Shown: positions 1 through 48,683 of the stretch, piece by piece
Position numbering within the stretch: the stretch's first letter is position 1
Layout: each line of letters starts with the position of its first letter
Assembly (NCBI RefSeq): GCF_016862995.1
Contig: NZ_BOOA01000062.1
Coordinates: 1 to 48,683 of the forward strand
DNA: 48,683 nt
Direction: 5' to 3'
Source of the DNA: Acrocarpospora phusangensis
GTDB taxonomy: Bacteria > Actinomycetota > Actinomycetes > Streptosporangiales > Streptosporangiaceae
Notes under the pieces: generated by a model
Databases searched by the model: none
Told to the model about the DNA's origin: nothing
Seen by the model: the letters and a program-made list of their open reading frames with translations, nothing else
Translations under genes and position numbers: made by a program

Positions 1-1166
1 TCGAGAACGACAACCGAGGGCACGACGTGCACGCCTACAACCTGCTCGGAGCCGGGACCGGCATCGCGGGCAGCAGGACCCGGGTGTGGCGCACCAGCGT
101 GGAGGACGCCAACCGGCCCTACCCGGGCAGCCACGCCCTCAACGGGGTCGAGATCGTGCCCGCCGCCGTGCTGGTCAACACGTTCCTGCACGCGGCCGAG
201 GACGAGGACGTCACGCTCACCGACGTGGAGATGATGCATCCGCTGATGACCGCGGAACGCAGGCAGATCCAGGTCGTGCACGAACCTCCCGCGCTGCGGC
301 TCGCGGCCCGTACCCCGGCGGGCCCCGATGAGCCGGAACCCGCCTGGCTGGTACACGTCACGGCGAACGTGGCCGCTCCGGGCCAGGTGAAACCCGACGT
401 GCTGCCGGACGCCGACGCGCTCACCCCGATCGATCCCGGTTTCGTGCACAAGCGGCTGGCCACCGTGGGCGTACCCTCGACGGGCTTCGACTGGGCGATC
501 GAGACGCTGCTGAGCGGAGACGGCGTGCTGCGGGCCACGGTCCGTACCCAGGAAGCGGGAAGCTGGGCGCCGGCGCTGGACGCGGTGATGTCCGTGGCTC
601 CCTGCGCGTTCCCCGGCGACCCGGTGCTGCGCATGGTCGTGCACATCGACGAGATGGTGCTGACCGGGATGCCGCCGTCGACGGTGATCATCGACGCGGC
701 CGTGGACTCGGCTGCCGACGACACCGTCCGGGCCCTGCTGGCCGATGTCGACGGCCGGGTGGTGGGACATCTCACGGGACTGCGCTATCCGGTGATCGAC
801 GCGCCCCTCCAGGCCGAAGAGGATCTCGGGGGCCCGGCGGAGTCGTTCGCCGGCCTGGCGCCCGAGGACCTGCGCGAGCGCGTCCTGCCCCAGATCGGTG
901 CGGAGATCGCGACGGTGATGAGGCTGGCCCCCGAGGACCTGTCGATCCGGCGTCCGCTCGTCGAGCAGGGACTGGACTCGGTGATGACCGTGATGGTCCG
1001 GCGGCGCCTGGAGAAGCGCTTCGGCTGCCGTCTCCCCGCGACCCTGCTGTGGCAGCAGCCCACCATCTCCGCGATCGCGGACCGCCTCGTGGAACTTCTC
1101 CTGACGGCGGAACCGGACGCGGCGGCCGAGGCCGTTCCCGAGAGCATGCCCGCGATCGGGGGCTGA
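1..1166 (+). CDS. Iterative type I polyketide synthase, C-terminal part (DH-like domain + ACP), 5' end outside window
   Basis: The reading frame is open from base 3, so the GTG at 27 is internal and the gene is cut by the window edge. The visible part starts in a hot-dog dehydratase-like domain with the HxxxGxxxxP motif (His codon 132-134, PGSHALNGVEIVP) and a second conserved Asp (codon 579-581). It goes straight into an acyl carrier protein whose GLDS serine (codon 978-980) would carry phosphopantetheine. No ketoreductase lies between them. A WxT...RPYPGxH...GVEI.PAAVL stretch and a VGVPSTGFDW stretch resemble bacterial orsellinate/6-methylsalicylate-type iterative synthases. The KS-AT-DH-ACP order without KR would favour an orsellinate-like non-reducing enzyme; this is inference because KS and AT are not visible. 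No thioesterase follows the ACP. Confidence 0.85.
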   Translation, partial: ENDNRGHDVHAYNLLGAGTGIAGSRTRVWRTSVEDANRPYPGSHALNGVEIVPAAVLVNTFLHAAEDEDVTLTDVEMMHPLMTAERRQIQVVHEPPALRLAARTPAGPDEPEPAWLVHVTANVAAPGQVKPDVLPDADALTPIDPGFVHKRLATVGVPSTGFDWAIETLLSGDGVLRATVRTQEAGSWAPALDAVMSVAPCAFPGDPVLRMVVHIDEMVLTGMPPSTVIIDAAVDSAADDTVRALLADVDGRVVGHLTGLRYPVIDAPLQAEEDLGGPAESFAGLAPEDLRERVLPQIGAEIATVMRLAPEDLSIRRPLVEQGLDSVMTVMVRRRLEKRFGCRLPATLLWQQPTISAIADRLVELLLTAEPDAAAEAVPESMPAIGG

Positions 1167-1275
1167 GCCCCGCTGACCGGGTGGCCCGAGGGGGTGATCC
1201 CCTCGGGCTGTCCGGCTGCTCGCTGGGGGACCAGAAGGCCAGCTCAGTCACCTGTTGAGCGCTTGAGCATTCGCT

Positions 1276-1307
1276 AACGCCGGTGTCTTCGCAGACACCG
1301 CCGTTTT
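1276..1307 (+). terminator. Rho-independent terminator after the PKS gene
   Basis: Arms 1276-1287 and 1294-1305 pair over 11 bp with one C-C mismatch around a TTCGCA loop, and a TTTT run follows at 1304-1307. It lies about 110 bp after the PKS stop codon. Confidence 0.65.
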
Positions 1308-1328
1308 GCTGTGCGCCGGCCCGGCGCG

Positions 1329-1565
1329 TGTTCCACGGCTGCTACATGGGGGAGGGCGCCATCACCGGCGACGTGGTCAGTCCTGGTGGCGTCCGCTTAC
1401 GGCTACCGCATCGACCCCGTGCCCGGCGGAACCCGGGTGATCGACCATTACCGTCTCTCAGCGCCCTTCGGGCTGTTGCGGTTCGCGATGGGCCAGGCGA
1501 AGAAGGTGCAGGTGGCGCGGGGTCGGGAGCTGGCACGCCGATTCAGGGAGCGTTCCCAGCCCTGA
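1329..1565 (+). pseudogene. Frameshifted relic of an SRPBCC (polyketide cyclase-like) protein
   Basis: The frame ending at the stop 1563-1565 carries GYRIDPVPGGTRVIDHY followed by a basic amphipathic helix. This matches the last strands and C-terminal helix of SRPBCC proteins (the GGTRV turn, then a helix over the cavity). The upstream part (RVFHGCYMGEG) lies in a different frame, switching near 1380, and no proper start or N-terminal half is present. I read it as a decayed gene end. The call rests on a short stretch and is tentative. Confidence 0.4.
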
Positions 1566-1731
1566 TAATGGCGCGCGCTCCACGCGCCGGAACGGAGCCT
1601 TGGCTTCGTCTTCGGCTTTATAGGAGTGGGCGTTTCCCTCGTGGGTGTTGCACTCATTCGGCGCGCGGAATTTGTCGGTCGGTGTGGCTAGCCTCTGCTC
1701 GTCCTTGTCGTCATCGACAGATGGGAAGACT

Positions 1732-2757
1732 GTGGGATTACCCAGTAGGGCTGGGCGTCGAATCGGCGGGCTGGCGGCCGTTGCGGTCCTGGTGTCCGGT
1801 GCATTCGTTCCCCCCGCGCAAGCCGCACCCCACCGATTCGTTTCCGGTACGGCTTCCGCCCCACTCGCATCGGCCGGCAATCCGGTGCAGAAACTCACCC
1901 TCTCATTCGAGCGGACCACTGCGACGAAATGCCCGGTGACCTTCAAGGTTTACGGGACCTTCGAAGGACTCCCGCCGGGCCTGCAACTAATCCAATACCG
2001 CATCGTCGGCACCGAGCAATGGAAGAACCTCAAATCCCCCTTCAAGCACAACGGCAGCTTCACCGCCCTGCTCGCGACGCTCGACTGGGAATGGGACTGG
2101 GAGACACTGACACCAGGTCAGACGTCGGTCCAGATCGAGCTCAGGCAGCCCGACGGTCTCAGGTCCAATACGCTCTACTACTTCGAGTGCGGCATCGCCG
2201 ACGCGGCCGACACCTTCGGCGAGACCTCCGAGCCCATCGTCCGGACGCCCAGCGGCGGCCCACTGGCCGAACTGGTCGCCGACGCCAACCTCGACGCGGT
2301 CCAGGCCCGGTCGGGCGCGGACGCCGCCCTGGTCAGCAGGTACGGGTTCCACCTGGACCTCGACGCGGGCCCGGTCACCTACGAGGAGGTGTTCGCGACG
2401 CTTCCGGCCGGGTTCGCCGTGGACGTGTGGACGATCACCGGCGCCGCGCTGAAGTCCGTCCTCGCGTATCCGCACGCGCAGGGCTGGGTGCTCACGCCGT
2501 CGTCCTCGCTCCGCTACACATTGGAGGGCGGCGCTGTCACCGAGCTGACGTTGAACGGCGTTCCGGTGGCCGACGACCAGGTCCTCAGAATCGCGGCCAA
2601 CTACATCCTGGTGGGCGGCTACGAAGGTTTCCCCCGATGGCCCGGAGCCACCGGCGTCTATCGCGGTGGCCCGGACGACAGAGGGGCCCTGGCCACCTAT
2701 CTGGTGAAGAACTCGCCGGTCAGCGCACCGGCCGGCGACCGGGTCACGGTCCGATGA
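1732..2757 (+). CDS. Secreted protein with a stand-alone 5'-nucleotidase C-terminal-like domain
   Basis: I start at the GTG at 1732, behind a short-spaced GGGAAG, because it opens a classic Sec signal peptide: Arg-rich n-region, Ala/Val core, cut near PAQA-AP. The longer frame from 1645 adds 29 non-signal-like residues. The mature 341-residue product has a beta-rich N-terminal region (about 35-165, two Cys) of unknown family, then about residues 172-335 resembling the 5'-nucleotidase C-terminal domain: a GADAALVSRYGF-type segment, GPVTYEEVFATLP, ITGAALKSVL and late AANYILVGGYEGF. The catalytic metallophosphatase domain that normally precedes it, with its metal-ligand motifs, is absent. Hydrolase activity is therefore doubtful; a binding or structural role on the cell surface is possible. 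A strong terminator follows. Confidence 0.7.
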   Translation: MGLPSRAGRRIGGLAAVAVLVSGAFVPPAQAAPHRFVSGTASAPLASAGNPVQKLTLSFERTTATKCPVTFKVYGTFEGLPPGLQLIQYRIVGTEQWKNLKSPFKHNGSFTALLATLDWEWDWETLTPGQTSVQIELRQPDGLRSNTLYYFECGIADAADTFGETSEPIVRTPSGGPLAELVADANLDAVQARSGADAALVSRYGFHLDLDAGPVTYEEVFATLPAGFAVDVWTITGAALKSVLAYPHAQGWVLTPSSSLRYTLEGGAVTELTLNGVPVADDQVLRIAANYILVGGYEGFPRWPGATGVYRGGPDDRGALATYLVKNSPVSAPAGDRVTVR

Positions 2758-2772
2758 GCCTCACGTGACTAG

Positions 2773-2810
2773 CTGATCGCCGGGCGGAATCCGTTCCGCC
2801 CGGCGATCAG
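2773..2810 (+). terminator. Strong terminator: perfect 17-bp stem
   Basis: Arms 2773-2789 and 2794-2810 pair perfectly over 17 bp around a TCCG loop, 15 bp after the upstream stop. There is no T-run, as is common in high-GC actinobacteria. Confidence 0.75.
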
Positions 2811-3414
2811 TGAATCTGAGCCGGTTGGACGATCGGGCGCAGCCCAGGACGAACGTTCCGGCGGTGCGCGCGATCTTTCCCGCGAATGATCGCTGTTCAA
2901 CCCTCCTGGCGATCCTGAGAGCCACCGGAGGGCATCTTGATCTTCGTATTGATATTTACATTTGCTTTTGCTCCCGCGCTCAAGGGGGCGATTCGGGGGC
3001 ACCTGGTGCCAATGCGACTGTCCGTGATTGGAGCGCGTCGTGGTCGCTGCACCACGGAAGAGGGTGCGGCATGCCAGTAAGGCGTGCAACGGGGGTTGGG
3101 TGCTACCTGCTAGCCCCAGGTAGATCGGCAGATGTGGCGCTGGCGCTAGCAGGGCAGGGCGTTTGGCCCATCACGTCGCAAGCCGTGCGAGTCGCTACGA
3201 TCCGTAGGCGACAGCTTGGAATCCGCTTGTGAGCGCACGATAGCCAGCGATGCCCGACCCTCGCGGGAATGTCCCCAAAACTTGACAACGTCCGAAGTCG
3301 CGACACATTGAGGGCAATGGACGTTACGACGCTCTTAGCAGTGATTGGCACGCAGTAACCGGAAATATCGGCAGATAGAGCGGCGAATTCGTCAACCATT
3401 CAACGTACGTTTCC
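2811..3414. other. About 600 bp without a convincing gene
   Basis: Open frames here lack a ribosome site, actinobacterial codon bias and recognisable domains. A locally AT-rich patch (about 2938-2970), a small inverted repeat CTACCT/AGGTAG (3103-3108, 3118-3123) and a TTGACA hexamer (3282-3287) without a good -10 partner are visible. The stretch could be promoter DNA for the secreted gene at 3428 plus decayed sequence. Confidence 0.4.
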
Positions 3415-3427
3415 GAAAGGATTCTCG

Positions 3428-3739
3428 ATGTTTCGAATCGCCCGCAGAGTCTCCGTACTTGTCGTCGCCGGCGCGGCCGCGAGCCTGTTCGCCGCCCCGG
3501 CACAGGCTTCGATCGGGACGTGCACGGTCACCCCGATCGGCTCGGTGACCGTCTCGGCCTACTGCACCGGGCACGCCCCGTCATCCTTCCGAGCCAAGAT
3601 CTATTGCTTCACCTCCGACGGCTACCGGACCGAGTGGCGCTACGGCCCCTGGCGCACTGCCGGCGCCGGGTCGTCCTCAGTGGTCGGCTGCCAGAACGGC
3701 TGGACCCGCATCGGCCAGGGCTACGACGCCATCCCCTGA
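3428..3739 (+). CDS. Small secreted four-cysteine protein, unknown function
   Basis: This 103-residue protein starts at an ATG preceded by GAAAGGA (3415-3421) at 6-nt spacing. It has a clear signal peptide (basic start, VLVVAGAAASLFAAP core, cut near AQA-S). The mature part of about 75 residues has four Cys in a beta-rich, Tyr/Trp/Arg-containing chain, so two disulfides are likely. I do not recognise the family. Small secreted proteins of this style are common in actinomycetes. It is a single gene between two terminators. Confidence 0.7.
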   Translation: MFRIARRVSVLVVAGAAASLFAAPAQASIGTCTVTPIGSVTVSAYCTGHAPSSFRAKIYCFTSDGYRTEWRYGPWRTAGAGSSSVVGCQNGWTRIGQGYDAIP

Positions 3740-3772
3740 CCAAGTGACCGGCAGCCGCCGATTCCATCCCGT

Positions 3773-3804
3773 CCACCCGCTGGCCCGGTTCGGCCGGCGG
3801 GTGG
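3773..3804. terminator. Bidirectional terminator between convergent genes
   Basis: A 13-bp stem (3773-3785 with 3792-3804, one G-U pair) around a CGGTTC loop lies between the converging stops at 3739 and 3864. Confidence 0.65.
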
Positions 3805-3863
3805 CCGCGCATAGACCGGCGAGCGTGGTGGCGTCAGGCCGTACAGCCGTACAGGGACCGTGA

Positions 3864-4505
3864 CTAGGAGCGGTCGCGTTGCGCGGCCCATTGGGCGAGT
3901 GTGCCGTTCATGGCGCTCTCCGCGAACGAGACCCTTTCCTGCATGAAGCGCTTGCAACCGCCGGCGTCCGAATCGTTCACGGTGAAGGTCTCCCACAAGC
4001 CACCGGGACCCAGGAACCGGGCGGCATGATCGGTCCCCAGCTGGTCGTCGACAAGCATGAGAGCGCCAAGAGCGTCATCTTGGTCGTAACGGCGTTCCAC
4101 TTGCGGCAGATAGCGGTCAAGGTACGCCGACAAGATTGCCGCGTCCTCGGCCTCCCCGAATCGGGCGAGCGCCAGGCAATAGCCCGCACCCGCGTGGACC
4201 AGCTCGCTCTCCAGAAGCATCGGCGTGAGCCGCTCGCGAAACCGCACGCGGCGATCCAACGCGATGAGCCAGGCGGCTGCGAGCCGCGCTCGCCACTCGC
4301 TGTCGAGCAGTACTCCGAGATCGTGGTCCGAGATCTGACGAGCATCCTCGGCCAGCGCGCGCCCGAACCGGATCGCCTCGTGATCGGGAAGGTAGAGGAC
4401 GCTTCCCGGCAGTTTCCGATATCTGATGTTCCCACCGTGCTCCGCGGTCACGTAGCGCCGCGCCAGCTTGATCATCTCGTCGTCTGGCGGGCGTGGCACA
4501 CGCAT
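3864..4505 (-). CDS. DUF6000-like protein
   Basis: The 213-residue soluble, mostly helical protein has WLIALDRR..FRERL, LVHAGAGYCLALARFG, YLDRYLP, a YDQDDALGAL motif and a C-terminal ...LGPGGLWE segment. This pattern resembles actinobacterial DUF6000 proteins as I remember them; no function is established. The ATG at 4505 has no ribosome site but a CATGAT -10-like box ends exactly 6 nt upstream, suggesting a leaderless message. It is monocistronic. The family name comes from memory only. Confidence 0.6.
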   Translation of the reverse strand: MRVPRPPDDEMIKLARRYVTAEHGGNIRYRKLPGSVLYLPDHEAIRFGRALAEDARQISDHDLGVLLDSEWRARLAAAWLIALDRRVRFRERLTPMLLESELVHAGAGYCLALARFGEAEDAAILSAYLDRYLPQVERRYDQDDALGALMLVDDQLGTDHAARFLGPGGLWETFTVNDSDAGGCKRFMQERVSFAESAMNGTLAQWAAQRDRS

Positions 4506-4511
4506 GCCGCC

Positions 4512-4517
4512 ATCATG
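4512..4517 (-). promoter_or_regulatory. -10 box for a leaderless transcript of the DUF6000-like gene
   Basis: On the minus strand CATGAT is followed by six bases and then the ATG, the spacing expected when transcription begins at the start codon. Confidence 0.4.
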
Positions 4518-4612
4518 CCCGGTGCGCCACTCCTATAGCGCTTGGGATGGACAAGGGTCCCGTTGCACCACCGAGCAACTAGGTGAGTCCCGTCGGCTTT
4601 AGCCCTAGCTTC

Positions 4613-5173
4613 TCAGCTCTGATGAGCACGCCGAATATGGACGTGTCCATCATTAGGGAACGGCGGTCGAGCGGGAATGATCTCTTCCAGGACGTAGCTG
4701 GTCTTTTGTGCTACTCGGCAAGACGCGTAGTTATCCACCTGATGGAGTAGCCGGAGGCATTCTAATCCTTGCGTGGCGAACCTCTCGAAAGTCCAGATCG
4801 TCAGCAACTCGAGAGCCCGGCCCGCGATACCCTGCCCGCGTGCGGCGCGGGCGGTCCAATAACCTACTTCGGCGGAATCTCCACCAACGACGAATCCTTT
4901 CAATACCACATTGGCCACCAGGCGAGGGCGACCATTTTCGGCCCTCGACTCCATCACGGCGAAGCTCAGCCGATCGCCGTCATTCCAGCCTTTCCTCTGA
5001 AGGTCCACCCACCGACGGGCATCCTGCTCATCGTTGACATGGAACCTGGTCCATTGGCGCATGACGGGGTCACGGTAGGCGTCGATCAATTCAGGAATGT
5101 CATCTTCTGTCCAGAGCCGGAGCGACAGAGAGGAACCCTCTTCGTGCGGAGGACTGTGGAGCACGACAGTCAT
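4613..5173 (-). CDS. GNAT-family N-acetyltransferase (RimJ/RimL-like)
   Basis: I chose the ATG at 5173 because AAGGA sits 6 nt before it on the minus strand; the longer frame from 5197 has no such site. The product (186 residues) has the GNAT layout: N-terminal LRLWTEDDIPELIDAY, a central EVGYWTARAARGQGIAGRAL stretch forming the acetyl-CoA pyrophosphate loop (R/Q-x-x-G-x-G/A type), and the C-terminal ...ECLRLLHQVDNYASCRVAQKTSY region typical of RimJ/RimL enzymes (N...S..VA.K.G/S). The substrate is unknown: a ribosomal-protein amino terminus, a small amine or an antibiotic are all possible. Confidence 0.8.
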   Translation of the reverse strand: MTVVLHSPPHEEGSSLSLRLWTEDDIPELIDAYRDPVMRQWTRFHVNDEQDARRWVDLQRKGWNDGDRLSFAVMESRAENGRPRLVANVVLKGFVVGGDSAEVGYWTARAARGQGIAGRALELLTIWTFERFATQGLECLRLLHQVDNYASCRVAQKTSYVLEEIIPARPPFPNDGHVHIRRAHQS

Positions 5174-5399
5174 GCGATGTCCTTGCTGTCTTTGCAATTG
5201 GGATCCCCATCCTGCCCGTCCGATGAGGGCGGGCGAGCATGTCCCACCATCGGCCGCACGTCAGCCCACGGCGCCTCGTAGGACGTTGACCTGCGCGTCT
5301 TCGCGCCATTGAACCGCGTACGACCGGGAATGGAACCACCACCGGACCTGCGCCGAGCCGTGGTGCCGTAGGCGAGGCGGGAACAAGCGGGGGGAAGCG

Positions 5400-6890
5400 A
5401 TGAAGGGGTACGACGTCGAGGGACCGGCACTGGAACTCGGGGCATTGGTGGGGGAGGGCGGCACCGCCGATCCCGCGGAGCGGATCAGGATCGCGCTGGG
5501 CATGCTGAACCGGCACGGACTGGTGGCCGGGGCCACCGGTACGGGGAAGACCAAGACCCTCCAGCTCATGGCGGAGCAACTCGCGGCCCAGGGCGTCCCG
5601 GTCTTCCTCGCCGACATCAAGGGCGACCTGTCGGGGCTGGCCTCTCCGGGAACGTCTTCCGAGCGCGTTACCGGACGTGCCGCCGAGGTGGGGCAGGCGT
5701 GGCATCCCGTGGCCTGTCCTGCGGAGTTCTTCTCCCTGGGCGGCCTCGGGCCAGGTGTGCCGATACGCGCCACCATGACCGCCTTCGGGCCGACCCTGCT
5801 CGCCAAGGTCCTTGGGCTCAACGAGACACAGGAGTCGTCCCTCGGGCTGATCTTCTACTTCGCCGACAAGAACGGACTGCCCCTGCTGGATTTCAAGGAC
5901 CTGATCGCCGTCATCCGCTATCTGACCGACACTCCGGAGGCGCTGCGCGGGATCGGCGGGCTGTCGGCGGCGACGGCGGGAGTCATCCTCCGCGCCCTGA
6001 CGAACTTCGAGGCGCAGGGGGCGGAGGCGTTCTTCGGCGAGCCGGAGTTCGACGTGCGCGACCTGCTCCGGGTGACGCAGGACGGCCGGGGGATGGTCTC
6101 CATCCTTGAGCTGCCCGCCGTGCAGGACCGGCCGCAGCTCTTCTCCACCTTCCTGATGTGGCTGCTCGCCGACCTCTTCGAGACGCTGCCCGAGGTGGGC
6201 GACGTCGACAAGCCGAAGCTGGTGTTCTTCTTCGACGAGGCGCATCTGCTGTTCGACGGCGCGTCCAAGGCGTTCCTGCAGTCGATCACCCAGACTGTAC
6301 GGCTGATCCGGTCGAAGGGTGTGGGCGTGTTCTTCGTCACCCAGACGCCGAAGGACGTGCCGGCCGACGTGCTGGCCCAGCTCGGTGCGCGCGTGCAGCA
6401 CGCCCTGCGCGCCTTCACCCCCCAGGACGCCAAGGCGCTCAAGGCCACCGTGTCGACCTTCCCCGAGTCCTCGTACGACCTGGAGCGGCTGCTCACCGAA
6501 CTCGGCATCGGCGAGGCCGTGGTCACGTTCCTGTCGGAGACGGGCGCGCCGACCCCCGTGGCCTGGACGCGCCTGCGCGCCCCGCAGACGCTCATGGCGC
6601 CGTCGAGCCCGGACGTGATCCAGGGCGTCATCGCCGCCTCCCCGCTCCAGCAGAAGTACGGCACTGCACTCGACCGCCAGTCGGCCTACGAGATCCTTTC
6701 GGCGCGGCTGTCCGCGCAGCAGGAGCCCCCGCGCGAGGCGGAGCCGCCCAGGGAGCAGCCAAGACAGTCCGTGCTGGAGGGCGTGCTGGAGTCCAAGGAG
6801 TTCCGCTCCATGGTGCGGTCGGCCGCGTCCACCCTCGGCCGGGAGATCACCAGATCCATCTTCGGCACCGCCCGCCGCAGGCGCCGCTGA
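5400..6890 (+). CDS. HerA/FtsK-like P-loop ATPase, DUF853 (YjgR) family
   Basis: The 496-residue soluble ATPase starts at an ATG behind GGGGGAAG. The Walker A motif GATGTGKT is at residues 44-51, followed by the KTLQLMAEQLAAQGVPVFLADIKGDLSG stretch typical of DUF853. Walker B (LVFFFDEAH) is at 274-282 with D279 and E280, and a VFFVTQTPKDVPADVLAQLG segment supplies the sensor region. The C-terminal tail is charged and Arg-rich. DUF853 proteins are HerA-like ATPases of uncertain physiological role; this one has no NurA-like nuclease partner beside it. It is apparently monocistronic. Confidence 0.85.
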   Translation: MKGYDVEGPALELGALVGEGGTADPAERIRIALGMLNRHGLVAGATGTGKTKTLQLMAEQLAAQGVPVFLADIKGDLSGLASPGTSSERVTGRAAEVGQAWHPVACPAEFFSLGGLGPGVPIRATMTAFGPTLLAKVLGLNETQESSLGLIFYFADKNGLPLLDFKDLIAVIRYLTDTPEALRGIGGLSAATAGVILRALTNFEAQGAEAFFGEPEFDVRDLLRVTQDGRGMVSILELPAVQDRPQLFSTFLMWLLADLFETLPEVGDVDKPKLVFFFDEAHLLFDGASKAFLQSITQTVRLIRSKGVGVFFVTQTPKDVPADVLAQLGARVQHALRAFTPQDAKALKATVSTFPESSYDLERLLTELGIGEAVVTFLSETGAPTPVAWTRLRAPQTLMAPSSPDVIQGVIAASPLQQKYGTALDRQSAYEILSARLSAQQEPPREAEPPREQPRQSVLEGVLESKEFRSMVRSAASTLGREITRSIFGTARRRRR

Positions 6891-6972
6891 GCAGAGCAGG
6901 CCCGGCGGCCTCTACGCGGAACGCAATCCCGGTGTCGTGCTCCGTTCACCATGTCGGGGCAGTGGGTGGCGC

Positions 6973-8382
6973 ATGACGCGTGTCCCGGTGTTCGTCGTGG
7001 TGTTCGTCATGGCCGTGGCCATGGGGGTGTGGGGACTCGACCGCGGGTCGATGTGGCAGGACGAGGCCACGACTTTCGCCATCGCGAGCCGCTCGCTCGG
7101 GGACCTATTCGCGACCCTGGGAAACGTGGACGCGGTCCACGGGCTCTACTACCTGATCGTGCACTTCGCGCTGAAGCTGCCCGGCGATCCGGAGGTGCTG
7201 ATCCGGTTGCCGTCGGTGCTCGCCACCGGGTTCGCGGCGGTCGCCGTGGCGGCGGCCGCCCGGCGGATGGGCGGCAGCGGTCTGGCAGCCGGGGCAGCCT
7301 ACACACTGCTGCCCGTTGTGTCCCATTACGCCCAGGACGGCCGTTCGCCCGCGCTGGTGTGCGCGGCGGTGGCGCTCGCCGTGTACGCGCTCGTACGGGA
7401 ATCCTGGGTCTGGTACGCCGTCGCGGTGACCGTGGCGGCGTACCTGAACCTGACCGCGCTGCTCGTGCTCGCGGCGTTCGCGGTGCCGGGCGTGCTCATC
7501 GACTGGCGCCGGTGGGCCCTCGCGTCGGGCGCGGCGGTGCTGGCCACCGTGCCGCTGATCCTGGTCGCCTATCCGCAGAGCGGCCAGGTGGCCAGACTCA
7601 CCCCGCCGACCTGGGAGGACGCCGGCAACCTGGTGAGCGGCTTCGCCGGCGTCCCCGCGCTGCTGGCGATTCTGGCGTTGCTGCGCGCTGGGCCGCTGCG
7701 GGTGGTCGCGTTGCCGCTGATGGTGGTTCCCCCGGCGTTTCTGCTGCTGTTGTCGCAGGTCAAGCCCTACTACGAAGAGCGTTATGTCCTGTACGCCGTC
7801 GTCGGGCTCGCCCTGCTGATCGGGTCCGCCGTGGACGGCGTGGCCCGGCTGGCTCACCCGGCCGTGGCCGTACCGGTCGCCGCCGCGGTGCTGGCCGTCG
7901 TCCTGCTCCCGGTCTGGCCGCGGCAGGCGGAGACCCGCCAGATCGCGTCGCGGCGTGACGACCCGGCCGCGGCGGCCCGGCTCATCGGCTCGATGGCGCG
8001 GCCCGGGGACACGGTGCTCTTCCTGCCGTCGGTACGGCGGCTGGTCGCGGAGGCGTACCCGGCGGACTTCCGCCATCTGAACGACGCGGCCCTGGCGGAG
8101 AGTGGCACCGAATCCGGCACGCTCGCGGGCCGGGAACTGCCCAGTCACGAGATCAGGCTCGGCGACCGCGTCTGGACGGTCAGCCGCAGCTATCCGAAAC
8201 CCGAAGACCTGGACGCGCCCGCCGACCAGGCCAAACAGCTCATCCTGCGCTACCACTACCAGAAGGGGCCGGTCTACCGAGTGCTCGGCTACGCGGTCCG
8301 GCTGTACGTTCGGCGAGCCAAGCCCGGGCCTCCCGCGCGTGAGTCGCGGAAAGTCGCAGGACTAGTCGCGGCGACCGAGTAG
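6973..8382 (+). CDS. GT-C fold membrane glycosyltransferase (PMT_2/GT39-like)
   Basis: I place the start at the ATG at 6973 (469 residues), which begins with a membrane helix; the frame from 6937 adds 12 unlikely residues. The protein has about nine to eleven hydrophobic helices and an early SMWQDEATT motif after the first one, the acidic pair expected in the first extracytoplasmic loop of polyprenyl-phosphate-sugar-dependent GT-C enzymes. A soluble extracytoplasmic C-terminal domain (about 340-450) follows. The likely role is sugar transfer to a lipid, wall polymer or protein on the outer face of the membrane. Donor and acceptor cannot be read from the sequence. The 3' end overlaps a minus-strand relic. 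Confidence 0.75.
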   Translation: MTRVPVFVVVFVMAVAMGVWGLDRGSMWQDEATTFAIASRSLGDLFATLGNVDAVHGLYYLIVHFALKLPGDPEVLIRLPSVLATGFAAVAVAAAARRMGGSGLAAGAAYTLLPVVSHYAQDGRSPALVCAAVALAVYALVRESWVWYAVAVTVAAYLNLTALLVLAAFAVPGVLIDWRRWALASGAAVLATVPLILVAYPQSGQVARLTPPTWEDAGNLVSGFAGVPALLAILALLRAGPLRVVALPLMVVPPAFLLLLSQVKPYYEERYVLYAVVGLALLIGSAVDGVARLAHPAVAVPVAAAVLAVVLLPVWPRQAETRQIASRRDDPAAAARLIGSMARPGDTVLFLPSVRRLVAEAYPADFRHLNDAALAESGTESGTLAGRELPSHEIRLGDRVWTVSRSYPKPEDLDAPADQAKQLILRYHYQKGPVYRVLGYAVRLYVRRAKPGPPARESRKVAGLVAATE

Positions 8383-8650
8383 CCGCTGGATGCCGCCGTT
8401 TTTCGACAGCGAGGGTTTGACGATCCACACACCGGTGCCGTACATCGTCGGGCACGCCCGTCTCCCCGAAGGCCCAGAAGAAGACCCAGATCTGCCCGAG
8501 CGCCGCCAGGATCGCGCCGTTGAGCAGCCCGGAGGTGATCGCGCCCGCACGGGAGCGGAGCGCCAGCCCGGCCGCGGCCACCGTACCCTTGTCGATCACG
8601 GCGACGTGGTCGCACAGCTGTCCAGCGCAGGCGTCATGGTCTTCTCCGAT
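8362..8650 (-). pseudogene. Decayed membrane-protein gene with a frameshift
   Basis: On the minus strand one frame encodes DHVAVIDKGTVAAAG then a hydrophobic helix (GAITSGLLNGAILAALGQIW). A second frame completes a natural-looking C-terminus, GVWIVKPSLSKNGGIQRLLG, with its stop at 8362-8364. The two join only through a frameshift near 8440-8460. The upstream part is missing and the 3' end overlaps the last 21 bp of the plus-strand glycosyltransferase gene. I read it as the truncated, frameshifted tail of an integral membrane protein. The family is not recognised. Confidence 0.4.
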
Positions 8651-8679
8651 GGGCGAAGGGGGCCTCAACGGCGCGAATC

Positions 8680-8695
8680 ACTGGTCTGCGCCACT
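8680..8695 (+). promoter_or_regulatory. DasR-responsive element (dre)-like operator upstream of the chitinase
   Basis: ACTGGTCTGCGCCACT matches the known actinomycete dre consensus A(G/C)TGGTCTAGACCA(G/C)T at 13 of 16 positions, with both TGGTCT and CCA half-sites intact. It lies 134 bp before the chitinase start. DasR is the GntR-type N-acetylglucosamine regulator that controls chitin-utilisation genes. Binding here is inference. Confidence 0.55.
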
Positions 8696-8797
8696 CGACA
8701 CAATCGGACCCTAACCGTCCATCTGACGCCCACAAGATCTCCGCGCCAGCGCTGGGTCTTTACCTTCCGTCCACCCGGGTCTACGCTCCGAACTGTT

Positions 8798-8810
8798 AGG
8801 AAACTTTCCT
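8798..8810 (+). promoter_or_regulatory. Near-perfect palindrome AGGAAACTTTCCT before the chitinase ribosome site
   Basis: The 13-bp palindrome (only the central base is unpaired) sits 18 bp before the chitinase GTG. Just after it, a GAAAGG ribosome-binding site lies at 8815-8820. I recall similar TTAGGAAAnTTTCCTAA sequences before secreted hydrolase genes in actinomycetes, so it may be an operator or a 5'-UTR element. Confidence 0.4.
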
Positions 8811-8828
8811 TTTAGAAAGGTTCCCCAC

Positions 8829-11387
8829 GTGCGCAGACTCGTTTCTCTCCTCCTGGGACTGGTTGTCACCGCCGTCCTGGCCAGCACACCCGCGCACGCG
8901 GCCTCCCGGCTCATCGCGACCTTCGGCCTGTCGGGCAACACCGGCAAGTTCGTGGTCGCCAATCCGGGAACCACCGCGGTCAGCGGCTGGTCGATCATCT
9001 TCGACCTGCCCGCAGGGGTCACCGTCAGCAACGCGCAGCACGCCACGACCACGCAGACGGGGACGCGGGTCAAACTCACCCCGGCGTACTACATCGCCAC
9101 CCTGCAAGCCGGGCGGAACACCGAGCCGTACAGTCCGTCGTTCACGCTCAGTTCCGCGGTCAGCCCGACTGCCTGCACGATCGCGGGCGCGGCCTGCGAC
9201 GGCAGCGGTGACCCGCCTCCGCCTCCGCCGCCGGTCGTGGCCGAGTACACCGTGACCGGCAGCTCCGCGAACTTCGTCATCACCAACAACGCCGCCACCG
9301 CGCTGACCGGCTGGTCGATCGTCTTCGACCTGCCCGCCGGGGTCGCCGCCAGCAACGCCCAGCACGGTTCTCTCAGCCAGAACGGGCGTACGGTCACCCT
9401 CACTCCCGCCCACTACAACGGAACCGTGCAGCCCGGTCGCAGCACCGAGCCGTACAGCCCGTCCTTCACGCTCAGTACGGCGGGTGCGCAGGCCACCAAC
9501 TGCCGGATCAACGACGTGAACTGCGACGGCTCCGCCGACACGCCGCCCGGCGCGCCCGGCAACCTGACCTCACCGGTCAAGACCACCCGGACGGTCCTGC
9601 TGGCCTGGACGGCGTCGACCCCGGGCAGCCTGCCGATCACCGGCTACGAGGTGTACGGCGGCCCGGCCACGGTCACGACCACCGGCACCACGGCCACCGT
9701 CACCGGCCTGAATCCGAACACCGCCTACACCTTCACCGTCAAGGCGAAGGACCGGAAGGGCACGCTGTCGGCCGCGAGTGCCGCACTGAATGTCCGTACC
9801 AACAATCCTTCCGATGACACGCAGCCACCGAGCACGCCGGGGAACCCGCGGAGCACGGCCAGGACCTCGGGCAGCGTCACGCTGGCCTGGAACGCCTCCA
9901 CCGACAACACCGGCGTCGCCAACTACGACGTCCTGGTCAGCGGTACGGTGGCCACCACGGTCATCGGCACCACGGCCACGGTCACCGGGCTCTCGCCGTC
10001 CACCGAATACACCTTCACGATTCGGGCGCGCGACATCTACGACAACCTGTCCGCGGCCGGCGCGCCGGTGCGGGCGACCACCGCCGACATCGTCGAGACC
10101 GGGTACGCCAGGGTCGGATACTTCGTGCAGTGGGGCATCTACGGGCGGCAGTACTTCGTCCGCAACCTCGACACCAGCGGCGCGGCGGCCAAGCTCACCC
10201 ACCTCAACTACGCCTTCGCCAACATCGACCCGGTCAACCTGACCTGCCTGCAGGGGGTGACCAGGGGCACCACGCCCAACCCGCAGGACCCCAACCAGGG
10301 TGACGGCGCGGGCGACGCGGATGCCGACTACGGGCGTCCGTTCAGCGCCGCCCAGTCCGTGGACGGGGTCGCCGACACCGGATGGGAGCCGCTCCGCGGC
10401 AACTTCAACCAGCTCAGGAAGCTCAAGGCCAAGCACCCGAACCTGAAGGTGCTCATCTCCCTGGGCGGCTGGACCTACTCCAAGTACTTCTCCGACGTGG
10501 CCGCCACCGACGCCGCGCGCAAGAAGTTCGTTAGCTCCTGCATCGACGTCTACATCAAGGGCAACCTGCCGCTCGCGGGCGGAGCCGGCGGGCCGGGCAC
10601 GGCGGCCGGCATCTTCGACGGCATCGACCTGGACTGGGAGTGGCCGGGCGCGGAAGGTCACGCCGGCAACCACGTCAGCCCGGCCGACAAGGCCAACAAC
10701 ACCCTGCTGATCGCCGAGTTCCGGCGTCAGCTGGACGCGCTGGGCGCGCAGACCGGCAAGCGCTACCAGCTCACCGCCTTCACCCCCGCCGACCCGGCGA
10801 AGATCGCTGCTGGCTGGGACCTGCCGGAGGTCGCCAAGTCGCTGGACATCTTCAACGTCCAGGGCTACGACTTCCACGGCGCGGGCAGCGACAACTCCTG
10901 GGAGCCGAACCGGACCGGACACCAGGGCAACCTGTATGCCGACGCCGACGATCCGTACAACTTCCACTTCAGTGTGGAGAACGCGATCAACGTCTACACC
11001 AATGCCGGGGTCAGCCCGCGGAAGCTCACCATCGGGCTGGCCTTCTACGGGCGGGGCTGGCAGGGCGTACCCGACGGCGGGAGGTTCGGCGAATGGCAGA
11101 CCGCGACCGGGGCGGCCACCGGACAGTTCGCCGAGGAGGCGGGCACCCGCGGATACTCCAACCTGGTCGCCGCGGTCCCCGGCTGCACCGTCCGGCACGA
11201 CGAACAGGCGGTCGCCACCTTCTGCCACACCGGCAACGGCGGGCAGTGGTGGAGCTTCGACGACGCGTGGTCCATCGGCCGGAAGACCGCCTGGCTGCGG
11301 AGCAGAAACCTGCTCGGCGCGATGATCTGGGAAATGTCCGGCGACACCGGCACCCTGATGACCGCCGTGGACACAGGCCTCCGGTAG
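8829..11387 (+). CDS. Secreted modular chitinase: two CBM2-like domains, two FnIII, GH18
   Basis: The GTG start lies behind GAAAGG (8-nt spacing). The 852-residue enzyme has these parts in order: signal peptide (1-25, cut near AHA-A); two tandem carbohydrate-binding modules of CBM2 type (about 26-125 and 138-237, each with SGW/TGWSI.FDLPAGV and a terminal Cys pair) joined by a Pro-rich linker; two fibronectin type III domains (about 240-325 and 333-418); and a GH18 catalytic domain (about 425-850). The GH18 signature FDGIDLDWEWP spans 596-606, with E604 as acid/base and D600 and D602 intact. GYFVQWGIYG, LISLGGWTYS and the final MIWEMSGD strand are also present. It hydrolyses chitin outside the cell. 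A dre-like operator and a palindrome upstream suggest N-acetylglucosamine-responsive control. Confidence 0.93.
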   Translation: MRRLVSLLLGLVVTAVLASTPAHAASRLIATFGLSGNTGKFVVANPGTTAVSGWSIIFDLPAGVTVSNAQHATTTQTGTRVKLTPAYYIATLQAGRNTEPYSPSFTLSSAVSPTACTIAGAACDGSGDPPPPPPPVVAEYTVTGSSANFVITNNAATALTGWSIVFDLPAGVAASNAQHGSLSQNGRTVTLTPAHYNGTVQPGRSTEPYSPSFTLSTAGAQATNCRINDVNCDGSADTPPGAPGNLTSPVKTTRTVLLAWTASTPGSLPITGYEVYGGPATVTTTGTTATVTGLNPNTAYTFTVKAKDRKGTLSAASAALNVRTNNPSDDTQPPSTPGNPRSTARTSGSVTLAWNASTDNTGVANYDVLVSGTVATTVIGTTATVTGLSPSTEYTFTIRARDIYDNLSAAGAPVRATTADIVETGYARVGYFVQWGIYGRQYFVRNLDTSGAAAKLTHLNYAFANIDPVNLTCLQGVTRGTTPNPQDPNQGDGAGDADADYGRPFSAAQSVDGVADTGWEPLRGNFNQLRKLKAKHPNLKVLISLGGWTYSKYFSDVAATDAARKKFVSSCIDVYIKGNLPLAGGAGGPGTAAGIFDGIDLDWEWPGAEGHAGNHVSPADKANNTLLIAEFRRQLDALGAQTGKRYQLTAFTPADPAKIAAGWDLPEVAKSLDIFNVQGYDFHGAGSDNSWEPNRTGHQGNLYADADDPYNFHFSVENAINVYTNAGVSPRKLTIGLAFYGRGWQGVPDGGRFGEWQTATGAATGQFAEEAGTRGYSNLVAAVPGCTVRHDEQAVATFCHTGNGGQWWSFDDAWSIGRKTAWLRSRNLLGAMIWEMSGDTGTLMTAVDTGLR

Positions 11388-11441
11388 TGCGCCCTCCCTC
11401 GTTCTGGTACGACGATGCGTACCTCTAGCTAACGACCAGTC

Positions 11442-11480
11442 GAAGGCCCCGGGTCCTAGCCAGCGGACTCGGGGGCCTTC
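11442..11480 (+). terminator. Terminator after the chitinase gene
   Basis: GAAGGCCCCGGGTCC (11442-11456) pairs with GGACTCGGGGGCCTTC (11465-11480) with one bulge and one wobble around an 8-nt loop, 55 bp after the chitinase stop. Confidence 0.7.
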
Positions 11481-11503
11481 AGGAGTTCACGGGCCTTCGG
11501 TCG

Positions 11504-11665
11504 TCACCTCGGGCCCAGCGCACGGAGTCTCTTGGCGATCTCGGTCACGTCGTCGAGTTCGCCGGTGGTCACGGCGATGACCACGTCCTCGGCGGCGTCG
11601 GTGTCGGTGCCGATGAGGATCTCGCCGTTCAGCTCCAGGAAGACGACGGCCCTGACTCCGCACAA
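11504..11665 (-). pseudogene. C-terminal relic of a Doc (death-on-curing, Fic-fold) toxin
   Basis: A minus-strand frame ending at the stop 11504-11506 encodes AVVFLELNGEILIGTDTDA, then VVIAVTTGELDDVTEIAKRL and a short end. This matches the last third of Doc-type toxins, where the catalytic HPFxxGNK(R) loop is followed by TA...FL.LNG and a final ...IA.WL helix. The catalytic loop and the N-terminal part are missing, and an antitoxin is not seen. It would be a broken toxin-antitoxin remnant next to the candidate defence operon. Confidence 0.55.
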
Positions 11666-11700
11666 GATGGGCGACGGATGTCACACGCTTGGGGAAGATC

Positions 11701-11730
11701 GCCGCAGCCGCAGCCGCAGCCGCAGCCGCA
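11701..11730. repeat. Five perfect copies of GCCGCA
   Basis: A hexanucleotide microsatellite (30 bp, five exact units) lies between the Doc relic and the end of the large ATPase gene. It is not in a credible coding frame. Confidence 0.8.
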
Positions 11731-11814
11731 GTCCTGGATGGGCGTTTCGGCGGTGGGCACGATCTTCCCTGCAAGGTGATCACGCTATGGGCGAGTATCG
11801 CCGAGCTGTGAGGG

Positions 11815-14800
11815 TCATCGGCTGGCGCGGGTGATGACCTCCTCGGTTGTCAGTGGTGCTCTGGGGTGATGGGTCAGGCACAGGGGGGTGCGTACCTTTG
11901 CGAAGCCGGTGCCTTCGGGGGCGACGTAGAACTGGCCGCTGCGGAGGGAGCCGATGTCGTCGGCGTTGCCGCCTTTGACGCGGGCCATCGCCTTGGCGGC
12001 CTCGATCTGTACGTCCGCGTTGAGCAGGCCGTAGAACTGGGTCGCGGCGTTGCCGGGGATTCGGTTGTGCAGGCCCTTGGGGGCTTGGGTCGCGAAGACC
12101 AGGCCGAGGCCGTACTTCCGGGCCTGGGAGGCGAGGGCGAGGGTGCTCTGCGTGCACGCGGTCATGGCGCCCGAGGGGGCGAAGGTCTGGGCTTCGTCCA
12201 TGACGAAGAGCCCGCCGAGGGGCCGGTCGCCGGCGGGGTTCTTCTTGATCCAGGCGAACAGGGCCATCTGCAGCTGGTTCACGAAGGACTGCCGCTCGGA
12301 GTCGCTCTGCAGTCCCACGAAGCTGATGACCGAGACGCGGGCGCGCTTCCCCGCGGCCGGAGTCAGTAGTTGCCCTGGATCGACCGGCTCGCCTTCCCCG
12401 CCGAACAGCGGGTCGGTCACGGCGGCGGCCCGGAGCACCTGGGCGAGCCCATCCGCGATCTTCGCCGCTCCGCTGATCTGGCTGACGTCCTCGGGGAAGT
12501 CCGCGAGCAGGTTGATCAACCCGTCGAGGCCGCCACGCTTGTACTTCCCGAAGTGCACAACCGCTTCCGTGAGTACGGCCCGGGCGACCTGGGCCTTGCT
12601 GGTGTTGCCGTCCACCTTCGCCCGTGGGGCGAGCGCCGCCATGGCAGCGTGTACGGCTTCGTTGAACTCGTCGACGTCGTCGCGGACGCTGGAGAAGTCG
12701 GGCAACGGCTGGAAGGCCAGCGGACGGCCCTTCTCCCGGCGCGGTGTCCAGACCACGACATCGGTGTCCGCGATGTACCGAGCCGCCCGGCCCGCGTCAC
12801 CGGGGCCCCAGGCGGACGGCTCCTCCGGCCAGGCGTCCCCGAGGCGGGCGAGGTCGTTGTTCGGGTCGAGCACGATCGAGGAGACGCCCTGAAGCGCGCA
12901 CTCTTCAATGATTCGCCTGATCAGGACGGTCTTCCCCGAGCCGGAGCCCGCGAAGATCGCGATGTGCTTGCGGAGCGCCTCCAACTCGACGGAAACCGGA
13001 AGCCCACGATCGTACGAGCGCCCCACGATCAGCGACGGCACCCCGGTCGGCCGGCTTTCGGAGGTACCGCCCCTAGTAGGGGTACCGGCCCTAGTAGGGG
13101 TACCGGCCGCGTGAGGGGTATCGGCCTCTTGCGGGGTAGCGGCCTCGTGAGTCGGCCGGGGCTTGGCCTGCGCGGGCGGCCCCTCAGAGACTTTTGGGGC
13201 TTGAGGCTCCTGCGGAGCGGTTGGATCCGGCCAATCGCCCAGGGCGTCCTTGAGGAGCTTGAGGTTGGCGGTGGGCTTTCTGCTGGTGATCCACTGGTCG
13301 AGGTGGGGGAGGTTCTCCGCGAAGAGGTCCCGTAGGGCGTACAGGACCTTGAGGTTCTCTTCGTCGGCCGTGACCACCCGGCCGCCCCTGGCGTGGAAGC
13401 CGGCAACCGCCTCCTGGGTGACCGGGCCGGAGTTCCACGGGATGTTCCGGATGATGATCAACCGGCGCTTGGGGCTCTCCTCCGCGAGGCCAGCTTTGAG
13501 CACGGCCTTGCGGAGCCGGGTCAGCGCCGCGAGATGGTGCGTGGCGGCGATGCCGCGGAACGCCCAGTGGATCTCGTCTTCGGTCGCCTCGTTCAGGACC
13601 TGCTTGAGACCCGCGTGAAGGGAGGTCTTCTGGCCCATGGGCGGATCGACCCGGTAGCGCGCGGACGTCCCGCGCTGCTCCACGATCCAGGCCCGGAGGC
13701 CCGCCGAAATCAGGCCGGGAAGGACCGCGTCCTCCGACTCGGCGTTCAGCGCTCCACTGACGTCGGCCGAATCCGCCAGCATCGCGAACTTGGTGTCGAT
13801 CGCCTGAAGCTCTTCCTCGCGAGGGCCGGGCGGGCTTGGACTGATCACGGTGGAGGAGGCGTCGAGACTGTCCAGCTCCGTGATCCTGCCCTGTACCAGG
13901 CATTTCTGGATGTGTCTGGACAGGCATCCCAGGACTTCACGCGGAGTGTAGAAGGGAGCCTGAGCGAAGGCCTCCTGCTTGATCGGCCATGTTGGATATG
14001 GCCGGTCGAAGCCAATGTTCTTGAAGTGCTCCGCGAGTCGCCTGGTGACGAGCTCCGCCCCTACCTCGGGAGTCGGAATGCGCCGGAGGTACGTGGCCTT
14101 CTGGAAGCGGTCCTTGAAGCTCTGGACAGCCAGCTCCTGAATAAGCGTCCACGTCTCCGGCAAGCAGGAGAGAATCGTCAGGGTTCGGCTGGTCACTTCA
14201 CGGAGGTTGGTCAGCCCGTGAGCGAGCTGAAGAACTGTCGACGTGGCCGAACTGGTGGGGCGGCCTTCGGCATAGAGGCTGCTCTGGGCGATGAGCCCGT
14301 CGAGTTGGTCGAATGCCATGACACTCGGGCCGGTCAACGCCAGAAGACGCGAGATATCCTGGACGATCTCCTGCGGGGATTTGCGGATTTGCCGGAAGCC
14401 CCAAGCCAGCCGGTAGCTTTCGCCATCCTCGATCGAGCAGATGTAGGACTCGCCGATGTCCACCAGGGCATGGTGATTGGCCGCCAGGAGCACGAGTGCT
14501 CTGGCGACATCCTGTGCTTCTCTTCCAACCCGGCGATCGATTCTGTACAGGCCCTCGATGAACAGATCGAGATCTTCACGGGTGACCATCTGGTTGCCGA
14601 TGACCGCCTGCTGATTCTTTCGCGGGAGCTGCATCAGGCCCGTCAGATTACGAAGGAACCGTTTGAGCTGGGTCTCCTCATCCGTGCCCACCCGGGCCAG
14701 CCCGTCCTGGATGGACACGACGGCGCTCTCCCAGAAGTTGCGGGCGTCGAGAATGCCCATGAGGAAGAAATAGCCATCGCGCTGGATGACCTGCTCACGC

Positions 14801-15036
14801 AGCCAGCTCATCAGGTGCGTTTTTCCGCTTCCGGCACCGCCCTCAAGGACCACGCCGATCGGGCTGGTCACGGGAGAGTCAGTGGCGGCATCGAGTCCCG
14901 AGCGGAGAGCGTAGGAAGCCGCCGGATGCATCTCGGGGACGTGGAACGGAACCGGTCGCCAGACATCCTCACTGGCGTTAACGGTGGAGAAGGTCTTCAG
15001 GCTTTCCAGTGCATACCATTCGGTGACCATCGTCAC
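11815..15036 (-). CDS. Large two-ATPase protein: N-terminal AAA-like ATPase fused to HerA-type motor
   Basis: The 1073-residue protein starts at a GTG whose GTGA overlaps the stop of the preceding gene; an ATG follows two codons later. The N-terminal half has Walker A GGAGSGKT (66-73) and a Walker B-like VMAFDQLDGL near 240. A charged 6-residue-repeat linker (about 630-660) follows. The C-terminal half has AGSGSGKT (696-703, K702), SIVLDPNNDL just after, Walker B FVMDEAQ (D947, E948) and a GLVFATQAPKGL sensor segment: a HerA/DUF87-like DNA-translocase layout. It ends the operon behind a nuclease and a small winged-helix-like protein. I infer a DNA-engaging motor in a defence complex. No methyltransferase or known BREX/Dnd companion is present. 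Confidence 0.75.
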   Translation of the reverse strand: MTMVTEWYALESLKTFSTVNASEDVWRPVPFHVPEMHPAASYALRSGLDAATDSPVTSPIGVVLEGGAGSGKTHLMSWLREQVIQRDGYFFLMGILDARNFWESAVVSIQDGLARVGTDEETQLKRFLRNLTGLMQLPRKNQQAVIGNQMVTREDLDLFIEGLYRIDRRVGREAQDVARALVLLAANHHALVDIGESYICSIEDGESYRLAWGFRQIRKSPQEIVQDISRLLALTGPSVMAFDQLDGLIAQSSLYAEGRPTSSATSTVLQLAHGLTNLREVTSRTLTILSCLPETWTLIQELAVQSFKDRFQKATYLRRIPTPEVGAELVTRRLAEHFKNIGFDRPYPTWPIKQEAFAQAPFYTPREVLGCLSRHIQKCLVQGRITELDSLDASSTVISPSPPGPREEELQAIDTKFAMLADSADVSGALNAESEDAVLPGLISAGLRAWIVEQRGTSARYRVDPPMGQKTSLHAGLKQVLNEATEDEIHWAFRGIAATHHLAALTRLRKAVLKAGLAEESPKRRLIIIRNIPWNSGPVTQEAVAGFHARGGRVVTADEENLKVLYALRDLFAENLPHLDQWITSRKPTANLKLLKDALGDWPDPTAPQEPQAPKVSEGPPAQAKPRPTHEAATPQEADTPHAAGTPTRAGTPTRGGTSESRPTGVPSLIVGRSYDRGLPVSVELEALRKHIAIFAGSGSGKTVLIRRIIEECALQGVSSIVLDPNNDLARLGDAWPEEPSAWGPGDAGRAARYIADTDVVVWTPRREKGRPLAFQPLPDFSSVRDDVDEFNEAVHAAMAALAPRAKVDGNTSKAQVARAVLTEAVVHFGKYKRGGLDGLINLLADFPEDVSQISGAAKIADGLAQVLRAAAVTDPLFGGEGEPVDPGQLLTPAAGKRARVSVISFVGLQSDSERQSFVNQLQMALFAWIKKNPAGDRPLGGLFVMDEAQTFAPSGAMTACTQSTLALASQARKYGLGLVFATQAPKGLHNRIPGNAATQFYGLLNADVQIEAAKAMARVKGGNADDIGSLRSGQFYVAPEGTGFAKVRTPLCLTHHPRAPLTTEEVITRASR
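13071..13142. repeat. Four 18-bp tandem repeats in the ATPase linker
   Basis: Units start at 13071, 13089, 13107 and 13125; the first two are identical and the others have drifted. They encode a 6-residue TPxxxG/A-type repeat (TPTRAGTPTRGG) between the two ATPase halves. The first two units contain CCCTAGTAGGGG. Confidence 0.8.
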
Positions 15037-15656
15037 GCTCCGATGCGGAACTGATGGTTGGGTGTGCTGCCAATGGTGATCGCGGCGGCGTGGTCTTCGG
15101 GCTTCAGGTCACCCAAGATCGCAACGGGCACGATGTCGGCACGTCCTGCGAGCATCATGGCGCGCAGAACGTCGTCCTGGAGATCCCGGTCGATGTCTTT
15201 CAGAAGGCTTCGCAGCTTGGTCATAGAGGCCCACTGACCGGCGCCAGGCGTGATCTTCGCATACGCTTCGCGAATCCGGAGTTCCACTTCCTCCGCCGGT
15301 ATGGTCGTGACCGGCGCTTGAACGGATTCCTCGACGACAGGGATTGCCGCTTTGGGCGTCAAGAGGGACCGAATGTACAGGAGAGCCAGCGTCTTGCCCG
15401 AACGAGAGCTCACTGGGACTCCCTTGCGCACTTCCTCGATCGCGCGGTCCTCACCAGCCGGCGTGATCCTGTACCACAGGATTCTTTTGGCTTTGGTTTC
15501 CTCAATCAATTTGGATTCGATGAGAGGTGCGCGACTCTCGGGCTTGAGATCTAAGCTCCACACCTCTCGCAGTTCCTTGAGGGCTACCTCGGTTCCAAGC
15601 TCTCTCAGCACCAGCAGAGCCGCGACCTGCACGTACGTGAGTCTCTTTTCTGACAT
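15033..15656 (-). CDS. Small winged-helix-like protein of the putative defence operon
   Basis: The 207-residue protein is not recognised. Its first 80 residues (YVQVAALLVLREL...LIESKLIEETKAKRILWYRITPAGEDRA) look like a winged-helix: three helices then a wing with YRIT.AG, a common pattern in MarR/PadR-like and adaptor domains. A Pro/Val linker follows, then a helical C-terminal domain (about 130-200). The ATG overlaps the nuclease stop by one base, and its own stop overlaps the ATPase GTG by four bases, so the three genes are almost certainly translated together. A role as DNA-binding adaptor or autoregulator is inference. Confidence 0.7.
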   Translation of the reverse strand: MSEKRLTYVQVAALLVLRELGTEVALKELREVWSLDLKPESRAPLIESKLIEETKAKRILWYRITPAGEDRAIEEVRKGVPVSSRSGKTLALLYIRSLLTPKAAIPVVEESVQAPVTTIPAEEVELRIREAYAKITPGAGQWASMTKLRSLLKDIDRDLQDDVLRAMMLAGRADIVPVAILGDLKPEDHAAAITIGSTPNHQFRIGA

Positions 15657-16723
15657 CAGCCTGCTCCTTCGCTCATTCCGAGGCGTCGCCTCCGGAGGAA
15701 TTCTTCGATGTGGCGCAAAACCGCCTGTAGATCGCCCATCACCTGCTGGTTGGTGAATCGCAGCACCGTGAACCCGTCACGTTCCAGGTGCCGGTCACGA
15801 ATCTGGTCGCGCTGCATTTGGGCGAACGTCTCGTGTTCCGGTCCGTCGAGTTCCACGACACACTTCTCCGGCACCCACATCAGATCCGTACGAATCATCA
15901 CGAACAACGGATCCGTGGACTGATAAGTCTGATTCCACGTACGCCCATGAGCCCACGCGCATTTCGCCAGAGCCGACTCCATCGCCTGCTCGACCACACT
16001 CCCGGCGTGTGGCATTCCGGCAATCGGCGGGACTCCCACCGTCGTAGTGAGCGGTGGTGGCGTCATCTCTTCGGCCAGCCGCCTGACCGCTGCCGGCACC
16101 TCCAGGTAGAGGGTTTCGACGCGGGGCAGTTCGGGGCCGACGAGCCAGATCCCCATGCCGCTCCGGTGTGCCAGCCATTCACATCCGGCTACCAGAAGCG
16201 TCTCCCCATGGGAGGTCAGTTTCTCCGGCACGTAGACGACCAGCGCCGCCGATTCGCGGCCGAACGTGGAGGCGATGACCCGGGCCAGGCCCGCCGCCCG
16301 CGACTCCGCGGAGAACGATCGTCCGTTGGGAACGCGCTGCCCGGGAACCAATGAGCCGCGATGCTGGATTGCTCGTGCGGCCAGGTCGGCAAGGAACGGT
16401 CCGAAATGACGGGTGCCCGAGGCCAGGCGCATCGCGAGGATCCTCGCCGCCGCCACTCCGCCGCCGCCGGGACCGGAGAGCTTCTCTCCTTCGGGCAACC
16501 AGGCCGGGAAAAGTCCGATGGCCAGTATTTCCAGCTCGCGGAGGACGGATTCCACCAACTCGGAGACGGAATCCGCTTCAGCCGCCGCGTACGTGATAAC
16601 GGCAGGCCCGCTCTCCGGAAGGGGATCCAACAACAATTCCATCACGTTGGCGTCAATGGGGGAATCGACGCCGGCAAGGCGGAGCACCCTCCCGACCGGG
16701 AGATCGCCCCATGCCAATCCCAC
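15656..16723 (-). CDS. Vsr/DUF559-like PD-(D/E)XK nuclease, first gene of the putative defence operon
   Basis: The 355-residue protein has an N-terminal part of unknown family (about 1-230, including a VVYVPEKLTS...CEWLAHR region) and a C-terminal nuclease-like domain. The domain runs from SALAK..W to the end: D280 in IRTDLMWVP, E291 and D293 in CVVELDG, H297, then RDQIRDRHLERDGFTVLRFT and a final helix. This D...ExD...H plus RD..L...G..VLRF order is typical of Vsr-like/DUF559 endonucleases. It is promoter-proximal in a tight operon with the winged-helix and two-ATPase genes. Candidate function: the effector nuclease of an anti-phage or anti-plasmid system. Confidence 0.7.
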   Translation of the reverse strand: MGLAWGDLPVGRVLRLAGVDSPIDANVMELLLDPLPESGPAVITYAAAEADSVSELVESVLRELEILAIGLFPAWLPEGEKLSGPGGGGVAAARILAMRLASGTRHFGPFLADLAARAIQHRGSLVPGQRVPNGRSFSAESRAAGLARVIASTFGRESAALVVYVPEKLTSHGETLLVAGCEWLAHRSGMGIWLVGPELPRVETLYLEVPAAVRRLAEEMTPPPLTTTVGVPPIAGMPHAGSVVEQAMESALAKCAWAHGRTWNQTYQSTDPLFVMIRTDLMWVPEKCVVELDGPEHETFAQMQRDQIRDRHLERDGFTVLRFTNQQVMGDLQAVLRHIEEFLRRRRLGMSEGAG

Positions 16724-16768
16724 ACCGGCTCCCTCCGGACACCCCTCCGGAAACGCGACTTCGCGAAG

Positions 16769-16824
16769 GCTATAGGGAGCACAAGTTGGCGCGTACCAAA
16801 TCCGGAAATATCGCCTATTCCGGA
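16769..16824 (-). promoter_or_regulatory. Candidate promoter and operator of the three-gene operon
   Basis: On the minus strand TATAGC (16769-16774) lies 19 bp from TTGGTA (16794-16799). Directly upstream is an inverted repeat TCCGGAA...TTCCGGA (16801-16807, 16818-16824). The position suits a repressor or activator site. The rest of the 350-bp gap 16724-17073 shows nothing else. Confidence 0.35.
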
Positions 16825-17073
16825 GTTACAAAACCATCCAAACGGTCATCCTGACAGTCCTTCACCTCACCGTTTATGTCGGACCGCCACCGCCACCGCG
16901 ACCTCCGGCCGGGCAACGAGCACAGGTGCCCGCATCAATCGCGTGGCCGCAGAGGTTCAGCTGTGCATGCCGAACGGTGCCGCCCCCTGGGGAAGCCCGA
17001 CCTGGAGCGATCGGTGCGGTGACGGTGCGCCGTCAACGACGTACCCACAGGAAGGCTCGATAGGCGGCCCGCG

Positions 17074-17430
17074 TCAGGGCAGGGGGACGACGTAGGAGTC
17101 GACGCGGGTGATCAGTCCGTCGCGGAAGGTGAAAAGGTCGTTGAAGGCGAAGCGGAAGCGGCCGTGGTCGAGGCTGGTGCCGCGGCCCTCGCCGGTGGTG
17201 ATGACGACCGGGCCGTCCTCGTGGATGCGCTGGACGTCGAGTTCGGGGCTGCCCGTGAACGCCGGATTCTCGATCTCGCCGTCGAACTCGGCCTTGCCGT
17301 GGGTGGTGCGGTGACCGTGGATGACCCACTCGACGTCGTCGGCGAGGGTCGCGAGGATTCGCGGGTGGTCGCTCGTCCGGAATCCTGCGAAGTACTCCGC
17401 GACGAGGTCGCGCTGGGTTTTCTGCGTCAT
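17074..17430 (-). CDS. SnoaL/NTF2-like protein
   Basis: The 118-residue single-domain protein has the SnoaL-type cone-fold pattern: N-terminal helices (AEYFAGFRTSDHPRILATLADDVEWV), then strands with HGKAEFDGEI, VQRIHEDGPVVITTGEGRG, FRFAFNDLFTFRDGLITRVDSYV. Such proteins can be small isomerases or ligand-binding proteins; the substrate is unknown. Its ATG overlaps the stop of the SRPBCC gene (ATGA), and it is the last gene of the ArsR operon. Confidence 0.8.
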   Translation of the reverse strand: MTQKTQRDLVAEYFAGFRTSDHPRILATLADDVEWVIHGHRTTHGKAEFDGEIENPAFTGSPELDVQRIHEDGPVVITTGEGRGTSLDHGRFRFAFNDLFTFRDGLITRVDSYVVPLP

Positions 17431-17891
17431 GGTGTCCGTCCTGGTGTGGCGGTGTGATCCCGCAGGTGTACGGCGAGGGCGTCGAGGATCGAGGCGAGCC
17501 CGTCGGCCGCCTGGGCTGTCCGAAGCTCGGGGGGAAGCCGGCGCTGGTGGACCGTGAGATCCGTGCCGCCGCCGACAGGGCGGATCTTGACGGTGGTCCG
17601 GAGGCCGGTGAAGGGCTCGTCGAACACGAGCTCGTACGGTGCGGCGACGCTCACGTAGACGAACCGGAGCCGACGGGTCGCGCCGTCCGGCGCGCGGGTG
17701 TCGAGCGCGAACTCTCCGCCGGGACGCAGGTCCACGGTCACGGACTCAGGCGGCACGACGGCATGCGAACCGCCCCAGAACGCCGCGATGCCCGCCGGTG
17801 AGGTGAAGGCCACCCAGACGCGTTCGGGTCCCGCCGGGAGGTGGCGCTTGGCGATCAGTTCGTCGCCGCGGAGTTCCGAGCGGGCGGTCAA
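17427..17891 (-). CDS. SRPBCC protein of the AHSA1 (Aha1-like) family
   Basis: The 154-residue protein has LPAGPERVWVAFTSPAGIAAFWGG, then LRPGGEFAL and RLRFVYVSVAAPYELVFDEP, the classic AHSA1/START-like signature, with a C-terminal helix (DGLASILDALAVHL). The start appears to be TTG, sharing TTGA with the ArsR stop; this is an unusual start but the tight coupling favours it. ArsR-SRPBCC pairs are frequent in actinobacteria and often respond to small hydrophobic or thiol-reactive compounds. The ligand here is unknown. Confidence 0.8.
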   Translation of the reverse strand: MTARSELRGDELIAKRHLPAGPERVWVAFTSPAGIAAFWGGSHAVVPPESVTVDLRPGGEFALDTRAPDGATRRLRFVYVSVAAPYELVFDEPFTGLRTTVKIRPVGGGTDLTVHQRRLPPELRTAQAADGLASILDALAVHLRDHTATPGRTP

Positions 17892-18214
17892 CGGACCGCT
17901 CCGTCATCGGTGAGGTGCTGCTCAAGGGCGTCGAGCCGGTCGTCCCACGCGCGGCGCTGATCGTCGATCCACGTGCTCAGCAGCGACAGCTGATCGACCT
18001 TCAACCGGCAGGGGCGTCTGGTGCCCTCGCGCCGCTGCTCGACCAGGCCACACCGCCGCAGGACGCCGACGTGGTGGGAGATCGCCTGCGGAGTCAGGTC
18101 GAACGGTTCGGCGAGCTCCTTCACCGTGGCGTCACCCCGCGCGAGACGGGTCACCAAAGCGCGACGGACGGGATCGCCGAGGGCGGCGAAGGCCGAGTCG
18201 AAGTCCACGAGCAC
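17888..18214 (-). CDS. ArsR-family winged-helix repressor
   Basis: The 108-residue protein has ALGDPVRRALVTRLARGDATVKELA, then recognition-helix region LTPQAISHHVGVLRRCGLVEQRREGTRR, the standard ArsR helix-turn-helix and wing. No Cys cluster for metal is present, so it is probably not a classical metal sensor. The GTG start lies 15 bp from two abutting palindromes, suggesting autorepression of the ArsR-SRPBCC-SnoaL operon. Confidence 0.88.
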   Translation of the reverse strand: MLVDFDSAFAALGDPVRRALVTRLARGDATVKELAEPFDLTPQAISHHVGVLRRCGLVEQRREGTRRPCRLKVDQLSLLSTWIDDQRRAWDDRLDALEQHLTDDGAVR

Positions 18215-18228
18215 GGGTTCACCCTAGC

Positions 18229-18260
18229 GCAAACAGTCATTTGCGCAAACAGTCGTTTGC
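18229..18260 (-). promoter_or_regulatory. Doubled ArsR-type operator
   Basis: Two back-to-back 16-bp palindromes, GCAAACAGTCATTTGC (18229-18244) and GCAAACAGTCGTTTGC (18245-18260), differ at one base. They lie immediately upstream of the ArsR start and between it and the divergent carotenoid oxygenase gene. Confidence 0.65.
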
Positions 18261-18391
18261 AAAGATTGCTCACAGCGCTGTGAACTGGGCTTTCGTGGGG
18301 CGGCTGACGGCGCCGAGGAGAACAAGACTGTTTCTCGGCGGATCCTCGCGGCATGCTGACGGCCCGGATCGAGAGACGGGAGACGCCGGAA

Positions 18392-19729
18392 ATGACTGCC
18401 CTGCATCTGGCTGGGAACAACGCGCCGGTCACCGCGGAGGTGACGCTGGAGCCGGCCGAGGTGATCGGCGCCGTGCCCGAGGAACTGAACGGGGTGTATC
18501 TCCGCAACGGCCCCAATCCGCGTACCGGCTGGTCGCCGCACTACTTCGCAGGGGACGGCATGGTGCACGCGGTCGCCCTCGACGCCGGGCAGGCCCGCTG
18601 GTACCGCAACCGCTACGTACGGACTCCGCTGTTCGAGCACCCCGGCGAGTCGCGCATGGCCCTGGCGTTCGACCAGGCCACCGGCCAGGTGGACTACCGG
18701 GTCACCACGGCCAACACCCATCTGGTCGCGTACGCGGGACGGCTCCTGGCGCTGGAGGAGGGCGGGTTCCCCTACGAGATCACTCCGGAGCTGGAGACCG
18801 TGGGGCCGTACAGCTTCGGTGGTTCGTTGCGTACGCCCATGACGGCGCATCCGAAGGTCTGCCCCGGGACCGGTGAGCTGGTGTTCTTCGGGTATCGGTT
18901 GCGGCCGCCGTATCTGACCTACTATCGGGCGGCGCCGAGCGGGGAGCTGGTTCAGGAGCAGGTGGTGGAGGTGCCCCGGGCGACGATGATGCACGATTTC
19001 GCCATCACCGAGAACCATGCGATCTTCATGGATCTGCCGGTGGTGTTCGATCCGGCGGGGATCGCGGCCACGGGCATGCCGTGGCGGTGGGACGACGGGC
19101 ATGGCGCCCGGTTCGGGGTGATGCGCCGGGACGGTGGGCCGGTGCGGTGGTTCGAGGTGGAGCCGTGTTATGTGTGGCACACCATGAACGCGTCGGAGGC
19201 GGACGGCGTGATCACGGTGACCGGCTGCCGGGTGCCGACGCTGTGGCGCGACGGCGCGGACGACATCAGCGGCGGCCTGCCCAATCTGCACGAATGGCGG
19301 CTGAACCTGGCCACGGGCACGGTCGCCGAGCGGCCACTGGACGACATGCCGATCGAGTATCCGCGCGTCGCCGACGCCGAGGTGGGCCGGAATCACCGCT
19401 ACGGATATGTCACCAGTTTCTCGCTGGAGGCCGAACCGGAGCGCTCGGAGATCTACAAATACGATCTCGCGAAAGGCGCCGCCCGTGAGGTGCATCGGCT
19501 GCCGGACGGTCACACCTGTGGCGAAGCGGTCTTCGTCCCCCGGCGGGACTCGTCAGGCGACGATGACGGATATTTGATGACTTTCGCGCATGACCGTGCC
19601 CGCGGCACGGGTTACCTGGCGATCCTGGACGCCGCCGACCTGTCCGCCCGCCCGGTAGCGGAGATCCATTTGCCGGTACGCGTTCCGACGGGTTTCCACG
19701 GGAACTGGGTGCCAGACGCTCTCCGATAA
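18392..19729 (+). CDS. Carotenoid (apocarotenoid) cleavage oxygenase, RPE65/CCO family
   Basis: The four iron-binding His of the seven-bladed propeller are all visible: H153 (TAHPKVCP.TGEL), H201 (MMHDFAITENH), H263 (VWHTMNASEADG) and H436 (GFHGNWVPD). LNGVYLRNGPNPR near the N-terminus and HYFAGDGMVHAV are also family hallmarks. I favour the ATG at 18392 (445 residues, GGGAG upstream); an in-frame ATG at 18353 would add 13 residues. The enzyme would cleave a C=C bond of a carotenoid, apocarotenoid or stilbene-like substrate using non-heme iron. No carotenoid biosynthesis genes are nearby. Confidence 0.9.
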   Translation: MTALHLAGNNAPVTAEVTLEPAEVIGAVPEELNGVYLRNGPNPRTGWSPHYFAGDGMVHAVALDAGQARWYRNRYVRTPLFEHPGESRMALAFDQATGQVDYRVTTANTHLVAYAGRLLALEEGGFPYEITPELETVGPYSFGGSLRTPMTAHPKVCPGTGELVFFGYRLRPPYLTYYRAAPSGELVQEQVVEVPRATMMHDFAITENHAIFMDLPVVFDPAGIAATGMPWRWDDGHGARFGVMRRDGGPVRWFEVEPCYVWHTMNASEADGVITVTGCRVPTLWRDGADDISGGLPNLHEWRLNLATGTVAERPLDDMPIEYPRVADAEVGRNHRYGYVTSFSLEAEPERSEIYKYDLAKGAAREVHRLPDGHTCGEAVFVPRRDSSGDDDGYLMTFAHDRARGTGYLAILDAADLSARPVAEIHLPVRVPTGFHGNWVPDALR

Positions 19730-19778
19730 CGGAGATGTTTGTGCCCTGAGTGCCTACCGGGGTGACTGAGCATCGCGT

Positions 19779-19784
19779 CAAGAT
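19779..19784 (+). promoter_or_regulatory. -10 box for a leaderless kinase transcript
   Basis: CAAGAT is followed by six bases and the ATG at 19791; there is no ribosome site upstream. Confidence 0.35.
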
Positions 19785-19790
19785 GGCGGC

Positions 19791-21167
19791 ATGCCAACTC
19801 CTGATGGTTCAGGCACGGGCGGACGGCTGGCCGGGCGGTACCGATTGATGGAGCCCATTGGGCAGGGCGGCATGGGCCGGGTGTGGCGGGCCGTCGATGA
19901 GACGCTCGGGCGTGAGGTCGCCGTGAAAGAGCTGCTCCTTGATGATGTGGACGGCGAGGCGCGTCGCCGGGCCGTACGGGAGGCGCGGTCGGCGGCGCGG
20001 CTGGCGCATCCGAACGTCGTCACCGTCCACGACGTCATCGAAGAGGATGGGCGGCCGTGGATCGTCATGGAGTTGCTGCGCGCGAAGTCGTTGCAGCAGT
20101 TGATCGCCGAGGGGCCGCTGCCGGTGGCTCGGGTGGCGGGTATCGGGCGGCAGATGCTCGCCGGGCTGGACGCGGCGCATGCCGTCGGTGTTCTGCATCG
20201 GGACGTCAAGCCGGCCAATGTGCTGGTCACCGAGAGCGGCCGGGTGGTGCTGACCGACTTCGGCATCGCGTACCTGCAGGGTGATGCCGCGATCACCGCC
20301 ACCGGGCATCTTCTCGGTTCGCCGGCGTTCATGGCTCCCGAACGGCTGCGGGGCGGTCCGTCGGTGCCGGCCTGCGATCTCTGGAGCGCCGGGGCCACTC
20401 TGTACGCGGCCGTGGAGGGGCGCCCGCCGTTCGTCCACACGGAACCGGCGGCGGTCATCGCGGCTGTTCTGACCACGGAGCCGCCGCCCGCGCTCGGGGC
20501 GGGTCCGCTGCGGCCGGTCATTGACGGGTTGCTGCGGAAAGATCCGCGTGAGCGGCTCACGTCGGGTGCGGCGGCGCTGCTGCTGGCCGGTGATCCGGTG
20601 CCCCGCCCACGTTGGTGGGGTACGGCACCGGCGTATGCGGGGGCGGCGGCGTACGCGGCGGTCGGGGTGCTGAACGCTCTCGCGGCGCTGGTGGCCGGTC
20701 GGGCCGGGTTGCCTACGATCGCGTGGTTCTGGGTGTGGGTGTTGGTGGCGACTGTTGTGGTGGCGTTGACGCACGTCGCCCTGCTGCCACGCGGGTGGGC
20801 CGGTGCTGCCGCGTTCGCGGGGCAGGCGATGGTGTTCTCGCTCATCGCGTGGGGTGGTTACGACCTGGGCGTGGCCGGGCTGTGGACGCTTGCGGCTTTG
20901 GGGGCGGTGTGGGGCGTTTGGCTCATCGTGCTCGGGCTGCGTCCACCTGTGGGGCTGCGTGCGGGGGCTGTCTGGGGGCGTGCGGGTGTGCTTGTCGCAG
21001 GTCTTGTCCAGGTGGCGGGACTGATCCCCTCTGAGGGTCGGCCGTGGTTTCCGTGGGTGGGGCCGGTGATCGCCGCCACCGGGTATGTCCTGTGGGCCGT
21101 GTCCGTGGCCAGGACTCTCTCCCTCACGGATGACCTTCAGGAGCCATCCGAATACCCGCAGGATTGA
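19791..21167 (+). CDS. PknB-type serine/threonine protein kinase with multi-helix membrane domain
   Basis: The 458-residue protein has an N-terminal Hanks-type kinase domain (about 17-270): glycine loop IGQGGMGRVW, K46 in AVKELLL, catalytic HRDVKPAN (136-143), DFG (156-158) and APERL. The C-terminal half holds about six hydrophobic helices (about 285-445) rather than the single helix and PASTA repeats of PknB. It is therefore an integral membrane kinase that might sense the bilayer or an intramembrane ligand. It appears to be a single gene with a hairpin behind it. Confidence 0.9.
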   Translation: MPTPDGSGTGGRLAGRYRLMEPIGQGGMGRVWRAVDETLGREVAVKELLLDDVDGEARRRAVREARSAARLAHPNVVTVHDVIEEDGRPWIVMELLRAKSLQQLIAEGPLPVARVAGIGRQMLAGLDAAHAVGVLHRDVKPANVLVTESGRVVLTDFGIAYLQGDAAITATGHLLGSPAFMAPERLRGGPSVPACDLWSAGATLYAAVEGRPPFVHTEPAAVIAAVLTTEPPPALGAGPLRPVIDGLLRKDPRERLTSGAAALLLAGDPVPRPRWWGTAPAYAGAAAYAAVGVLNALAALVAGRAGLPTIAWFWVWVLVATVVVALTHVALLPRGWAGAAAFAGQAMVFSLIAWGGYDLGVAGLWTLAALGAVWGVWLIVLGLRPPVGLRAGAVWGRAGVLVAGLVQVAGLIPSEGRPWFPWVGPVIAATGYVLWAVSVARTLSLTDDLQEPSEYPQD

Positions 21168-21208
21168 CGGCGCCGTGGTGGATGGCCGGTCTGGAGATCG
21201 TCAGGAAG

Positions 21209-21234
21209 CCGGGCCGGCATTTGTTTCGGCCCGG
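21209..21234 (+). terminator. Hairpin after the kinase gene
   Basis: CCGGGCCG (21209-21216) pairs with CGGCCCGG (21227-21234) around a 10-nt loop, 42 bp after the kinase stop. Confidence 0.4.
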
Positions 21235-21385
21235 GAGGCAAGCGCAACTGGGGACCTTGGCCTCCAGCGGGAAGGTGAGTGCTGGCGCAAACTGAAGGGA
21301 AACGAATCTTGTTCGCTCATACGGCGGGCAACCTGATCGGCGGACTGAGCGGTGGTCGGGTGCGGCCACGGATGGGAGCGGAACG

Positions 21386-21742
21386 ATGAACGTCATGGAC
21401 ATGATCGACAAAGTGCGGGAGGCAGCGGCGGCCGATCGGGTCTTCGGACGCCCGATCACTCAGGGGGATGTCACGGTCATTCCCGTCGCCCGGGTCGCAG
21501 GAGGAGGCGGCGGAGGTGGCGGCAGACGGGAGGGCGAGGAGGGTGGTGAGGGCTCCGGCGGAGGGTTCGGCGTGGGTGCCACACCGGTCGGAATGATCGT
21601 CATCAAGGACGGCGATGCGCGTTGGCGTCCGTTGATCGACATCAACCGGGTCATCATCGGCTGCCAGGTGGTCGCGGTCGCCGCGCTGCTGACGATCAGG
21701 ACGCTCGCGCGGTTACGAGCCCGGCGCGACAAGCGGCGATGA
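21386..21742 (+). CDS. GerW (YtfJ)-family sporulation protein
   Basis: The 118-residue protein shows the family pattern: FGRPITQGDVTVIPVARV, a Gly-rich stretch (eight consecutive Gly, then GGEGSGGGFGVG), PVGMIVIKDGDARWRPLID and a C-terminal hydrophobic segment (VVAVAALLTI) with basic end. GerW proteins are conserved in spore formers; in Bacillus the homologue affects lysozyme resistance and germination, and in actinomycetes the role is not settled. ATG follows GGGAGCGGAA. The 218-bp gap before it holds only the kinase hairpin. Confidence 0.75.
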   Translation: MNVMDMIDKVREAAAADRVFGRPITQGDVTVIPVARVAGGGGGGGGRREGEEGGEGSGGGFGVGATPVGMIVIKDGDARWRPLIDINRVIIGCQVVAVAALLTIRTLARLRARRDKRR

Positions 21743-21926
21743 GAACCAACTGCTGAAATCTGCCCGCCGGATTGGCTCAACGCCTCTTGGTCAAGGAACG
21801 TCCCGGTTCCGCCAAAGGGCGGAGGTGAATCGCAGGGGGCGTGATGGCCGTCGTGACTCCAGGCGGCGGAGCGCTCGAACAGGTGGGTGCCGACGTCCGG
21901 GTGTACGGGGGACGGTTCGGGTGGAG

Positions 21927-22418
21927 TCAGCCTGTCTGGAGGCCGGAGTCGGGGGGTAAGGCGAACGGATCTTCGGGTGGGAAGCAGCCGTAGTCCTGCA
22001 GGGGCATTGGGTCGTTGAGGACGATGTGGTGGAGTTCGCCTGCGGGGGACAGGCCGTCTGGGCGGTCCGGGATGCGTACGCCCGGAAGTGGTCCGCCGCG
22101 TCCGAGGGGTATCGCTGGGGCGTCAGGTGTCAGGCGTCCGAGTCGGTCCAGGAGGATGCCGACCGCGTCGTACACGTCTGCGATTTGCTCGGCTACTTCC
22201 TCGTCGCTGGCGTCGGGGTTGAGATCGCGGTATGCCGTACGGGCTGTCGCCATGAAGCGCGCCGGATCCACGATCACGACGTCCTGGCGCGTTCGGACGC
22301 TGATCGTCATGCCCGCTTGGGGAAGCGGCTGCTCATCCATTGTTTGAAAGTAGCCCGCTCCCGGGGCGGCGATCACTGTTCGCAGGCCCCGACTGTCAAG
22401 TTTGTCCATGGTTTCCAT
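21927..22418 (-). CDS. Hypothetical protein beside the gas-vesicle operon
   Basis: The 163-residue soluble protein is not recognised. It has an N-terminal beta segment (VRTRQDVVIVDPARF), an acidic helix (NPDASDEEVAEQIADVYDAVGILLDRL) and a Pro/Gly-rich disordered C-terminus. The start is uncertain: ATG at 22418, 22409 or 22337 (MDEQPLP) are possible. It diverges from the gas-vesicle operon across 83 bp, so shared regulation is possible. The 184-bp gap to GerW shows nothing distinctive. Confidence 0.5.
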   Translation of the reverse strand: METMDKLDSRGLRTVIAAPGAGYFQTMDEQPLPQAGMTISVRTRQDVVIVDPARFMATARTAYRDLNPDASDEEVAEQIADVYDAVGILLDRLGRLTPDAPAIPLGRGGPLPGVRIPDRPDGLSPAGELHHIVLNDPMPLQDYGCFPPEDPFALPPDSGLQTG

Positions 22419-22501
22419 TCATAGGCTTATTTGTCCGATTTCAGGGGAGGGGGAGACCGGTTCGGAGGCTTAGGTGCCTTTGCAGCTCCTAGGGCGAGGG
22501 G

Positions 22502-23758
22502 GTGAGCGCGATGGCCGGACCGAAGGTTTCGGACGCCGAGAAGCTCGATCAGGCAGCCGAGAAAGTTGAACAGGTATCGGCCGCTGACCAGGTCGGTCAG
22601 GTGTCGCCGACCGATCGGCTCGTCCAGGAACTGCGGAATCTGGTCCAGGCTTACGCCGAGCGGGCCCTGCTTTCCGCTGGGAAGGTCGAAGGGCTGGCCG
22701 GCCGGTTGACCGACTTCGCCGAAGGTGGCGGAAGCGGCCTGATCAACGCCATTACTGGAGCGAAGAAGTCGGACCGACGAGAAGAAGACTCGTCTGACGA
22801 AGCGCAGGTCGGGCAGGCGAAGAGGCTGGGACGGGTCAAGGGAGCAGTCGCGGGCGGGCTCGGAGGTCTGGGTCGCCGGATCGGCAGGATGCGCATGACC
22901 GACATCGTCGAAACGATCGACATCGGTGCTCCTGTACGGGTCGTTTACAACCAATTCGAAGACTGCACCGGGTTCATGACGAAGGCGAACCTTCAGCAGG
23001 AATCCGAGGAGTCCGGGCCACTCGGGCCGAAGATGCGGGTCGTGGGGTCGGACCGTACATGGGAGCCGGAGGTTGTCGATCGGGTACCGGACCAACGGAT
23101 CGTCTGGAGCTCCAAGGGGGACAAGGGGCACCTTGACGGCGTGGTGACGTTCCACGCCCTCATGCCCGATCTCACCCGCGTGATCCTCGCCATGGAGTAC
23201 CAGCCGCAGGGCCTGTTGCAGCGGGTCGGCAACGTCTGCGGCGTACAGGGAAGACGTGCGCAGCTTGAGCTCAAGCATTTCGCGCACCACGTCATGACCC
23301 AGCTGCCGCACCACGACGAAACGGCCGACGAAGCGAAGCTCAGCAAGGCATCGGAGGCGGAGACGGCTCAACGGGAAGGGCCGGAAGAAACGGCGGAGCA
23401 CAAGGAAGAGCAGCGAGGCGGGGCCGAAGAAGCCGCCGATCAGGTGGAAGGGCCGCCCGACGCGAGACGGCCGGAGGAGACAGAGCAGCGAAGCCAGGCG
23501 GATGAAGGGGCCGCGCCGGAGGAGGAAGAGCTGCGGGGCCAGGCGGAAGAGGCGGCTGCGCAGAAGGAAGAGCGATCCGAGGAGAGGCGGCTGGAGCGAG
23601 AGCCGTGCGAGGCGGAGGGGGTGCCGGAGTCTGTTGTCGTACGGGAGAGGCCGCAGGGAGTGGGTGTTGGGCGGCCGGTGCGGCGGCGGAACACGGTGAG
23701 TGAAGAGGAAGATGCTCGACCGACTCGGAGCGGCGGGAGGGATACGCGTACGCGGTGA
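22502..23758 (+). CDS. SRPBCC protein with long charged tail, first gene of the gas-vesicle operon
   Basis: The GTG at 22502 (or ATG at 22511) follows GAGGGG. The 418-residue protein has a helical N-terminus (about 1-135), an SRPBCC (cyclase/dehydrase-like) domain at about 138-275 (ETIDIGAPVRVVYNQFEDCTGF, DRTWEPEVVDRVPDQRIVWSS) and a 140-residue tail rich in Glu, Lys and Arg with repeated EE/QAEEAA patterns. Cyclase-like genes occur in Streptomyces gvp clusters (I recall gvpZ). The tail and the N-terminal helices suggest a scaffold or vesicle-surface protein rather than an enzyme. Confidence 0.7.
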   Translation: MSAMAGPKVSDAEKLDQAAEKVEQVSAADQVGQVSPTDRLVQELRNLVQAYAERALLSAGKVEGLAGRLTDFAEGGGSGLINAITGAKKSDRREEDSSDEAQVGQAKRLGRVKGAVAGGLGGLGRRIGRMRMTDIVETIDIGAPVRVVYNQFEDCTGFMTKANLQQESEESGPLGPKMRVVGSDRTWEPEVVDRVPDQRIVWSSKGDKGHLDGVVTFHALMPDLTRVILAMEYQPQGLLQRVGNVCGVQGRRAQLELKHFAHHVMTQLPHHDETADEAKLSKASEAETAQREGPEETAEHKEEQRGGAEEAADQVEGPPDARRPEETEQRSQADEGAAPEEEELRGQAEEAAAQKEERSEERRLEREPCEAEGVPESVVVRERPQGVGVGRPVRRRNTVSEEEDARPTRSGGRDTRTR

Positions 23759-23793
23759 GGGGCCGGCTGAAGGACAGTTAGGGGAGGCGAGGC

Positions 23794-24258
23794 ATGACCG
23801 TGCAGCCTGTGGGAGGCGGGGTGAGCAACCGCCCGTCGGGGACGAGCCTGGCTGACGTCATCGACACGATCCTAGACAAGGGAATCGTCATCGACGCCTA
23901 TGCCAGCGTCTCGCTGATCGGCATAGAACTTCTGAGCGTCGACGCCCGGATTGTCGTGGCGAGCGTGGACACGTATCTGCGCTTCGCGGAGGCGACTGAC
24001 CGGCTGGATCTCGCGAAGTCGAGGAAGCCCGGGCTGCCGGAGGTCGTGGAGACCGTGACGCAGACCCGAGGCGCGGAGACCACCGCGGAGGCGGAGCGGC
24101 TGGAGGCGGGCGGTGCCCGTGGCTCGCTGGAGGCGGCCGGTGAGCGGTTGCGTGGCTTCGCCGGTGACTTCGGCGAACGCGAAGACGAACGCGAAAGCGA
24201 GCGCGTAGAGGTGCGGGAACACGTGAGGCCCCGTAAGGCCGGGCAGGAGGAGGGCTGA
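23794..24258 (+). CDS. gvpA: Gas vesicle structural protein GvpA (extended C-terminus)
   Basis: Residues 18-68 carry the hydrophobic GvpA core: [20 protein letters not shown], then [20 protein letters not shown] and DTYLRFAEA. This core polymerises into the ribbed vesicle shell. A charged, helical tail of about 88 residues (to 154) follows, longer than in cyanobacterial GvpA (about 70 residues) but in line with actinobacterial forms. The ATG follows GGGGAGG. Next gene gvpF starts two bases after the stop. Confidence 0.85.
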
Positions 24259-24259
24259 C

Positions 24260-25060
24260 ATGGGCCGGTCCGCTGAGACGACCGAGAACGCGCCTCCGAC
24301 GGAGCAGACGGTCGGGTGCTACATCTACGGTGTCGTACCCGCGGAGGTGGACGTCGACGCCGAGACCCAGGGCGTGGGCGACCCGCCCGCTCAGGTCCGC
24401 CCGGTACGGCACGGCAAGATCGCCGCCCTGGTGAGCGACATCGACGTCGCCCGCCCGCTCGGAACGCCACAAGACCTTCTCGCCCACCAGCAACTCCTCG
24501 ACGCGGCCGCCGCCGAGGTGCCGGTACTCCCGATCCGGTTCGGCGCCGTGCTGGCGACGCCGGACGCGGTGGTCGAGGAGTTCCTGTCCCCGTACCACGA
24601 CGACTTCCTCGCCGCCCTCGTGGAACTGGAGGGCAGCGCCCAGTACGTGATCAAGGGTCGATACGTGGAGGAGGTGGTGCTAGCAGAGATCCTCGAAGAG
24701 AACCCCGAGGCCGCGAGCCTGCGCGAGGAGATTCGCGATATGCCCGAAGACGCCGCGCGAAACCACCGCATCCGGCTCGGCGAGATCATCAACGAATCGA
24801 TCACCGCCCAGCGGGAAGCGGACACGGCGACACTGCTGGAAAACGTCGAACCGGTCATCGTCATGTCGGCGGACCGCCCGCCATCGCACGAGCTGGACGC
24901 CGTCCACCTGGCCCTGCTCGTGGAGATCAGCCGGGAACGCGACCTGGAGCAGGCCGTGGAGGAGTTCGCCCGGCACCGAACCGATCGGATCAAGCTGCGC
25001 CTGCTCGGCCCGATGGCACCTTACGACTTCATCGTGTCCCAGGAGCAGGGCGCCGGCTGA
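24260..25060 (+). CDS. gvpF: Gas vesicle protein GvpF (GvpL/GvpF family)
   Basis: The 266-residue protein has the family's N-terminal domain (GCYIYGVVPAEV, HGKIAALVSDI, HQQLLDAAAAEVPVLPIRFG), the helix-rich centre (QYVIKGRYVEEVVLAEIL) and the C-terminal LRLLGPMAPYDFI motif. GvpF is a minor protein thought to bind GvpA early and help nucleate or deliver subunits. A second family member, gvpL, lies downstream. The stop overlaps the gvpG start by one base (TGATG). Confidence 0.9.
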   Translation: MGRSAETTENAPPTEQTVGCYIYGVVPAEVDVDAETQGVGDPPAQVRPVRHGKIAALVSDIDVARPLGTPQDLLAHQQLLDAAAAEVPVLPIRFGAVLATPDAVVEEFLSPYHDDFLAALVELEGSAQYVIKGRYVEEVVLAEILEENPEAASLREEIRDMPEDAARNHRIRLGEIINESITAQREADTATLLENVEPVIVMSADRPPSHELDAVHLALLVEISRERDLEQAVEEFARHRTDRIKLRLLGPMAPYDFIVSQEQGAG

Positions 25061-25323
25061 TGGGACTCCTCACCTCCATCCTCGGCGCGCCGCTGGCGCC
25101 CCTCAAAGGCGTGATCCGGCTCGGCGAACTCCTCCGCGACGAGGCGGAACGCCGAATGCACGACCCGGCGGTGGCCCGGCGCGAACTGGAGGAGATCGAC
25201 GCGGCGCGGGCCGCGGGCGAGATCTCCGAGGAGGAGGCCGACGAGGCCATGAACCTGGTCCTGCAAAGGATGACCGGCCAGCCTTCCGAGATGCCGGAGG
25301 GGAGGAGGCGGCCGGGGCCATGA
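25060..25323 (+). CDS. gvpG: Gas vesicle protein GvpG
   Basis: The 87-residue protein has MGLLTSILGAPLAPLKGVI, then a charged helix ELLRDEAERRMHDP and ELEEIDAARAAGEISEEEADEA, the usual GvpG pattern. GvpG is a small accessory protein needed for assembly in model systems. It is translationally coupled to gvpF. Confidence 0.88.
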   Translation: MGLLTSILGAPLAPLKGVIRLGELLRDEAERRMHDPAVARRELEEIDAARAAGEISEEEADEAMNLVLQRMTGQPSEMPEGRRRPGP

Positions 25324-25383
25324 GTCTGGTTCTGCGACGGATGACCGTTCTCGAGATGGAGGTGACGGAAAGGAGGTGGCCCC

Positions 25384-25710
25384 GTGGCTGTCAAGCGCAG
25401 GGTCGTACGTCTCGAAGGCGACAGGCCCGACAGGCCCGCCGGGCTGACAGCCGTGACCGCGAGTGAGGCGGGGCTGCGCCACATCGCCGGCCTGACCGGC
25501 AAGGAGATGGAGGGCGTCACCCTGGTGGAACCTGCGGACGACGGCTGGGTGGTCGTGGTCGAGGTCGTCGAGGATCGCCGCATTCCGTCCTCCGGCGACA
25601 TCCTGGCGCTGTACGAAGCCGACCTCGACCCGGAAGGCAACCTTCTCGCCTACCGGAGGAAGGGACGCTACCGGCGAGGCAGCAGCGGCAACCAGGGCGA
25701 GAGGCCATGA
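25384..25710 (+). CDS. gvpO: Gas vesicle protein GvpO
   Basis: The 108-residue protein starts at GTG after a near-perfect AAAGGAGGTGG site. It ends in the GvpO signature: DDGWVVVVEVVEDRRIPSS, then GDILALYEADLD..GNLLAYRRKGRYRRG. In haloarchaea GvpO is an essential minor protein. Here it sits between gvpG and gvpJ, whereas in the Streptomyces clusters I recall gvpO comes first. Confidence 0.85.
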   Translation: MAVKRRVVRLEGDRPDRPAGLTAVTASEAGLRHIAGLTGKEMEGVTLVEPADDGWVVVVEVVEDRRIPSSGDILALYEADLDPEGNLLAYRRKGRYRRGSSGNQGERP

Positions 25711-25711
25711 C

Positions 25712-26071
25712 ATGACGGAAGCCTCACGATTCGCGCCCGCGGTCCGGCAGACCTCGCCCGCCGTGGCAGGCCGCGAGCCCGCCAACCTCGGCGACATCCT
25801 GGAACGCGTACTCGACCGAGGCGTGGTGATCGCGGGGGACATCCGCGTGAACCTCCTCGACATCGAGCTGCTCACCATCAAGCTGCGCCTGGTGATCGCC
25901 TCGGTCGACACGGCCAAGGAGATGGGCATCGACTGGTGGGAGCACGACCCGTGGCTCACGGGGGACAACCGCGGCGTGCTGGAGGAGAACCGGCGGCTTC
26001 GCGCGCGGCTGTCCGCACTGGAGGAGCGGCTGCCCCTGGAGCCCCGACGATCGGAAGATGACCGTGAATGA
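25712..26071 (+). CDS. gvpJ: Gas vesicle protein GvpJ (GvpA family)
   Basis: The 119-residue protein has the GvpA-type core with GvpJ features: NLGDILERVLDRGVVIAGDI, RVNLLDIELLTIKLRLVIAS, then DTAKEMGIDWWEHDP and a coiled-coil-like end. The IDWW motif separates GvpJ from GvpA. It is a minor shell or tip protein. It overlaps gvpL by 14 bases. Confidence 0.88.
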   Translation: MTEASRFAPAVRQTSPAVAGREPANLGDILERVLDRGVVIAGDIRVNLLDIELLTIKLRLVIASVDTAKEMGIDWWEHDPWLTGDNRGVLEENRRLRARLSALEERLPLEPRRSEDDRE

Positions 26072-26849
26072 CACCGGGACCTACCTGTACGCGGTCAGTC
26101 ACGACACGGGCTCGCCCTGCCCCGAAGATCTGACCGGAGTCGCCGGGACGAACGTGCGCACCGTCGCGTACGCCGGACTCGTGGCCTATGTGAGCACCGT
26201 CCCCCTGGAACGCTTCGGCGCGGAACCCCTGCGACAGTCGATGGAGGACCTCGACTGGCTGGGCGAGACCGCCCGCGCCCACCATCACGTCGTGGAGGAG
26301 GTCGCGGCGAGCCGCCCCACCGCCCCGGTCCGGCTCGTCACCGTCTACCGAGGGGACGATCAGATCAGGGACCTCCTGAGCCAGCGGCACGACGACTTCA
26401 CGGAGGCGCTCGCCCGCGTCACAGGCCGGCAGGAATGGGGAGTGAAGGCCTATGTCGACCTGACGACGGCCACCCCCGCCGACCAGGAGGTGGCAGGAAC
26501 GGGCGGTCCCGGGGCGGCTTACCTCAGGCGGCGTCAGATGAGTCTGCGCGGGCGCGAGGAGGCCTGGCGCCAGGCCGCCGCACAAGCGGAAGAGATCCAC
26601 GACGCCCTCTCGTCCGTCGCCTGCGCGAGCCGTCGCCACCGCGCGCAGGACCCCGAGCTGTCGGGCCGCAAGGAGCTGATGATCCTCAACGGGGCCTACC
26701 TCGTCGAGCGCGACCGTCGCGAGGAGTTCGCCCACATGGTCGACAAGCTCCGGGGCCGGGGCGTCGACGTGGAACTCACCGGCCCCTGGGCGCCCTACTC
26801 CTTCACCGAACTCGCCGACGGGCAAGCGGAGATCCACGATGACGGTTGA
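26058..26849 (+). CDS. gvpL: Gas vesicle protein GvpL (GvpL/GvpF family)
   Basis: The 263-residue protein has TYLYAVSHD, AYAGLVAYVSTVPLERFG, TAPVRLVTVYRGDDQIRDLL and the C-terminal VELTGPWAPYSFTELADG, matching the family. It overlaps gvpJ by 14 and gvpS by 11 bases. Compared with GvpF, the central part (RRRQMSLRGREEAWRQA) is the GvpL-type variant. It is a likely interaction hub of minor Gvp proteins. Confidence 0.88.
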   Translation: MTVNDTGTYLYAVSHDTGSPCPEDLTGVAGTNVRTVAYAGLVAYVSTVPLERFGAEPLRQSMEDLDWLGETARAHHHVVEEVAASRPTAPVRLVTVYRGDDQIRDLLSQRHDDFTEALARVTGRQEWGVKAYVDLTTATPADQEVAGTGGPGAAYLRRRQMSLRGREEAWRQAAAQAEEIHDALSSVACASRRHRAQDPELSGRKELMILNGAYLVERDRREEFAHMVDKLRGRGVDVELTGPWAPYSFTELADGQAEIHDDG

Positions 26850-27063
26850 GAACCCGCGAGGAGCCGAACTCGCCAGGGAAGGCCGCCTTCCGTCCGAGCG
26901 GGTAGCCCTCGTGGACCTCCTGGACCGCTTGCTGGCCGGCGGCGTCGTCGTGAGCGGCGACCTGGTCCTCTCCATCGCCGACATCGATCTCGTACGGATC
27001 TCCATCCGCACCCTGATCACATCGGTACGCGAATGCGACACACACCAGGAGGTGAGATCGTGA
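26839..27063 (+). CDS. gvpS: Gas vesicle protein GvpS (GvpA family)
   Basis: The short 74-residue GvpA relative has VALVDLLDRLLAGGVVVSGDLVLSIADIDLVRISIRTLITSV. It lacks the GvpJ IDWW motif and the GvpA tail, as expected for GvpS. Start overlaps gvpL; the stop overlaps the gvpK start (GTGA). Confidence 0.82.
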   Translation: MTVENPRGAELAREGRLPSERVALVDLLDRLLAGGVVVSGDLVLSIADIDLVRISIRTLITSVRECDTHQEVRS

Positions 27064-27359
27064 CGGAACGACCGGCCCGAACGAGCAGACTACGCATCGA
27101 GACCGACGCCGAAGCCATGGAGCGCGATCTCTCCCGCCTGGTCCTCACCCTCATCGAACTCGTACGGCAACTGGTCGAGCGCCAGTGCGTACGCCGGATG
27201 GAGCAGGGAGACCTGTCGGACGAGCAGATCGAAGTGCTCGGCCTGACGCTGATGCGGCTGGAGGACGCGATGGCGGAGGTCTGCGACCGCTTCGGGCTGT
27301 CCCCCGCCGACCTCAATCTCGACCTCGGACCCCTCGGGACTCTCCTTCCCCAGGACTGA
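27060..27359 (+). CDS. gvpK: Gas vesicle protein GvpK
   Basis: I start at the GTG at 27060, which shares GTGA with the gvpS stop and has GGAGGTGAG just upstream; a frame from 27033 would overlap gvpS needlessly. The 99-residue helical protein has LRIETDAEAMERDLSRLVLT, ELVRQLVERQCVRRME, LSDEQIEVLGLTLMRLE and DLNLDLGPLGTLL, all GvpK hallmarks. It is the last gvp gene and runs 47 bases into the end of the converging minus-strand gene. Confidence 0.9.
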   Translation: MTERPARTSRLRIETDAEAMERDLSRLVLTLIELVRQLVERQCVRRMEQGDLSDEQIEVLGLTLMRLEDAMAEVCDRFGLSPADLNLDLGPLGTLLPQD

Positions 27360-28368
27360 ACCCCACCACGGCCGTGGCCACAACAAGATCCTCCCAAGAC
27401 ATCCCGACACTCTTGAAAACCATCGGACGATCACCGGGTACGGCGACCGCCCCGGTCACCACCTCCCGCATCGCCACCAGATCAGCCTCCGTCAGGGCAC
27501 CTTCGGCGATCGCCATCACCACATCGCCGGCCTCACGCAAGGCGGTGGCGACATGCTCCACGACCACCGTGGCGCGACCGAGCAACGCCGCGTCGAGCTC
27601 ACGCGCGTCAGGCTCATGCGACCCCACCGCGATCACCACGACCTCGTCACGCAGGAGAGCGGAGTCGAACAACGGCGACCGGGCCGAAGTCGCACACACG
27701 ACGACATCAGCCGACCGCAACACTTCGTCAGCCTGAGACGATCCGAGCCTCACCGCGTGGAGCGCCATCTGGGACGGCCCCAACACGTCGTCGGCCTGGG
27801 ACGATCCGAGTCTTACCGAGTTGGGCGCTGTCCGGGACGGCCCCAACGCCTCGTCGGCCTGGGACGATCCGGGCTTCACCGAGTCGAGCGCTGTCCGGGA
27901 TGGATCCCGGACCAGGTAGGTGGCACGTTCGAGCGGCCGGACGGCGGCCAGCGTGGCGACATGGGCGATCGCCTGCGGACCGGCGCCGATCACCGCAACC
28001 CGCAGGGGACGACTGGGCAACCGCTCAAGAACGGCGGCGACCGACACCGCAGGAGTTCGCAGAGTGGTCAGCGCGGTCCCGTCCAGTACGGCGCGCAGCG
28101 CCAGCGTCTCCCGATCGAACAGCAGGTAGGCCGCCTGAATGCGCGGCAGCCCATGCGAAGGATTGTCCGGAGCAATGGTCACGACCTTCACCCCGGCCGT
28201 GGCCTCCGCCTCCGACGGCATCAGCAGAAACTGCCCCCGAGTCAGCCCGACCGCGACGCGGGGCGGATCCGCGGCAGGATCGACCTCCCCCCGCAAAGCA
28301 TCCGTGATGGCCGCAATGGCGGCGGCAGGTCCGAGCGCGGCCACGGCATCCGCGTCGAGGAACCTCAC
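27313..28368 (-). CDS. Ornithine cyclodeaminase/mu-crystallin family reductase with internal triplication
   Basis: The 351-residue protein starts at GTG (GTGA overlap with the racemase stop). Family features are LLMPSEAEATAGVKVVTIAPDNP, GLPRIQAAYLLFDRETLALRAVLDGTALTTLRTPA, the NAD(P)-binding GAGPQA and VVVIAVGSHEPDARELD. The family includes ornithine cyclodeaminase, alanine dehydrogenase and delta1-pyrroline-2-carboxylate reductase; the operon partner favours the last. Between the GAGPQA strand and ADVVVCAT lies a 63-bp unit present three times, inserting about 42 extra residues (GSSQADE repeats) in the Rossmann domain. Whether the enzyme still folds is open. It overlaps gvpK tail to tail. 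Confidence 0.82.
   Translation of the reverse strand: MRFLDADAVAALGPAAAIAAITDALRGEVDPAADPPRVAVGLTRGQFLLMPSEAEATAGVKVVTIAPDNPSHGLPRIQAAYLLFDRETLALRAVLDGTALTTLRTPAVSVAAVLERLPSRPLRVAVIGAGPQAIAHVATLAAVRPLERATYLVRDPSRTALDSVKPGSSQADEALGPSRTAPNSVRLGSSQADDVLGPSQMALHAVRLGSSQADEVLRSADVVVCATSARSPLFDSALLRDEVVVIAVGSHEPDARELDAALLGRATVVVEHVATALREAGDVVMAIAEGALTEADLVAMREVVTGAVAVPGDRPMVFKSVGMSWEDLVVATAVVGFSPGEGESRGVRGRD
27717..27905. repeat. Three 63-bp tandem repeats inside the cyclodeaminase-family gene
   Basis: Units at 27717-27779, 27780-27842 and 27843-27905 are in frame (21 codons each) and clearly related, with scattered substitutions. Each encodes a DPSR/GPSR...GSSQAD(E/D) segment. Confidence 0.88.
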
Positions 28369-29429
28369 CGCAGCAGAAACCCGGGAACCACCGGGTCGTA
28401 CGGGTCGATCGAGAACGAATGCTCGCCAGTGCGGTAAGCCATGCCGGTGACCTGCGGGACAACGGCGGAACGCCCGCCCGCGTCAACGGTGTCCAGCACC
28501 GTCCCCATGAACGTGGTCCCGACGATGGAGTCATGCCGCAGCACGGTCCCGGTGGACATCCGCCCTTCCGCCGCCAGGACGGCGAGCCGCGCGCACGTAC
28601 CCGACCCACACGGCGAGCGATCCACCTCACCATCCGCGAAGACCGTCACGTTGCGCTGATGCACTTCCCCAGCGCTACCGCCCAGATCGTCCACCCAAAT
28701 AGTCCCGTAAACACCGTTCAACCGCGCATCGCTCGGATGCACAGCATGCTCACTCTCATTGAGCGCCCACTTGATCTCACGCCCGAGCGCGATGAGCTCA
28801 TCGAGGTGCTTCGGCGTGACCGACAACCCCACCTGCGCGGCAGGCAGCGTCGCGTAGATCGCCCCGCCGTACGCCACGGTCACGCGGACCTTCCCGCGCG
28901 TGGTGCTCACCGGCACGTCGTCGGCGACCACCCAACTGGGCACGTTGACGAAGTCCACGGCCACCACCCGGGCGTCCTCGCGATGCACCCGCGCGGTCAC
29001 CCGCCCCGACGGCACGTCGATCACCACATCCACACTGCCGGTCACCGGGGCCGCGACCCGCCCGGTCTCCACCGCCCACACGCCCAGCGCGATGGTCCCA
29101 TGTCCACAGGCGGTCGAGAAGCCGTCCTTGTGCCAGAAGAGCACACCTAGGTGAGCACTGTCGTCGTCGGCCGGGACGACGAACCCGCCATACATGTCCG
29201 CATGCCCACGCGGCTCCGAACACAGCACCGCACGCAGACCCTGAACATCGGGATCCTCGATCGCCCGGGCCCGACGCTCGGCCACCGTCGCCCCCGGAAT
29301 CGGCACCGGCGGCTCCACCACGATCCGGAACGGCTCCCCACCGGTGTGATAGTCCGTGGTCACGATCGTCGCCGGCAGCCTGGCGGCAGCCTGCCACCCC
29401 TGCGGTACACCGTTGGACGGCTCGCTCAT
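28365..29429 (-). CDS. Proline racemase family enzyme (hydroxyproline epimerase or trans-3-hydroxyproline dehydratase)
   Basis: I use the ATG at 29429 (354 residues), because a TAGGCT box 7 nt upstream suggests a leaderless message. Both catalytic cysteines of the racemase/epimerase fold are present: C108 in STACGHGT and C274 in DRSPCGSGT. TTDYHTGGEPFRIVV at the N-terminus and HADMYGGF are family motifs. Two Cys favour 4-hydroxyproline 2-epimerase or racemase activity; trans-3-hydroxyproline dehydratases usually replace one Cys. Yet the coupled cyclodeaminase-family gene is the partner expected for the dehydratase (via pyrroline-2-carboxylate). The pathway is amino-acid catabolism either way. 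Confidence 0.85.
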   Translation of the reverse strand: MSEPSNGVPQGWQAAARLPATIVTTDYHTGGEPFRIVVEPPVPIPGATVAERRARAIEDPDVQGLRAVLCSEPRGHADMYGGFVVPADDDSAHLGVLFWHKDGFSTACGHGTIALGVWAVETGRVAAPVTGSVDVVIDVPSGRVTARVHREDARVVAVDFVNVPSWVVADDVPVSTTRGKVRVTVAYGGAIYATLPAAQVGLSVTPKHLDELIALGREIKWALNESEHAVHPSDARLNGVYGTIWVDDLGGSAGEVHQRNVTVFADGEVDRSPCGSGTCARLAVLAAEGRMSTGTVLRHDSIVGTTFMGTVLDTVDAGGRSAVVPQVTGMAYRTGEHSFSIDPYDPVVPGFLLR

Positions 29430-29436
29430 GCGGGCG

Positions 29437-29442
29437 AGCCTA
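29437..29442 (-). promoter_or_regulatory. -10 box for leaderless racemase/cyclodeaminase operon
   Basis: On the minus strand TAGGCT is followed by seven bases and the ATG. Confidence 0.4.
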
Positions 29443-29558
29443 GCGCCCCCCACAAACAGGGAATCGAGCCAGAGCTACTCGGCCACGCGGCACCATGACT
29501 TTCACACTCCACAACGTCGCCCACGGCTGGATGCGACCAAGCCGTACACCGTTGAACG

Positions 29559-30053
29559 TCATGCCAGATGCCACGGCAGCTCGACCGGCCGAGCCGGCTG
29601 GTTCCCCGGCAACAGGTACTCCAGCAACCCGGCCAAGCCCATCGGCACGACAAGCTCGGCTGCCGCCCGCAGCTCCGAAACAGTCCACCATTCGAACCGG
29701 TCGGTGACCCGGCGTTCCTCGTCGTCCATGCCGGAGGTATCCACCTCCAGCCCGCTGACGCGAAGGAAGAAGTACGAGTCCACCGACCTGTACGCCGTCT
29801 CCCGCAGCGACCACGTCCCCGAACTGACCGCGACCACCGGCCCGAGAGCTCCCGGGGCGACGGCATGGCCGAGCTCCTCTCGCAGTTCGCGCGCGGCGGC
29901 CTCCTGGAGGCTCTCGCCCTCATCGACGGCTCCCCCGGGAGTGAACCACGCGTAGAAAGGGTCCTCGATCTGAAGCAGCAGCCCCCGATAGACCAGGATC
30001 CGGTCGGAGTCGTCGGCCAGCAGTACGCGTGCGGTCGTCCGCAGGATGCTCAT
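29559..30053 (-). CDS. Nudix hydrolase
   Basis: The 164-residue enzyme (ATG at 30053) carries a complete Nudix box, GX5EX7REUXEEXGU: GGAVDEGESLQEAAARELREE and following LGH. TPGG before the box and WWTVSELR near the end are typical. It would hydrolyse a nucleoside diphosphate linked to another group, using Mg2+ bound by the REEL glutamates. A TACGAT box 7 nt upstream suggests a leaderless message; an extra upstream start (30086) would add 11 residues. It diverges from the RiPP locus. Confidence 0.85.
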   Translation of the reverse strand: MSILRTTARVLLADDSDRILVYRGLLLQIEDPFYAWFTPGGAVDEGESLQEAAARELREELGHAVAPGALGPVVAVSSGTWSLRETAYRSVDSYFFLRVSGLEVDTSGMDDEERRVTDRFEWWTVSELRAAAELVVPMGLAGLLEYLLPGNQPARPVELPWHLA

Positions 30054-30060
30054 GCGCAAG

Positions 30061-30066
30061 ATCGTA
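30061..30066 (-). promoter_or_regulatory. -10 box for leaderless Nudix transcript
   Basis: On the minus strand TACGAT is followed by seven bases and the ATG at 30053. Confidence 0.45.
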
Positions 30067-30072
30067 ACCCTA

Positions 30073-30085
30073 TGACCTGCGGTCA
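30073..30085. promoter_or_regulatory. Small inverted repeat between Nudix and RiPP genes
   Basis: TGACC-TGC-GGTCA forms a perfect 5-bp inverted repeat next to the Nudix -10 box and upstream of the RiPP precursor. A second hairpin, GCCGGAG/CTCCGGC (30166-30172 and 30180-30186), lies in the precursor leader. Both could be regulatory; neither is a known site. Confidence 0.3.
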
Positions 30086-30217
30086 CTAATTAATGCAATT
30101 GCTTTGTGCAAGACCCCTGCAAGGGACTCGCAAGTGAATCCGGTACCAAAGAGTCAGGAAGTGCGGCCGGAGAAACCGGCTCCGGCTCGTAACAGAGATT
30201 CGACCGAGGGAGAAGAA

Positions 30218-30364
30218 ATGTCGAACAAGTACGCCGTCGCGATTGAGGACCTGGCCGTCGAGGGTCCGGAGCTTTCCGACGAGCAGCTTCTCGCCGTCCG
30301 TGGTGGCCTGCGCCTGCGCGCCGGCTACAGCACCTGCACCCCGTGCGGCTACGACTGCGACTGA
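30218..30364 (+). CDS. RiPP precursor peptide with double-glycine leader
   Basis: The 48-residue peptide starts at an ATG behind GAGGGAGAAG. The leader (1-30) is acidic and helical, with LSDEQLLAVRGG at 19-30: the ELSDEQL..V.GG motif recognised by C39 peptidase exporters. The predicted core (31-48) is LRLRAGYSTCTPCGYDCD: possible donors S38, T39, T41; possible acceptors D46, D48; and three Cys in C-x2-C-x3-C order. It is followed by a hairpin and then by ATP-grasp, PpiC-related and exporter genes, so a crosslinked, cleaved and exported peptide is inferred. I know no described product with this core. Confidence 0.88.
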   Translation: MSNKYAVAIEDLAVEGPELSDEQLLAVRGGLRLRAGYSTCTPCGYDCD

Positions 30365-30504
30365 GCCTGGCACACCTGTTGGGACCGCGACTGAGCACGC
30401 CATCCCATCGGAATGACACGGACCCCGGGGGAACAGCGCCGATCGCATTTGCCGCGAAGAGCGCGTCAATAAACGACAGGTAAATGGTCGTTCTGGTGAG
30501 GATA

Positions 30505-30534
30505 CGGTGTGGGCGCGGGGCGCCCGCACCGTTT
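30505..30534 (+). terminator. Attenuator-like hairpin between the precursor and the ATP-grasp gene
   Basis: A 12-bp stem (30505-30516 with 30520-30531, one G-U pair) around a GGG loop is followed by a short, interrupted T-tract (TTTCTATT). It lies 140 bp after the precursor stop and 22 bp before the ATP-grasp start. Partial termination would give more precursor mRNA than enzyme mRNA. Confidence 0.7.
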
Positions 30535-30555
30535 CTATTGAAAAGGATTCTGAGC

Positions 30556-31536
30556 ATGATCCTGGTATTGAGCGGCGAGGACGACGTCCACGCCGACGCC
30601 GTCGAGGAGGAGCTGCGGCGGCTCGGTGCGCCGGTGGCCCGCTTCGACCCGGCGCGGTATCCGGCCGACGCCGACCTGTCGGTGCGGATCGACGCCTCCG
30701 GCCGGGTGAGCGGCCTGCTCCGTGACGGCGACCGCGAGATCATGCTCGACAGCATCGGCGCGGTGTGGCTGCGCCGCCCGGGTGCCCTGCGCGTGGCGGG
30801 GGCGCTGGCCGGGACGGACGCCGCGGACGCCGTCGAACGCGAGGCGGTGGCCTTCCTGGCCGACCTGTGGGAGTCGCTGGACGTGCCGTTCGTCCCCGCC
30901 TCCCCGGCGACGGTCGCGCGGGCGTCGCACAAGCTGCGCCAGCTCGCCCTCGCCGGCGATCTCGGCTTCGAAGTCCCGAGGACGCTCGTCACCAACGATC
31001 CGGACGCGTTCCTCGACCTCTACGACGACACCTCGGGACACATGATCACCAAGCGGGCGGTGCCGAGCCAGCGCCTGCGTACCGTCAACGGCCTGGAGAC
31101 CGCGCGCCACACGATCGCGGTCCGTCCCCGTGACCTCGTGGACGTCGAGTCCGTACGCCTCGGGCCGATCCTGGCGCAGCCGACCATCGGCAAACAGGTC
31201 GAACTGCGGGTGACGGTCGTCGGCGACGAGGTGTTCTGCGGGGCCATCCACTCGCAGGAGACCCACCACACCCGGCAGGACTTCCGCCGGTACGACGAGG
31301 CGCACACCCGGATCACGCAGCATCCGCTGCCCGCCGCGGTGCGGGACCTGTGCGTCGCGATCACGCAGGCGCTCGGCCTGCGCTACTCCGCGATCGACCT
31401 GATCGTCACGCCCGACGGTCGCATCGTGTTCTTGGAGATCAACCCGAACGGTCAGTATCTGTGGATCGAGCAGGAGACAGGGTTCCCGATCAGCCGCGCG
31501 CTGGCGGAGCTGCTGGTGAAGGTGAGCGGATCATGA
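30556..31536 (+). CDS. ATP-grasp peptide ligase (RiPP maturase)
   Basis: I start at the ATG at 30556 (326 residues), preceded by AAAAGGA; a frame from 30484 runs through the attenuator and is unlikely. The enzyme matches MvdD-like/graspetide-type ATP-grasp ligases: N-terminal ILVLSGEDDVHADAVEEEL, ASHKLRQLALAGDLGFEVPRTLVTN, a central nucleotide-binding part (MITKRAVPSQRLR, IGKQVELRVTVVGDEVF) and the Mg-ATP motif FLEINPNGQYLWIE at the end. It would activate an Asp/Glu side chain of the core and join it to Ser/Thr (ester) or Lys (amide). Downstream gene shares ATGA. Confidence 0.87.
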   Translation: MILVLSGEDDVHADAVEEELRRLGAPVARFDPARYPADADLSVRIDASGRVSGLLRDGDREIMLDSIGAVWLRRPGALRVAGALAGTDAADAVEREAVAFLADLWESLDVPFVPASPATVARASHKLRQLALAGDLGFEVPRTLVTNDPDAFLDLYDDTSGHMITKRAVPSQRLRTVNGLETARHTIAVRPRDLVDVESVRLGPILAQPTIGKQVELRVTVVGDEVFCGAIHSQETHHTRQDFRRYDEAHTRITQHPLPAAVRDLCVAITQALGLRYSAIDLIVTPDGRIVFLEINPNGQYLWIEQETGFPISRALAELLVKVSGS

Positions 31537-32543
31537 CGGAGTTGCCCGAGGTCGTGTCCGCCGCGACGCGCATCCTGACCGAACTGAGCGAGAGCCGGGT
31601 GACGCCCGCCGACGCCGAACGGGAACTCGCCGCCGTCGCGGCGAAGGGGGGCCTGCGGGTCCGGCTGCTGGCGGACGAGGAGGCGTACGACGGGTCCGTA
31701 CACCGGAATCTGATCGTGCGCGGGCCCGGCCGGCCGACCGTGTCGCTGTCGGTGGCGTCGGGTCCCGGGCTGCCGTGGGCGCTGCGCGGGGTCGTCGCCC
31801 CCCACGAGTACGACCTGGTCGAGGTCAACGGCCAGATCGTCGCCGTGGACGAGGCGATGGCCTGCCTCGACGGCCTCTTCGACGACGTACGGCTCATGCG
31901 GGGCCTCATCGACGCCAGCCTCGTCGCCCAGGCCCTCGACGAGTACGACCTGGAGGTGTCGCCGCACGACCTCCAGGAGGCGATGGACGCGTACCGCAGG
32001 GCCCGCCGCCTCTACTCCGCGGAAGCCACCGACGCGTGGATGCGCGACAACGGGTTCACCCCCGCCCTGCTGGCCAAGCACGTCGAACAGCTGGCCGGGG
32101 TCGCGCTGCTCCGCCGCCACGTGGTCGGCGGCGAGGTGGACGCGTGGTTCGCCGAGCACCACGCCGAACTGGACGTGATCGTGGCGGCGTGGGCCACCGA
32201 CGGGGAGCGGCTGCGGGCCGATCCGCTGGCCGCCGTCGCGGAGTCCTGGCGGGCCGGGGACGCCGCCGGTCTCCGTGAGTGGCGGGTGGACGAGCTGCCG
32301 GTCGGATTCTGCAGGCTCGCCGGAGCCGCGGTGGGCGAGGTGGTTCCCGTGGGATTCGACGGCGTCTCCGCCGACGCGGTCGTCGTGGACCGCCGCCCGG
32401 CGGAGCGGGACGCGCGGACCCTGGCCCTGGTCGAGCGCCGCCTCTTCGACCGGTGGCTCGCCGACCGCCGGGCGGCGGCGCGGGTGACCTGGTTCTGGGG
32501 TGACCGCAGACGGACGGATCGGGTGTTCGATGCGTACCAGTGA
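31533..32543 (+). CDS. SurA/PpiC-related peptide maturation protein
   Basis: The 336-residue protein is coupled to the ATP-grasp gene (ATGA at 31533-31536). The N-terminal third is unfamiliar; it ends in VEVNGQIVAVDEAMACL. The middle (about 120-210) has helices like the SurA/trigger-factor N-domain: AQALDEYDLEVSPHDLQEAM, FRRARRLYS-like RRARRLYSAEATDAWM and LLAKHVEQLAGVALL. The C-terminal part (LPVGFCRLAGAAVGEVVPVG...) resembles a degraded PpiC rotamase domain. This agrees with what I recall of a PpiC-related putative peptide-maturation family in RiPP loci (TIGR04500-type). It may present the precursor or isomerise X-Pro, notably T41-P42 in the core. The role is inferred. Confidence 0.65.
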   Translation: MTELPEVVSAATRILTELSESRVTPADAERELAAVAAKGGLRVRLLADEEAYDGSVHRNLIVRGPGRPTVSLSVASGPGLPWALRGVVAPHEYDLVEVNGQIVAVDEAMACLDGLFDDVRLMRGLIDASLVAQALDEYDLEVSPHDLQEAMDAYRRARRLYSAEATDAWMRDNGFTPALLAKHVEQLAGVALLRRHVVGGEVDAWFAEHHAELDVIVAAWATDGERLRADPLAAVAESWRAGDAAGLREWRVDELPVGFCRLAGAAVGEVVPVGFDGVSADAVVVDRRPAERDARTLALVERRLFDRWLADRRAAARVTWFWGDRRRTDRVFDAYQ

Positions 32544-34728
32544 CCGGCCCAGGCGGGCGCCCGTCGTGCTGCAGTCGACCCGGTTCGACTGCGGCCCCGC
32601 CTGCCTGGCCTCCGTGCTCGCGGCCTTCGGCCGTCCGGTGCCGATCGCCGACATCCGTGAGTCCCTCGATCCCGGCCGGGACGGCATCAGCGCCCTGGAA
32701 CTGCGGGACGAGGCCCGCCGCCACGGCCTGGACTGCCGGGGCCGCCAGCTCGAACCGAACGCCGAGGCCCTGGCCCGCCTGCCGTTGCCGTTCGTCGCCC
32801 ACTGGGAATCCGACCACTACGTCGTGGTGACCCGGGTACGGAACGACGGGGTCGAACTGATGGATCCCGCCATCGGGCGCCGGCGGCTCGACCACGCCGA
32901 GTTCCTGAGCAGCACGACGGGGATCGTGCTGACCTTCGGCATCGCGGACCGTCCCGCGCCCCGCCCGGCCGCCCCCTCGGTGCTGCGGTCGATCATCGTC
33001 CCGGCCGTGCTGGCCAATCGGGGGGCGTTGACGCTGCTGCTGCTCACGTCGCTGCTTCTGTTGGTGGCGGGGCTCGCCGTACCGGTGCTGACCGCGCAGG
33101 CGGTCGACGCGTTCGTGGGCGGGGGCGGGCTCAGCTGGCTGATCGCGCCCGTCGTCGGGTTGTTCGTGGCGGCAGGGGTGTTCGAGCTGGCGCGAGGGAT
33201 GGCGGCGGCGTCGATGCAGTACCGCATCGGCGGGCGGCTGAACACGGCGTTTCTCGATCGGTTCCTCGCCGCGCCCCTGCAGTTCGTCGAACGACGGGGG
33301 CCGGGCGAGCTGATCTCCCGGATCATGGCCGCCGACGTGCTGCGGGACGCGCTCGCGACGCGGCTCGTGGGCGCCCTGCTGGACGCCGTGGTCGGCGTCG
33401 TCTACCTCGTCATCGTCCTGGTGGCGGCGCCGCTGCTCGGGATGGTGACGCTCGCGCTCGGTGTGGCGCAGCTGGTCGCCCTCGGCGCGCTCGCGGTGCG
33501 GGGCCGCCGGCTCCGCCGGGAGGAGCTGCTGGCCGACGCCCGGTCCAACAGCTGGCTGATGGAGGTCGCGAACGGCCTGGCCTGGGTCAAGGGGGCCGGC
33601 GCGGAGCACATCGTCGGGGCGAAGGCGATCCAGCTGCACGCCCGCAGGCTCGCCGCGCTGCACAAGGCGGCACGGAACGGAGCCGTCGCCGAAGCGGCCG
33701 CGTCCGCGGTCAGGATCGGCGGGCCGCTGGTCCTGCTCATCACCGCGGGGTCCAGCGCCTCGACGGAGAGCCCGGGCCGGATCGTCGCGCTGGCCGCGCT
33801 CGCGGCGGCCGCCCTGGGGCCGCTCGGCGCGATCGCCACCCATCTGCGGGAGTTCTACGAGATCGGATCCGTCCTCGACCACCTCCAGGATCTCGCGGAA
33901 GCGCCGGTCGAGTCGCCGCAGGGCAAGAGCGCGGTCGAGCGGTTACGCGGGGAGGTCACCGTCCGCGGGCTCAGCTTCCGGCACACCCACCGCGACCCCT
34001 GGACGGTCGACGACCTGTCGTTCCACGTGCCGCCGGGAACCAAGCTGGCCATCGTGGGCCCGTCCGGTTCCGGCAAGAGCACCCTGGCCAAACTGCTGGT
34101 CGGCCTCTACAAACCGACCCAGGGCTCCGTCTCCGTCGACGGCACCGACATCGCCGCCCTTGATCTCCCCTCCGTACGGCGGCTCATGGGCGTCGTCTGG
34201 CAGGACCCGCTCCTGTTCTCCGGCACCGTCCAGGAGAACATCACCCTCCGCGTCCCCGACGCCACACCCGAAGCCGTACGGGAAGCGGCTCGCCTGGCGG
34301 GCATCGACACGGACATCGCCGCCATGCCGATGGGCTACGAGACCATCCTCGGACCCTCCGGCGACGGCCTCTCCGGAGGCCAGCGGCAGCGGCTCGCGCT
34401 CGCGCGGGCCCTGGTAGGCCGCCCGGCCGTCCTCCTGCTGGACGAGGCGACCTCACACCTGGACACCCCCACGGAAGCCCTCGTCGAACGCAATCTGCGC
34501 GCCACGGGCGTGACCCGGATCGTCATCGCCCACCGCCTCTCCACCGTGCGGGACGCCGATCTCATCCTGGTCATGTCCGAAGGCTGCGTGATCGAGCACG
34601 GCACCCATCAGGACCTGATCGACTACGGCGGGGCGTACGCGCGAATGGTCGGCATGCAGCAGGTCACGACATCCGAAATCGTGACCGACCGGACCGTGCC
34701 GATGCGGCGCCCGGCCCGCCGGACCTGA
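32530..34728 (+). CDS. C39-peptidase-containing ABC exporter (PCAT) of the RiPP
   Basis: I use the ATG at 32530 (732 residues), 14 bases inside the previous gene. The N-terminal C39 peptidase has C21 in RFDCGPACLASVL, H96 in SDHYVVV and D112 in MDPAIG, the full papain-like triad. Next come about six membrane helices (about 155-440), then an ATPase domain: Walker A GPSGSGKS (510-517), signature LSGGQRQRLALARAL, Walker B VLLLDEATSHLD and the switch His in IAHRLS. Such exporters cut the leader after Gly-Gly and pump out the core, matching the AVRGG site in the precursor. Confidence 0.93.
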   Translation: MRTSDRPRRAPVVLQSTRFDCGPACLASVLAAFGRPVPIADIRESLDPGRDGISALELRDEARRHGLDCRGRQLEPNAEALARLPLPFVAHWESDHYVVVTRVRNDGVELMDPAIGRRRLDHAEFLSSTTGIVLTFGIADRPAPRPAAPSVLRSIIVPAVLANRGALTLLLLTSLLLLVAGLAVPVLTAQAVDAFVGGGGLSWLIAPVVGLFVAAGVFELARGMAAASMQYRIGGRLNTAFLDRFLAAPLQFVERRGPGELISRIMAADVLRDALATRLVGALLDAVVGVVYLVIVLVAAPLLGMVTLALGVAQLVALGALAVRGRRLRREELLADARSNSWLMEVANGLAWVKGAGAEHIVGAKAIQLHARRLAALHKAARNGAVAEAAASAVRIGGPLVLLITAGSSASTESPGRIVALAALAAAALGPLGAIATHLREFYEIGSVLDHLQDLAEAPVESPQGKSAVERLRGEVTVRGLSFRHTHRDPWTVDDLSFHVPPGTKLAIVGPSGSGKSTLAKLLVGLYKPTQGSVSVDGTDIAALDLPSVRRLMGVVWQDPLLFSGTVQENITLRVPDATPEAVREAARLAGIDTDIAAMPMGYETILGPSGDGLSGGQRQRLALARALVGRPAVLLLDEATSHLDTPTEALVERNLRATGVTRIVIAHRLSTVRDADLILVMSEGCVIEHGTHQDLIDYGGAYARMVGMQQVTTSEIVTDRTVPMRRPARRT

Positions 34729-34754
34729 TCAGGCGAGCCGGGCGAAGTCCAGCC

Positions 34755-35402
34755 TTACAGGGTGCCGTTCTCGATCGCGGCCTTGAGGCCGGCCTGCGTG
34801 GCCTGGTGGGAGGCGACGCCGTTGGTGACGGTGAAGTCGATGAGGAGGATGCTCGCCTCGAACGTGAGGTGCTCGGTCACGCGGGTGACGGAGCCGCCCA
34901 GGTCGGTGAAGACGATCTTCTGGTGGGTCACCACGTTCGGCAGGGTCCAGGTGTCGGTCTCGTAGAAGAACTCGTCGCGGTGGATGCGCTGCTGGGCGTG
35001 GGTCCTGCTGCTGATGGGGATGCCCGCCACGACGGGGATGTCCTCGATCGCCGTGAAGTTGACGAACCGCACGTCGTCCTCGGTCCAGTCGGCGTGGGTG
35101 ACGACTCGTTTGAGGAACGAGTGCATGCCGATGTGGTTGTTGACGTTGGAGTACGCGTCGAAGACGTGGGCGATGGGGGCGTTGATGTCGATGGAGATGT
35201 CCTGGCTGACCTGGCTTCTGCCGGTCCAGGGCAGCGGGGCGGTCAACTTCTCGTAGAAGCGGTAGGTGTCCCACGCCAGCTGCCACGACGCCGCCAGCTG
35301 GGCGTCCGTCTCGGCACGGGCGGGAGCGGATAAACCGGTCAGGAGCAGGGCCGTCGCGACGAACGGGACCGTGAGGAATCGCAGGAGCTTCTTCACATGC
35401 AC
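34755..35402 (-). CDS. Secreted SRPBCC (START-like) protein
   Basis: The 215-residue protein has a signal peptide (MHVKKLLRFLTVPFVATALLL..., cut near ARA-E) and an SRPBCC domain from about 65: DISIDINAPIAHVFDAYSNVNNHIGMHSF, RFVNFTAIEDIPVVAGI, HQKIVFTDLGGSVTRVTEHL and a C-terminal helix (ATQAGLKAAIEN). Exported SRPBCC proteins are unusual, since most are cytoplasmic. The ligand is unknown. The gene converges on the exporter gene across 26 bp, without a visible terminator. Confidence 0.75.
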   Translation of the reverse strand: MHVKKLLRFLTVPFVATALLLTGLSAPARAETDAQLAASWQLAWDTYRFYEKLTAPLPWTGRSQVSQDISIDINAPIAHVFDAYSNVNNHIGMHSFLKRVVTHADWTEDDVRFVNFTAIEDIPVVAGIPISSRTHAQQRIHRDEFFYETDTWTLPNVVTHQKIVFTDLGGSVTRVTEHLTFEASILLIDFTVTNGVASHQATQAGLKAAIENGTL

Positions 35403-35467
35403 CTCAGAGGAGAGGGTTGTACTGGTTCACACCTTCTACCCCATGTAGGAGTGATTGTGAAAGGCCC

Positions 35468-36826
35468 TCAGCCCAGACCCGCGTACTGGCGAGGGCGCAA
35501 CGCCTGGGTGCGCAGCGCCGACAGCACCGCCAGCTGCCCCACCGGGGTCAGCTGCCAGCTCGCCCGCCAGTCACACGACATGCGCAGATCCAGCGCGTCC
35601 AACCGGCGCTGCAACTCGCCCAGCGGCGTGGTCAGATCGGCCGCGGAGACCTGGCCCCCGGCCGAGGAGCGCCAGCCCTCGCCGTTGACCACCTCGGCCA
35701 CCCGGTCCCGCAACTCCGCGTACGGCAGCGGATCCCCGTCCGCGAGCAGCATCAGCGCCGCCTCCCGGATGGAGATCTCGAAATCGTGTTCGCCCTGCGC
35801 GGGAGTCAGCAGCGTCGCCGTGGCCGCCGTCCACATCGCCTCGGGATCGTCGGCGAGCTTGCGGCCGGCCACCGTGAGCACCAGCTTCCGGCCGTGGCGG
35901 CGCAGCGCCCGCAGCTCCTCGCTCGCGATCTCGCGGAGCATCGTCAGCGTGGGCACGTCCGCCTCGCCGCGGATCGACCCGGCCGTGACCGTGTCCCACC
36001 CGAACAGCTCGGCCGATTCCAGGACCAGGGCCCTGGCCAGGTTGAACTTTTGCGTGAGCGGCACGCCGCCGCTGCCGGACGCCCAGTCCAGCAGCCACCA
36101 CAGCGACGCCAGGTGGGGTTCCGCCGGGGCCGGGACGGGGGCGTAGAGCCGTACCTCGAAGGGCTGGGCCAGTTCGCGGCGGGCCTTGCCGCGGCCGAGG
36201 ACCCACCGGTTGAGGCGTTCCCCGTGCACCCGGTGCAGCCAGCAGTCGCCGCCCAGCTCGGCCCTCGGCTCGGTGAGCCAGCGGGTGGTCAGCTCCACCC
36301 GGCCCCGGGTGAGCCCGCGCATGACCGTCGTGGGCGGCGTCTCCGGCTCGTACGGCACCGCCAGCTCGCCGGACACGATCGCCAGCTCCAGCGCCGCCGC
36401 ACAGGCGACGTGGGCCCCCAGCTCCTCCGGGCCCATGATGGAGCTCCAACTAAGCTCGGGCACGTCCGGAGGCAGCACACCGGTGGCCTCCAGCGCCTGC
36501 TGGTAGGCGGCGGCTCCAGCCTCCTCGCCCTCCCGTTCGTACGTGCGCAGGATCAGCGTGGTCGTCTCGGAGGCGCAGAGCGCCCCATACCTTTCCATTC
36601 CGCCCAACTCGAAAAGGCGGCCGAGGGCGTGCGCGATGGCCAGGTGGTCTCCGGTGACCTTGATGGGCAAGGCGTACCAGAGGAACTCGCACACGTCGAG
36701 CTGGCTGATGGTCTCCAGGGCCTCACCGCCGGTGAGCCATTCCACGGCGATTCTGGCCGAGTCGGCTACGTCCGGCTCAGCGCGCTCCAGTTCGGCGAGG
36801 AGCGCCGCCACATCAGGTGCGGGCAT
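35468..36826 (-). CDS. Hypothetical protein, actinobacterial
   Basis: The 452-residue soluble protein starts at ATG 36826; a CAGACT box 7 nt upstream is compatible with a leaderless message. The N-terminal half is helical and acidic. The C-terminal half (from about 225) has VPLTQKFNLARALVLESAELFGW, ELRALRRHGRKLVLTVAGRKLADDPEAMW and YAELRDRVAEVV, a winged-helix-like pattern I associate with the C-terminal part of large actinobacterial proteins, some carrying a plasmid pRiA4b ORF-3 domain. No function can be given. Confidence 0.6.
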   Translation of the reverse strand: MPAPDVAALLAELERAEPDVADSARIAVEWLTGGEALETISQLDVCEFLWYALPIKVTGDHLAIAHALGRLFELGGMERYGALCASETTTLILRTYEREGEEAGAAAYQQALEATGVLPPDVPELSWSSIMGPEELGAHVACAAALELAIVSGELAVPYEPETPPTTVMRGLTRGRVELTTRWLTEPRAELGGDCWLHRVHGERLNRWVLGRGKARRELAQPFEVRLYAPVPAPAEPHLASLWWLLDWASGSGGVPLTQKFNLARALVLESAELFGWDTVTAGSIRGEADVPTLTMLREIASEELRALRRHGRKLVLTVAGRKLADDPEAMWTAATATLLTPAQGEHDFEISIREAALMLLADGDPLPYAELRDRVAEVVNGEGWRSSAGGQVSAADLTTPLGELQRRLDALDLRMSCDWRASWQLTPVGQLAVLSALRTQALRPRQYAGLG

Positions 36827-36926
36827 GACCCGCAGTCTGCCGTATGGGACCCACCGTTGACGACGACCGAGAGACACTCGGGACCACCCCCCTAGTGACT
36901 CACGATACGGACACCGCCGCCAGGGG

Positions 36927-38537
36927 TTAGATCCAGCCCGACTTGAACAGCATCCGGTCATACCAGTCCTGGTACGGAATGACCTCCGCGGACAGCACCG
37001 GATAGAGCCACCAGAAGTTGATCAGAGCGAGCAGCGCGAAGGTTCCGACGGCCACCGCTCCGTACAGGCGGCGGTTGCCCGGCTGCCCCATCGGCCCGAT
37101 GATCAGCCCGGCTGCCAGCACGATCGCGAGGATCATGAAGGGGACCATGGGGATGGCGTAGAACAGGAACATCGTGCGGTTGTCGGCGAGGGCGAAGTAG
37201 AACCAGGGCAGCCACCCGGCCGCGTACCCGAGCAGGACGGCGCCGGCGCGCCAGTCGCGGACGGCCACGTACCAGGCGATCATCGCGACCAGGGCGAGCA
37301 GGCCGCCGAACCAGATGATCGGGGTGCCGGTGCCCAGCACCGCCCAGGAACAGCTGTCCGCTCCGCATCCCTTGGGCGATTCATAGAAAAATGCCACAGG
37401 TCGCAACAACATCGGCCACTGCCAGGGCTCCGATTGGTACGGATGCGAGGCTTCCAGGCCGGTGTGGAAGGACAGAATCTGCTTCTGGTAGTCCACCCAG
37501 GAGCGCAACGAGTCGAAGATGAAGTACACCGGGCCGTTCGAGGTCGCCTGCGCCCAGTTGCGGCCGTAGCCGCGGTCGGTGGCGAACCAGCCCGCGAACG
37601 AGACCACGTAGACCACCAGCGGCAGCACCGCCACCCAGGCGAACGCCAGCGGCAGGTCACGGCGGGCCGTGCCGGCCACGGACTGGCGCAGGCCGACCGC
37701 GCGGCGGGCGCCCAGGTCCCAGAGCACGGTCATGATGCCGAAGGCGGCGATGAAGAACAGGCCGGTCCACTTGGTGGCCAGGGCCGCGCCCAGGCAGAGT
37801 CCGGCGGCCAGCCGCCAGGGCCGCAGGCCCAGGAACGGGCCGGCGTCGCCGATGCCGGAGGATTCGTACCAGTCGGCCAGGCGCTGCCGGCTCCGGTCGC
37901 GGTCCACCACCAGGCAGGCGAAACCGGCCACCACCCAGAACATCAGGAAGATGTCCAGCAGGGCCGTACGGGACAGGACGAAGTGCAGGCCGTCCAGGGC
38001 GAGCAGGAAGCCGGCCAGGGTGCCGAGCAGGGTGGAGCGGGTGATCCGGCGGGCGACCCTGGCCAGGATGAGGATGGACAGGGTGCCGATGACGGCGGCC
38101 ATGAAGCGCCAGCCGTACGGGGTGAGGCCGAAGAGCCACTCGCCGAGGCCGATCAGCCATTTGCCGAGGGGCGGATGGACCACGTACGAGGCGCACTGGT
38201 CGATCTGCTCGCAGACCTTGAAGATGTTCGTGTCGCCCCTGAGCACGGCCTGGTTGGCCGCGTCCCCCTCGATGAACTGGCGCTCCACGCCGTACGTGAT
38301 CGTGGACCAGGCGTCCTTCGCGTAGTACGTCTCGTCGAAGACGATCGCCTTGGGCGTACCCAGCCGGTCGAACCGGAGGAACGCCCCGAAGATCGTCACG
38401 AGGATCGGGCCGAGCCACCCCCAGAGGGCGCTGCCCGGCATCGGCGGGACCAGCCGATCGCGCACGGAAGGCGTCGCGTTCTCGGGGTCCGGCTCGGGCT
38501 GCTCGTAAGCCTGATTGGCGAAGTCGGTCACGGCCAC
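36927..38537 (-). CDS. pmt: Protein O-mannosyltransferase (Pmt, GT39)
   Basis: The 536-residue integral membrane enzyme starts at GTG with a TAGTGT box 6 nt upstream. After helix 1 come FDETYYAKDAWS, with the catalytic DE pair, and YVVHPPLGKWLIG, both PMT-family motifs. About ten membrane helices follow, then a C-terminal region with WYFALADNRTMFLFYAIPMVPF. It transfers mannose from polyprenyl-phosphate-mannose to Ser/Thr of secreted proteins. It is divergent from rsmI, as in many actinobacteria. The 100-bp gap behind it holds nothing clear. Confidence 0.88.
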   Translation of the reverse strand: MAVTDFANQAYEQPEPDPENATPSVRDRLVPPMPGSALWGWLGPILVTIFGAFLRFDRLGTPKAIVFDETYYAKDAWSTITYGVERQFIEGDAANQAVLRGDTNIFKVCEQIDQCASYVVHPPLGKWLIGLGEWLFGLTPYGWRFMAAVIGTLSILILARVARRITRSTLLGTLAGFLLALDGLHFVLSRTALLDIFLMFWVVAGFACLVVDRDRSRQRLADWYESSGIGDAGPFLGLRPWRLAAGLCLGAALATKWTGLFFIAAFGIMTVLWDLGARRAVGLRQSVAGTARRDLPLAFAWVAVLPLVVYVVSFAGWFATDRGYGRNWAQATSNGPVYFIFDSLRSWVDYQKQILSFHTGLEASHPYQSEPWQWPMLLRPVAFFYESPKGCGADSCSWAVLGTGTPIIWFGGLLALVAMIAWYVAVRDWRAGAVLLGYAAGWLPWFYFALADNRTMFLFYAIPMVPFMILAIVLAAGLIIGPMGQPGNRRLYGAVAVGTFALLALINFWWLYPVLSAEVIPYQDWYDRMLFKSGWI

Positions 38538-38543
38538 CCGCTC

Positions 38544-38549
38544 ACACTA
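38544..38549 (-). promoter_or_regulatory. -10 box for leaderless pmt transcript
   Basis: On the minus strand TAGTGT is followed by six bases and the GTG start of pmt. Confidence 0.4.
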
Positions 38550-38643
38550 CTGGCGGCTCCATGCTACGAACATGACGTACGCGCCGATTCGATGACGTTC
38601 CGCACCAGTCGGAGTGGGGGCGTGAACCTTACATACTGAGGGG

Positions 38644-39486
38644 ATGAGGGAAATCGGCAGGCTGGTGCTGGCGGGCGCTCCGATCGGTCAGGTCGGCGAC
38701 GCGTCGCCCCGGCTGCGGTCGGCGCTGGAGAGCGCGGATGTGATCGCCGCCGAGGACACGCGGCGGCTGAAGCGGCTGGTCTCCGATCTTGGCGCGGAAG
38801 TGACCGGCAGGGTCGTGTCGTACTACGACGCCAACGAGATCGCCCGGGCCAAGGAACTGCTCGATCTCCTGCTTTCCGGGCAGACCGTGCTGGTCATCAC
38901 CGATGCCGGCATGCCCGGCGTGTCCGACCCCGGCTACCGGCTCACCAAACTGGCCGTGGACGCCGGAGTGACGGTGACCGCCCTCGCGGGGCCCTCCGCC
39001 GTGACGACCGCGCTGGCCGTCTCCGGGCTGCCCAGCGACCGGTTCTGCTTCGAGGGTTTCCCGCCCCGCAAGGCCGGGGACCGCGCCCGCCGCCTGGAGC
39101 GCCTGGCCGCCGAGGAGCGGACCATGGTCTTCTTCGAGGCGCCGCACCGCCTCCAGGCCTGCCTGGAGGCCCTGGCCGAGGCGTTCGGCGCCGACCGGCA
39201 GGCGGCCGTCTGCCGCGAACTCACCAAAACCTACGAAGAGGTACGGCGCGGCGGGCTCGGCCTTCTCGCCGAGTGGGCCGCCGGGGAGGTCCGCGGCGAG
39301 ATCACCATCGTGGTGGCCGGGTACGTCGCGGATCAGGCCGAGCCGGAGATCGAGGACCTGGTCGCCGAGGTCGCCCGGCTGGAGGCCACCGGAGTCGCCC
39401 GCAAGGAGGCCATCATCGACGTGGCCAAAAAGGCCGGCATCCCGAAGCGCGATCTCTACAACGCCGTCCACACCGCGAAATCCTGA
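38644..39486 (+). CDS. rsmI: 16S rRNA (cytidine1402-2'-O)-methyltransferase RsmI
   Basis: The 280-residue enzyme shows RsmI motifs: LVLAGAPIGQVGDASPRLRSAL, DVIAAEDTRRLKRLVSDLG, TDAGMPGVSDPGYRL, GPSAVTTALAVSGLP and FEGFPPRKAGDRARRLERL, then REL.KTYEE.RRG. It methylates the ribose of C1402 in the decoding centre with SAM. The usual PIGN is PIGQ here. ATG follows GAGGGG, and TACATA lies 8 nt upstream. Confidence 0.93.
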   Translation: MREIGRLVLAGAPIGQVGDASPRLRSALESADVIAAEDTRRLKRLVSDLGAEVTGRVVSYYDANEIARAKELLDLLLSGQTVLVITDAGMPGVSDPGYRLTKLAVDAGVTVTALAGPSAVTTALAVSGLPSDRFCFEGFPPRKAGDRARRLERLAAEERTMVFFEAPHRLQACLEALAEAFGADRQAAVCRELTKTYEEVRRGGLGLLAEWAAGEVRGEITIVVAGYVADQAEPEIEDLVAEVARLEATGVARKEAIIDVAKKAGIPKRDLYNAVHTAKS

Positions 39487-39487
39487 C

Positions 39488-40975
39488 CTACGCGGTGATT
39501 TCCTGCGGGTCGTCGTCTTTCTTGCGGGTCAGGCGGATGCCGTGGCGGAGGGTGATGGCGGCGGCGAGGCAGGCCAGGGGGGCGGCGGGGATGAGGTAGC
39601 GGTAGTCGAATTCGGCGGTGGCGGCGGGGGCGAGGATGAGGCCGACGGAGGCGAGCCAGGGGAGGAGGACCGGGCCGCCGAGTTTGCGCCAGCGGAGGGC
39701 GACGCCGTACAGGCCGATGAGGAGGAGCAGGCCCAGGGCCAGGCCGGGCAGGCGCACGATCTTCTGGTAGACGATCATGATGTCGGCCCAGGGGCGGGTG
39801 TTGACCGTCGCGGCGGGGCCGTTCTCGTAGGTCTCCGCGTCGGTGTGGGTCTGGCCGCGGAAGGACGTCCACTGCGGGAGCCGGGTGGTGATGTTGTTGC
39901 CGAACTCGTACTGCAGGAAGGTCTTGGTGTCGGGGAACGGCTCGCGGTCCCAGCGGAAGGCGCGGATGAAGTCCTTGGCCACGACGGCGAGGTAGTCGCC
40001 GGGCTGGCTGAGGATGGCGCGGGTCGCGAAGGCCCCGGTGTTCTGGTTCATCTCGGCGTCGAACTTCATGCCCGCGCCGAAGACGTGGATCTGGTTGTCG
40101 TTGTCCCACCAGAGGTAGGCCTGCGCGGAAGGTCCGCGGTCGGCCGGTTTCTTGGGGATGCAGAGCAGCGCCAGCTTGAGTTCGGCGCGGGGGTCGAGCC
40201 CCATCTCGTGGCAGTCCGAGAACGACGCGGTCCGCATGTAGAGGATCACGCCGTCGCTGCTGGTCATCGCGAACTGGCCGTTGACCGCCTTGAACCAGCC
40301 CATGTAGCCGGCCACGGGAATCGCGCAGGCCAGCACCATCGCCAGGATCGGCTTCCAGTTCGTGCGCTTGACCAGGAGGTAGACCACCACCAGGGCCAGG
40401 ATCGGCAGCCCGATGCTGCGGGTGAGCGCGGTCAGCGCCAGCAGGCCGCCGACGGCCGCGCCGACCTTCCACGACATCCGCCGATGCCAGAGCACCAGCG
40501 TCACGACCCCGACCACGAGCAGTGTGAACATGGCGTCCGACATGATCATCTGCTCGATCTGGATCTGGTACGCGTCGAACAGCACCGGCACCGCCGCCAG
40601 CGTCGCCCCCCACCCCGGCAGGCCGAACCGCCGGGTTAACAGGGCGTAGATCAGCAATCCGCCGGCCAGCCCCATCAGATGCTGGGTGAACACCACCAGG
40701 GCCAGGCTGTGCAGCGGCTTGAGCAGCAGCAGCCAGAAGCCGTACCCGTCCGGGCGGATCGGGTGGGGGCGCGGGTGCAGGGCGACCGAGATGTAGTCGT
40801 AGGAGTCGTTGAACCACATGGCCGGGCCGAAGCCCAGCATCGTGATGACGCGCAGCAGCGCGCCCAGCCCGAGAGCGGCGGCGAACCAGCGGTGACGGCC
40901 CACGAACGCGACCAAGCGCCCCCATCGTCCGGTGCTGGGAGCGCTCAGCGTTGTCGGTTCGGCGACCGCGACCAT
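39488..40975 (-). CDS. GT-C membrane glycosyltransferase (PMT_2-like)
   Basis: The 495-residue membrane protein has about eleven helices. The first loop has FNDSYDYISVA, where an acidic residue pair stands for the GT-C catalytic motif, then LHPRPHPIRPDGYGFWLLLLKP and QIQIEQMIMSDAMFTLLVV. A long extracytoplasmic loop (about 250-390) follows. It should use a polyprenyl-phosphate sugar outside the membrane. The divergently transcribed GT2 gene at 41073 could make that donor. This pair is inserted between rsmI and metG, which are closer in many actinobacteria. Stops of rsmI and this gene are one base apart. Confidence 0.75.
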   Translation of the reverse strand: MVAVAEPTTLSAPSTGRWGRLVAFVGRHRWFAAALGLGALLRVITMLGFGPAMWFNDSYDYISVALHPRPHPIRPDGYGFWLLLLKPLHSLALVVFTQHLMGLAGGLLIYALLTRRFGLPGWGATLAAVPVLFDAYQIQIEQMIMSDAMFTLLVVGVVTLVLWHRRMSWKVGAAVGGLLALTALTRSIGLPILALVVVYLLVKRTNWKPILAMVLACAIPVAGYMGWFKAVNGQFAMTSSDGVILYMRTASFSDCHEMGLDPRAELKLALLCIPKKPADRGPSAQAYLWWDNDNQIHVFGAGMKFDAEMNQNTGAFATRAILSQPGDYLAVVAKDFIRAFRWDREPFPDTKTFLQYEFGNNITTRLPQWTSFRGQTHTDAETYENGPAATVNTRPWADIMIVYQKIVRLPGLALGLLLLIGLYGVALRWRKLGGPVLLPWLASVGLILAPAATAEFDYRYLIPAAPLACLAAAITLRHGIRLTRKKDDDPQEITA

Positions 40976-40981
40976 GCTTAC

Positions 40982-40987
40982 AGAATG
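40982..40987 (-). promoter_or_regulatory. Weak -10 box for leaderless GT-C transcript
   Basis: On the minus strand CATTCT is followed by six bases and the ATG at 40975. Confidence 0.3.
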
Positions 40988-41072
40988 CCAGTCCTTTCAC
41001 GGACTTGACTCGGGCACCTGTGGGTAGCGGGCATGATTGGTTGATCCGATCGGGAGCTTGAGGGGTTGCGAC

Positions 41073-42293
41073 GTGGAACTCACGGTGGTCATGCCCTGCC
41101 TCAATGAGGCGGAGACCGTGGAAACGTGTGTACGCAAGGCACTGGCGTGCATGCGCGAGCACGGTATCGAGGGCGAAGTGGTGATCGCCGACAACGGCAG
41201 CACCGACGGTTCGCAGCAGCTGGCCAGGGACGCCGGCGCCCGGGTGGTGCACATCGCCGCGAAGGGTTACGGCAACGCCCTGATCGGCGGCATCCGCGCC
41301 GCTCGCGGCAAGTACGTCATCATGGGCGACGCGGACGACTCCTACGACTTCACCGGCCTGCTGCCGTTCGTGGAGGAACTGCGCGCGGGCGGCGAACTGG
41401 TGATGGGCAACCGCTTCAAGGGCGGGATCGCCCCGGGCGCGATGCCGCCGCTCCACCGCTACCTGGGCAACCCGGTGCTCTCGTTCATCGGGCGGCTGTT
41501 CTTCCCGAGCGCGATCGGCGACTTCCACTGCGGCCTGCGCGGCTTCCGCCGCGACTCCATCCTGCGGCTGGGCCTGCAGACCGGCGGCATGGAGTTCGCC
41601 TCCGAGATGGTCGTCAAGGCGACGCTGCAGGGCCTGGACGTGCGCGAGGTGCCCACCACGCTCTCGCCCGACGGCCGCTCCCGCCCGCCGCACCTGCGGT
41701 CCTGGCGGGACGGCTGGCGTCACCTGCGCTTCCTGCTGCTGTACAGCCCGCGCTGGCTGTTCTTCATCCCCGGCCTGGTGCTGATGACCCTCGGCCTGGT
41801 GGCGGGCACGGCGCTGACCTTCGGCCCGGTCTACATCGGCGAGCTGGCCTTCGACGTCGACACCCTCGTGGGCGCCTCGGCGATGGTCGTGATCGGCTTC
41901 CAGGCGGCGCTGTTCGCGCTGTTCACGAAGGTGTACGCGGCCGAGGAGGGATTCCTGCCGGAGGACCGGCGGGTGAAGCGGCTGGTCGACATCGTGACCC
42001 TGGAGAAGGGCCTGATCGCCGGCGGGCTGCTGGCGCTGGCCGGTCTGGTGGGCCTGGTGGCGTCGCTGGCGCACTGGGGCGGCCGGGGCTTCGGGGAGCT
42101 GATCCCCGCCGAGTCGCTGCGTCTGGTCGTGCCGTCCGCGACCGCGTTCATCATGAGCTTCCAGACGATCTTCGCGTCGCTGTTCATCAGCATCCTGGGC
42201 ATCCGCAGGTCCAAGGAGACCTCGATCGACATCGCCGCGTCGGCCGCGGAGGAGGCGGCGGAGGCCGTCACCCGGGAGAGCGCCCGCAGCTAA
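41073..42293 (+). CDS. GT2 glycosyltransferase with membrane tail (polyprenyl-phosphate sugar synthase-like)
   Basis: I start at the GTG at 41073 (406 residues), 7 nt after GAGGGG, since the frame from 41037 adds 12 non-conserved residues. The GT-A domain (1-230) has TVVMPCLNEAETVETCVRKAL, IADNGSTDGS, GKYVIMGDADDSYDF (the DAD metal site) and GDFHCGLRGFRRD. Four helices follow (about 230-390). This is the layout of dolichol/polyprenyl-phosphate mannose- or glucose-synthases with membrane anchors. It may supply the neighbouring GT-C enzyme or Pmt. Confidence 0.85.
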   Translation: MELTVVMPCLNEAETVETCVRKALACMREHGIEGEVVIADNGSTDGSQQLARDAGARVVHIAAKGYGNALIGGIRAARGKYVIMGDADDSYDFTGLLPFVEELRAGGELVMGNRFKGGIAPGAMPPLHRYLGNPVLSFIGRLFFPSAIGDFHCGLRGFRRDSILRLGLQTGGMEFASEMVVKATLQGLDVREVPTTLSPDGRSRPPHLRSWRDGWRHLRFLLLYSPRWLFFIPGLVLMTLGLVAGTALTFGPVYIGELAFDVDTLVGASAMVVIGFQAALFALFTKVYAAEEGFLPEDRRVKRLVDIVTLEKGLIAGGLLALAGLVGLVASLAHWGGRGFGELIPAESLRLVVPSATAFIMSFQTIFASLFISILGIRRSKETSIDIAASAAEEAAEAVTRESARS

Positions 42294-42321
42294 TCCGTTC
42301 GAGCGGGCCGCCGAGGGGCTC

Positions 42322-42327
42322 TAGTCT
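42322..42327 (+). promoter_or_regulatory. -10 box for leaderless metG transcript
   Basis: TAGTCT is followed by six bases and the metG ATG; no ribosome site is present. Confidence 0.45.
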
Positions 42328-42333
42328 GGACGC

Positions 42334-44118
42334 ATGTCTCAGCACATCTTGACCGCCGTCGCGTGGCCCTATGCCAACGGGCCACGGCACATCGGGCACG
42401 TCTCAGGATTCGGCGTGCCGTCCGACGTCTTCAGCCGCTACCAGCGGATGGCGGGCAACAAGGTGCTGATGGTCTCGGGGACCGACGAGCACGGCACCCC
42501 GATCCAGGTCCAGGCCGACAAGGAGGGGCTGACCCCCCGAGGGCTCGCCGATCGGTACAACCGGGTCATCGCGGAGGACCTGACCGCGCTCGGCCTGTCG
42601 TACGACCTGTTCACCCGGACGACGACGCGCAACCACTACGCCGTGGCCCAGGAGATCTTCCTGGGTCTGTACAACAACGGGTATGTCTTCCCGAAGACGA
42701 CCCTCGGCGCGGTCTCCCCGTCCACCGGGCGCACGCTGCCGGACCGCTACATCGAGGGCACCTGCCCCATCTGCGGATACGACGGCGCGCGCGGCGACCA
42801 GTGCGACAACTGCGGCAACCAGCTGGACCCGATCGACCTGATCAACCCGAAGTCCCGCATCAACGGCGAGACGCCCAAGTTCATCGAGACCGAGCACTTC
42901 ATGCTCGACCTCCCGGCCTTCGCCGAGGTGCTCGGCACGTACCTGCAGGGCAAGCAGGGCGAGTGGCGGCCGAACGTGCTCAAGTTCGCGCTCAACCTGC
43001 TCGGCGACCTGCAGCCGCGGGCGATCAGCCGGGACCTGGACTGGGGGGTGCCGATCCCGCTCGACGGATGGCGGGACCGGTCGGACAAGCGCCTCTACGT
43101 CTGGTTCGACGCCGTCATCGGCTACCTCAGCGCCTCCATCGAGTGGGCCCGCCGCTCCGGCGACCCCGAGGCCTGGCGCGCCTGGTGGCAGAACCCGGAC
43201 GCGCGCGGCTACTACTTCATGGGCAAGGACAACATCGTCTTCCACGCCGAGATCTGGCCGGCGCTGCTGTTCGGCTACAACGGCGAGGGCGCGCGGGGCG
43301 GCAGCCCGGGTTCGCTCGGCCGGCTGGACGTGCCGTCCGAGGTGGTCTCCAGCGAGTTCCTGACGATGGAGGGGAAGAAGTTCTCCTCCTCCAGGTCCGT
43401 GGTCATCTACGTCCGCGACTTCCTGGAGCGTTACTCGGCGGACGCGCTGCGGTACTACATCTCGGTGGCCGGTCCGGAGAACCAGGACACCGACTTCACC
43501 TGGTCGGAGTTCGTCAACCGCAACAACGGCGAGCTGGTGGCCGCGTGGGGCAACCTGGTCAACCGGTCGATCTCGATGGCCGCCAAGAACTTCGGTGAGA
43601 TCCCGGCCGCCGTCGACCTCACCGACGCCGACCGCGCCCTGCTCGCCCGGTCCCGTACGGCCTTCGGAGCCGTGGGCGCCGAACTCGCGCGGTCCCGCTT
43701 CAAGAACGCCGTCAACGAGGCGTTCGACGTGGTCCGGGACGCCAACCGCTACCTGGCCGAGCAGGAGCCCTGGAAGATCAAGGACGACCCGGCCCGGCAG
43801 GGTTCCATCCTGCACGTGGCGCTCCAGGTCGTCGACGACGCCAAGACCCTGCTGACGCCGTTCCTGCCGAGCTCCTCGAACAAGATCTTCGAGATGCTGG
43901 GCGGCTCGGGTGTCTGGTCCGGGATGCCGCGGATCGACGAGGTGGACGAGGACGGCGGGCCCAGCTACCCGATCATCACGGGTGAGTACGACGGGGCCGC
44001 CACCTGGGAGCACCGGCCCATCCAGGCCGGCACCCGGCTCGCCCCGCCGACTCCGCTGTTCACCAAGCTCGACCCCAAGATCGTCGACGAGGAGCTGGCC
44101 CGGCTCGCCGGGGAGTAG
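42334..44118 (+). CDS. metG: Methionyl-tRNA synthetase
   Basis: The 594-residue class I synthetase has the HIGH motif ([16 protein letters not shown]), a zinc knuckle with [17 protein letters not shown] (four Cys), the KMSKS-equivalent GKKFSSSR and the helical anticodon-binding domain with [19 protein letters not shown]. It charges tRNA-Met and initiator tRNA. The C-terminal tRNA-binding extension of long MetG forms is absent. tatD begins two bases after the stop, so they are co-transcribed. Confidence 0.96.
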
Positions 44119-44120
44119 CC

Positions 44121-44978
44121 ATGTCGCGTGAGATGCCGCCGCTGCCCGAGCCGCTCGGGGCTCCGGTGTTCGATTCGCACTGCCACCTCGACATCATGGT
44201 CGGGGATCGGCAGGCGTCCTCAGGGGATCCGGTCGCGCTGACCGCGCAGGCGGCCGGGTCCTCGGTCGCCGCGATCGTGGAACAGGCCCGCTCGGTGGGC
44301 GTCACCCGCCTGGTGACCATCGGGTACGACCTGCGGTCCTCCCGGTGGAACGCCGAAGTCGCCCGGGACAACCCGGACGTGTACGCCGGGGTGGCGATCC
44401 ACCCGAACGAGGCGCACGCGGCCACCCCCGAGGTCCTCGCGGAGATCGAGGAACTGGCCCGGCAGCCGCGGGTCCGGGCGGTGGGGGAGACGGGGCTCGA
44501 CTACTACCGGGACTGGGCCTCCCACGACGACCAGCAGGCGAGTTTCCGGGCGCACATCGAGATCGCCAAGCGGACCGGGAAGGCGCTGGTGATCCACGAT
44601 CGGGACGCGCACGACGACGTGCTGGCGGTGCTCGCGCAGGAGGGCGCGCCGGAGGTCGTGGTGTTCCACAGCTATTCGGGCGACGCCGAAATGGCCAAGA
44701 AGTGCGTCGAAGCCGGATATTTCATGTCGTTTTCAGGGCCGGTGACGTACAAGAACGCAGGTTATCTGCGGGAAGCGGCTGCCGTGGCTCCGGTGGAACT
44801 GATGCTGGTCGAGACGGACGCGCCGTATTTGCCGCCGACGCCGTACCGGGGGAAGCCGAACGCGCCCTACCTGATCCCGCTGACGTTGCGGTGCCTGGCG
44901 GAGGTGAAGGGCGTGGACGCCGACGCGCTTGCGGCCGCGGTGAACCGCAACGGGGAGCGGGTTTTCGGCGCCTGGTAG
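44121..44978 (+). CDS. tatD: TatD-family deoxyribonuclease
   Basis: The 285-residue metal-dependent hydrolase has FDSHCHLD (metal site), VAIHPNEAH, VGETGLDYYRDW, FRAHIEIAKRTGKALVIHDRDA, FHSYSGDAEMAKKC and VETDAPYLPPTPYRGKPN: all TatD metal and active-site motifs. It is a 3'-5' exonuclease/endonuclease implicated in DNA repair or turnover. It sits between metG and the rpf gene, as in many actinobacteria. The 169-bp gap behind it holds no recognisable riboswitch. Confidence 0.93.
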   Translation: MSREMPPLPEPLGAPVFDSHCHLDIMVGDRQASSGDPVALTAQAAGSSVAAIVEQARSVGVTRLVTIGYDLRSSRWNAEVARDNPDVYAGVAIHPNEAHAATPEVLAEIEELARQPRVRAVGETGLDYYRDWASHDDQQASFRAHIEIAKRTGKALVIHDRDAHDDVLAVLAQEGAPEVVVFHSYSGDAEMAKKCVEAGYFMSFSGPVTYKNAGYLREAAAVAPVELMLVETDAPYLPPTPYRGKPNAPYLIPLTLRCLAEVKGVDADALAAAVNRNGERVFGAW

Positions 44979-45147
44979 AGCCAGATCGGCGAACCGGCTG
45001 CTATTGCATGGTATTTGCGGCATATTGGGGTCATTCTCCTGAGCCAACTGCGACCAATGTCACGGCGGGGATTCAGTGATGAGGTTGAGGTGGGAGTGAC
45101 GACGGCGCTAGCGTCGTGAGCCGGTCAACCTCCGGAAGGACGCGTCC

Positions 45148-46401
45148 ATGTATTCACCGACATTGGAGCAACCGTTCGGGGGCGGCAGCGGTGATTCGGC
45201 TCCCGGCGAGCCGGTCGGCCCGCCTCCCGAGCGTCCGCGTTCGGGCGAGCCTGCCCAGGAGACCAGGAGCGAGCCTGCTCAGGAGGCCAGGGCCGAGCCT
45301 GCCCAGGAGGTGAGGAGCGGCGGTCCGGCGACCGGGGACTTCGCCGCGATGCCCCAGCCCGGGGCGCGCATGTCGCGGCGGCTGAGCGCCCGGGGTGTGT
45401 CGCCGCCGCCTGATCCACCGGTCCCCTTCATGCCGCCGATCACCCCGGAGAACCTGGGGGACCGTACCCTCCCGCGGGAAGAGCCCGCGCCGAAGCCCGT
45501 GATGCCCGCGTGGCGGACCTGGGTGAGCTCGCCCTGGAGCATGTCGGTCTACGCGGCGCTCGTCGGGGTGTCGCTCGGCGCGGTCGTCGGCGGCGGCCTG
45601 GCCAACGAGGTCACCCTCGACATCGACGGCGATCTGCGGACGTTACGGAGCTTCGCCGGATCGGTGGAGGGTGTGCTCGACTCCGCCGGCGTGCGGTACA
45701 GCGCCGGGGATCACGTCAAGCCCGGCCCGGGCGAGCGCGTGGGCGACGGCACCACCATCGTCGTACGGCACGCCCGCCCGCTCACCCTGATCATGGACGG
45801 CAAACGCAGCACCCACATGATCACGGCGCTGAACGTCGGCGACGCGCTCGAAGACCTCAAACTGGACCCCGCCCGGCTGCGGCTGTCCGCCAACCGGATG
45901 CGGCAGATCCCGGTCTCCGGGTTCAAACTGAGCGTGAAGACCCAGCGCAAGGTCTACATCGTCGCGGAGAAGGTCAGGATCGCCACGATCACCACCGGGC
46001 GCACGGTCTCGCAGGTTCTCGAACAGGCCAACATCACCCTCGCGAAGGGCGACACGGTCCGGCCCTCGCTCAGCACCTTCCCCAAGGAAGGTTCGGTCAT
46101 CCGGGTGGTCCCCGCCCTCCCGCCGCGCACCATCCCGATCTCCCCCAACGTGGCCGCCCTCAACTGGGCCGGTCTCGCGGACTGCGAGTCCCACGGCAAC
46201 CCGAAGGCGTACAACCCGGGCGGTCCCTACTACGGGATGTACCAGTTCAGCCTCCCCATGTGGCGAGCGGTCGGCGGCACCAAGACGCCCATCGACTGGC
46301 CGGCCGAGGAGCAGACCTACCGCGCCCAGCTCCTCTTCCAGCGGGTGCAGGGCCGCTGGCAGGGCCAGTGGCCGCACTGCGGCGCCCGGTTGGGCGCCTG
46401 A
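45148..46401 (+). CDS. RpfB-like resuscitation-promoting factor (three DUF348, Rpf; no G5)
   Basis: The 417-residue protein starts after GGAAGGA. It has a long cytoplasmic Pro/Glu-rich N-terminus with a three-times repeated EPAQE unit, one membrane helix (about 133-152, SMSVYAALVGVSLGAVVGGG), three DUF348 domains (about 153-330) and a C-terminal Rpf transglycosylase-like domain (about 336-417): LNWAGLADCESHGN with catalytic E347, YYGMYQFSLPMWRAVGG and the partner Cys near the end. Rpf cleaves peptidoglycan and promotes outgrowth. Classical RpfB has a G5 domain before Rpf; I cannot see one here. Confidence 0.88.
   Translation: MYSPTLEQPFGGGSGDSAPGEPVGPPPERPRSGEPAQETRSEPAQEARAEPAQEVRSGGPATGDFAAMPQPGARMSRRLSARGVSPPPDPPVPFMPPITPENLGDRTLPREEPAPKPVMPAWRTWVSSPWSMSVYAALVGVSLGAVVGGGLANEVTLDIDGDLRTLRSFAGSVEGVLDSAGVRYSAGDHVKPGPGERVGDGTTIVVRHARPLTLIMDGKRSTHMITALNVGDALEDLKLDPARLRLSANRMRQIPVSGFKLSVKTQRKVYIVAEKVRIATITTGRTVSQVLEQANITLAKGDTVRPSLSTFPKEGSVIRVVPALPPRTIPISPNVAALNWAGLADCESHGNPKAYNPGGPYYGMYQFSLPMWRAVGGTKTPIDWPAEEQTYRAQLLFQRVQGRWQGQWPHCGARLGA
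45246..45317. repeat. Three 24-bp tandem repeats in the rpf gene
   Basis: Units at 45246, 45270 and 45294 encode a SEPAQEAR-type octapeptide in the cytoplasmic N-terminus of the Rpf protein. They are in frame and slightly diverged. Confidence 0.75.
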
Positions 46402-46403
46402 GG

Positions 46404-47969
46404 TCAGCCGACGGCGCGGCCCAGGTCGGCCGTGCCCTTGAGGGTGGACTTGATGAGCGTGGCCGGGCCCAGCGCGCGGGTGGCCACGGCGCCGCCGCCC
46501 TTGCGGTCGGGGATGCCGATGACCAGGCCGAGGCCGGGCGTCACGCCGTCGGGGTTGCCGTAGGCGGCCAGTGACCAGCCGAAGTGCTGGTACGGCTGCG
46601 ACTCGGCGAAGTCGAGCCCGTCGCCGCTCTCCCCGCCCCGGACCGGCGCGAACCGCACACGGCCGGACTCCGCCGCACCCTCCACCGTGGCGTACGGCTC
46701 GCCGATGGCGAGAACCGGAGTCCCGGTCGGGTTCACGAACGCCATCGACCACCCGATGGCCGCGCCCTTCACGACGGGAATCGTGGGGAACTTGAGCTCG
46801 CCCACCCCCATCCGGATGGTGCGGCTGGGTTCGAGCTCACCCGAGCCCTTCCGCTCGTACAGCTGGATGGCGCCCGTGTCGGCGATGCTGCCCTGGTCGG
46901 ACAGCGGCAGGCTCACCGCCAGGTAGGCGGCATCCCCCCACTCCCCGTACGCGAGGGACCAGCCGAACCGGTTCCCCGACTTCTCGACCACGTCCTTGGT
47001 CGCCTGGTTGAGATCCCACTTCCTGCTGGTGTACGGCCCGTCCTCCAGCACGTCGAACACCACGGCCACCATGCCCGAGTCGATCTTCCCGGAGGCGACC
47101 TGGATCCCAGTTCCGTCGTTGTTCTCGTACGGCGCGCCAACCGCCAGATCAGGCTTGCCCGGATCGCCTCCGAGGTTGCCGACCGCGAGGGACCAGCCCC
47201 ACATGTCGCCGACCTCGCCGTTGCCGATGACGCCCTCGTTCTCCTGGTTGAGGCGTTTGGCCGAGCGGACCGTGTCACCCACGTCGAACACGTGCACCGC
47301 GCCCGCGTCGGCCGGCTCGTCCGCGTGCGGCTGCCCCACGGCGATCACCGCGCCGCCGCCGCTCAGGTCAGCGGAGGCGACAGACCACCCGAAATGGGAT
47401 TCCGCCTGCTTCTCCGCCTCCAGCGGCAGCACCTCGGCGTCCCCGGACGCGGTCCCGAAGAACACGTACGCGGCCCCGGAGTCGTCGTCACCGGTGTACG
47501 GCGCTCCGACGATCACGTCCAGGCACTTGTCGTCGTTGACGTGCGCGGTCCGGACGGCCCAGCCGAAGCCCGCGCCGGGTTCCGGGTCGGGGCCGCGCAG
47601 TTCGAGGGTGCCGCCGAGGCCGGGCAGGCCGTCCTTCGACTGCTCGCTGGCGCCGCCCAGCAGGACCTGGACGACACCCGCGCCCTCGACGCCGTCCACG
47701 TCGGCGAAGGGGTCACCGGCGACCGCGTCCACGAGGCCGTCGCCGTTGAAGTCGGCGGGGCCGGCGGTCGCGGGGCAGTCCGCGCGGGCGGCGGTCTTGC
47801 CGGGTGCGACGACGGTGGTCTTGCCGGGTGCGAGGACGGTGGTGGACAGGACGGCGCGGCCGGTGACCAAGCCGGATGCGGCGGCGGGGGGCGTGGCGGA
47901 TGCGACGGCCGCGGTGGGCAGGACGATGAGGAGAGCGGCCAGCGAGGCGGCGAGTGCGGCGCGGTTCAC
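46404..47969 (-). CDS. Secreted FG-GAP repeat (integrin-alpha-like propeller) protein
   Basis: The 521-residue protein has a signal peptide (ALAASLAALLIVLPTAAVAS) and a linker with a 24-bp direct repeat (47794-47817, 47818-47841; LAPGKTTVVAPGKT). About seven FG-GAP repeats follow, with calcium-loop motifs such as DFNGDGLVDAVAGDPFADVDG, DVIVGAPYTGDD and DLAVGAPYENNDGTG, separated by WGWSLA / FGWS(L/V)A strands. It should fold as a beta-propeller on the cell surface. It is coupled to the upstream membrane-protein gene by a 4-base overlap and ends two bases from the rpf stop without a visible terminator. Confidence 0.87.
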   Translation of the reverse strand: MNRAALAASLAALLIVLPTAAVASATPPAAASGLVTGRAVLSTTVLAPGKTTVVAPGKTAARADCPATAGPADFNGDGLVDAVAGDPFADVDGVEGAGVVQVLLGGASEQSKDGLPGLGGTLELRGPDPEPGAGFGWAVRTAHVNDDKCLDVIVGAPYTGDDDSGAAYVFFGTASGDAEVLPLEAEKQAESHFGWSVASADLSGGGAVIAVGQPHADEPADAGAVHVFDVGDTVRSAKRLNQENEGVIGNGEVGDMWGWSLAVGNLGGDPGKPDLAVGAPYENNDGTGIQVASGKIDSGMVAVVFDVLEDGPYTSRKWDLNQATKDVVEKSGNRFGWSLAYGEWGDAAYLAVSLPLSDQGSIADTGAIQLYERKGSGELEPSRTIRMGVGELKFPTIPVVKGAAIGWSMAFVNPTGTPVLAIGEPYATVEGAAESGRVRFAPVRGGESGDGLDFAESQPYQHFGWSLAAYGNPDGVTPGLGLVIGIPDRKGGGAVATRALGPATLIKSTLKGTADLGRAVG

Positions 47970-48683
47970 AGCTGGGCCTCCACTTCGTCGGTGAGGGACA
48001 ACTTGGCGGGGGTACGGCCGGAGGGCAGGTCGAACACGAGCACGCCGTCCACCTTTGTGCCGGGCTTCAGAGCGGTGGGCAAGGTGGTGGATGCCTCATG
48101 GGCGGGGTATTCGTCGCCCTTGTCATCAATGAGGGTCGGCGCCGTGCCGTTGAACGCGGCCAGGTCGCCGCCGGTGTTCAGCATCGACCACCGGACCACG
48201 CAGAAACCACCCTTCGCGGCCGTCGCGCCCTCATAGGTCTTGACGTCGCAGCGTGGCTGCTGGGGGATGATCAGGGCCAGGTCGTAGCCGCCGAGCGCGA
48301 TCTGCCGTCCGACGTCCTCCCCGATTCGGGGCGGAGCGGACACGGAAGCCTTGGCCACGGGAGTGGGCTTGTCGTCGGTACCGGCGGTCAGCAGCACCAC
48401 CAGCGAGACCGCCAACGCGGCGGCGACCGCGCCTGCGCCCAGCAGCCACCGCATCAGCGAGGTCCGCTGGCGCTTTCCGCCGACAGTGTCCGAATCCTCC
48501 GAGAACGGAATCGCCCCCCGGGGATCGGTCTCCGCGGACCGCCACGCTTGCTCCATCGCCGTCAGCGAGGTCGCGGGGCCCGGGGGTGCCGGAGCGTAGG
48601 GCGGGGGATTGGACGCGGCCGGGGAGGGCGCGTTGGGCGCAGCGCCGGCGGCACCCGGGGTGGTTGAGGGGGCGTTGGGAGCC
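47966..48683 (-). CDS. Membrane-anchored extracytoplasmic protein, 5' end outside window
   Basis: The frame stays open to the window edge through a Pro/Ala-rich stretch, so the ATG at 48556 is probably internal. After the disordered N-terminus comes one membrane helix (WLLGAGAVAAALAVSLVVLL), then an outside domain of about 130 residues with two Cys and strands CDVKTYEG, FCVVRWSMLNTGGDLAAF, DDKGDEYPAH and GVLVFDLPSG, which resembles the DUF4352/telokin-like immunoglobulin fold of actinobacterial lipoproteins. The function is unknown. It is co-transcribed with the FG-GAP gene. Confidence 0.7.
   Translation of the reverse strand, partial: APNAPSTTPGAAGAAPNAPSPAASNPPPYAPAPPGPATSLTAMEQAWRSAETDPRGAIPFSEDSDTVGGKRQRTSLMRWLLGAGAVAAALAVSLVVLLTAGTDDKPTPVAKASVSAPPRIGEDVGRQIALGGYDLALIIPQQPRCDVKTYEGATAAKGGFCVVRWSMLNTGGDLAAFNGTAPTLIDDKGDEYPAHEASTTLPTALKPGTKVDGVLVFDLPSGRTPAKLSLTDEVEAQL

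Follow-up and report, generated by a model that had tools for sequence, protein, structure and literature searches.

The closest described counterpart of the locus analyzed here is the four-gene architecture mirABCD of Micromonospora rosaria, which represents graspetide group 21 and yields rosaritide (Carter et al. 2026, PMC13097080, cited here and below from excerpts of the article). In order, its genes encode the precursor and members of the families TIGR04187, TIGR04500, and TIGR03796. According to these excerpts, the PpiC-like protein MirC is an obligatory partner of the ligase MirB, which is inactive alone; the characterized synthetases besides MirB and CorB act without a partner. Both MirC domains are needed for ring closure, and its C-domain has no similarity to a peptidyl-prolyl isomerase (PPIase) domain. 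Rosaritide contains the lactones 9-26 and 11-24, whose residue numbers both add up to 35, and a third lactone, S8-D22. A truncated rosaritide did not inhibit the growth of four bacteria, and the group 21 ligase cluster was drawn at an alignment score of 70 in a sequence-similarity network (PMC13097080, excerpts).

In the 48,683-nucleotide window (contig NZ_BOOA01000062.1) from the soil-type actinobacterium Acrocarpospora phusangensis, we identified a four-gene cassette whose product is very probably a small peptide that is ring-closed and exported. The features of the cassette are as follows.

30218..30364, + strand: precursor gene, 48 aa, from the open reading frame and its translation (leader 30218-30307, core 30308-30361, stop 30362-30364)
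30308..30361, + strand: core LRLRAGYSTCTPCGYDCD, with putative donors S8, T9, and T11, putative acceptors D16 and D18, and cysteines C10, C13, and C17 (roles proposed from the sequence and from comparison with rosaritide and 75 cores)
30504..30532, + strand: terminator-like hairpin with a 13-pair stem in the gap between the precursor and ATP-grasp genes (putative function)
30556..31536, + strand: ATP-grasp ligase of the graspetide synthetase type, 326 aa (TIGR04187 match, invariant residues)
31533..32543, + strand: TIGR04500 PpiC-related partner protein, 336 aa (TIGR04500 match, SurA-like family profile)
32530..34728, + strand: C39 peptidase-containing ABC exporter, 732 aa (Pfam and NCBIfam matches)

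A preliminary description of this DNA had proposed a 48-residue double-glycine precursor followed by three coupled genes, and both proposals hold: the reading frame at 30218-30364 ends in an 18-residue core after Gly-Gly, the PpiC-related gene start overlaps the ATP-grasp gene by ATGA, and the exporter gene overlaps the PpiC-related gene by 14 bases, with the precursor gene set apart by a 191-base gap that contains the hairpin. The hairpin search found one site versus a shuffle mean of 1.0, and the fold of 30480-30555 was more stable than 200 of 200 shuffles; the predicted hairpin is perhaps a partial terminator. An in-frame GTG at 32500 would lengthen the exporter by 10 aa. Rfam gave no matches across 29800-35000, and the search against viral contigs gave none either. 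The best NCBIfam matches of the three enzymes are TIGR04187, TIGR04500, and TIGR03796, the gene content of group 21, although only TIGR04500 scores above its cut-off. The proposed identity as a graspetide-type RiPP cassette with a C39-domain exporter is thereby borne out by the sequence. Graspetides carry lactone or lactam links between side chains, installed by an ATP-grasp ligase. The further suggestion that this combination is unlike characterized graspetides has to be given up, as rosaritide group 21 has equal families, in the same order, with a needed partner (PMC13097080, excerpts). The cysteine-rich core is unlike that of rosaritide, and the product may therefore differ.

The ligase scores 240.7 bits against TIGR04187, under the cut-off of 350, as do two rosaritide-type ligases with much the same scores (236.2 and 246 bits), and it resembles the solved graspetide synthetases 5ig8, 5ig9, 7m4s, 9bou, 7mgv, and 7drm over its full length (best E value, 4.8e-44). 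In an alignment of 17 ligases (A3), K126, K166, E216, R218, D242, R244, D281, E294, and N296 are invariant, D242-F-R244 forming the D-x-R motif. The functional roles of these residues are in part those that we presume. For some of them, roles were taken from PMC13097080 (excerpts), and the D-x-R motif and ATP-grasp residues expected of group 21 are present. In a tree of 103 ligases (identical sequences and pieces of <220 aa left out), A. phusangensis and a relative, locus L062, are sister to the rosaritide-type loci L035, L066, and L068 with support of 99/96; support drops to 94/92 in a second tree, made from 32 of these rows with L149 and L150 added. The 15 aligned ligases beyond L062 are 35-51% identical to that of A. 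phusangensis. The exporter matches Pfam Peptidase_C39 (104.7 bits), ABC_membrane, and ABC_tran, all above gathering scores, and TIGR03796 at 488.6 bits, under the cut-off of 853.3. It contains Cys21, His96, and Asp112, which we take to be the C39 catalytic residues, and ATPase motifs, whose roles are likewise presumed, so that the cassette pairs a double-glycine leader with a C39 domain carrying predicted catalytic residues. A defense system was considered and dropped: PADLOC had no match for ligase or partner and matched the exporter to mad3 and mad8, over part of the ATPase, which we take as general ABC similarity.

L062, from Streptosporangiaceae bacterium NEAU-GS5, carries counterparts of the precursor and of all three enzymes, arranged identically, with identities of 74.5% (ligase), 74% (partner), and 74% (exporter). 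The L062 precursor also has 48 aa, whereas its flanking genes differ from those of A. phusangensis and its partner has a C-terminal extension of about 80 residues. Among reading frames of at least 80 aa in 20001-45000, matches to L062 at E 1e-5 were confined to the three enzyme genes (sense, antisense, and shifted frames). Pairwise NG86 dN/dS values against this one relative are 0.31 for the ligase, 0.27 for the partner, and 0.27 for the exporter. Because the partner scores 234 bits against TIGR04500 (cut-off, 180), the cassette recurs in L062, matches to L062 are confined to the enzyme genes, and dN/dS is about 0.3, we consider the cassette to be beyond chance.

Clusters of this kind are frequent and very varied in Streptosporangiales: TIGR04500 matches occur in 83 of 249 sampled genomes, above cut-off in 63. 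We called cores by leader pattern rather than by annotation, which succeeded at 78 of 103 loci and missed precursors with other leaders; the L035, L066, and L068 cores were added by eye, and the long, doubtful core of L117 was taken out. L149 and L150 were found later and lie outside the resulting 75 distinct cores, and a set of 72 loci overlaps partly with those collected earlier. As in A. phusangensis, the ligase in these clusters adjoins the partner and the leader follows xELxExxLxxVxGG, whereas the core patterns differ. Cysteines make up 55 of 1,649 core residues versus 2 of 2,454 across the final 30 leader residues; 39 of the 75 cores contain at least one, and that of A. phusangensis is alone in having three.

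The A. phusangensis precursor consists of the leader MSNKYAVAIEDLAVEGPELSDEQLLAVRGG, with the double-glycine end LSDEQLLAVRGG, followed by the core LRLRAGYSTCTPCGYDCD. It matches TIGR04497, "putative ATP-grasp target RiPP," weakly (16.7 bits; cut-off, 32). A match to a radical-SAM target family (TIGR04149; E value, 0.05) was dropped, since the four genes include no radical-SAM gene. Gene order, the Gly-Gly cleavage site, an adjacent S/T pair-x-T donor block, and a C-terminal Asp-x-Asp are shared with rosaritide as described in the excerpts, and the core of L035 and L066 agrees with rosaritide at 13 of the 14 core positions named there (PMC13097080). The pattern [ST][ST]x[ST]...DxD, picked after the cores had been seen, occurs in 3 of the 75 cores (A. 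phusangensis and two rosaritide-type cores) and in 10 of 20,000 shuffles of the A. phusangensis core; it is absent from both nearest relatives, L062 and L149. Alignments of the whole core were matched by 3,923 of 5,000 shuffles for a rosaritide-type core and by 2,469 of 5,000 for the L149 core. Relative to the excerpted description of rosaritide, the A. phusangensis core is shorter (18 versus about 27-28 residues), contains three cysteines, and has S8, T9, and T11 but only two acceptors, D16 and D18, with Gly14 in the place of the third. As the third acceptor Asp of the rosaritide ring set (three donors, three acceptors) is absent, we file the cassette as rosaritide-like and not as a rosaritide.

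We therefore work with the hypothesis, which we hold to be the probable one by analogy and sequence, that this cassette makes a graspetide in the rosaritide manner, with a ligase that depends on its partner and a core rich in cysteine. The ATP-grasp and TIGR04500 proteins would very likely act as a complex, like MirB and MirC, with the partner chaperoning the ligase and/or presenting the peptide. We give an even chance to the proposal that Asp side chains are phosphorylated by this complex and joined in two macrolactones, one nested inside the other (T9-D18 and T11-D16), in the rosaritide register. The three cysteines may mark closure of a different ring type: a cysteine-based link, most simply a C10-C17 or else a C10-C13 disulfide, could replace the third rosaritide lactone, S8-D22, although we rate any native disulfide at somewhat under even. 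In the rosaritide register, a C10-C17 disulfide would sit between the two lactones, and the residue numbers of 9-18, 11-16, and 10-17 each sum to 27. Finally, we are quite confident in predicting that the exporter cleaves the precursor behind Gly30 and that the 18-mer leaves the cell through it. The predicted [M+H]+ of the core is 1993.86 for the linear, reduced form; closing two lactones would bring it to 1957.84, and a disulfide in addition to 1955.82.

The main alternative concerns the cysteines, which in a lactone-only product would be reduced, randomly oxidized, or metal binding after export; we regard this as a real but not quite even prospect. The L062 core, IFGQNASTCNRCTDNDMD, shares STCxxC with A. 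phusangensis but ends in TDNDMD, with three Asp and two Cys, T11 being replaced by Asn and C17 by Met, so that C13 and C17 are not both kept, and the L149 core, TYGPCSSTRGLDDWDSHPL, has a single Cys and lacks the donor pattern. The four-gene cassette contains no thiol-oxidoreductase gene by NCBIfam and Pfam matches, and in one set of related cores Cys (2 of 11 loci) and His alternate at one place, as metal ligands might. However, CxxC is common to A. phusangensis and L062 although most other core residues differ, cysteine is far commoner in cores than in leaders, and oxidation would be expected of an extracellular three-Cys peptide. Should the cysteines instead be graspetide donors, Asp-Cys thioesters would replace or supplement the lactones. 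Synthetases are described as capable of thioester formation when a non-native Cys has been introduced by substitution (PMC13097080, PMC12291112, excerpts), one position holds either Ser or Cys in related cores (TGCY or SGCY in L036, L058, and L097; TGSY in L050), and a Herpetosiphon core has Cys in the place of S8. Yet only two side-chain carboxylates are available, three Ser/Thr donors already stand at the rosaritide places, and C10 and C17 align with the rosaritide non-donor positions 10 and 25, the S25A variant still undergoing three dehydrations (PMC13097080, excerpts). With no native thioester in the parts of the graspetide literature examined, we judge thioesters improbable.

Two further readings appear still less probable. 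The partner could be a working isomerase acting on Pro12, the single core proline, in TPCG, as the family name might suggest, and isomerase activity may exist somewhere in the family because 9 of 25 members match Pfam Rotamase_2 weakly, at E 0.1 or better. Against this, the A. phusangensis partner has no Pfam match and hence no recognizable PPIase domain, L062 and L149 differ (the L062 core has no Pro), and the requirement for both MirC domains, the C-domain not being PPIase-like, points elsewhere (PMC13097080, excerpts). A family profile built from 25 of the partners found (A2) matched SurA in the PDB (2.5e-6, positions 119-324); the single sequence gave two weak, unrelated PDB matches, and a two-sequence AlphaFold2 prediction of the partner was poor (mean pLDDT, 46.3) and was set aside. 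That the cassette is silent or decaying is similarly unlikely: no sigma-70-like promoter was found in 29900-35000, the only promoter type sought, and one rosaritide acceptor is absent, but none of the four frames is interrupted, motif residues are retained, and dN/dS of the three enzymes against L062 is about 0.3.

Under the rosaritide-like reading, we tentatively suggest, at odds slightly short of even, that the mature peptide natively unites ATP-grasp lactones with a cysteine-based crosslink (a thioester, or a disulfide placed between two lactones), with other chemistry in the place of the third rosaritide ring. This would be one of several such swaps within a large group of TIGR04500-partnered graspetides of Streptosporangiaceae that has received little study. 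The role of the peptide, we would guess, is that of a secreted competition or signaling peptide. Study of this cassette would test a partner-dependent graspetide synthetase on a core without one acceptor and with added cysteines, and would test whether ester and disulfide links coexist in one small natural peptide.

The four-gene cassette in the window is real, intact and rosaritide-like, and the positions that the preliminary description had given for its genes were confirmed. They are listed here with the other features considered.

Features of the window
30218-30364, + strand, precursor gene (48 aa)
30504-30532, terminator-like hairpin between the precursor and ATP-grasp genes (scan, and fold versus shuffles)
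30556-31536, + strand, ATP-grasp ligase gene
31533-32543, + strand, TIGR04500 protein gene
32530-34728, + strand, C39 exporter gene
18353-19729, carotenoid-oxygenase-type protein (Pfam RPE65, 412.7 bits)
24260-25060, gas vesicle gene GvpL/GvpF
26058-26849, gas vesicle gene GvpL/GvpF
27033-27359, gas vesicle gene GvpK

The ATP-grasp, TIGR04500 and exporter genes overlap one another, and the hairpin lies in a 191-base gap 3' of the precursor gene. The terminator scan is by itself weak evidence, because it found one site of hairpin type and shuffles averaged 1.0; the fold of 30480-30555 exceeded all 200 shuffles in stability. The corresponding gap in L062, the cassette of Streptosporangiaceae bacterium NEAU-GS5, likewise forms a hairpin, and 45 of 200 shuffles fold equally well.

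The combination of genes had been thought unlike characterized graspetides, a claim that did not hold. In the rosaritide report (PMC13097080), the same cluster is described for this group 21 graspetide, with a precursor followed by TIGR04187, TIGR04500 and TIGR03796 proteins; the ligase without its partner left the mass unchanged, the TIGR04500 partner was required and copurified with the ligase, and three lactones were assigned (S8-D22, S9-D26 and T11-D24). TIGR04500 had also been named in 2022 among proteins near ATP-grasp genes (PMC8939145), and the architecture is therefore not new. We found no paper on a Cys-bearing rosaritide relative in the graspetide and TIGR04500 literature covered, which excluded most subscription journals.

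Against NCBIfam, the ligase scored 240.7 bits for TIGR04187 (cut-off, 350), close to the rosaritide-type ligases of loci L035 (236.2) and L066 (246). The partner scored 234 bits for TIGR04500 (cut-off, 180), the exporter 488.6 bits for TIGR03796 (cut-off, 853.3), and the precursor matched TIGR04497 weakly. The expected active-site residues of the ligase are invariant across an alignment of 17 ligases. The window's partner had no Pfam match of its own; a profile built from 25 partner relatives matched SurA in the PDB at 2.5e-6, and at E 0.1 or better 9 of the 25 matched Rotamase_2 and 5 matched SurA_N_3. The NEAU-GS5 partner (L062:6018-6263) carries a repetitive Ala/Thr/Asp-rich C-terminal extension of ~80 residues that is absent from the window's partner.

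In a tree of 103 ligases, those of the window and L062 pair at 100/100, and the rosaritide-type L035, L066 and L068 are their sister at 99/96; in a tree of a 32-row subset plus L149 and L150, the window-rosaritide grouping was retained, though its support of 94/92 is not firm. The L035 and L066 cores are identical (LPRNGAGSSKTIDDIPGGGRPDTDTDFD, 28 residues) and match 13 of the 14 core positions named for rosaritide in PMC13097080, the exception being 25, with Thr for Ser. For rosaritide itself, a core of ~27 residues is suggested by the 24 spin systems given in that paper, once the three residues that had been removed are added.

Among 75 distinct cores, the window's is the only one with three Cys (none in 36, one in 24, two in 14); overall, Cys makes up 55 of 1,649 core residues versus 2 of 2,454 leader residues. 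The pattern [ST][ST]x[ST]...DxD, chosen once the cores had been seen, occurs in 3 of the 75 (the window's and two rosaritide-type), and CxxC occurs in 2 (the window's and that of L062). The rosaritide links S9-D26 and T11-D24 (PMC13097080) fit a single antiparallel register; applied to the window core, this register would give T9-D18 and T11-D16, with C10 facing C17, whereas the acceptor of the crossing link S8-D22 is absent. Counting against such a register, the L062 core differs in lacking T11 and C17 and in having three Asp, the L149 core has another layout with a single Cys, and a plain alignment of the window core with a rosaritide-type core was no better than shuffles (3,923/5,000).

Other core sets were also observed. 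Two-Cys cores, such as VRAEMKPGSGYACSSAASGQDCKNT, occur in L114, L118, L121, L122, L123 and L128, whose ligases lie far off in the tree; graspetides with Cys may thus have arisen there independently. Cores of the AKSQVIVIHGGHSHTSGDSN type are almost identical across 11 loci (L003-L011, L015 and L016); position 9 is His but is Cys in 2 of the 11 (L004 and L005), an exchange that might be of the kind in which metal ligands alternate. Two different precursors lie upstream of one ATP-grasp and partner in L017, L023, L026, L050, L051, L058, L080, L095, L097, L103 and L107.

A parallel was found in another phylum, on plasmid pHAU01 of Herpetosiphon aurantiacus (Chloroflexota), where an unannotated precursor-like ORF (L150:3777-3934; C-terminal end, CTCTPWGGIDVD) precedes an ATP-grasp (46.6% identical) and a TIGR04500-like protein (phmmer, 3.9e-34). 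Its core is the closest to the window core among 76 other cores, and 13 of 5,000 shuffles equal its score, a modest result given 76 comparisons. The pHAU01 ligase forms a long branch outside the window-rosaritide group in the tree of the 32-row subset plus L149 and L150.

TIGR04500 matches were present in 83 of 249 genomes of the window's order (63 above the cut-off) and in 9 of 200 genomes of the family of genome G338 (2 above); across the phylum, only the window's own genome and G338 (2/396) matched with an E value of at most 1e-20. A search with the sequence of the window's partner gave matches at 1e-10 or better in 14 of 394 genomes of the class; within the family, three genomes out of 341 reached 1e-47 or better, namely its own, G172 (74%) and G1209 (55%). 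G172 seems to be the NEAU-GS5 genome, as it has the same precursor as L062. Relatives of the ligase occur in three of five genomes of the genus, including the window's own (best other, 46%). In a 72-locus set, an ATP-grasp adjoining the partner was clear in 57, marginal in 1 and lacking in 14.

A second kind of TIGR04500-like gene, without ATP-grasp, was observed in the window's own genome (contig C167, L143:78-872) and in L098, L102, L105, L106, L111 and L115. We take the neighbors of these genes to resemble 2-oxo-acid dehydrogenase subunits, with an E2-like N-terminus that reads MLREFRLPDVGEGLTEAEIVKW or a near variant. As they lack an ATP-grasp and stand beside apparent dehydrogenase genes, TIGR04500 relatives are not limited to RiPP clusters.

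The system is one already described; what is new in it is the variant core, which is short and rich in Cys.
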